Part shown: in pieces, positions 1 to 27,685 of the stretch
Position numbering within the stretch: the first letter of the stretch is position 1
How the letters are laid out: every line of letters starts with the position of its first letter
IMG/VR virus record: IMGVR_UViG_3300013128_000029
Location: 1-27,685 of that record
Reading direction: 5' to 3' (one strand)
DNA from: a virus
Length of the DNA stretch: 27,685 nt
Made by a program: the position numbers and the translations under genes
The notes under the pieces: model-generated
What the model was told of the DNA's origin: nothing
Database searches by the model: none
Seen by the model: the letters and a program-made list of their open reading frames with translations, nothing else

Positions 1-645
1 GCCAAAGGTGCCGGGGCAGGAACCACGGTCGAGGGCATCCTCATCGCAGCGGGCGTGAACGTGGCGACGCCACCCCCGTCTGCCCCTAACCTCGCTGCGG
101 TCTACAACGCCGGAACCTTGGCGGCCCACCAGACCATGGCCATGACCGACGCGCGGGGCGGCGGCCTTGTGCTCGACGGAACCAGCGGGTCATTCACGGG
201 CGCCAACGTTCTGCGGGTCCGCACCGCTGCGGGAGACGTTGTCGTTGCCCGCGCGTCCGGGTTCGTGGGCCTCAACGTCGTCCCGGATAGACAGCTCCAC
301 TTGTACAGCACGGATCCCACGATCCGCCTCTCCCGAGACAACGGCTCTACTACCTCAACCGTGGACATCCGAAACACGTCCGACGCTTTGGAGTTCTACT
401 CAGCCAACTACGACCTCGTCATGGGTCGGCTTCGCCAGTTCAACGGCGCATTCTACGCAGCGGGCGGATTGATTCCTTCCAACGGTAACATCGAGGCTGC
501 GGAGCACACCATCACGTTTGGGGATGGGTCTGCTCAGGTATTTGCACCAGCAAACTGTGCACGCTTGCGGTTCAACCTTGGTGCGAATCGCATGGAAATC
601 TCCATAAACGGAAACGCATACGTAGGCATCGACACAAGCCCGTAG
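1..645 (+). CDS. Tail fibre / receptor-binding-type structural protein, C-terminal part (partial at left edge)
   Basis: The reading frame is open from base 1, so only the last 214 residues are present. It starts with KGAGAGTTVEGILIAAG, a sequence type common in phage tail fibres and side tail proteins just before the C-terminal module. Further on, VGLNVVPDRQLHLYSTDPTI resembles the 'G(I/L)xxxPxxxLHV' repeats seen in tail fibre and endosialidase-chaperone-type proteins, and the end (NGNAYVGIDTSP) repeats that theme. No catalytic residues or transmembrane segments are visible. Its likely role is at the tail tip or fibre, contacting the host surface. This is inferred from sequence style and from its place before the lysis genes; a head-fibre or other decorative protein is possible. 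The GTG at base 55 is probably an internal codon rather than the start. Confidence 0.6.
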   Translation, partial: AKGAGAGTTVEGILIAAGVNVATPPPSAPNLAAVYNAGTLAAHQTMAMTDARGGGLVLDGTSGSFTGANVLRVRTAAGDVVVARASGFVGLNVVPDRQLHLYSTDPTIRLSRDNGSTTSTVDIRNTSDALEFYSANYDLVMGRLRQFNGAFYAAGGLIPSNGNIEAAEHTITFGDGSAQVFAPANCARLRFNLGANRMEISINGNAYVGIDTSP

Positions 646-696
646 TTTCGCGTGCACTACACAGGGCTTCTGGGTACAATCCGACCCGGAGGTCAC

Positions 697-1035
697 ATGT
701 CCGAACACAAAATTCCCCTGGTACTCTCAACTGACGAACGCAAAAAGCTGACGCTCATTTGCATAACAGCGATCAGCACCACGTCGCGCTTGCAGCGAAA
801 GTGGTTCGATGAAGTCTTTGTTCAGTTGCAGCTCGACGGGTACGAGCACGAACTGCAAACACGAAGCGTGATTCTGCCCGATCCCACCAACGACGACACG
901 CCTGAATCGTTTGAGTTGAACCTGGATGCCGCGAAGTTCTTGGTCAACGCACTGGAGAACGCTGAAATTCGCGGGTCGTACTCACGGGCTGCACTGCGCA
1001 TCTCGACGCGACTCCGTGAAGCCCTGCCAACCTAA
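697..1035 (+). CDS. Small protein of unknown function (112 aa)
   Basis: I do not recognise the family. I place the start at ATG 697 because GGAGG lies at 688-692, four bases upstream. An in-frame GTG at 652 would add 15 residues but has no ribosome binding site. The protein looks soluble and helical, with a charged N-terminus (MSEHKIPLVLSTDERKKL) and a C-terminal segment rich in Ala, Leu and Arg. There is no signal peptide or membrane segment. It follows the tail protein by about 50 bases, and its stop overlaps the stop of the converging endolysin gene by 4 bases. The position suggests a late gene, but nothing in the sequence shows what it does. Confidence 0.65.
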   Translation: MSEHKIPLVLSTDERKKLTLICITAISTTSRLQRKWFDEVFVQLQLDGYEHELQTRSVILPDPTNDDTPESFELNLDAAKFLVNALENAEIRGSYSRAALRISTRLREALPT

Positions 1036-1721
1036 GCAACAAAGCTCGCGCGAATCCGCTTGTAGATTTTGTTCCAGTCGAATTTCGGAACTTCGCGCAG
1101 AGCGCCCGGGTCCCAACCCCCGTTCTTGTCCCAACGCTCAAGCGGCTCGATGTCCTCGTGCCCAACCAAGCGGGGGGACGGGAACGTGGCGTCAATGAAG
1201 GTCTTCATGAACCCGTGTCGAGTTGCGATGTCACAGATCAATGCACCGCATTTGTCGTACTGTTGGGGCGTGAACGTCGCTGTGCTTTCAGGCACCAGCT
1301 CAATGCCGATGTAACACGCATTGGGGGACGACGTAGGGTACAGGTCGGTTGGTGTTTTCCTCCCGGCCCACTTCGCCTTCCATCGGGCGAGGGCTGTCGG
1401 GGGAACCTTTCCGGTCCACGCGCCCGAAGTGTAAAGCACCCGCTGCTCGTTGGGCACGCCTGCATGCCAGGCCATTTCGATCTCATCTGCAATTTGGAGA
1501 ATGGTGCCGTCGTGGCCAATCACGTAATGGGCGAAGCTCGCACCCTTCCGGGTGTAGATCCTCTCGGCGGCCTTCAAAGGTGACACACCCCATTCCTTGG
1601 CTTTGTCGAGAACCCCGCGCCCGGCAGTGTGCACCATCACGCCAAACGCCTTTACGTCCGGGCGGTTACGCACGTCCTGGGGCTGTTGGGTCATGACGGC
1701 GAGGGAGGATTGTGTTCGCAT
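1032..1721 (-). CDS. N-acetylmuramoyl-L-alanine amidase (Amidase_2 endolysin)
   Basis: Predicted zinc amidase that cuts the bond between N-acetylmuramic acid and L-alanine in peptidoglycan, releasing phage at lysis. The 229-residue protein is essentially one Amidase_2/PGRP domain. The likely zinc ligands are His31 (VMVHTAG), His188 (LVGHEDI) and Asp204 (GGWDPGAL). FAHYVIGHDGTILQ (from about residue 63), AWHAG (about 84-88) and IGIELVP (about 138-144) match conserved strands of the fold. There is no signal peptide, so export would need a holin. It lies opposite to and beside the holin and spanin genes. ATG 1721 has no Shine-Dalgarno sequence, and a possible -10 (GATAGT, minus strand, 1731-1736) sits nine bases upstream, so the mRNA may be leaderless. 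Met10 is an alternative start. Confidence 0.9.
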   Translation of the reverse strand: MRTQSSLAVMTQQPQDVRNRPDVKAFGVMVHTAGRGVLDKAKEWGVSPLKAAERIYTRKGASFAHYVIGHDGTILQIADEIEMAWHAGVPNEQRVLYTSGAWTGKVPPTALARWKAKWAGRKTPTDLYPTSSPNACYIGIELVPESTATFTPQQYDKCGALICDIATRHGFMKTFIDATFPSPRLVGHEDIEPLERWDKNGGWDPGALREVPKFDWNKIYKRIRASFVA

Positions 1722-1752
1722 GTACTACAGACTATCGCGGTTTTTCCCAAAC

Positions 1753-1761
1753 TGATATGGT
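1753..1761 (+). promoter_or_regulatory. Possible extended -10 promoter for the holin/spanin genes
   Basis: TGATATGGT carries an extended -10 (TGN then TATGGT) about 26 bases before the ATG at 1788. No good -35 box is visible 16-18 bases upstream. The 66-base gap between the endolysin start and the holin-like start must hold promoters for both directions if they are separate units. The assignment is weak. Confidence 0.28.
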
Positions 1762-1787
1762 ATTTCCTCTCTCAAGGAGTTTTCACA

Positions 1788-2303
1788 ATGCGAAAGATCC
1801 TCAGTCTATGTCTGCTGGTTTGTGCTTTGGCCTTGGTAACACCCGCGAAGAACGCGGTTGCCGCCGATACTGTGCCCGTCGCAACTCAGGTTTTTGCCCT
1901 GGGTGTTGCCGAAGGAATCTCGGCTGCGCCGTCTGATCCGATGGACGGTGTGAAGCTGCCGGTTCCCGTCCCCGAGGACGACGCCCTACATGGCTTGCTC
2001 GTCAACGCAGTGAAGAGCGCACAGGAGGGGAACTGGAAGCTGATGATTTCAGCCGTGCTGTTCCTGCTCATGTTCGTGGTGCGAAAGGTGAAGCTCCCGT
2101 TCCTTCAAGGCGACCGCGGCGGTGCCATCTCCGTCATGCTCTTGGCCTTGTTGGGCGCGTTTGGTTCAGCCTTGGCAAGCGGTGCCCCCATTTCCTTGGG
2201 GCTCGTCACCGGGGCGGTCACCATCGCGTTCACGGCTGTCGGCGGGTACACGTGGGTGAAGCGCGTCTGGAAGCCCAATGACAAGAAGGCGCCCACCGCG
2301 TGA
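1788..2303 (+). CDS. Signal-peptide-bearing membrane protein, holin candidate (171 aa)
   Basis: The start is ATG 1788, preceded by AAGGAG at 1774-1779; the longer upstream reading frame has no ribosome site. Residues 1-26 form a typical signal peptide (basic MRK, hydrophobic core, AVAA at the end). After a mostly polar stretch come three hydrophobic segments, about 84-98, 112-132 and 136-153, then a basic tail (VKRVWKPNDKK). Three membrane spans, small size and the position directly before two spanin-like genes suggest a holin or other lysis-timing protein. No family signature proves this, and a cleaved signal peptide is unusual for a holin, so a different inner-membrane function is possible. 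Its last bases overlap the next gene (GTGA, 2300-2303). Confidence 0.6.
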   Translation: MRKILSLCLLVCALALVTPAKNAVAADTVPVATQVFALGVAEGISAAPSDPMDGVKLPVPVPEDDALHGLLVNAVKSAQEGNWKLMISAVLFLLMFVVRKVKLPFLQGDRGGAISVMLLALLGAFGSALASGAPISLGLVTGAVTIAFTAVGGYTWVKRVWKPNDKKAPTA

Positions 2304-2623
2304 ACACGCTCAAGCCCAGGCTCAAGCAATGGTTGAAGATCGCAGGGATCGTTCTGGTCCTTGCGGTCGTCTTCGTGCTGTGGATTCTGTTGCGGCCCAC
2401 ACGAAAAAAGAAGGCAGTGGACGCCAAGAGCGAAGGGCTCGATGCTGTCATCGAAACCCTCCGCGCCGAGGTGACTGCGGCCAACAACGAGGCTGCGATC
2501 GCAATCAATGCGGCCCAGCGTGAGGACGCAACCCTCAAGACCAATCTGACTGAGGTCGTGCAAATCAAAGACGGTGCGCGCCGACGTCAGCGTCTGATTG
2601 AACTGCGAGAAGGAATCCAATGA
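2300..2623 (+). CDS. Small membrane-anchored coiled-coil protein, i-spanin-like (107 aa)
   Basis: It starts with GTG overlapping the TGA of the preceding gene, so translation is probably coupled. Residues about 13-32 are one strongly hydrophobic segment (IAGIVLVLAVVFVLWILL) after a basic N-terminus. It is followed by RPTRKKK and a charged helical region of about 70 residues, rich in Ala, Glu and Lys and likely to form a coiled coil. That is the layout of Rz-type inner-membrane spanins: an N-terminal anchor and a helical periplasmic domain. Spanins diverge quickly, so the call rests on topology and gene order. The positive charge after the membrane segment could instead place the helix in the cytoplasm, which would argue against a spanin. 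It overlaps the next gene by ATGA. Confidence 0.5.
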   Translation: MNTLKPRLKQWLKIAGIVLVLAVVFVLWILLRPTRKKKAVDAKSEGLDAVIETLRAEVTAANNEAAIAINAAQREDATLKTNLTEVVQIKDGARRRQRLIELREGIQ

Positions 2624-3168
2624 AACAACTGCGGGTGACAGGAGCACTTCTGCTGGCCGTGATTGGGTGTGCCCCACAGGTCGCAGAGGTCAGACCCAAA
2701 CGGGTGTCGCTTCTACCACCCGCTGTTGACGTGGATGCACTGTTGCCCCCGGTCGCAGTGCCCACGGTTCCGGTGGAATCGCTGTCGCACTTCCGGTCTG
2801 TCCCTGTCGATGAGGGTGCGGAGCTGTGTTACGGCAAGGCATCGGAGCCTGCCAAGCGGGTGTGCACAGCGGTTGAGCCCGGTATCCTCGTGAGCGAACA
2901 GACCTACGCCCAGAGCATGGTCGCGGAATCGGAAGCCAAGCGGTACAAGCAAGAGGTCGCGACGCTTCGGAAGCTGCGGCTCACTGAGGTGGCCGCAGTT
3001 CTGCAAGCGGAGACGGCATACCAAGACACGGTTGCCGAACTTCAAACGGAAAACGCTCGGCTGCGGGAACCCACGTGGTGGGCGCAACATAGTTTTGAGG
3101 TGGGGTTGATGGGGGGAATCGTTGTGACAATCGCAGCGATCGCCGCCGCTTCTGCGGCAACGGACTGA
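2620..3168 (+). CDS. Lipoprotein with C-terminal membrane segment, spanin candidate (182 aa)
   Basis: The N-terminus is a lipoprotein signal with a lipobox (VIGC, Cys17). A Pro/Val-rich stretch follows (about 30-55), then a long helical, probably coiled-coil part (about 93-150) and a C-terminal hydrophobic segment (GLMGGIVVTIAAIAAASA, about 163-180). A lipid anchor at one end and a membrane span at the other is the layout known for single-protein spanins (u-spanins, such as phage T1 gp11), which tie the outer membrane to the inner membrane. Unlike T1 gp11, a long coiled coil is predicted here. Sitting after an i-spanin-like gene, it could alternatively be the outer-membrane partner of a two-protein spanin. 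The last 188 bases overlap the converging transglycosylase gene. Confidence 0.55.
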   Translation: MKQLRVTGALLLAVIGCAPQVAEVRPKRVSLLPPAVDVDALLPPVAVPTVPVESLSHFRSVPVDEGAELCYGKASEPAKRVCTAVEPGILVSEQTYAQSMVAESEAKRYKQEVATLRKLRLTEVAAVLQAETAYQDTVAELQTENARLREPTWWAQHSFEVGLMGGIVVTIAAIAAASAATD

Positions 3169-3589
3169 ACCCAAGAACCTTTTGGCTGTAGGGTGACGGG
3201 CGGCACTTAGGGTAGCCCGCGTACACCGACAACCATTTGTTGGGGTCATTCGTACCACACCGTTTTCGGTAGTAATTCATGATGCGTTTGGCGCACTCGA
3301 AGTGGTGTCGTGTGTTGCCTAGTAAGTCGAGCTTCGGGCAGACGAACGTGGCGACGCCTTTCGGGTTGAGTCCCATGTACCCGACGCTGCCGACGGAGCT
3401 GCGCGCGTCAATGTGGAACCCGGATTCTCGGAACATGATTCGAGTGGCAAGCTCGGCATCCTCCTGGAAAATCTCCACAACAAGCTCGGCCAGCACAGGT
3501 GCTTCGCGGAGATGTCGGCAATAGGGGGCCTTGGGCTGCATGTCGCATCCGGTGAGGGCGAACATGAGCGCGAGAATCACTTCACTCAT
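2981..3589 (-). CDS. Lipoprotein lytic transglycosylase-like protein (SLT fold, 202 aa)
   Basis: I start at ATG 3589, whose ATGA overlaps the stop of the primase gene; the same frame runs on to 3847 only as a shadow of that gene. The first 15 residues are a lipoprotein signal with lipobox LTGC. The SLT lysozyme-like fold follows. MFRESGFHIDARSSVGSVGY holds the catalytic Glu (RESGF) and the G-x-x-GYMGL strand, and WLSVYAGYPK and PYSQKVL correspond to the usual 'AYN.G' and 'Y...V' motifs. It should cleave the glycan strands of peptidoglycan, either at lysis or from the virion. The recognisable domain ends near base 3170. About 62 further residues, rich in Pro and Arg, lie antisense to the spanin-like gene and may be a non-functional tail. 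Confidence 0.65.
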   Translation of the reverse strand: MSEVILALMFALTGCDMQPKAPYCRHLREAPVLAELVVEIFQEDAELATRIMFRESGFHIDARSSVGSVGYMGLNPKGVATFVCPKLDLLGNTRHHFECAKRIMNYYRKRCGTNDPNKWLSVYAGYPKCRPSPYSQKVLGFSPLPQKRRRSLRLSQRFPPSTPPQNYVAPTTWVPAAERFPFEVRQPCLGMPSPLAELRPPQ

Positions 3590-4800
3590 GGCGGCAAAAA
3601 CTGGATGGCGCGAGGACGCATGCCTTCGTCCTGCTTCAACTCGACGCGCAGCTGTCGGCCCACCAGTTGGGTAAGGGCGATGCTGTCGAATGGGGACCCG
3701 GTGTATTGGGTCGCCTCGGTGAACGCCTGCCACCTTGCGATCAGGCGTGTGTTCATGGTGCGAGGAACGATGATCCATTCCTCGAACGGGCGCACTTGCG
3801 ACGTGGGTTGCATGCCCACACGGACTTTGAAGTTGTTGCCGTCGCACGCATTGGGTGCGTTCTCAATCACGGAGACCCGGTTGATCTGGACCTGCACGAT
3901 GTCACCCACGCGGCGGGACAGGTTCTTCCGGGCCTTGGCCAAGTCGAAGACCAGCGCGTAGGACCCACGGTCGTGGTAGTGCCCCCCGATCGGAATGGAC
4001 AGAAGCGTCTCAGTGATCTGCTCGTCGGACCAGCCATAAAGCAAAGCGGTCTGCATGAAACCCAGGCACATTTCGGACCGGGAGCCCTTGGACCGGGGCG
4101 CGGTGTACCGCTGCCAGAGGTCTTCCCGCATGGGCCGGGCGCCGCGGTTGAGGGTTTCAAGTGAGTTCCCTTCGACGGGCTCGGGCGTCACCTTCAACTC
4201 CGGCCAGAGCGCGGAGACGTGGGCCGACAACTCGTTCAGGGTGTACCGGCGATCGGAGTGGAGCCAGGGTGTGTAGACTTCGGAGATGGTGGGCTGCTGC
4301 TTCCAGTAGACGGTGCCCGGGATGCGGAGCACACGGGCCGGGTCGTGAACCGCATCGGACTTCACCGCGAGCTGGAGTCGCTGGATGATTTCCTGGTTCT
4401 TGTGGATGGCGGGCTCGAACTCTTTGAGGAACCAGTACAGGTGCACGCCACGTGCGGTGCGCACACAAGCTGATGGCGGGGCGCCGTGCTCAGCAAGGCG
4501 CGCGACGTGCGGCCATGCAACGTCCGGGGCGTCGAGGTCAGCGATCGCGGCGACATAGGCCGGGACATTTTCGTTCCGGCCTCTCTTGTCATTGCGCGGG
4601 TTGACGCCAAAGAAGGCGTCGTACCCCTGCTTGTTCTGCGTCGCCATCCAGTCGAAGGCGTAATACGCAAACTTCTGCGTGAGTGGTAACGGAAAGAAGT
4701 ACGATTTGGACTGCTGTCCCGGCTGCAACATTCGGATTTCTCCCCAACCCTTATGCGAACCCCACAATGCCTCGAATAGTTTAACAGCCGGATTCTCCAC
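3586..4800 (-). CDS. Archaeo-eukaryotic-type primase (AEP / RepB-like)
   Basis: Predicted DNA primase, or primase-polymerase, for phage replication. Catalytic motifs of the AEP superfamily are visible: hhhDhD as AIADLD (Asp88, Asp90), the sxH strand as RTARGVHLYWFL (His120), and a third acidic motif with its characteristic follow-up HDPARVLRIPGT (Asp153). A helical PriCT-like region follows (about 235-300, around YGWSDEQITETLLSIP), and then a C-terminal domain I cannot assign. GTG 4800 is preceded by the strong site GGGAGGGA. It follows the methyltransferase by 11 bases and overlaps the transglycosylase (ATGA), so it is in the same transcription unit. No helicase domain is fused; the DnaB-type helicase is encoded separately at 13306-14421. 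Confidence 0.8.
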   Translation of the reverse strand: MENPAVKLFEALWGSHKGWGEIRMLQPGQQSKSYFFPLPLTQKFAYYAFDWMATQNKQGYDAFFGVNPRNDKRGRNENVPAYVAAIADLDAPDVAWPHVARLAEHGAPPSACVRTARGVHLYWFLKEFEPAIHKNQEIIQRLQLAVKSDAVHDPARVLRIPGTVYWKQQPTISEVYTPWLHSDRRYTLNELSAHVSALWPELKVTPEPVEGNSLETLNRGARPMREDLWQRYTAPRSKGSRSEMCLGFMQTALLYGWSDEQITETLLSIPIGGHYHDRGSYALVFDLAKARKNLSRRVGDIVQVQINRVSVIENAPNACDGNNFKVRVGMQPTSQVRPFEEWIIVPRTMNTRLIARWQAFTEATQYTGSPFDSIALTQLVGRQLRVELKQDEGMRPRAIQFLPP

Positions 4801-4811
4801 TTTGTCCCTCC

Positions 4812-5690
4812 CTAAGCCGCAGCGTTTTGAGATTTGAAGTACGCAGTCAATTCGGGAATCTCAGTTTTGCCGATGGCTTCCTTGCCCCAACGTGTCCACT
4901 CTTTTGAGGACTCCATTGGTTCGGCGCGGGCGAACAGCTCCAGGTATTTCCCCGGGCTCTTCTGCGCGATCACGTTGTAGCTGATGTCCGGCTTGCGGGA
5001 GTGCCCGACCCACGGTGCCTGGAAGACTTCACCCTCTTCGTGGAACTCAGACAGGAACCAGTTGCGCACGTTCTGCGGTTTGTTGGTCGGCATGTTCCCA
5101 CGGGTGGCGAACAGGATGTGCTCGGTGTCCCCACGGAAGTAGTTGCCCACGCCCATTCGTCCGGTCTTCAACCACGTAATGACGGTCTTGGGCTCGAAGC
5201 CCCAGGCCCGCGCCACGGTGGCAGCGTGTCCTTCGAGAAGGAAGTGGTTGGTCGTCCACAGGTACAAGTGGGCCTTGTCCGCAGCCAACGACTCGACCGG
5301 CATGCCGACGATCTGGTCGAGATCCATCGGTTCGTACTTATCCCCAACTGCACCTTTTGCGGCTTGATTGCCGTACTTCCACGGTGGGTCTGCCACGATG
5401 GTGGTGAATTTGGTGGAGGGTGGAAGCACGAGTTCTTTGAGGGGCGACGTGTTCGGAAGCAACAAGACGCGGCCAGTCGCATCGTTCGCGACACCGGGCA
5501 GCTTGTGAAGATGCAACAACCCATCGGCATGTAGCAAGGCGAAACCGACAACACCGCGAAAGGTGACTTGGTAGTCCACAGCGTACCCAAAAACTTGGGC
5601 GGGGTGGGGCTTGTCGAGGTCCCCATAAAGGTCGGTCAGGAAGGAAGCGTTGTCGTCCCAAAGTTTCTCAGCAATCTCGTCGGTCGTCAT
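4812..5690 (-). CDS. MT-A70-family adenine methyltransferase
   Basis: Predicted S-adenosylmethionine-dependent N6-adenine methyltransferase. The central motif is DPPW (Asp101-Trp104 in VADPPWKYGN), diagnostic of the MT-A70 family; HLYLWTTNHFL (about 141-151) and HILFATRGN are typical of phage members. Residues 1-90 form an extra N-terminal part not needed for the catalytic fold. Phage MT-A70 enzymes usually modify phage DNA and so protect against host restriction; no partner restriction enzyme is seen here, so self-protection or regulation by methylation are the likely uses. It lies between thymidylate kinase and the primase on the same strand. A stable hairpin (5727-5747) sits in the 65-base gap upstream. 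The ribosome site is weak (AAGAAAG, about 10 bases from ATG). Confidence 0.88.
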   Translation of the reverse strand: MTTDEIAEKLWDDNASFLTDLYGDLDKPHPAQVFGYAVDYQVTFRGVVGFALLHADGLLHLHKLPGVANDATGRVLLLPNTSPLKELVLPPSTKFTTIVADPPWKYGNQAAKGAVGDKYEPMDLDQIVGMPVESLAADKAHLYLWTTNHFLLEGHAATVARAWGFEPKTVITWLKTGRMGVGNYFRGDTEHILFATRGNMPTNKPQNVRNWFLSEFHEEGEVFQAPWVGHSRKPDISYNVIAQKSPGKYLELFARAEPMESSKEWTRWGKEAIGKTEIPELTAYFKSQNAAA

Positions 5691-5726
5691 CGTGCGTCAG
5701 CTTTCTTGGTCGGAGGTGGAATGCGC

Positions 5727-5747
5727 GCCAGCAAGCTCTTTGCTGGC
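5727..5747 (-). other. Perfect 8-bp hairpin upstream of the methyltransferase gene
   Basis: The arms GCCAGCAA and TTGCTGGC pair perfectly around a 5-base loop, in the gap between the thymidylate kinase stop (5756) and the methyltransferase start (5690). No T-run follows on the minus strand, so it is not a normal intrinsic terminator. It could stabilise mRNA ends, pause transcription or mark a processing site. Confidence 0.5.
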
Positions 5748-5755
5748 TATGGTTG

Positions 5756-6424
5756 TTACTCAACGACGTGTTGGTTTCTTCGCCATGGAGGTGTGTCATG
5801 CCGCTGTTGGGAGGCGAGTTCGTCCGCGCGTTGCAACGTCGCGGAGTACACATCCTTGAACACAGTCAAGGGATCCTGGGTTGCGTCGATCACCTTCCAG
5901 TGTCGCGGGTTTCGCGATGCCCACATGGCGCAGTAGTTGGCCCTGGCCTCGGACATGAGGTTGGCGTTGCGTTCATACGAGTCGCGCTTTTCTGGTCGGC
6001 GCGCGGAGGCAGTGATTGACGGGGCGTCCAACAAAAAGTTCAACTCCGCTTGCGGAAGAGCTTTGTGGATTTCCTCCAAAAACGTTTCATCGAGCCCGAA
6101 GACGCTTCCGTACACGAACCCGGATTGCCACCAGCGATCCGCGATACAAAGCACCTCGGGGTCTTTTGCGAATGCGCGGATCTCTTCTGCCACGGTGTAG
6201 CGATCGACGGTCATCATGGCTTGGAAGGCAAGGGGTTGTTCTTGCGCCTCTCCGGTTTCCAACCACTGCTTGAGCACACGTCCCAAGTCCGTAGCGTATT
6301 GCGGAAAGCTGAACAATCGTGCGCCCTTCGGAAAGGACTTTGATCCTTCGTGTACCACGCGTTTCAGTGTTTGCACCAACGTGTTCTTGCCAACAGCGTC
6401 GCCGCCTTCGATAACGATGAACAT
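5756..6424 (-). CDS. tmk: Thymidylate (dTMP) kinase
   Basis: Phosphorylates dTMP to dTDP with ATP, feeding dTTP synthesis during phage replication. The P-loop is EGGDAVGKNTL (about residues 6-16), with Asn where many homologues have Ser or Thr. The dTMP-binding DRY motif is present in altered form as ADRWW (about residue 95). The LID region follows as RRPEKRDSYERN, containing a conserved Glu. The 222-residue length fits the family. The start follows the polymerase stop by three bases, with AAGG upstream, so it is probably co-transcribed with polymerase and glycosylase. Together with the uracil-DNA glycosylase and the deoxyribosyltransferase it indicates active control of thymidine nucleotides. 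Confidence 0.88.
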   Translation of the reverse strand: MFIVIEGGDAVGKNTLVQTLKRVVHEGSKSFPKGARLFSFPQYATDLGRVLKQWLETGEAQEQPLAFQAMMTVDRYTVAEEIRAFAKDPEVLCIADRWWQSGFVYGSVFGLDETFLEEIHKALPQAELNFLLDAPSITASARRPEKRDSYERNANLMSEARANYCAMWASRNPRHWKVIDATQDPLTVFKDVYSATLQRADELASQQRHDTPPWRRNQHVVE

Positions 6425-6427
6425 GTC

Positions 6428-8425
6428 TTAAACCTTGTCCCAGTTCGTGTTGATGTCTGGTTCCGCGACGAGCTTGACTGGGCCAGCCGGGCCGGGAACT
6501 TCGTGAGTCATGAACTCACACATTCGTTTGGCGATGTAGTCCGCATCTTTCGTTGCACACTCCACGACGATTTGATCGTGAACCGTGAGGATGATATGGG
6601 CTGATGTTGGAAATTCGGTTCGCAGGAAATTGTCCACTGCCAACATCGAAATGTTCTGGTAGTCACCCGCAGCAAACTGCGTTGGGTTGTTGGCAGCAAC
6701 CGTTGGTTCTACGGGTTTGACGTTGTAGTACCGGCGCCGACCCAGCGGTGGAATCTCCACGTACTCTTCGGCGTTTGCAGCGTTGTGTTGTGCTTCACAC
6801 CACGCAGCAATCTCCGGGCATGCACGGTCAAACTCATTCGCGATCTTGGTGATGAACCCGGGGGTCAGCGTAGCCCGCACAGCCGCTGGCGTGTTGGGGT
6901 CGTCCTTGAGGTTGTCGCAAATGGTCTTCGGAGATGCGCGGTAGTTTCGAGCGTAGACGACGCGCTTTGCGATGTCGCGCAAGTCCTTGCGTTGACGAGA
7001 CTTGAGGTCCAGCTTCGTGAACGTTGCACCGAACACGTCAGCGCAAACCTCGGAGTGAATGTCCCGCGTGGGGTCGTTGAAGGCGTCGATGAGTTTCTTG
7101 CACCCCGCGCGTGCCGCGATGATGCGGTACTCGACCTGCGAAAAGTCGGCGCCCACCAGGGTGCGACCCTCGGTTGTTTGCACGATCGCACGCAACCACT
7201 TTGGCCAGTTCTGAAAATTGGGCTGCTCGCTCGACCAACGTGACCCGATGGTGCCCGTGGATTTCCAGTGCACGTGCAACCGGTTGTTCTCGTCCACAAG
7301 GTCAGGGAGCTTGATGACGAAGGTCGAGAGCTGCTTGGCATACTCGTCGAATTTCACGAGTGCGCGCACAACCGGGTGTTCCAGGTACGGGATCAATGCC
7401 TTGATTCCGGTCTGAGGCGTCGCGGTCTTCTCCGTGTAGAACTGGACGGGATACCCCAGCCTGTCGTACAGAAGCTGCTGTCGATGGTCGCTGGCCCGGG
7501 GGTTGAAGTCTGGCCAGCTCATCTGCTGCCGGATGTACTGCAAGGCTGCATCCCGCATGCCTTGAAGTTTCACTGCAATCTCCACGCGACGCTGCTCGTT
7601 GATGGGGATTCCGTAGCGCCCCATGCGCCCGGCCAACTCCATGAGCTGAACTTCCATCTGCGCGATGTGCGTTTGCTCGATGTTCGCTACCCGCTGCGCC
7701 AGGATGGGCGTCAACCATTGTGTCGCCAACGTGTCGAGCGCGTTGTAAATCAGAAGCTGCTGGAGCGTTCCGCGGCCCGCGCGTTCCGTCTTGCGGTAGT
7801 CCACTTTCCATGCGGGGATGTCTAGGAACTGCTGCGCGACGAAGCCCAAGTCGTGGTCCAACTCCGGGTCCGACACGTGGTGGTACACGAGGTTGTCGTA
7901 CACCGGGCCAAGACATTCGAGGTTGTGGCGACGCAGAACCTCCAAGTCGTACCCCATGTTGAAGAACATCTTGGGGATGTTCGCGTCTCGAAAGATGGTC
8001 GTGCACAGGTTCATCAGCCGGGTCGTGTCTGCTGCGCCCAGCGACCCGTCGGTCAGGAACGACACGGCATCATCGGTGCCAGCGAAGGACACACCCAGGA
8101 CGTGCAACTTGCAACTGTACTGGTCGAGCGCATCCCGCTTCCCCACGCCATAGTTTTCCGTGTCGATGGCGACCGCGCGTCCCTGTCGGTAGCACTGGTC
8201 GATGTAGTTCACCGCCTCGTTGACGCCAATGTTCCCCCGTCCTTGCGGCAGGATGTAGTACGGTCGGCCCTTGAATGCGTACCCCTCACGAGAGATGCGC
8301 AGCGCACGCTTGATGTCCTCGATCGCAACTTCGTAGTACTGCTGCGCACCACGAAGCATGAACGCCGGGGAATACGTGGGGATGAAGTAGGTGAGGTCGT
8401 CACCCGTGGCCAAGGGGGTGTTCAC
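6428..8425 (-). CDS. Family A DNA polymerase with 3'-5' exonuclease and a UDG-like N-terminal motif
   Basis: Replicative phage polymerase of the Pol I type without a 5'-3' nuclease. The exonuclease motifs are intact: VAIDTEN (Asp88, Glu90), NMGYD (Asn156, Asp160) and YNALD (Tyr227, Asp231). Polymerase motif A is GADFSQVEYR (Asp427, Glu432). Motif B is RDIAKRVVYARNY (Arg483, Lys487, Tyr491, Tyr495), with Tyr at the Phe762 position of E. coli Pol I and Arg496 where a Gly is usual. Motif C is TVHDQ (Asp617), with Gln618 in place of the common Glu. Residues 14-25 (FIPTYSPAFMLR) look like the C-terminal HPS motif of a family 4 uracil-DNA glycosylase, and the gene just upstream encodes the rest of such an enzyme. 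GTG 8425 overlaps the glycosylase stop (GTGA). Confidence 0.92.
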   Translation of the reverse strand: MNTPLATGDDLTYFIPTYSPAFMLRGAQQYYEVAIEDIKRALRISREGYAFKGRPYYILPQGRGNIGVNEAVNYIDQCYRQGRAVAIDTENYGVGKRDALDQYSCKLHVLGVSFAGTDDAVSFLTDGSLGAADTTRLMNLCTTIFRDANIPKMFFNMGYDLEVLRRHNLECLGPVYDNLVYHHVSDPELDHDLGFVAQQFLDIPAWKVDYRKTERAGRGTLQQLLIYNALDTLATQWLTPILAQRVANIEQTHIAQMEVQLMELAGRMGRYGIPINEQRRVEIAVKLQGMRDAALQYIRQQMSWPDFNPRASDHRQQLLYDRLGYPVQFYTEKTATPQTGIKALIPYLEHPVVRALVKFDEYAKQLSTFVIKLPDLVDENNRLHVHWKSTGTIGSRWSSEQPNFQNWPKWLRAIVQTTEGRTLVGADFSQVEYRIIAARAGCKKLIDAFNDPTRDIHSEVCADVFGATFTKLDLKSRQRKDLRDIAKRVVYARNYRASPKTICDNLKDDPNTPAAVRATLTPGFITKIANEFDRACPEIAAWCEAQHNAANAEEYVEIPPLGRRRYYNVKPVEPTVAANNPTQFAAGDYQNISMLAVDNFLRTEFPTSAHIILTVHDQIVVECATKDADYIAKRMCEFMTHEVPGPAGPVKLVAEPDINTNWDKV

Positions 8426-8943
8426 TTGGCTTCACCTGAACCCAGTTGCGCGGCCAAGTTGATTCGATGCACCCCACCCCGGCGACCCTTGATGGTTTCC
8501 GTTGGTTCGTAAAGCGCACGCACGGACTCGCTGCCGAACCCGATCACCATTCGGGGTTTCACCACACTGAGTTCCCCCTGCAATCTCGGACGGCAGAAGG
8601 TTGCTGCTTTGCGAGCAACCTGCTCAGGGTTGATCACGTTCCCGTTGGCCTCAGTGATGGACTTGGGCCGACACAGAATCGTGTTCGTGAACCAGAACTC
8701 CGATCGCTCCGCACCTGCGTTGGCCAGCATGATGTCGAGAAACCGGCCTGCTGTCCCGGAGAACACGCGATCGTGCAACCCGTCGTAGTACGAGGGAGCT
8801 TCGCCCACGATCGCGACGTGCGCTGTCGGGTCACCCTCGGGGTGAATCTGCTTGTCCCCTTCGAGCGGGCAACCCGCACAGTTCGGAAGGACCAAGAGCC
8901 CACGGTGGAACTGTCGCACCAATCCCTCTGGCTTGTCGTCCAT
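8422..8943 (-). CDS. Uracil-DNA glycosylase, family 4-like Fe-S type, apparently lacking its C-terminal motif
   Basis: Would remove uracil from DNA. Four cysteines suited to an iron-sulphur cluster are at positions 22 and 25 (NCAGC), 91 (NTILCRP) and 117 (TFCRP), as in family 4 enzymes. VGEAPSYYDG (about 46-55) is the uracil-binding, water-activating motif, followed by FSGTAGRFLD. MVIGFGSES (about 132-140) is the next conserved strand. The protein stops after a short tail (residue 173), before the 'PTYHPS/A..LR' motif that normally completes the fold; a similar sequence opens the overlapping polymerase gene. I choose ATG 8943 because AGAAGGAGG lies seven bases upstream. An in-frame ATG at 9012 would add 23 residues but overlaps a structured RNA element. 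The protein may be complete in trans, shortened or inactive. Confidence 0.8.
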   Translation of the reverse strand: MDDKPEGLVRQFHRGLLVLPNCAGCPLEGDKQIHPEGDPTAHVAIVGEAPSYYDGLHDRVFSGTAGRFLDIMLANAGAERSEFWFTNTILCRPKSITEANGNVINPEQVARKAATFCRPRLQGELSVVKPRMVIGFGSESVRALYEPTETIKGRRGGVHRINLAAQLGSGEAK

Positions 8944-8970
8944 CGCATGACCTCCTTCTGCTGTCTTTGT

Positions 8971-9013
8971 GGTGTCGCTCGGTTTGCCGAGTGACCGTCC
9001 ATGACGCGACACC
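8971..9013 (-). other. Three-way-junction RNA structure candidate
   Basis: A closed three-way junction can be drawn without mismatches. An outer 7-bp stem pairs 8971-8977 with 9007-9013. One inner hairpin has a 5-bp stem (8978-8982 with 8987-8991) and a 4-base loop; a second has a 4-bp stem (8996-8999 with 9003-9006) and a 3-base loop. Four unpaired bases (8992-8995) join the inner hairpins. It ends 27 bases upstream of the chosen glycosylase ATG at 8943. It could act in the leader of that gene or as a processing signal after the ssDNA-binding gene. Confidence 0.5.
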
Positions 9014-9014
9014 G

Positions 9015-9035
9015 GCCCTGATTTTCAGACAGGGC
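9015..9035 (-). other. Hairpin next to the three-way junction
   Basis: GCCCTG at 9015-9020 pairs with CAGGGC at 9030-9035 around a 9-base loop. Self-complementary CCGG blocks at 9012-9015 and 9042-9045 could extend it or compete with the outer stem of the neighbouring junction. It follows the ssDNA-binding gene stop (9046) by about ten bases. No U-run follows, so terminator function is doubtful. Confidence 0.4.
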
Positions 9036-9045
9036 GTCTGTCCGG

Positions 9046-9714
9046 TTAGCCGACCGGCTTCGGGGGTGGAGGCGGCGCAGCGCCGTTGAACCCTGCGGGG
9101 ATTCCGCCACCCGGTTGTGGTACGTTACTGCCCCAACCAACCGGAGCTGGCTGAGCAGGGTACTGCGGAGGTGTGTACCCCTGCGGTGCTACGGGATAGC
9201 CCGGGGGTGGTGCGAAACCCTGTGGTGCCGGTGCGGAGGGCGGCGCAAACCCAGCGGGGGGTGGTGCGAAACCCTGTGGTGCCGGTGCGTAGCCTTGCGG
9301 CGCGGCAGCGGCTTGGGGGTGGGCCTGGTAAACCTGCTCATCGCCAACGCGATTGAGCTGCTTACCTTGATAATTCTCGACTGAGAGTGTGGCCAACAAC
9401 TGGACGCCGACCAACTGCTGGTCGTCCACGTTGGCCATCTGGTCGTGCGGGATACCGCATGCGCCCAGGAACTTCACAAGGCGGAACGCTGCCTGCTGCT
9501 GCAACGAGTACGACGCAAGAACCGTCTTACCCGCGAACTCTGGTCCGCCGTTCGGACCCGAGACGATTTCGTACCGCACGGTGAGCTTGAGTTCACCGCT
9601 CGACTTGGCAGCCTCCTGCTTCACGTCCGAGACGCGCAAGACGTAACTACCCGGAGGATAAACCGGAAACGATCGTTCCTCCACTTTGTTAAAATCCAAC
9701 TGAAAACGTGCCAT
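9046..9714 (-). CDS. ssDNA-binding-like protein (DUF669 type) with Pro/Gln/Gly-rich tail
   Basis: The N-terminal domain (about 1-125) contains VYPPGSYVLRVSDVKQ followed by LKLTVRYEIVSGPNGGPEFAG, the pattern of the phage DUF669 family, thought to bind single-stranded DNA. Residues from about 130 to the end are low complexity: repeats of APQG(F/Y)AP and PPP ending in PPPPPKPVG. Disordered tails on ssDNA-binding proteins commonly recruit replication and repair partners, though they are often acidic at the tip, unlike this one. The start has a good site (GGAGGAAAGA). The gene lies between the Sak4-like ATPase and the uracil glycosylase on the same strand, as expected in a recombination/replication operon. 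The tail coding region contains a 33-bp exact direct repeat. Confidence 0.65.
   Translation of the reverse strand: MARFQLDFNKVEERSFPVYPPGSYVLRVSDVKQEAAKSSGELKLTVRYEIVSGPNGGPEFAGKTVLASYSLQQQAAFRLVKFLGACGIPHDQMANVDDQQLVGVQLLATLSVENYQGKQLNRVGDEQVYQAHPQAAAAPQGYAPAPQGFAPPPAGFAPPSAPAPQGFAPPPGYPVAPQGYTPPQYPAQPAPVGWGSNVPQPGGGIPAGFNGAAPPPPPKPVG
9203..9289 (-). repeat. 33-bp exact direct repeat within the tail of the ssDNA-binding-like gene
   Basis: Identical 33-base copies lie at 9203-9235 and 9257-9289, offset by 54 bases (18 codons), so the repeat keeps frame and encodes the same APAPQGFAPP peptide. Exact identity at DNA level, including third codon positions, suggests recent duplication or slippage. 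Confidence 0.85.
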
Positions 9715-9764
9715 TTGACTTCTTTCCTCCGGTGACGAGTCTGATGTTGCTAAGTTAGGTGCTA

Positions 9765-10493
9765 TTAGTGGTTCGGGTCTTCACCGATGTAAGGACCGAT
9801 TCGTTGCGCGATAACGTTAAAGTGCGCAGGAATCTTTCCGTCGCTGAAAGCCGCGCCAAATCGCCCACGCGCAGGAGCACCCGCGATTGGTACGGTTTGG
9901 AGAATGTAGTTCGTTTGCATGAGCCCCGATTGGGGGTCACGATATTGCTCGGTGTTGGACCGGACCAGTAGGTCACAGGTGCCGGGCAACTTCACAGCGG
10001 TCTTGCCGTACAGCATGGGGCGATAACCCACCACGCCGTTCTCGCCATTGCGTTCGACATCCTCGCCCGCGATCCACACCACGTGCAGTGGCAGTTTGCG
10101 AAGCGTAGGTTGCAACCACTTTTGCAAGAACAGATCAAGCATGCCCCAATCACGCTGTTGCATGGGCTTGTCGCCGCTCTTCGTCAGTTCCGAAATGTAC
10201 AGATCCGAGAGGTACGTGACGGAGTCGATGACCAACGTGCGCCAACCAAATTCCTTGTGCCTCGCGTGCACCAACCCGACGGCTTCCTTCAAGTCATTGG
10301 ACGAGTTGACTTGAATGACGTGTCCCTTGCAGAAGCGAAGGGTGGTATCGCCACCCTCGTTGCCTGCGGAAAGAAACACGGGTCGCGGGAATGTGGACGC
10401 AAAGGTTGTCTTGCCCGAACCCAACGGCCCGTAGACGAAACAATGCAACGGCTTGGCGGGCATACCTGCCGCCTCAACGACTTGTACTGGCAT
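9765..10493 (-). CDS. Sak4/AAA_24-type RecA-like ATPase
   Basis: RecA-fold ATPase of the phage 'nucleotide-binding protein' group (AAA_24). Walker A is GPLGSGKTT (residues 22-30). Walker B is RTLVIDSVTYL with Asp90, and a following strand reads LHVVWIAGE. This group includes Sak4-like single-strand annealing or RecA-like recombination proteins, which usually work beside an ssDNA-binding protein and an exonuclease; here those are the genes on either side. It acts in the cytoplasm on DNA ends or gaps. ATG 10493 is preceded by GAGGGGG, about 11 bases away. A different role within the AAA_24 family cannot be excluded from sequence alone. Confidence 0.78.
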   Translation of the reverse strand: MPVQVVEAAGMPAKPLHCFVYGPLGSGKTTFASTFPRPVFLSAGNEGGDTTLRFCKGHVIQVNSSNDLKEAVGLVHARHKEFGWRTLVIDSVTYLSDLYISELTKSGDKPMQQRDWGMLDLFLQKWLQPTLRKLPLHVVWIAGEDVERNGENGVVGYRPMLYGKTAVKLPGTCDLLVRSNTEQYRDPQSGLMQTNYILQTVPIAGAPARGRFGAAFSDGKIPAHFNVIAQRIGPYIGEDPNH

Positions 10494-10514
10494 CTGAATT
10501 AACCCCCTCGTCTT

Positions 10515-11519
10515 CTATGTAGACGGAGACTGATTCTGTTTGGCCCCTTTGTTGAACGGGGCTATCTCATACAACGCTTCCTGAGATCCATGGGATACAC
10601 AGTAATCCCAAAATTTGCAAGTCCCATATCCACGCGGCGACTTGCACACTGCAAAATTCATGGGCCAGGCTTCCATCTCACCCACGTCGGGCGCCTTGAC
10701 ACGTTGGTCTAGCCGACCCACCACGTCGGTCATGCGTGCCGCGAAACGGTCCACGTCCTGATCGGAGATGTTGATCAACAACCGTTTGCACTCGACATCG
10801 CGAGTCTTCGTGATGATGTTGATGATAAACCCGTTGAGTTTCCCCAGCTTGGCGTCGAGTCCCTGGTTCCGCCAAAGGTACGCCATCAGCGTGAACTGCC
10901 CATCCATGCCGTACCCTGAGACAAGGTCCCGAGTGATTGCCTTGTGCACCTTGTGGTCCACAATCCAAACACCGTTGGGGCTCGGGCCTGCCGGTGCGAT
11001 CGGTTCGCCCGGCTGCTTGATACGTACCACCAAGTCGTGACGGCAGGAGACCAGTGCCTCTTTCGCCTTCTTCGCTTTCGGGGGCGTGTAGGGGAAGTAC
11101 CCCACAACTTCGTTTTCAACCGCACGAATGTCCCACGTTTGCGCTTCTTCAGCGGCGTACTTCTGGAAGTAAACCTGCATCAGCCGCGCAACCTCATTCA
11201 CAACATCCGGGTATTCGTCTTTCAACGCATGCAACGGATCGTAAGTGTGTTGGCCGCCCGTGGAATAGTGGGCTGCCATACACTCGTGGAACAAGGTTCC
11301 AATATCCAGTGCCGGTGAGGACTGGCGGGGGCGCATCTTCTTCACGCTTTCGAGGAAGTACATGCGCTCGCAAATCATGAAGGTTGAAATCTTCGACCAA
11401 CCACGGACTGACGGACCGCCACGTGCCCAGGGTGCCCCGGTCAGCTTGGCGTCGATCGTGTCCGACAACAGAGGTTTATCACTCGTGAACTGTGTCAATG
11501 CGTTACCCAATGTCGCCAT
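10515..11519 (-). CDS. PD-(D/E)XK nuclease of the Cas4/AddB type with Fe-S cysteines
   Basis: Predicted DNA exonuclease. Motifs in order: Cys50 after WSKISTFMIC; GTLFHECM (His79 of the RecB-family helix); Asp162 in CRHDLVV; Asp188 and Lys190 in WIVDHK, the (D/E)-x-K catalytic pair; and Q-x5-Y (Gln208, Tyr214). At the C-terminus are Cys292, Cys301 and Cys307 (VCKSPRGYGTCKFWDYC). The one-plus-three cysteine layout is that of the iron-sulphur staple in AddB and Cas4. I start at ATG 11519, which has GAGGAAGGA about ten bases upstream and overlaps the SNF2 gene by 17 bases; a longer frame reaches 11582 inside that gene. Beside the Sak4-like ATPase and the ssDNA-binding protein, it probably resects DNA ends for recombination. 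Confidence 0.82.
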   Translation of the reverse strand: MATLGNALTQFTSDKPLLSDTIDAKLTGAPWARGGPSVRGWSKISTFMICERMYFLESVKKMRPRQSSPALDIGTLFHECMAAHYSTGGQHTYDPLHALKDEYPDVVNEVARLMQVYFQKYAAEEAQTWDIRAVENEVVGYFPYTPPKAKKAKEALVSCRHDLVVRIKQPGEPIAPAGPSPNGVWIVDHKVHKAITRDLVSGYGMDGQFTLMAYLWRNQGLDAKLGKLNGFIINIITKTRDVECKRLLINISDQDVDRFAARMTDVVGRLDQRVKAPDVGEMEAWPMNFAVCKSPRGYGTCKFWDYCVSHGSQEALYEIAPFNKGAKQNQSPST

Positions 11520-13233
11520 CGAACTCGAATCCTTCCTCGGCAGTGTGTTTCGTGAGCTGGCTGAGCAACGTCTCGAAATCATCCAACGGGACCGACTTGG
11601 ATCCCAAGGTGTGAACCAGCGCCTGCCCGTCGTCTCTTATACCGACTGCGGCTGACGCATTCGCTTTCGTCGTCAGAGCTTCCAGAAGGTAAGCGTCCAC
11701 AGTTCCTTTGGCAACTACATACTTGATGGTGACTGAACCTTTTTGTCCACCACGGTGCACGCGTCCCTCGGCCTGCAATAAAGTCAAGGGTTTCCAGTAC
11801 AGGTCGTTGATGATCATCACCTGGCACGCCGCCAGCTGGTTGATGGATTCCGACGCGGCGGCCAGCGTCGCAACGTAGGCTGCGGGTTGTTTCGTCAACG
11901 CGAACTTCTCTGCGTTCTCGATGCGCTTCTGGATCCCCATGTCGCCTGTGATGGGACCGAACGCTTGAATCTTGCGCTTCTTGAGTTGGTCTGTGATGCG
12001 CTTGGCAGTATCCTTGAACCACGTAAACACCACGACTTTACCCGTGGCGTTCGCAGCTTCTTCGGCCAGCTCGATGGTCGTGTCCTGCTTTGCTTCCGAC
12101 AGGATAGCCAGCATCTTTGCAAGACGGACTACAGTTTCCGCCCCGGTTCCTGCGGCGAGCTTCTTGCCTTCGCCTGCGAGGAACTTTCGGATGTCGTGCT
12201 CAGCCGACTTGTACTGGCCGTACGCCTCTGTTGCTTTGGTTGATAACTCGATCTCAACAGCTTGCCGAGTCATCGGGGGAAGCTGTGACATCACGTCCGC
12301 TTTTGTGCGACGGACCATGACCTCATCCATGCGGGCTTTCAGTTCTTCGTTGCGGGACTCGCCCTCAAATACCCAGCCATACTGGCCTTGATGCCCAGCG
12401 CAGTAGTAGACACCGAACGCATGACGAGAACCAAACCCCTCGGGTGCCGCAAGGTTCAACACAGACCAAAGGTCAACGCGTTTGTTACGGATCGGAGTTG
12501 CGGTCAGCACGACCCTTCGACGAATACCGCGAAATCGTGCAATAGCTTCCGCTGCCGTTCCGCGTTTTGTGCGGGGGGTTGCATTGTGTGCTTCGTCAAA
12601 CACCACAACTTGTGGCCGCAAGGTTCCGAAAATGAAGGGAATCCATGCTTCCAGAATGTCGTAATGGATGAACCACCAACCGTCATTCGGTTCGCGAAAC
12701 ACATCCGGGCTGGCATTCTTCCGTCCTTCGAGGGGTTTCACGTTCACCCCCAACCACTTGGCTGGTTCGCCTGACGCCCCTGTCCACACGCTCCGGGTCA
12801 ACAACGTGCCAACAATCAGTACCGGTAACTTCTGTGATGCGTATGCAACAGACAGCGCCTGCAAAGTTTTGCCGGTGCCCAGGTCGTCTGCGTTCACCGT
12901 GCCTGGACGTTGAATCGCAAAGTCGATGTACTCACGCTGGTACGGACGGAGCTTGCTGAGCAAGTTCACCAACCGCTCATCGCCATGATTCAGTTGTCGT
13001 TCGAGACACCAACTTGAATGGTCGTAGACGATGTTGAAACGCGGGTCGGTCACAACCACGTTGCGATGCACGTACATGCGTCCACGGTCCACCCACACAC
13101 CAGGGTAGTGCCTCAACGCTTCAATCATTTCAGCACCGGCCTCAGAGACGTAGTACCAATCAGGTCGTTCGTCTGCGACGACATCAACGGTGCCGTCGGG
13201 TAAGTCGGTCAAAAGTGCGGTGTCGAAAATCAC
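11503..13233 (-). CDS. SNF2-family DNA translocase/helicase
   Basis: Superfamily 2 ATPase of the SNF2 type, 576 residues. Motifs: LRPYQREYIDFA (95-106), Walker A DDLGTGKT (116-123), DEAH (213-216), LTATPI (243-248), VVFTWFKDTAKR (about 401-412) and the final QAEGRVHRGGQKG (487-499), which is the SNF2 signature. About 90 N-terminal residues precede the core. Phage proteins of this type are placed with replication and recombination genes and probably remodel forks or remove bound proteins. GTG 13233 has no Shine-Dalgarno sequence (the upstream bases are CT-rich), while a good promoter lies just before it, so the transcript may be leaderless. It would be the first gene of the long minus-strand unit ending at the transglycosylase. 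Confidence 0.9.
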   Translation of the reverse strand: MIFDTALLTDLPDGTVDVVADERPDWYYVSEAGAEMIEALRHYPGVWVDRGRMYVHRNVVVTDPRFNIVYDHSSWCLERQLNHGDERLVNLLSKLRPYQREYIDFAIQRPGTVNADDLGTGKTLQALSVAYASQKLPVLIVGTLLTRSVWTGASGEPAKWLGVNVKPLEGRKNASPDVFREPNDGWWFIHYDILEAWIPFIFGTLRPQVVVFDEAHNATPRTKRGTAAEAIARFRGIRRRVVLTATPIRNKRVDLWSVLNLAAPEGFGSRHAFGVYYCAGHQGQYGWVFEGESRNEELKARMDEVMVRRTKADVMSQLPPMTRQAVEIELSTKATEAYGQYKSAEHDIRKFLAGEGKKLAAGTGAETVVRLAKMLAILSEAKQDTTIELAEEAANATGKVVVFTWFKDTAKRITDQLKKRKIQAFGPITGDMGIQKRIENAEKFALTKQPAAYVATLAAASESINQLAACQVMIINDLYWKPLTLLQAEGRVHRGGQKGSVTIKYVVAKGTVDAYLLEALTTKANASAAVGIRDDGQALVHTLGSKSVPLDDFETLLSQLTKHTAEEGFEFDGDIG

Positions 13234-13244
13234 TTGGAAGGAAT

Positions 13245-13273
13245 GTTGTACAACTACGCTGGTAATACGTCAA
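13245..13273 (-). promoter_or_regulatory. Promoter for the SNF2/replication operon
   Basis: On the minus strand, TTGACG (13268-13273) and TACAAC (13245-13250) are separated by 17 bases, a good sigma-70-type arrangement. The -10 box ends 11 bases before the GTG at 13233, leaving room for only a few untranslated bases, and no ribosome site is present. Confidence 0.5.
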
Positions 13274-13278
13274 TACGC

Positions 13279-13307
13279 TTGTGAGATCCAAATTGTTCGT
13301 GTACGTT
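13279..13307 (+). promoter_or_regulatory. Weak promoter candidate for the DnaB-type helicase gene
   Basis: TTGTGA (13279-13284) and TACGTT (13302-13307) lie 17 bases apart. The -10 box matches poorly (3 of 6). If used, transcription would begin at about the GTG at 13315. It is listed because the gene is the only one reading rightward here and needs its own promoter. Confidence 0.22.
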
Positions 13308-14421
13308 GCGAGACGTGTTGATTCCACCGCCCCACAAACTTCCCGCAAACGCCTACGAAACATTCCGGCAGCGAAAGCATCTACCATACGTCACGACAGG
13401 CAGTCCGAAATTGGATACCTACTTGGGCGGGGGGTTCAGGTGCAGCGGCGTGTACGTCCTCTCGGGCGGCCCCGGTGCAGGTAAGACCACAAAGACATTG
13501 GACTTTGCCGAAGGCGCGATGCAAGCGGGTTGGCCTGTCATCTACATGTCCGGTGAGCTGTCGCCCGACCTTCTGTTAGCACGCATGGCCAGCAAGCGAC
13601 TTGGCTTGTCATGGCTCGACGTGGTGGACATGCAGGCCGACCATCCCCAGTTGCCCTACTACGATGCGTTCGCCAAGAACCTCGGAGATCATCTCTGGAT
13701 CCTCGACCCCGAACAAACACAGAGCTACCCCGAGTACGTGAACAACGTGCGCTGGCACCTCAACAACAAGTACGGCTTCACAGTGCCAGTGTTGCTCATC
13801 GCAGACTACATCCAGGACATTGCGCAACCGCGCACCACGCGGCGTGGTGTGGAATTGCGAAACGCCGTTGCTGATCTCTCGCGCGAATGGCGATTGTTCG
13901 CACAAGACCAACAGTGCCCAATGCTGATTGTGTCCTCGACGGGTCGTCAGTTCTATTCGCAGAACGAAGAAGACTCGGATGCAACACTTCTCGCCTCCGC
14001 AAAAGAGGCAGGTGAAGTTGAGTACAACGCCTTCTCCGTCATGTACCTGCGACGCCGCACGTACGGCGCTTTCAAGTTCACAGAGTTGGTCGTTGCCAAG
14101 AACCGCTTTGGTGAGAACCCCGTCTCGGTGTTGTATGAAACCAACCCGGTCTCGGGCGAGAGCCACGAGTCCACGATGTCAATGGACCTTGTGAAGTCCG
14201 GGGAAGTGACGATGAAAGTCTACGAGCTGATCAAGCACAACCCTGGCAAGTACAACAAGGCCGCCGTGATCGCCAAGATAACCAAGTTGAAGTTCACCGA
14301 CGTAGCCTCCGCGCTCGACATGTTGATTGTCGGAATGGGACCGTATCAGGTCAAGGCAAGCGGCGGCGAGAACGGCGGTTACGTCGTGGCGGACGGCGGC
14401 CCGGGCATGGCCATCGGTTAG
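13306..14421 (+). CDS. DnaB-type replicative helicase (RecA-like domain with C-terminal winged helix)
   Basis: Predicted 5'-3' replicative helicase, or a RadA/DnaB-like ATPase. Walker A is SGGPGAGKTT (53-62), followed by YMSGELSPDLL (80-90). Walker B is LLIADYIQDI (163-172, Asp167), SSTGRQFYSQ (210-219) matches the DnaB sensor region, and VVAKNRFGENP (262-272) is the DnaB arginine-finger region. The usual DnaB N-terminal primase-interaction domain is missing. About residues 305-345 (YELIKHNPGKYNKAAVIAK) look like a winged-helix domain. It is the only plus-strand replication gene in this block. The start is uncertain: TTG 13306 or GTG 13315, neither with a ribosome site. The stop overlaps that of a small converging gene. 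Confidence 0.85.
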   Translation: MRDVLIPPPHKLPANAYETFRQRKHLPYVTTGSPKLDTYLGGGFRCSGVYVLSGGPGAGKTTKTLDFAEGAMQAGWPVIYMSGELSPDLLLARMASKRLGLSWLDVVDMQADHPQLPYYDAFAKNLGDHLWILDPEQTQSYPEYVNNVRWHLNNKYGFTVPVLLIADYIQDIAQPRTTRRGVELRNAVADLSREWRLFAQDQQCPMLIVSSTGRQFYSQNEEDSDATLLASAKEAGEVEYNAFSVMYLRRRTYGAFKFTELVVAKNRFGENPVSVLYETNPVSGESHESTMSMDLVKSGEVTMKVYELIKHNPGKYNKAAVIAKITKLKFTDVASALDMLIVGMGPYQVKASGGENGGYVVADGGPGMAIG

Positions 14422-14612
14422 GCCCGAGCGGCCTTCCAGCATTCAGGCTTCGTGCTCAACACACAAGTGCTGACGAACGCTTTGTTCACCAGCACCAGTG
14501 CAATCCAGCGTCCCAACTCGTCCTGTTGGACAAGGGTCACCTTGCACTTCGGGTCGTCACACGCTTGAAGAACTTGAGAGGGCTTGAGGTTGTTCCATTG
14601 TGCTTCGGTCAT
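14418..14612 (-). CDS. Small protein of unknown function (64 aa)
   Basis: I do not recognise it. It is probably real, because the ATG has AAAGGA nine bases upstream and the gene begins three bases after the stop of the preceding small gene. A CDDPKC pair in the first third and two further cysteines (STCVLSTKPEC) could bind a metal ion. The middle (GRWIALVLVNKAFVS) looks like a beta strand pair. Its stop overlaps the converging helicase gene by 4 bases. Confidence 0.6.
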   Translation of the reverse strand: MTEAQWNNLKPSQVLQACDDPKCKVTLVQQDELGRWIALVLVNKAFVSTCVLSTKPECWKAARA

Positions 14613-14615
14613 TGT

Positions 14616-14825
14616 TCAGGGTCCTTTGGGTTTGTGTTTGGTTTCTAGGCGCGGGTAAACCTTGGGAAACATCTCCCGGGCTCCGCATAGGTTACATTTA
14701 TGGGGATGGCGCGTGTGTGGATTCGGCCATTCAATGGAAACGTTTGACAGCGGGAAGAACTGCCCACCGCAATCGCAGCGGGCACGAACCTCGTACGTGA
14801 CCATTTCAACTTCTTCTTCTCTCAT
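14616..14825 (-). CDS. Small zinc-ribbon-like protein (69 aa)
   Basis: Two cysteine pairs, RCDCGG and HKCNLCGA, separated by about 25 residues, suggest a single zinc ribbon of the kind found in many small phage proteins. The start is ATG 14825, overlapping the stop of the deoxyribosyltransferase gene (ATGA). A second ATG seven codons later follows AGAAGAAG and could be the true start. The function is unknown; binding to nucleic acid or to a host protein would be typical guesses. Confidence 0.65.
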   Translation of the reverse strand: MREEEVEMVTYEVRARCDCGGQFFPLSNVSIEWPNPHTRHPHKCNLCGAREMFPKVYPRLETKHKPKGP

Positions 14826-15322
14826 GGCACCGTCTGGGTATTACGGGTGGGTTCCAGAACCCTACGTCTAGCATGCTGCCCAACAATACGATCCAACCAC
14901 TGTGTGGTGAACGGCCCGTAGTGGATTTCCACGTTGGGATGGTGGTGGAACACGCAAGGATACGCGGGTGAGCTTGTGGGTCCATAGGGTTCTTCTGATT
15001 GCTCGGCAAACAAGAACACAGGTCTGTTGCACGCGAGTGCTGCCCCAAGCTCTACGTGCGTGCCACGCCCACCCGGAGCCAGCAGAAGGAGGAAGTCGGC
15101 GGACTTCACCCCGTCCAATTCCTGCTGACTGATCTCGCGCGCCTGCTCTTTGAACTCGTGCGTGAGCGACCCGTTCAAGAGCAGCCTGGAAAGGGGCGGG
15201 AACGTCGTCCAGTCAAACGTGCAACGCCAGTTGTACGTCTTCTCCAGGTGCTGGATCCACTGATGCACGATGTGATGATTCTGTAGCTTTGATGCGATGT
15301 AGAAACTGAGTATTGGTTCCAT
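14822..15322 (-). CDS. Nucleoside 2-deoxyribosyltransferase-like protein
   Basis: Resembles enzymes that exchange or remove the base of 2'-deoxynucleosides or their monophosphates. SFYIASKLQN (6-15) is the opening strand with the substrate loop, and CTFDW (34-38) is the usual second strand. KSADFLLLLAPGGRGTHVEL (73-92) contains the GTHVELG motif, with Glu91 as the probable nucleophile, followed by GAALACNRPVFLF. The 166-residue length fits the family. It sits just downstream of the UvrD helicase gene, with four bases between the UvrD stop and its start region, and overlaps the small zinc-ribbon gene. In a phage it may recycle bases, clear dUMP-like compounds or act on NAD-like signals, since the fold is shared with such enzymes. 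I favour nucleotide salvage. Confidence 0.78.
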   Translation of the reverse strand: MEPILSFYIASKLQNHHIVHQWIQHLEKTYNWRCTFDWTTFPPLSRLLLNGSLTHEFKEQAREISQQELDGVKSADFLLLLAPGGRGTHVELGAALACNRPVFLFAEQSEEPYGPTSSPAYPCVFHHHPNVEIHYGPFTTQWLDRIVGQHARRRVLEPTRNTQTVP

Positions 15323-15326
15323 GGTT

Positions 15327-18300
15327 TCACTTCACGATTTTGACAGGGAGCTTGGCTTTGTTGAAGAACGATGAGGGCTTCCCCACGATCGGACCTCGGG
15401 GGGTGACAATCTTCTCAACGCATGAGGCTTCAAAGCATTTCTTTGCACGTGTCATGCAAACATAGGCCAGCCGAAGTTCTTCCCCCGGGTCCGGGTTGTA
15501 CTGGTGCGGGAGGATGCCTTCGTTCCACCCAACACCGAACACGCGTTCCCATTCCAGCCCCTTCGAGTTGCACCCATCGAACCCGTTCTGGAGGAAGCGG
15601 CCTGTGTCTGGCACCTCGATGCACATCGCAGGACCCTTCGTTGGTTCGATAGACACGATGCGATCGTGATGGAAGTTCAGCTCTTCCAAGAGTCCAACTT
15701 TCAAGGCAACGGCACGGGTGACGTATCCGTTGGCCAGCCCGCTCTCTCGTTCGTACCGCCATTCTTCGCGCGGCCACGTTTTTGCGACAGCCTCTGCCAC
15801 TGGCACCAAATTGTAGGTGTCTTCGACATGCTTGAGGTTCGCGAACCGCATGCTCGTGAACTGGTCTGTGAACTCCATGAACTTCAACCAGTTCACGATC
15901 TGTCCTGGGTTGATGGAGATTGTCCACGCGCCTTTCAAGATTGAGCAGGTGGTGATGACATTCGTGCGCAACAGCATTGTTTGCACGACTCGTGCGACAG
16001 TCTCACTCGGGGCTTTCCAACGCACAGATGCAACCCCGCTGTCTCGATGGAGGATGTACGCGTCCCCCATCAAGTAGGACAAGAATGCTTTCTGCATTAG
16101 CAGCGGCGCAGTGAGTACGCTCGGCGGTACTGTTCGTTGCTGCACCCCGGCCAGATCCCGCATCCACGTAGCGATCGTGGATGAGCGCAGGGTGAAGGTC
16201 CAAGGACTCGAAACATTTTTCGGAAACTCGTCGTCGCGCTGCGGGAACACACAACCAAAAACGTCGCGGACCAACGCGCGTGTGTGGTTCAACGCTTCCA
16301 GTGACGGTAGCTCAAAGATAACCGAGTCACGCGTCAGACTTCCAAATGCCAGGTAGTACCCCAGGAACTTTGCAAACTCCAACGTCATCGTCGCAGGCAT
16401 CTTGCCCTTCACACCTTCGGGGTTTTGAAGGGCAGGCTGCTCGTGCAACTGCGGCGTGTGTTGTGGCTCCATGGTTGGCCCCAGCTTCAACCGAAGGAAC
16501 ATGTCCGGCGTGAGGTCCTTCGCCTCCACTTCTTCGTACGCGTTGTTCTGGGGGACCCAGGCAACCATCCGGTGATCCGTTGTCACGTTGATGGTGTACC
16601 CGTTCTTCGTCTGGATGCGCAACATGTCGCGCTCTTCGTAGGCGACCTTGTTGCCGAACCCAGCGATGCCGTCCCCGTGGGCGATGTGCCCCGCATCCGG
16701 CAGTTCCTTGATGGGGATCAACCCCCATTCAGATTCCACCAACGTGTCGGGGCTCACGCACTTGTGAATCGTGGACAGCACAACAGCGTTGGCGTCTCGC
16801 TTGCCGCGCATCGCTTCCATCTCCGCAGTGGTTTTGTTGATGTACACCAGCAACTCTGCGGTGGAGTCGAAGTTCTCGGCAATGCTGATGAGCTTGAAGA
16901 TGTTGGCAGCTTTGCCTCCATCGGGGTCCGGTGTATCGCTGCCGTCGTGTTCCTTGATGAACGTGTCGTAATGCGTATCCTCGACAACGAACTCCAGAAT
17001 TTTTGCTGGTTTATCACCGCGCGAAATCATCTTGTTGGCTGTCGTCAGCGTCTTGTAGAACGCGGCATACTTGGTGCGCTGGCCCTTACCCAATTCAACT
17101 TTGCCCAACGCATCCAACAGGGCGACTCCGTTTTCCCGGGCGTACTGTTCCGCAGCACCTATGACTTTGTTGCCGATGTACCGGAACGGCGCGAGCAATG
17201 CGCGGCGCAACTCCGACCCATCGGGATCTTGCAGCGACGCGACCCGCAAGTAAGCCAGCAGGTCTCGAACTTCTTTGCGAATGTAGAACGTCGCACCCGA
17301 CCAAACAACGTACGGGATCTTGGCATGAAGCAACGCCTCTTCGATGGTCGGCATCAGAGACGTGACACGGTAGAGGATTGCGATTTCCTTGGGGGGCACC
17401 CCAGCATCCAAGGCTTTCTGAATCTTGCCAGCGATCGCCAAGGCTTCTTTCTCAGGCGATGCGTACTGAATGCCCACCACAGACGCGGGATCAGACTGAG
17501 CGTCCTTGTGCGGCAGGGTTGGCCCGGTTACGTTCCACGTCTCACCCGCAGTCAGGTTCGTCGCGTGCTTGCAGACTTCTTGTGTCGATCGGTAGTTCAC
17601 CGGCAACACCAGTTTCTCGTACGTGTTTGCGTGCTGGACGAACTCTTCGGGGAGCGCCCCTCGCCAGCGATACAGCGATTGACAGATGTCACCGACGTGC
17701 ATGATGTTTTTGCACGTCTCACTCAAGATGCCGACAACAGCGTTCTGCACAGCGGACGAATCCTGTGCTTCGTCAACAATCACGTATTCGTAGCGCGCCG
17801 CCCACAACAACCGGGCCGAAGGGTCATGCAACAGGAACAAGTACGCCAGGACCAGCATGTCGTCGTAGTCCATCAGGCGGTTGGCTGCACGGAAGAGTTC
17901 GAGCTTGCGGTACACCGCAACGTAGCTGGGCGCCAACCAATGCTTTTGCACGTTCTTGCGGAAGAACGCCAGAATTGCCGGAGTCGGTTGAACCTGTTGC
18001 TCTGCGTGGAACGACAAGCCTTGCGCCTTGGCCAACCGGAACACGGTTTGCGCTTCGTTGAAGTCCAGACCCTGGTCCCGAAAGTCTTTCTCGATCGTGT
18101 CCTTGACGAAAAAGTTCAGCTTGGACTCGGCCAGTTCCAAAGCAGGGCCGCCAAACTTGCCGCTCAAGTCGGTCTGCAAAATTTCCCAGCAAAGAGAATG
18201 CAGAGTTCCGATGCGAACGTTGGACAGCCCAAGCAATGCTGCACGGGTTGTCATTTCCTGTGCAGCATCACGTGAGAATGTGAACGCCCCGATGCGCTCG

Positions 18301-18503
18301 GGTGGTACGCCCGAGGCAACGAGGTTTTCAATCCTCAGAACGACGGTGAGCGTCTTGCCCGAGCCCGCCGTAGCCGCTAAAACGAAGCGGCCTGACCCGG
18401 CGAGGGCGGCTTTCTTCTGGTGTGGGTTCAGGCTGTTCCACAACGCGTGGCTGTACGGGCTTTTGTTCGACGGCAATGTCTTGGTACCTTGTGCGATGGG
18501 CAT
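15327..18503 (-). CDS. UvrD/Rep-type helicase precursor containing an intein
   Basis: Superfamily 1 helicase, 1058 residues, of which 398 are an intein (582-979); the spliced protein would have 660. Helicase motifs: LNPHQKKAA (25-33), AATAGSGKT (43-51), VIVDEAQDSS (241-250), MHVGDICQSLYRWRG (268-282), LPVNYRS (300-306), motif V STIHK/SKGLEW split by the intein, and LRLAYVCMTRAKK (1010-1022). It probably unwinds DNA in repair or recombination with the neighbouring nuclease and ATPases. The ATG at 18503 lies within the previous helicase gene (176-base overlap) and has no clear ribosome site, so translational coupling is likely. The conserved part begins near residue 23. Confidence 0.92.
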   Translation of the reverse strand: MPIAQGTKTLPSNKSPYSHALWNSLNPHQKKAALAGSGRFVLAATAGSGKTLTVVLRIENLVASGVPPERIGAFTFSRDAAQEMTTRAALLGLSNVRIGTLHSLCWEILQTDLSGKFGGPALELAESKLNFFVKDTIEKDFRDQGLDFNEAQTVFRLAKAQGLSFHAEQQVQPTPAILAFFRKNVQKHWLAPSYVAVYRKLELFRAANRLMDYDDMLVLAYLFLLHDPSARLLWAARYEYVIVDEAQDSSAVQNAVVGILSETCKNIMHVGDICQSLYRWRGALPEEFVQHANTYEKLVLPVNYRSTQEVCKHATNLTAGETWNVTGPTLPHKDAQSDPASVVGIQYASPEKEALAIAGKIQKALDAGVPPKEIAILYRVTSLMPTIEEALLHAKIPYVVWSGATFYIRKEVRDLLAYLRVASLQDPDGSELRRALLAPFRYIGNKVIGAAEQYARENGVALLDALGKVELGKGQRTKYAAFYKTLTTANKMISRGDKPAKILEFVVEDTHYDTFIKEHDGSDTPDPDGGKAANIFKLISIAENFDSTAELLVYINKTTAEMEAMRGKRDANAVVLSTIHKCVSPDTLVESEWGLIPIKELPDAGHIAHGDGIAGFGNKVAYEERDMLRIQTKNGYTINVTTDHRMVAWVPQNNAYEEVEAKDLTPDMFLRLKLGPTMEPQHTPQLHEQPALQNPEGVKGKMPATMTLEFAKFLGYYLAFGSLTRDSVIFELPSLEALNHTRALVRDVFGCVFPQRDDEFPKNVSSPWTFTLRSSTIATWMRDLAGVQQRTVPPSVLTAPLLMQKAFLSYLMGDAYILHRDSGVASVRWKAPSETVARVVQTMLLRTNVITTCSILKGAWTISINPGQIVNWLKFMEFTDQFTSMRFANLKHVEDTYNLVPVAEAVAKTWPREEWRYERESGLANGYVTRAVALKVGLLEELNFHHDRIVSIEPTKGPAMCIEVPDTGRFLQNGFDGCNSKGLEWERVFGVGWNEGILPHQYNPDPGEELRLAYVCMTRAKKCFEASCVEKIVTPRGPIVGKPSSFFNKAKLPVKIVK
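15567..16760 (-). mobile_element. Intein (398 aa) in motif V of the UvrD-type helicase
   Basis: The intein begins at Cys582 (CVSPDTLVES, block A) and ends at Asn979, followed by Ser980. Block B is NVTTDHRMV. Blocks F and G are AMCIEVPDTGRFLQNG and FDGCN/S. Joining the flanks restores STIHKSKGLEW, a perfect SF1 helicase motif. The penultimate residue is Cys978 instead of the usual His. The middle holds two degraded LAGLIDADG helices: FLGYYLAFGSL (713-723), which lacks the catalytic Asp, and FLSYLMGDAYI (807-817), which keeps one Asp. Homing activity is therefore doubtful, while splicing residues at both ends look largely intact. The insertion site is a strongly conserved motif, as is typical for inteins. 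Confidence 0.93.
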
Positions 18504-19956
18504 AGATGGAAAACAGGAGCAGGATCGGCCAGACGTACTTGATCAGCATCAGGCAACGCCACACGTCCACGAACGGCTGGAGTCCAGGAACGTGCGCGAC
18601 GTAAAAGTCCAACGTAGACATGGGCAGTTCCAACTCTGGTGCAGGGAACGGATCAGCTACGTTAAAACCTTCGGACTGATACGCAGCATGCCTTTCATAC
18701 GTGTGCTTTGCAAGCGCGCTGATGCCGTAATCTGCAACGTCGAACACCGTTCCACTGGCCTTGCCCGAAGCAAGGCGCGTCAGACGACCTGGGCGTTGCA
18801 AACCATCGATCCAACTTTGCCCGCCAGCACCAATGACAGCAGAACGAAATTCTGAGGCATCAATGCCTTCGTTGAACACGGATGTTGCGACGACGTAGTC
18901 AACCGCTTTCGCGTTTACCGCAGCGACAATTGCATCACGTTGTTCTTTCGAGGTGTCACCGTCTACGCAGACAACACGCTTGCCCGGACACGCCATTTTC
19001 AATTCGTTGGCCAACGTGAGCGCATGATTCTTTCGTTTCACGAAGAGCAACGCTGGCGTTTCGCACCTTGTTATCGTGTTCACCAGCAGCGCATTGCGTT
19101 CATCGTTCTCGACGATGTGTCGTTCGTAGAACGCCGACCAGTTGCGCGGGGAAACACCCTGCCGGTGATGCTCACACTGAACCCACTGAATGTTGAGCGG
19201 TGTGATGCTGCCTTCAGCAATGAGTTCCTGGGCTTTGATCTCGTAGATGATTTCACCGAGAAGGCCCATGGTGATGACATCGCGCTTGTCGCTGCGATTG
19301 AACGGGGTCGCACTCAACCCAATGCGCCAACAAGCGTTGGTCGCAGAGAGGATGCACTGGTACGCCGACTTCGTTGCAGCACGGTGACACTCATCCACGA
19401 GCACGCCTTCGGCTGTGGCCAACCACTCCATCGCCTGGGGGTTGTTGAGCAACTGGTCGTACGTCGCACACAGGATGCGGCCATTCCAATCCGTTGCTGC
19501 ACCTGCCAGTTCGATGACGGGTTCTTCCAACCGCTCGCGAAACGACTTCGCCGCAGCACGCACCACATCAGGCTTGTGCACCAGGAACACCCAACGAACC
19601 TGAGCAGCAGACATGAGCCCGGCAGCAACGATCGTTTTTCCCGAGCCGGTCGTCGCCTTGATGATTCCTTGGCGGCCTTGAAACGCACGCACCACGGCAA
19701 CCATCTGGTAGTCGCGCACCCATCCCGGCAACACGCCTTGTGTCTTTGAGGCCGCGTGGCGCGCGTCAACCACAGTAGCGCCGGTCACCCTGGCGATCTC
19801 TGCGTGGAGCCCGGTCAGCACATCCCCGTTGGCGTTGGTCAACGGAAGTGATTGATCTTCCCACGTCGAAATCCAAGTCTGAATCAGTTGGTCAACCTGA
19901 GTACGGTCGCCGGAAATTGAGGTCCAGTCATGGCGGACAGTGAGAGTTGTGGTCAT
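18328..19956 (-). CDS. UvsW/XPB-like superfamily 2 helicase with a hydrophobic C-terminal segment
   Basis: SF2 ATPase, 542 residues. VLPGWVRDYQMVAVVRA (75-91) precedes Walker A ATTGSGKT (101-108). Motif II is DECH (188-191), LSATPF (214-219) is motif III, and LQRPGRLTR (386-394) is motif VI. The order resembles phage T4 UvsW and XPB-type enzymes, which migrate branches and reverse forks. After the core, residues about 466-484 (WRCLMLIKYVWPILLLFSIY) form a hydrophobic stretch long enough to span a membrane, which is odd for a helicase. The final 58 residues, Pro/Arg-rich, are encoded in a 176-base overlap with the UvrD gene in another frame. Its start overlaps the stop of the preceding gene by 4 bases. 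Confidence 0.87.
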   Translation of the reverse strand: MTTTLTVRHDWTSISGDRTQVDQLIQTWISTWEDQSLPLTNANGDVLTGLHAEIARVTGATVVDARHAASKTQGVLPGWVRDYQMVAVVRAFQGRQGIIKATTGSGKTIVAAGLMSAAQVRWVFLVHKPDVVRAAAKSFRERLEEPVIELAGAATDWNGRILCATYDQLLNNPQAMEWLATAEGVLVDECHRAATKSAYQCILSATNACWRIGLSATPFNRSDKRDVITMGLLGEIIYEIKAQELIAEGSITPLNIQWVQCEHHRQGVSPRNWSAFYERHIVENDERNALLVNTITRCETPALLFVKRKNHALTLANELKMACPGKRVVCVDGDTSKEQRDAIVAAVNAKAVDYVVATSVFNEGIDASEFRSAVIGAGGQSWIDGLQRPGRLTRLASGKASGTVFDVADYGISALAKHTYERHAAYQSEGFNVADPFPAPELELPMSTLDFYVAHVPGLQPFVDVWRCLMLIKYVWPILLLFSIYAHRTRYQDIAVEQKPVQPRVVEQPEPTPEESRPRRVRPLRFSGYGGLGQDAHRRSED

Positions 19957-20297
19957 ACGTTTGGTTTCCCTACCTTTGAGCGAGCGATATTGGTTTCAGG
20001 AGCATCAGCCGCCATGGCGGCGTTCATCGTGCGTGCGTGTTCCCAGGCTTCGAGTGCGGTCGCGGGCAACTGAAAGACATCAGCGGCACCGTCATGATTG
20101 AACGCTGCCCGCGCAGCTTCCCAGTTGACCCAGGATGTGGCGTTCACAGTGGTGATGTCCTGGGGCGACAGGTGCTTCCGCATCCACCGGAGCGGAGTTG
20201 AAACTGCGCCCCACCGGAAGAGGATCTGTAGAACGAACAGTCGGATGTACCCTTGGCCCGCCATGAAGGCGTCCATGTTCTTTGAAATTCGTGGCAT
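19953..20297 (-). CDS. Unknown protein (114 aa), first gene of the minus-strand helicase unit
   Basis: Not recognised. The N-terminal third is hydrophobic and aromatic (MAGQGYIRLFVLQILFRWGAV, with one possible membrane or buried helix at about 15-33). It is followed by a basic patch (RWMRKHL) and an Ala-rich helical tail. There is no ribosome site of normal spacing (AAGG is 13 bases away). A promoter on this strand has its -10 box ending seven bases before ATG 20297, so the transcript may be leaderless. The stop overlaps the helicase start, suggesting coupled translation. Confidence 0.6.
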   Translation of the reverse strand: MPRISKNMDAFMAGQGYIRLFVLQILFRWGAVSTPLRWMRKHLSPQDITTVNATSWVNWEAARAAFNHDGAADVFQLPATALEAWEHARTMNAAMAADAPETNIARSKVGKPNV

Positions 20298-20304
20298 GTT
20301 GTCT

Positions 20305-20334
20305 ATTCAACCTTATCATTGCTATTGTTGTCAA
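20305..20334 (-). promoter_or_regulatory. Promoter for the 114-aa protein and the helicase unit
   Basis: On the minus strand a perfect TTGACA (20329-20334) is followed after 18 bases by TTGAAT (20305-20310, 4 of 6 matches to the -10 consensus). The start codon is seven bases further, at about the expected transcription start. It shares the 89-base gap with the terminase promoter on the other strand. Confidence 0.48.
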
Positions 20335-20352
20335 CTGGGCTGAACTGTTTCT

Positions 20353-20380
20353 TTAACTACTTGTGTAGGCGTGTTATGCT
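20353..20380 (+). promoter_or_regulatory. Promoter for the terminase genes
   Basis: TTAACT (20353-20358) and TATGCT (20375-20380) are 16 bases apart, each with four or more matches to consensus. The -10 box ends six bases before ATG 20387, which has no usable ribosome site, so transcription would start at or very near the start codon. Confidence 0.48.
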
Positions 20381-20386
20381 ACGGAA

Positions 20387-21136
20387 ATGTCGAATCGCAA
20401 AATGTCCGCGGACGTTTACGCCAAGATGGTCCGGGCGTTCATGGACAATCGGAACGCCACACCCGCCATGATTGCGGAAATCGCGGGCGTCAACCGCAAG
20501 CAAGTCCACATTGCGCTGAAATCTGGCTGGCCATCTCTCGGTTTGCCCCCACTCGGGGATGCCGTCGCGGCCATGGCCAACCCGGAGCAGGTCCATGAGA
20601 TGATGGCCGCCCTCATCGACCAGCAGAAGCAGGTCTTCGCGTCCATGTTCGGGAAAGTACCTGACGCCCCAGCTGACCCGGCGCAGACGCCCGCCAAAAC
20701 AATCAAGCAGATCAGCAACCAGGCGCGGAAGGAAGCGACAGTCCGCGCCGCCGAACATGGGATGGCTGCCCGGATGTCACTGGCCAACGCGGGGAAAACA
20801 GCGGCAGCGGTGGGTGAGGTTGCCGACTGGGCTTTGGCGCAGATCGCATCCGGGAACTTCGAGTTCCCAGAAACGCTCCGCATCGAACACTTGATCATGC
20901 TGGCAAAGGCGACCGACATCACGAACAGCGCCTTGTTCAAGGCGCTGCAAACCGAGAAGCTGACAAACGGGGAACCCACCGACGTGGGCAACCACCAGAT
21001 CCTCGTCCTCATGCAGAGTGCCAGCCCTGAACAGCTCAAGCACATCGCTGCAACCGGGAACCTCCCTCACGACCTGATGTCGGGCGGGGGTCCAGCCGGG
21101 AAGAACGTCATTGAAGCAACCGCGAAATCCAAATGA
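20387..21136 (+). CDS. Terminase small subunit (putative)
   Basis: Role: recognises phage DNA for packaging. The assignment rests mainly on its position, ending in an ATGA overlap with the large terminase gene. It is supported by an N-terminal DNA-binding-type helix-turn-helix (about 25-48, ATPAMIAEIAGVNRKQVHIA) and a long helical middle that could form the usual ring oligomer. The protein is 249 residues, within the range of phage small terminases. Residues 80-110 are Pro/Ala-rich and probably a linker. ATG 20387 lacks a ribosome site; Met6 is an alternative start that also lacks one. A small regulatory protein with a helix-turn-helix is the alternative reading. Confidence 0.65.
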   Translation: MSNRKMSADVYAKMVRAFMDNRNATPAMIAEIAGVNRKQVHIALKSGWPSLGLPPLGDAVAAMANPEQVHEMMAALIDQQKQVFASMFGKVPDAPADPAQTPAKTIKQISNQARKEATVRAAEHGMAARMSLANAGKTAAAVGEVADWALAQIASGNFEFPETLRIEHLIMLAKATDITNSALFKALQTEKLTNGEPTDVGNHQILVLMQSASPEQLKHIAATGNLPHDLMSGGGPAGKNVIEATAKSK

Positions 21137-22974
21137 GCAGCGAAGCCAAACCCCGCCAGGGAACGTCCACCAGAAGTATCAAGAATGCCTTCCGGGCGCA
21201 GGAAGACGCCCCCGTTCGGCGTGCTCGGGAAGCCCTCATGCGGGTAAAGAACATGCGAGAAGCACTGGCCCGATCGCAACTCAACCAGCGGACCGAAGCT
21301 GAGATGATGGAAGCGGACGAGCTGCTGCAACAAGCACAGCAACAGAGAGACCATGTCCATCAGGTGTGGGCCGCCGCCCTGAACGAGACCGACGCACCTG
21401 AAGAAGCAGTCAGTCCGCCAGTTGAAGAAGCAGTCAGTCCCCCGGGCGAAGAAGCTGGACCTTCTGCTGGCGTTGAGGGGCCCACACCCCCGGCTGCGCC
21501 TGCCGAGATGGACCTTGAGCAGATTCAGCGGGTCGCCGCGGCCCGACTGCTTTCGCGAATCCACGAAGCCCGTGAGGATCCCGCAGCGTTCATCGAGTTC
21601 GCGATGCGCACTCCCGAGGGGCAGCCCATCAAGTTGGCCCAGTTCCACCGGGAATGGCTCGACGCCATGAAGAGCGGGGGGATGGTGCTCATCGAAGCCC
21701 CGCGTGGGCATGGGAAAACCAGCGTGACGATCGGCTTCATCCTGTGGACGTTGGGCAAGAACCCCAACCTCCGCATCAAGCTGCTGTCCCAGAACGACGA
21801 CAAGGCGAAGGAACGCCTCTTTGAAGTTCGGCAAAACCTTGAGCAGAACAACGCGCTCAAGTTGGTGTTCCCCCACCTCGAACCCGACATCTCCGGTGAG
21901 TGGACGAAGACCAAGCTGTACGTCAAGCGCACTGCACAGACTCGTGACCCCAGCTTCCAGGCTGGCGGTATCCTCACGTCCGTCACGGGCGGTCGTATCG
22001 ACCTGCTGATCTGCGACGACGTTTGCGATCTCCGTAACTCCATCCTGTACCCCTCGTTGCGCGAGGACATCAAGACGAAGTTCAACGGTGAAATTCAGGG
22101 CACGCTCACCCCAGATGCGAATGTTGTGTACATCGCAACGCCGTACCACATGGCGGATCTGACGGCGACGCTCAAGCAAAACCCAATGTGGAAAGTTTTG
22201 CAGTATCGAGTCGGCACGAATGACAATCCGTGCACGCCACTTTGGCCAGAAATGTGGACTGAGGCGCTTCTCCAGAAGAAACGAATCTCGATGGGGTCGG
22301 TTGAGTACGACCGCGCTTACCGTTGTCTGGCTGTTTCAGGTAACACGGTTCCGTGCAAGCCTGAGTGGATTCAATTCTACACTGCCGAGATCATTGGCGA
22401 TGTCTTGCAACACGCCTGCATCCAAGGTTACGACTTGGCGATCTCGAAGAAAACTTCGGCGGACTATTTCGCCCAAGTCACCTTGCTCTACGATCGTGTG
22501 CGGCACTACATCTTCGTGGCCGACGTGAGCCAGGGACGGTACAGCTTTGCTGAGCAGGGCATGGAGGTTATCCAGAATCACAAGAAGTGGTTGCCCGACA
22601 AAGTCATCATCGAAACGGTTGGCTTGGGTGGCGGCCTTGAATCGTTCCTTCGTGAGAAGGGGCCGCCTGACTTGCCCATCATCGGGTACTACCCACGCGG
22701 TGATAAACAGCGGCGCTTTCTTGAGATCACGCCGCTGTTCGAGGACAAGCGCATTTTCTTTCACCCCAAACTCAACCCCCACGCCAACCCCTACGTCACA
22801 CAAACCGGCGACATCATCACTCAATTGCTTGAGTTCCCTGTCGGTTCACATGACGATATGGTTGACGCGCTGGTCACCGCCATCAGCGGCCTGAATGAGT
22901 ACTTCATGACGGAACCTGACCCCGAATGGGACCAGGGAGACGGGAGTCAGGTCCGTCTATCGGTGATCGGCTAG
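21133..22974 (+). CDS. terL: Terminase large subunit
   Basis: Packaging motor and headful or site-specific nuclease. The ATPase part has Walker A EAPRGHGKTS (188-197), a Walker B strand LLICDD (291-296) and the coupling motif IATPYHM (334-340). The C-terminal RNase H-like nuclease part shows QGYDLAISKKTSADYFA (Asp434), VIIETVGLGGG (Glu494) and SHDDMVDAL (Asp574, Asp575, Asp578). Residues 1-125 are an unusual N-terminal extension: basic at first, then Gln/Glu-rich helices, then a Pro/Glu linker with two EEAVSPP repeats. The ATPase domain proper begins near residue 145. The start overlaps the small subunit (ATGA), and the stop overlaps the converging gene. Confidence 0.93.
   Translation: MSSEAKPRQGTSTRSIKNAFRAQEDAPVRRAREALMRVKNMREALARSQLNQRTEAEMMEADELLQQAQQQRDHVHQVWAAALNETDAPEEAVSPPVEEAVSPPGEEAGPSAGVEGPTPPAAPAEMDLEQIQRVAAARLLSRIHEAREDPAAFIEFAMRTPEGQPIKLAQFHREWLDAMKSGGMVLIEAPRGHGKTSVTIGFILWTLGKNPNLRIKLLSQNDDKAKERLFEVRQNLEQNNALKLVFPHLEPDISGEWTKTKLYVKRTAQTRDPSFQAGGILTSVTGGRIDLLICDDVCDLRNSILYPSLREDIKTKFNGEIQGTLTPDANVVYIATPYHMADLTATLKQNPMWKVLQYRVGTNDNPCTPLWPEMWTEALLQKKRISMGSVEYDRAYRCLAVSGNTVPCKPEWIQFYTAEIIGDVLQHACIQGYDLAISKKTSADYFAQVTLLYDRVRHYIFVADVSQGRYSFAEQGMEVIQNHKKWLPDKVIIETVGLGGGLESFLREKGPPDLPIIGYYPRGDKQRRFLEITPLFEDKRIFFHPKLNPHANPYVTQTGDIITQLLEFPVGSHDDMVDALVTAISGLNEYFMTEPDPEWDQGDGSQVRLSVIG
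21399..21440 (+). repeat. Two 18-bp direct repeats in the TerL linker
   Basis: Identical 18-base copies at 21399-21416 and 21423-21440, 24 bases apart, encode the EEAVSPP units of the TerL N-terminal linker. A third, diverged unit (GEEAG) follows. This is likely slippage in an unconstrained linker. Confidence 0.8.
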
Positions 22975-23438
22975 AAGCTGAGAACCACCTCACCGTCGGT
23001 GGGTACAACACTCGCAGCACTCGCGTGTGCTGCGAAGTTGGCTTTCATGTGCAAAACGAAGTCGGAACTTTCGAGCGTTGGTTCCTTCTCAGCCCAAGCA
23101 GCCGCAGCATCCAACGTGATGAACCCTTCGAGCACGACCACCTTGTCCTTGCTTTTCCGCACTTGCGTGTAGGTAGCTTCGCCAGAGACACCATCTTCGT
23201 CCTCGTCATCCTCGTCGTCCTCGTCGTCCTCTTCGTCGAGGGTCTCAACCAACTCGTAGATGTACGTGACTTTTCGGAAAACGATGTTGCCCTCGCGTGT
23301 GAGGTGCGCTTCGATTTTCACCACCGAGTCCCCCGACGACTCGTCGTCGTTTGTTATGTGCTGCGCAAGCATCTGCACTGCGTAGTACGTGACCGTCTGA
23401 CCTGCGGCGTTGGACCCTTTGTATTTGCCCGTGTGCAT
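22971..23438 (-). CDS. Unknown protein, paralogue 1, with acidic tract (155 aa)
   Basis: Family unknown. It is clearly related to the next gene on this strand (23517-23921): both begin MH-x-G-x-Y-x-G-x-N and share KIEAH-x-TR, NIVFRKVTY-x-YE, AAAAWAE-x-EPTL and a similar end. Only this copy has an acidic insertion of about 15 Glu/Asp residues at about 69-83, encoded by a triplet-rich repeat. Acidic tracts of this kind can mimic DNA or act as flexible linkers. The start has AAAGGTCACAC upstream. The protein appears soluble, probably mixed beta and alpha. Its stop overlaps the TerL stop. Confidence 0.75.
   Translation of the reverse strand: MHTGKYKGSNAAGQTVTYYAVQMLAQHITNDDESSGDSVVKIEAHLTREGNIVFRKVTYIYELVETLDEEDDEDDEDDEDEDGVSGEATYTQVRKSKDKVVVLEGFITLDAAAAWAEKEPTLESSDFVLHMKANFAAHASAASVVPTDGEVVLSF
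23194..23239 (-). repeat. Short tandem repeat encoding the acidic tract
   Basis: About five units of a CCTCGTCGT-like 9-mer (plus-strand sense) encode the Asp/Glu run of paralogue 1. The sister gene has no such repeat, so the tract was gained after duplication or lost from the sister. Confidence 0.75.
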
Positions 23439-23516
23439 TGTGTGACCTTTCGTTTCGTGTTGAAGTTGAACTTGATAACTAATTTAAGTGGTTCGTTTGA
23501 CAGTCAGCCAGCGCGC

Positions 23517-23921
23517 CTAGAATTGTAATACGTCCGGTTCCGCGTTAACGAAGTCGTTCGCGGCGGCTGCAAAATTGGCGCGCATGTCTTTCACGAAATC
23601 AGAACCTTTGAGCGTGGGTTCGCTCTCGGCCCAGGCAGCCGCAGCATCCACATCTTTGAACGGTTCCAGGATCACGTCCTTCCCGGTGTTAACTCGGCGT
23701 CGAACGGACTCGCCCAAGACGTATTCCGTTTTCACCTCGTAATGATACGTGACCTTGCGGAACACGATGTTCGTTTTGCGGGTGAAGTGTGCTTCGATCT
23801 TGATGACAGGCTCGTCAGATTTCGTGTCCACGGACGTTGTGTGCGCCGCCAAAAGTTTTTCGGCGCGGTACACAACCTTCTGCCCCGCCCCGTTCCTTCC
23901 GTCATAGTTACCTTGGTGCAT
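23517..23921 (-). CDS. Unknown protein, paralogue 2 (134 aa)
   Basis: Tandem paralogue of the gene at 22971-23438, with roughly 40-50% identity by eye over the shared parts and no acidic insertion. Shared blocks: MHQGNYDGRNGAGQ at the start, KIEAHFTRKTNIVFRKVTYH in the middle, and DAAAAWAESEPTLKGSDFV near the end. In place of the acidic tract it has a basic stretch (ESVRRRVNTGKD). GGAGGA lies upstream of the ATG. A 78-base gap separates it from paralogue 1. The function is unknown; opposite charge in the variable loop suggests different partners on one scaffold. Confidence 0.75.
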   Translation of the reverse strand: MHQGNYDGRNGAGQKVVYRAEKLLAAHTTSVDTKSDEPVIKIEAHFTRKTNIVFRKVTYHYEVKTEYVLGESVRRRVNTGKDVILEPFKDVDAAAAWAESEPTLKGSDFVKDMRANFAAAANDFVNAEPDVLQF

Positions 23922-23976
23922 TTCTCATGTCCTCCATCTGTTGCTGTGGGTGGTGAATAAGCTAAGCGTGTTTCAA

Positions 23977-24462
23977 TTAGCTGGCAGCGCCAGTCAAGTG
24001 CAGCTTGGGCATGATGGCCCGGGGCATGGACTCGACGTTGTTCACATCGAAAGGTCCAAGCAGAACGACAACGCGTCCGTTGACCACGGATAGGACGTGC
24101 AACGAACTTAGCAACTCATCCGAGTAGGCCGCAGAGTACACGTCTTTGAACTTCGACTTGAGCCAGACCTGTCGTCCGAACGACAGTTTCAGTTCGCCCG
24201 TGTGCGTGTAAGCCGGTGGCGTGTACGCGCCAACCCCCTCCATCTGCTGGATCGTGACTTCGCGCAATGTCTCAATGTGCTCCAGCCTGGCTCGGATTTC
24301 ACCCAAGATCCCGCTCATCGCGGGATCGTTGAGTTCCCATTGAGCGAACCGGCGTGCCAACGCCTTCACGATCGTGACCTTCTTCAAGCGAGCCAACCCT
24401 TTTTTGAATTGGTTGGCTTCGGCTTTTGGTGCTTTCGGCGCACCGCCTTTTGACTTAGCCAT
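23977..24462 (-). CDS. Unknown protein with basic N-terminus (161 aa)
   Basis: Not recognised. The first 30 residues are very basic and Ala/Gly/Pro-rich (MAKSKGGAPKAPKA), consistent with nucleic-acid binding or a disordered tail. A helical region follows (about 30-75, including LARRFAQWELNDP and EIRARLEHIETLREV). The second half looks beta-rich (LKLSFGRQVWLKSKFKDVYSA, VVNGRVVVLLGPFDVNN). It has a strong site, AAAGGAG, eight bases before the ATG, and is part of the minus-strand row after the terminase genes. Confidence 0.65.
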   Translation of the reverse strand: MAKSKGGAPKAPKAEANQFKKGLARLKKVTIVKALARRFAQWELNDPAMSGILGEIRARLEHIETLREVTIQQMEGVGAYTPPAYTHTGELKLSFGRQVWLKSKFKDVYSAAYSDELLSSLHVLSVVNGRVVVLLGPFDVNNVESMPRAIMPKLHLTGAAS

Positions 24463-24489
24463 AGCAAGACTCCTTTGTTGTTGGGTTTT

Positions 24490-25068
24490 TCACTTCGTTT
24501 TCGATTCAATTGCCGGTGCGTAGCAACCAGCTTCGCCAAGCTCGTCGAGCGCACTCACATGCTCGCTGTGTGCCGCACGTGCCCAACGACGTTTCTCTTC
24601 GTACTTCGATGAGAGGTGGTACGTGCGTTGAACATCCACTTCCGAAGGCACCAAGGCTGGCCCGTAGGGGTCGTGTATCGCCTTCAATACCCACTTCGCA
24701 GCATCGCCCGTCAACACCACCGTGACTTCTTCCGTCACCAGTGAGCTGTCCACAGTTTTTGCCAGGTTCACCATGTCCTCGTTCAGCCCCTTGCGACGGG
24801 ACGAGGGTTGAACCTCCAAAAAATTTCCATCGGTTCCGAGGATGCGAATTTGACCGAACGACATGCCGTCCTCTTCGGCCAAGTTGCGTGCTTCGATTCC
24901 CAGGGAACGGACCAGTTTCTTCGTGGAGTCCCACGTCACTGCTGCTTGTTTCGCTTGCGAAGCAACGGCAGCACACTTGTCCACAAATTCCTCGCCGCCT
25001 GAGACCTCCAAGACAGGGGCCTTCGATCCGGGAACAAGTTTGATGTGCTCTTTCTTGATGGTGCTCAT
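24490..25068 (-). CDS. Unknown protein (192 aa)
   Basis: Not recognised. It looks soluble with mixed secondary structure: beta-like segments near the start (IKLVPGSKAPVLEVSGG), a middle part FGQIRILGTDGNFLEVQPSS, then helices (EDMVNLAKTVDSS, DAAKWVLKAIHDP) and a charged C-terminal helix (SSKYEEKRRWARAAHSEHV). There is no signal peptide or membrane span. AAAGGTCAC precedes the ATG, nearly the same leader as paralogue 1 at 23438. Genes on either side are on the same strand with short gaps. Confidence 0.65.
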   Translation of the reverse strand: MSTIKKEHIKLVPGSKAPVLEVSGGEEFVDKCAAVASQAKQAAVTWDSTKKLVRSLGIEARNLAEEDGMSFGQIRILGTDGNFLEVQPSSRRKGLNEDMVNLAKTVDSSLVTEEVTVVLTGDAAKWVLKAIHDPYGPALVPSEVDVQRTYHLSSKYEEKRRWARAAHSEHVSALDELGEAGCYAPAIESKTK

Positions 25069-25076
25069 GTGACCTT

Positions 25077-25613
25077 TCAGTTCATGCCCGAGTTCTTGGG
25101 CGGAACGACGTTGACTTTGGGTTCGGGTTCGGGTTCGGACTCAGCTTCGGGGTTTGCGTAGGGGACCTTGTCCACTTCGGTTTCAAGGAAGGCTTCAGGT
25201 TTATCAGCCATGGTTGCTTCAACCCGTTTTTGCCACTCCGCAGCTCCTGGTTCCTCCTGCACCAGAAACTGCGTGTGGTCAAACTCTCGTCGCAGCAACA
25301 TGTGCGCGAGTACTCCGATGAGGAAACTCACGTCACGTGAGGTGTGACACGTCATTGAGATACGAGACCCGTGGGGACCCGCTGGGGCGAACCCCAACTG
25401 ACCCAAGCTGCGCATCAATCCTGTGTCGGTCGTATTGATGACCGGCGCTTTGTCGAAGCGTTCTGCCCGGATGCGTACCACCTTGTCTGCGATTCGACGC
25501 ACCGCCACGTACCCGAGTGGGGTACGGACGACAACGTGGTACACACTGCCCGGGAATTTTCCTTCAATAACACTCGGGTGTAGGGGTGGTGGAAGCATTG
25601 TCTCGTCGCTCAT
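25077..25613 (-). CDS. Unknown protein sharing a repeated domain with the 26959 gene (178 aa)
   Basis: Residues about 14-115 can be aligned by eye with the second half of the protein at 26959-27576: Y-x-V-x3-T-x2-G-x-VA-x-R, then R-x-R, a Pro/Ile stretch, and a C-terminal L-x3-LL helix. This suggests a small domain family private to this region. The start reads MSDETMLPPPLHPSV, and the C-terminus is disordered, with an EPEPEP run. AAAGGATG precedes the ATG. The function is unknown. Confidence 0.68.
   Translation of the reverse strand: MSDETMLPPPLHPSVIEGKFPGSVYHVVVRTPLGYVAVRRIADKVVRIRAERFDKAPVINTTDTGLMRSLGQLGFAPAGPHGSRISMTCHTSRDVSFLIGVLAHMLLRREFDHTQFLVQEEPGAAEWQKRVEATMADKPEAFLETEVDKVPYANPEAESEPEPEPKVNVVPPKNSGMN
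25119..25138 (-). repeat. Hexamer repeat coding for Glu-Pro run
   Basis: GGGTTC repeated about three times (plus sense) encodes the EPEPEP stretch in the C-terminal tail of the 178-residue protein. It is short and probably a slippage product. Confidence 0.6.
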
Positions 25614-25652
25614 TGTTTCATCCTTTCGCGAGATGTGAACGGAACCACGAAC

Positions 25653-26954
25653 TTAGTCGTCGTGTCCACGGCGACGTTCGCGCTTCCGTCGATGTTTGCG
25701 CTTGTCCCGGTACACGGCCCACAAATCCGGTTGGTGTTTCGCCAACCGAGCCGTTCGTATTTCGGTCAATGTCGGTGTGATCTCGTCGCAGTCCAGGTGA
25801 TGAGGAAGCAGTTGCTTCGGGGTCAACCCCAATGGTGCTTCCGACACTGTCAGTCGAGTTGGATCCTTCTCGAACTGATAGCACACCGCGCACTGTATCC
25901 CCTTCGTTTTGTGGAGCCAATGCTTGTTCTTCGGAAAGCGAATCAATGGTTCGATCAAGCGCCGTGCCTGCGCCATCGACCATTGATTCGCGAAGAGAAA
26001 AGGGGAGCAGTCCAGTGTTGGGTCACCTCCGTCGGCAAACGCCGCAGCCATCCGGCTGCTGTTCGTCACTGGTTCCTCTTCCGACGGGATGACAATCGAA
26101 CCATCAGGCAGGCGCGTCACACACTTCGCGACAGACACCTCTGGCGGCTTTGATGGGCGCGAAGCGGGGGTTGGTGTTTTATCACCATCAAAGTACTTCG
26201 ATGGGGTGACTTGCTTCGGGGCTGGGGGCAGCGTCGCCACACGGGAGGTGTGCTTGGACATCACCTCATCCCATGCTCGTTTTTCCGTGGTACGGAATCC
26301 TTGCTTGGAACCGTGATGTCCCGTCTTGTAATGTGCGGGAATCTCGCGACCCAACGCACGGAACACAGCAAAAATTTGTGCATCGGTTTCGCACGCCTTC
26401 TCGCAGTGACGCGCACGAACCGTGGCAATTGGATCCGCACAGTCAGGCTCAGCCATGCCAATGAGTGTTGCAAGCACCAAACCCGTACGTCCATGACTAC
26501 CTTCGCAGAAGGTGAGCACCCGATTGCGGTTACGTGCAAACGTCAACATGCGCTCAGCCACAAGGGCAAGATGGTCTGGATCTGGCGCGGTGAAATCCGC
26601 AATGGGGAACGGCATCAAGAAACCGGTGTACTTGATGAAGTTCGACAACGCGAACTCGGAACCCAACGGAACGACGAAGTCGAACTGGCGCAAGTCGTCG
26701 GGGAACTTCAAGTACCGCCGACCTGATGCGTAGATTTCCGTGTCGCCGCACTTCACAGCTTTCGGCTGGTGGTCGCACGTCTTGTAGTTGTGATAACCAC
26801 CGCCGCCGCTGCCATGGAAAACGGACACCCCTCGTGTGGTGTCCACTCCAGGCCCAGGAAAAATGCGCGTGCGATAGTCATCATCGTCGTACGGATTGCC
26901 ACCAACCTTGCCCCCGTTGCCCCCGTTGTTGCCGTTGTTGTTTTTGTTGTTCAT
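25653..26954 (-). CDS. Dual-specificity protein phosphatase-like protein with C-terminal Cys/His cluster
   Basis: Residues about 70-205 match the Cys-dependent dual-specificity phosphatase fold. The signature loop is TFCEGSHGRTG, with nucleophile Cys150 and Arg156 (C-x5-R). The general acid is probably Asp120 in PFPIADFTAP, and the downstream DPIATVRARH with a later TDAQIFAVF fits the 'AI..VR..R...T..Q' helix of such enzymes. It could dephosphorylate host proteins, RNA ends or nucleotides. Residues 1-20 are an Asn/Gly-only run. Cys355, Cys358, His385, His386 and Cys389 may bind zinc, resembling an HNH-like or zinc-finger module, and the last 20 residues are extremely basic (RDKRKHRRKRERRR), suggesting nucleic-acid binding. 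AGAAGGA precedes the ATG. A true cellular-type phosphatase in this gene row is unexpected. Confidence 0.8.
   Translation of the reverse strand: MNNKNNNGNNGGNGGKVGGNPYDDDDYRTRIFPGPGVDTTRGVSVFHGSGGGGYHNYKTCDHQPKAVKCGDTEIYASGRRYLKFPDDLRQFDFVVPLGSEFALSNFIKYTGFLMPFPIADFTAPDPDHLALVAERMLTFARNRNRVLTFCEGSHGRTGLVLATLIGMAEPDCADPIATVRARHCEKACETDAQIFAVFRALGREIPAHYKTGHHGSKQGFRTTEKRAWDEVMSKHTSRVATLPPAPKQVTPSKYFDGDKTPTPASRPSKPPEVSVAKCVTRLPDGSIVIPSEEEPVTNSSRMAAAFADGGDPTLDCSPFLFANQWSMAQARRLIEPLIRFPKNKHWLHKTKGIQCAVCYQFEKDPTRLTVSEAPLGLTPKQLLPHHLDCDEITPTLTEIRTARLAKHQPDLWAVYRDKRKHRRKRERRRGHDD
26895..26954 (-). repeat. Low-complexity Asn/Gly-coding segment at the phosphatase N-terminus
   Basis: GTT/GCC-rich codon repeats (plus sense) encode about 20 residues of almost only Asn and Gly at the start of the phosphatase. 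They probably form a flexible tail and are prone to length variation. Confidence 0.7.
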
Positions 26955-26958
26955 TCGT

Positions 26959-27576
26959 TCAGTCCTTCTTCCAACTTGGTTGTTTTTCGGCTTCCAGCAA
27001 CATGCGGATACCGCGTGCAGTCAGGGCAAGCATTTGGTCGTAGCCCCCTGCGTTGTGTGCGAAGTGTGACCCCTGTTTGGCGGTGTCCCAGTGTGTGCTG
27101 ATCCCGTTTACTACCGTTAACCCTTGGGGAATGTGCGGCATGGTGTTTCCTGGTTTCGCGCACACGCGGAGACGTGTACTCGACTCCGGTCCACGACGTG
27201 CCACCACACCGTGACGTGTCTCTGCCATCACCTGATACGCAACACCTTGGCTTGTACCGGGCACTTCCTTCACCGTCATTTCTGGGATCACGTACGGCAC
27301 ACCGTCGATTTTCTGTTCCCACGAAACGCTTTTGGTTGGTGTGCAATCAGAAGACAAAAACGTGCCTTTTGCTGCACGTTGCGAAAGCCAGTCTTCGTAC
27401 GGGCCGTGGATGTTTTGGATGGCTATCTCCAAGCCATCAATGGCTTGGATGATCAGGATGTTGGTGCAACATCCATCAGCGTGTGTGGAAACAGCGAACA
27501 TTTCCGACGGTGTTCGGATGATGGCCTGATACGTCCGACCTTTGTGAATCACTGTTGGCATGCCTTCGATAGTCAT
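26959..27576 (-). CDS. Unknown protein with two copies of a small domain (205 aa)
   Basis: Family unknown. I start at ATG 27576 because AAGGAAGG lies nine bases upstream and the ATGA overlaps the stop of a preceding gene. The same frame stays open to the window edge, and ATG 27600 is another possible start. Two related segments are visible: IEGMPTVI...GRTYQAIIRTPS...AV near the start, and IDGVPYVI...GVAYQVMAETRHGVVARR in the second half. The latter is also similar to the protein at 25077-25613. No membrane segment or catalytic motif is recognisable. Several cysteines (GCC near residue 36, DCTP) are scattered. Confidence 0.62.
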   Translation of the reverse strand: MTIEGMPTVIHKGRTYQAIIRTPSEMFAVSTHADGCCTNILIIQAIDGLEIAIQNIHGPYEDWLSQRAAKGTFLSSDCTPTKSVSWEQKIDGVPYVIPEMTVKEVPGTSQGVAYQVMAETRHGVVARRGPESSTRLRVCAKPGNTMPHIPQGLTVVNGISTHWDTAKQGSHFAHNAGGYDQMLALTARGIRMLLEAEKQPSWKKD

Positions 27577-27685
27577 TCGCCATGTCCTTCCTTCGTACAT
27601 GGAGTCGCCGTCACTGGCTCCCAGTTCGGGTGGAGGTTCTTGTTGCTGTACGTATGCACGCCACTTGGTGGCGGTTCTGAGGGCA
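27573..27685 (-). CDS. C-terminal end of an unknown gene (partial at right edge)
   Basis: About 36 codons of an open frame end at TGA 27575-27573, overlapping the next start by ATGA, the commonest junction in this genome. The visible end includes VHTYSNKNLHPNWEPVTAT. Over 19 codons here, 17 end in G or C, as in neighbouring genes, while the competing frame has about eight, so I favour this frame as coding. Nothing can be said about function. Confidence 0.48.
   Translation of the reverse strand, partial: PSEPPPSGVHTYSNKNLHPNWEPVTATPCTKEGHGE

Follow-up and report, generated by a model that had tools for sequence, protein, structure and literature searches.

In the phage studied here, a fusion of uracil-DNA glycosylase (UDG) and family A DNA polymerase (PolA) is split into two overlapping genes. 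This split was seen in one contig only, while the fusion architecture itself is already known and was published for phage PaBG (gp205) and its group (PMC7412058). That an ancestral UDG-PolA fusion was broken by gene fission inside the UDG domain is well supported. With a rough probability of 0.6 we favor the reading that the two chains of this broken fusion would presumably assemble into a UDG-like domain, weakly or non-catalytic and binding uracil or DNA, that is tethered to the polymerase. Both genes lie on the minus strand of the window, i.e. the whole analyzed stretch of 27,685 bases, which is one virus record (IMGVR_UViG_3300013128_000029). They comprise the following features:

8422..8943, minus strand: gene of a truncated uracil-DNA glycosylase, family 4-like, 173 aa, ATG at 8943 and stop at 8422 (Pfam UDG)
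8593..8880, minus strand: stretch holding the four cysteines of the Fe-S cluster, C22, C25, C91 and C117, in the numbering of the 173-aa frame (alignment)
8755..8808, minus strand: motif A, VGEAPSYYDGLHDRVFSG, with E41 and F54 of Thermus thermophilus (Tth) UDGa kept and E47 replaced by Asp (alignment to Tth UDGa)
8683..8685, minus strand: N87, equivalent of the uracil-binding Asn N80 of Tth UDGa (alignment)
8432..8437, minus strand: Shine-Dalgarno sequence of the polymerase gene, AGGTGA, 6 nt upstream of the GTG (sequence; 6-nt match)
8422..8425, minus strand: GTGA shared by the end of the glycosylase gene and the start of the polymerase gene, whose frames are in -1 relation (sequence)
6428..8425, minus strand: gene of a family A DNA polymerase with 3'-5' exonuclease, 665 aa (Pfam DNA_pol_A, 1.9e-48; DNA_pol_A_exo1, 1.3e-11)
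8351..8386, minus strand: UDG motif B, FIPTYSPAFMLR, polymerase residues 14-25 (alignments; Pfam match of the joined frames)
8371-8369, minus strand: Ser19 of the polymerase in place of the catalytic His, Tth H155 (alignment)
8288..8347, minus strand: helix after motif B, polymerase residues 27-46, corresponding to the C-terminal helix of fused UDG domains (AlphaFold secondary structure and alignment)

In the glycosylase frame, the Pfam UDG match (E 1.2e-16) covers profile positions 2 to 101 of 141 and ends there, and the frame lacks motif B and the C-terminal helix. By alignment to Tth UDGa (family 4, PDB 1ui0), the four Fe-S cysteines typical of family 4 UDGs are all present, and E48, F61 and N87 correspond to E41, F54 and N80. 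In contrast to the Tth enzyme, D54 stands at the place of E47, an Ile at that of N89, and the counterpart of H155 is a Ser in another polypeptide. A longer open reading frame from a GTG at 9012 is possible, but it is the ATG at 8943 that is preceded by a strong ribosome-binding site (AAGGAGG). Scores against the NCBIfam models remained below their curated cut-offs, with 67.1 bits versus 125.3 for TIGR00758 (family 4 UDG) and 66.6 bits versus 189.95 for TIGR03914 (UdgX). The UdgX uracil-DNA binding proteins are alike in their UDG fold and four-Cys class, whereas the UdgX score is far below the cut-off.

The polymerase frame carries its exonuclease at residues 79-245 and DNA_pol_A at residues 293-663 (Pfam), and from the GTG at 8425 its N-terminus reads VNTPLATGDDLTYFIPTYSPAFMLRGAQQYYEVAIEDIKRALRI; its first 46 residues hold motif B followed by the helix. 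When the two frames were joined, the Pfam UDG score rose from 61.5 to 70.6 bits and the match reached position 140 of 141. In addition, motif B of the polymerase aligned column by column with that of the fused relatives L002, L003 and L113. Judged from these sequence comparisons, motif B at the polymerase start is homologous to the UDG motif B and not a chance resemblance. A preliminary description of the sequence had proposed that the glycosylase frame holds the N-terminal motifs and the four cysteines but stops before the C-terminal motif, and that the missing end of the UDG, motif and helix, opens the polymerase gene ahead of the exonuclease. Both proposals were confirmed. The same description placed the catalytic His at Ser19, correctly according to the alignment, and this position sits in the polymerase and not in the chain of the UDG core. 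Within the polymerase domain, residue 496 in the O-helix is an Arg (YARNYRAS) where relatives have the Gly that follows the conserved Tyr (YGLNYGAG). This is an unusual replacement, the position being conserved to at least 90% in the polymerase alignment. Long insertions inside the polymerase domain of L021 and L025 may be inteins. An intein-like insert was also seen in the UvrD/Rep helicase of the phage (15327-18503), where the Pfam Intein_splicing match over residues 624-974 is below the cut-off.

Single-protein patterns found few relatives, and alignment queries were needed to collect them. Protein searches yielded PMBT14, ctfzr933, Rctr197k, P744 and others, in which UDG, motif B, exonuclease and polymerase form one frame, and the N-terminus of a putative DNA polymerase I in the PDB (9qhs) matched UDG. 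The nearest IMG/VR polymerases (L002, L003 and L015-L020) are all fused in one frame, as are 69 of the next 72 loci; the exceptions are L041, a short fragment, and L109 and L110, which gave no UDG match, while L078 is cut by the contig end and still fused. Among loci found from the UDG side, 61 of 76 are fused, and the others are mostly stand-alone UDGs, together with L183 (UDG at the C-terminus of DnaE) and some splits elsewhere. A search of prokaryote genomes returned one weak locus. In total, 164 fused UDG-motif B-PolA open reading frames were obtained, 134 of them distinct by polymerase sequence, so that homologues with both parts in one frame, which the preliminary description had asked to look for, do exist. 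In PaBG gp205, PMBT14, P744 and ctfzr933, the UDG with motif B, the 3'-5' exonuclease and the family A polymerase are homologous to the domains found here and follow in the same order; unlike in these fusions, the cut in the UDG domain of this phage separates the Fe-S core from motif B, with the stop at 8422 and the start at 8425 in different frames. The UDG part of ctfzr933 matched Tth UDGa with an E-value of 1.6e-43 and has its catalytic residues intact, thus the UDG-PolA architecture includes family 4 glycosylase domains with their full catalytic equipment.

In the polymerase tree, the phage falls into a group of 10 rows (97/96 support), the other members of which are fused, although it sits on a long branch and its exact position is unsure. 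As its polymerase is nested among fused ones, the parsimonious reading is that a fused ancestor was split. The closest UDG relative found (L113, an uncultured phage in IMG/VR; tblastn E 1e-26) is fused to PolA. L113 resembles this phage in its upstream neighbors, an AAA ATPase and a DUF669-like protein in the same order (by eye), and in the length of the loop, which runs IDL-23 residues-YVIPLFHPAFLL in L113 and INL-22 residues-YFIPTYSPAFML across the cut in the joined frames; it differs in being one frame and in having the His in motif B. The nearly unchanged loop length also fits a recent event. Stand-alone viral UDGs (e.g. L125, L131, L137, L172 and L177) carry their own motif B. Glycosylases of the same length with a full C-terminus of their own had been named as evidence that would speak against a broken domain; since the stand-alone viral homologues have motif B and the glycosylase of this phage does not, an independent, complete glycosylase was rejected. 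Because 134 distinct relatives are fused, the loop of L113 is uncut and stand-alone UDGs keep motif B, the two genes are best explained by fission of the known fusion, as the preliminary description had suggested as one of its options.

The cut falls in a loop that tolerates change, as the same stretch is longer by about 70-90 residues, with several CxxC pairs, in L002, L003, L015-L016 and L018-L021; the distance from a conserved Gly to motif B is 122-143 residues in these relatives versus 51 in the joined frames. This CxxC insertion before motif B is zinc-ribbon-like. In none of the other IMG/VR loci examined did a cut separate the Fe-S core from motif B. UDG-PolA genes are split at other places in L010 (Kuura), L014 (ctLwi270), L012 (Youna2), L033, L148 and L152, where the cuts lie within the exonuclease or polymerase, some with short open reading frames between the pieces. 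A UDG is likewise tied to a replicative polymerase in the Nickie-like phage DnaE (L011, L183), but there it sits in one frame on the C-terminus of a DnaE-type polymerase III alpha, another polymerase family, apparently as a separate UDG-polymerase link.

The split between Fe-S core and motif B is seen in one metagenomic contig only. A sequencing or assembly indel in a gene that is really one fused frame would agree with the fusion of all close relatives, with a joined loop of nearly the length of that in L113 and with the single contig. However, such an indel would be confined to the roughly 12 nt that separate two stops, where no homopolymer is longer than 2, and would have to create the observed start. 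The GTGA overlap, already reported in the preliminary description, was verified, both genes have a Shine-Dalgarno sequence and a start of their own, and both pieces retain conserved residues. When 31,311 single-base indels were simulated in the genes of the 27,685-nt stretch, the first start fell at a 4-nt overlap in 4.2%, a 4-nt overlap combined with a 5-nt Shine-Dalgarno sequence in 13 (0.04%), and the combination with a 6-nt Shine-Dalgarno sequence, as observed, in 2 (0.006%). Of the starts of this phage, 12 were examined, and 4 of them, the polymerase start included, have a 5-nt Shine-Dalgarno sequence. Since the observed geometry is so rare among simulated indels, a sequencing indel is improbable, and the split is taken as real on the basis of this one contig. 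Programmed frameshifting, which would join the frames at a low level and give a short UDG fragment next to a full fusion, is suggested by the overlapping frames in -1 relation and by the fused ancestor. It is nevertheless extremely improbable: no slippery heptamer of the type X XXY YYZ is present in the approximately 12-nt overlap stretch, for which reason it was rejected, and the Shine-Dalgarno sequence directly before the GTG points to re-initiation instead.

Next to a genuine split, the question is whether the two halves meet. In an AlphaFold model of the polymerase alone (overall pLDDT 85; alignment of 21 rows only), residues 1-26, including motif B, scored below 50 and the following helix about 70. 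Low AlphaFold scores are common at N-termini in general. In the model of the fused L002, the same segment forms a strand (290-294) and then the HPA turn with a pLDDT of about 93-94; disorder alone and order in the fusion fit a domain that is completed by the upstream piece. Fold searches with the L002 model returned only polymerases from the PDB and full-length phage polymerases from a viral library, nothing decisive. As the last piece of the domain opens the polymerase, the two proteins probably must meet to complete it, and from these models the assembly of a glycosylase domain from two polypeptides is plausible. The observations establish the fission, the homologous origin of the two pieces and the substitutions, and an unused N-terminal remnant on the polymerase would look much alike. 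It is thus conceivable, though rather unlikely, that the halves are not reassembled, the glycosylase fragment decaying and the polymerase keeping an unstructured remnant. This would be in line with the lost His of motif B and the E47 to Asp change, with the disordered motif in the isolated polymerase model, with the occurrence of the split in one contig only and with the degenerated UDG domains, lacking motif A, of other phage PolAs (Cilsick L008, GiKK L009). On the other hand, the four Fe-S cysteines and three pocket residues are kept, each gene has a strong ribosome-binding site of its own, and motif B and helix are still conserved in the polymerase. In L008 (T5-like) and L009, the polymerase N-termini resemble UDG remnants with a motif-B-like piece (ATNPA and ATVSPA, respectively); literature on the T5 polymerase N-terminus contained nothing directly usable.

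For the favored two-chain domain, the following mechanism is proposed. Fission left two translationally coupled genes, the first encoding the Fe-S core and base pocket and the second the last strand of the UDG domain, motif B and the C-terminal helix, followed by exonuclease and polymerase. The two chains would meet non-covalently and complete one UDG-like domain at the polymerase N-terminus. With His replaced by Ser in motif B and Glu by Asp in motif A, this domain would, by the kinetics of the Tth enzyme, be a DNA or uracil binder with little or no excision activity.

Activity of the assembled domain as a glycosylase, in spite of the Ser, is very unlikely. In its favor, a residue other than His serves at this place of motif B in other members of the superfamily (Asn in MUG, Met in TDG), and the equivalents of E41, F54 and N80 are kept. 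Against it stand the Ile at the N89 position and the cost of H155S in Tth UDGa, where k2 falls by more than three orders of magnitude, about 3,000-fold (7.2e-5 versus 0.23 per s), while Km stays near wild type (7.6e-7 versus 9.7e-7 M; PMC5387724), so that weak or no excision is expected here. The earlier suggestion that the Ser favors reading of uracil over excision agrees with the H155S kinetics as regards the presumed loss of excision. The reading itself, in which the UDG core docks on the motif-B tail as a separable subunit, the Ser pocket binds without excising and uracil sensing is coupled to synthesis, is only a tentative possibility. Of 70 dereplicated fusions, 51 retain the motif B His and 19 have lost it (Ser in 7, Ala in 5, Asp in 3, others in 4), and the Ser cases are scattered at several places on the polymerase tree (by eye). 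As about a quarter of the unsplit fusions lost it, loss of the His recurs across the fusion family and did not follow from the split.

Polymerases that carry a UDG domain are common among phages, and little on the role of this domain was found in the literature searchable here. The recurrent loss of the His suggests that in many phages the domain is a DNA or uracil binder and not a repair enzyme. This is comparable in idea to vaccinia D4, described in PMC10253040 as a UDG doubling as processivity factor. The natural fission inside the UDG domain provides a ready two-subunit system to ask whether the domain acts on uracil.

What the first reader, a model, noticed from the sequence alone, without database searches (positions are those of the whole stretch)
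25653..26954. Phage dual-specificity phosphatase joined to a Cys/His cluster and a basic tail
The C-x5-R loop, general acid and trailing helix fit a working Cys-dependent phosphatase. The same protein ends with a likely zinc site (Cys355, Cys358, His385, His386, Cys389) and a highly basic tail, and begins with an Asn/Gly run. Such phosphatases are uncommon in phages. The nucleic-acid-binding look of the C-terminus suggests action on RNA or DNA 5' ends, or on nucleoid- or ribosome-bound phosphoproteins, perhaps for host takeover or to reverse a kinase-based defence.
Basis: partly seen in the sequence, partly recalled or inferred. Interest (0 to 1): 0.75.

Follow-up and report, generated by a model that had tools for sequence, protein, structure and literature searches.

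The report
Phage phosphatase from a kinase-linked module
This viral gene encodes a real cysteine phosphatase whose closest relatives in other phages sit beside a kinase joined to an unknown helical domain, which points to an undescribed phage system for adding and removing phosphate.

Summary
Window 25653-26954(-) encodes a 433-aa protein with a confidently predicted DSP/PTP fold (residues 61-205; Cys150-x5-Arg156, Asp120). The C-terminal Cys/His cluster is present, but the model there is poor (pLDDT 37-51) and the motif is only borderline above chance (shuffle p about 0.02).

The surprise is the company the family keeps. It is a phage family (PHROG 17568, mislabelled 'thymidylate synthase'). 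In 80 of 98 phosphatase-bearing loci the same DNA encodes a protein or domain 'X' (PHROG 20946), nearly always directly upstream; 16 of the other 18, the window among them, hold under 1 kb upstream. A PPDK-type dikinase lies in 50 of 97 phosphatase-bearing records and in 0 of 47 control records. In the four closest relatives (clade support 0.96) dikinase and X are fused in one ORF overlapping the phosphatase frame. X takes the place of the PEP-binding domain; its confident model matched no PDB fold.

Best reading: phosphatase arm of an undescribed phage phosphorylation/dephosphorylation module. The window ends 731 bp upstream of the gene, so its own dikinase-X is predicted, not seen. The substrate is unknown.

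The parts
25653..26954 (-). phage DSP/PTP-type phosphatase gene, 433 aa
   Evidence: ORF; phrog_17568 E 1.1e-11; fold
26340..26774 (-). catalytic domain, residues 61-205
   Evidence: pLDDT 91-98; VIA-align ranges 61-205 to Tk-PTP and VHZ
26481..26507 (-). phosphate-binding loop C150-E-G-S-H-G-R156-T-G158
   Evidence: C150, G155, R156, T157, G158 invariant in 91 sequences
25788..25922 (-). residues 345-389, HWLH...C355-x2-C358...H385-H386-x2-C389, possible metal site
   Evidence: shuffle p 0.02; low-confidence model
25656..25709 (-). basic C-terminal tail, residues 416-433
   Evidence: 11 K/R in the last 25 residues
26895..26954 (-). Asn/Gly-rich N-terminus, residues 1-20, predicted disordered
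   Evidence: 16 of 20 N/G; pLDDT about 41
26963..26967 (-). Shine-Dalgarno-like AAGGA upstream of the phosphatase start
26959..27684 (-). ORF directly upstream, open at the contig end (241 aa read, 213 aa from an internal ATG with a weak Shine-Dalgarno). It occupies the place where the closest relatives carry dikinase-X. No detectable similarity to dikinase or X, so its identity is open

Best explanation
The protein is a working Cys-dependent DSP/PTP-fold phosphatase of a phage-specific family. That family belongs to a recurrent phage module of three activities: (1) a dikinase derived from the PPDK/PEP-synthase type (ATP-grasp plus phosphohistidine swivel domain) that in most cases lacks a recognisable PEP/pyruvate-binding domain; (2) domain X, a conserved mostly helical domain with no known fold found, either separate or fused where the PEP-binding domain would be; (3) one or two phosphatases. 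Proposed mechanism: the dikinase moves phosphate from ATP through its phosphohistidine to an acceptor bound by X or to X itself, and the phosphatase takes it off again, so the mark can be reversed or reset during infection. Shown: phosphatase fold and catalytic residues; family membership; clade placement; genetic linkage and dikinase-X fusion in relatives. Inferred: that the window's phage also carries dikinase-X beyond the contig end; that the three act in one pathway; the direction of the reactions. Unknown: the acceptor.
For: Fold and residues. Family: phrog_17568 E 1.1e-11, also hit by all 7 relatives scanned. Clade: window groups with L129, L097, L042, L077 (FastTree support 0.96). Dikinase: PPDK_N in the record of 4 of 4 closest relatives, 7 of 13, 25 of 50, 14 of 30, that is 50 of 97, against 0 of 47 control records fetched by the same kind of DNA pattern but lacking the phosphatase. 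X: in 80 of 98 phosphatase loci (window counted), mostly directly upstream on the same strand, and in no locus without a phosphatase. Independent entry from X in annotated phages: of 40 records with X, 39 have the dikinase (60 of 64 records listed) and 39 the phosphatase (38 plus MN988459); the exception is a 5.8 kb fragment. Fusion: L097 and L077 ORFs match phrog_18609 (dikinase) and phrog_20946 (X) in one chain. PEP-binding domain PF02896 found in 1 of 6 long dikinases scanned; TIGR01828 matches only to about position 525 of 865 and falls below its cut-off.
Against: The window holds no PF00391 match at E<=10, no dikinase and no X by the profiles used. The 241-aa ORF upstream resembles neither, whereas in the four closest relatives dikinase-X is the immediate neighbour. 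L010 and L069 have more than 1 kb upstream and no X at the threshold. 47 of 97 phosphatase records have no PPDK_N match; of these, 5 have a PF00391 swivel match over its cut-off and 3 a weak one. Phosphatase-profile hits in bacterial contigs mostly lack X: X in 7 of the 33 loci with a phosphatase hit. L009's dikinase keeps a PEP-binding domain, so that one could be a true PEP enzyme. Some X matches are weak (eight with E from 8e-6 to 3e-4) and the X profile was built from these same loci.
Confidence: 0.55

Rival explanations
1. A stand-alone phage protein phosphatase that resets host Ser/Thr/Tyr (or His/Arg) phosphoproteins early in infection. The linkage to dikinase and X is only shared membership of an early-gene block.
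For: Nearest folds are protein phosphatases. Published annotation of a relative says so (PMC12038007, passages). In the window it sits among small unknown ORFs on the minus strand.
Against: Linkage spans very diverged phages, includes physical fusion of dikinase and X, and shows overlapping or abutting frames. 0 of 47 control records have the dikinase.
Confidence: 0.25
2. One reading: a phosphatase acting on RNA or DNA 5' ends, or on nucleic-acid-bound phosphoproteins, aimed by a zinc module and a basic tail.
For: Basic tail. Cys-rich extensions in 17 of 136 family ORFs, 16 of them in the 60 single-phosphatase loci. The L042 dikinase carries a zinc knuckle just over its Pfam cut-off (21.1 against 20.8 bits). 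RNA triphosphatases share the fold (1i9t, 2c46).
Against: Protein phosphatases rank above RNA triphosphatases. The window's cluster is borderline, does not score with the L042/L077 repeats (about 4% of shuffles score higher), and is poorly modelled.
Confidence: 0.12
3. A metabolic gene set: the dikinase makes or uses phosphoenolpyruvate to raise host carbon flux, as published for Vibrio phages, and the phosphatase is incidental.
For: PMC12038007 and PMC9229204 read the relative's dikinase as PPDK (passages). L009 has a PEP-utilizers_C domain.
Against: PEP-utilizers_C absent from the other 5 long dikinases scanned. TIGR01828 is matched only over its first 525 of 865 positions. PMC12038007 itself reports overlap with 1GGO over residues 1-527 of 691. 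X sits where the PEP-binding domain would be.
Confidence: 0.08

Closest known systems
PHROG phrog_17568 (phage phosphatase family labelled 'thymidylate synthase')
   Same: Window residues 116-197 match at E 1.1e-11. Two annotated relatives, DLP3 gp139 and gp141, carry protein-tyrosine phosphatase domains, and gp141 is the one tabulated as 'thymidylate synthase' (PMC7326821 passages).
   Different: About 210 extra C-terminal residues with a Cys/His cluster and basic tail, and an Asn/Gly N-terminus; most members are 160-300 aa.
Tk-PTP / ShufPTP / VHZ (DUSP23), small PTP/DSP phosphatases
   Same: Fold over residues 61-205: Z 17-18, rmsd 2.5-2.9; C-x5-R and E-T-x2-Q motif.
   Different: 22-25% identity, phage context, long extensions.
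PPDK-fold dikinases (PPDK, PEP synthase, rifamycin phosphotransferase; glucan water dikinase recalled) for the linked kinase
   Same: ATP-grasp and phosphohistidine swivel domains intact by motif in most full-length copies (21 of 24 for each motif); Pfam PPDK_N and PEP-utilizers.
   Different: No recognisable PEP-binding domain in most; domain X beside it or fused in its place.
Glucan dikinase with SEX4/laforin-type DSP phosphatase in plants (recalled, not tested)
   Same: Works-like analogy only: a dikinase writes phosphate and a DSP removes it.
   Different: No carbohydrate-binding module was detected in the window protein (Pfam at E<=1); substrate unknown.

Membership tests
DSP/PTP Cys-dependent phosphatase | C-x5-R loop, Asp general acid and PTP fold | tested here: met
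DSP/PTP Cys-dependent phosphatase | phosphatase activity | not testable with these tools
   needs a bench assay
Pfam PTP-SAK (PF22784) / Tc-R-P (PF22785) | score over the curated cut-off | tested here: not met
   20.6 and 19.6 bits against 27; some relatives pass
phage phosphatase family phrog_17568 | profile match | tested here: met
   E 1.1e-11
phage dikinase-X-phosphatase module | phosphatase of the linked clade | tested here: met
   groups with four dikinase-X-linked members, support 0.96
phage dikinase-X-phosphatase module | dikinase and X in the same genome, next to the phosphatase | tested here: inconclusive
   absent from the 27,685 bases held, but the contig ends 731 bp upstream of the gene
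zinc-binding module | zinc-binding residues in a folded module | tested here: inconclusive
   motif present, p 0.02; pLDDT 37-51; no Pfam zinc family
HNH nuclease | HNH fold or motif in residues 340-395 | tested here: inconclusive
   no Pfam HNH match at E<=1; region poorly modelled and barely tested by fold
RNA 5'-triphosphatase | substrate specificity | not testable with these tools
   fold shared, ranks below protein phosphatases
known anti-phage defence components | PADLOC model match | tested here: not met
   0 families at E<=0.01 for P0001, two dikinases, X and one relative

The most novel reading that the evidence does not exclude
Phages widely encode a dedicated write-and-erase phosphorylation system: a PPDK-derived dikinase whose PEP-binding domain has been replaced by a new helical acceptor domain (X), paired with one or two DSP phosphatases that remove the mark, with zinc-rich modules often added to the phosphatase to aim it. 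The window protein is one such eraser. No known cellular or viral system has this composition as far as was found.
Probability: 0.35. Interest if true: 0.82.

Novelty: new variant of a known kind. Interest (0 to 1): 0.6.

Why it matters
Phage 'PPDK' genes are described as metabolic helpers and the neighbouring phosphatases as generic PTPs or even thymidylate synthase. The linkage to X, the fusion, and the loss of a recognisable PEP-binding domain argue that these annotations miss a joint function. If true, phages carry their own reversible phosphorylation circuit with an unknown acceptor, testable in isolated phages such as Rhodobacter phage RcZahn. It would also correct three PHROG-level annotations and give a fold and function problem (domain X).

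Tried and rejected
Upstream ORF as dikinase C-terminus: phmmer at maximum sensitivity of the 241-aa ORF against the four closest dikinases gave no hit at E<=100, and nothing relevant among all six-frame ORFs held; the X profile gave no window hit at E<=10. So this idea is not supported, though a C-terminal extension unlike anything held is not excluded.

Cys/His cluster as a copy of the L042/L077 zinc repeats: a six-repeat profile scored the window protein below about 4% of 999 shuffled controls. Only the position is shared.

'Thymidylate synthase' label of phrog_17568: rejected. The profile lies on the phosphatase domain, and DLP3 gp141, tabulated as thymidylate synthase, is called a protein-tyrosine phosphatase in the same paper (PMC7326821 passages).

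Known fold for X: Foldseek on PDB best E 0.6; VIA-align best Z 4.7; four unnamed viral models with E<1e-14 and one borderline short match at E 0.057. The residues after about 273 were barely tested, so a known fold there is not excluded.

Papers: (open-access PMC library only) listed no paper that treats dikinase, X and phosphatase as one system. I read only passages of PMC9503650, PMC12038007, PMC7326821, PMC5834331, PMC12839542 and PMC9229204. A 2023 survey of the rhodanese-phosphatase superfamily by Burroughs and Aravind is recalled only; a look-up by DOI found it not held. It could mention this clade.

Nearest relatives by plain protein search of viral contigs: none for P0001; only the query's own contig for L077 and L097.

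Full report
What is there. Window 25653-26954 on the minus strand is an open frame of 433 codons with a good Shine-Dalgarno. The catalytic domain is clear by three routes: conserved loop and general acid in a 91-sequence alignment, a confident AlphaFold2 model over residues 61-210, and structural matches to Tk-PTP, ShufPTP and VHZ/DUSP23 (Foldseek; VIA-align Z 17-18). Sequence profiles alone are weaker: Pfam PTP-SAK 20.6 bits, below its cut-off of 27. PHROG 17568 matches at E 1.1e-11.

The tail. The Cys/His cluster is real in sequence. A C-x2-C...H-x(2-5)-[HC] pattern occurs in 2.1% of shuffles of the same tail, and residues 340-395 are modelled at pLDDT 37-51. Relatives L042 and L077 carry clear Cys/His repeats in the same place, but a profile of six of these repeats does not recognise the window. 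More broadly, 17 of 136 family ORFs have at least two CxxC motifs in an N- or C-terminal extension: 16 of 60 in loci with one phosphatase and 1 of 76 in loci with two. Within C-tails 12 were observed against 3.7 in shuffles. N-terminal counts come from stop-to-stop frames and may include non-coding residues. So metal-binding add-ons are a habit of this family, but the window's is unproven.

The family. A profile found the phosphatase in 98 distinct loci, the window and six named phages included, and not in 47 others (duplicates L001, L127 and L128 removed). The 47 serve as controls: they were fetched by the same kind of pattern but encode no such phosphatase.

The linked dikinase. PPDK_N (PF01326) was found in the records of 50 of 97 phosphatase loci: 4 of 4, 7 of 13, 25 of 50 and 14 of 30. 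It was found in 0 of 47 controls. Control records are on the whole shorter, though 15 of the 47 exceed 40 kb and none of these has it. Of the 47 negative phosphatase records, 5 have a swivel domain (PF00391) over its cut-off and 3 a sub-threshold match. L021 has the dikinase split in two genes, and L056, L067 and L079 show only a small separate swivel protein.

Domain X. The C-terminal part of the dikinases of L042, L077, L097 and L129 is homologous to the roughly 350-aa protein that lies between two phosphatases in tandem-type phages. PHROG confirms this: L097 and L077 match phrog_18609 and phrog_20946 in one chain. X is found in 80 of 98 phosphatase loci, usually abutting or overlapping the phosphatase frame. 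Of the 18 without it, 16 have under 1 kb of held sequence upstream (the window has 665 bp before the frame); L010 and L069 are true exceptions at this threshold. X was not found in any locus lacking the phosphatase. Eight of the X matches are weak (E 8e-6 to 3e-4). The model of L090's X is confident (pLDDT 90.4, pTM 0.85) and mostly helical. No PDB chain matched well; four unnamed viral models did.

Independent check in annotated phages. Searching 50,697 phage records with X gave 40 records. By comparing lists, 39 of these have the dikinase (which lists 60 of 64) and 39 the phosphatase (38 and MN988459). The missing one is AF465603, a 5.8 kb fragment. Many records are near-duplicates, so this is not 39 independent events. 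Dikinase hits without X include Bacillus phage G, short unannotated fecal, Listeria and Enterococcus records, and an Acinetobacter record annotated ppsA.

What the dikinase does. PEP-utilizers_C is absent from 5 of 6 long dikinases scanned; L009 has it. TIGR01828 (PPDK) matches only its first 525 of 865 positions and falls below cut-off in the two scanned. A 2025 paper on vB_VneS_J26 reports that its dikinase overlaps PPDK 1GGO over residues 1-527 of 691 and docks PEP in the rest (PMC12038007, passages). That paper, PMC9229204 and PMC7326821 list dikinase, phosphatase and a hypothetical protein (which I identify with X by position) near one another without joining them. By architecture the acceptor is probably not pyruvate in most of these; this is inference.

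Placing the window. In a FastTree phylogeny of 170 phosphatase domains the window groups with L129, L097, L042 and L077 (support 0.96). In all four, dikinase and X are one ORF whose frame overlaps the phosphatase's; in L129 the held stretch has only its C-terminal part, and the dikinase proper is seen. In the window the place is taken by a 241-aa frame open at the contig end, which resembles neither. Its internal ATG has a weak Shine-Dalgarno (-2.7), so it may continue upstream. The phage very likely belongs to the linked clade, but its dikinase-X has not been seen.

Bacterial contigs. A pattern scan gave 71 loci. The phosphatase profile hit 38 ORFs in 33 loci, X 7 loci and the dikinase 3 loci. 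Loci with X come from proteobacterial, archaeal and spirochaete-labelled contigs and may be prophages or phage contigs in bins (not checked). Most of the others, many actinobacterial, lack X. The phosphatase fold alone does not imply X.

Verdict. Its own reading of substrate and purpose is not supported. The better-supported reading is the eraser half of a phage phosphorylation module. The phosphatase itself is a new member of a known enzyme kind; the module is, as far as the held library shows, not described as such. I rate the finding as a new variant of a known kind until biochemistry shows what is phosphorylated.

Noticed in passing
window 15327-18503 (-): UvrD-type helicase apparently interrupted by an intein of roughly 390 aa within the ...STIHK / SKGLEW... 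motif. Pfam Intein_splicing matches residues 624-974 below its cut-off (22.1 against 35.8 bits, E 1.4e-4). The likely splice junction reads GCN/S rather than HN/S.
   Followed up: partly
L002-L007, phrog_17568: The phage phosphatase family is labelled 'thymidylate synthase' in PHROGs and in several phage records, apparently a propagated misannotation; genes of this name should not be read as nucleotide-synthesis genes.
   Followed up: yes
L006 1214-3286, L007 214-2286 and relatives: Phage genes annotated 'pyruvate phosphate dikinase' mostly lack a recognisable PEP-binding domain, so their use as carbon-metabolism auxiliary genes is doubtful.
   Followed up: partly
L021 4370-4783 and 7614-8435; L056 6063-6452; L067 483-884; L079 2141-2500: Dikinase split into separate genes, with a stand-alone phosphohistidine swivel protein of 120-138 aa near the phosphatase.
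   Followed up: partly
window 22971-23438 (-) and 23517-23921 (-): Two small adjacent ORFs begin alike (MHTGKYKGSNAAGQ / MHQGNYDGRNGAGQ) and look like diverged duplicates of unknown function.
   Followed up: no
window 4812-5690 (-): MT-A70-type adenine methyltransferase (PF05063, 76.7 bits) next to a thymidylate kinase gene at 5756-6424.
   Followed up: no
JN638751 (Bacillus phage G) 80174-81007: A dikinase-like gp139 in phage G without an X match; context not examined.
   Followed up: no
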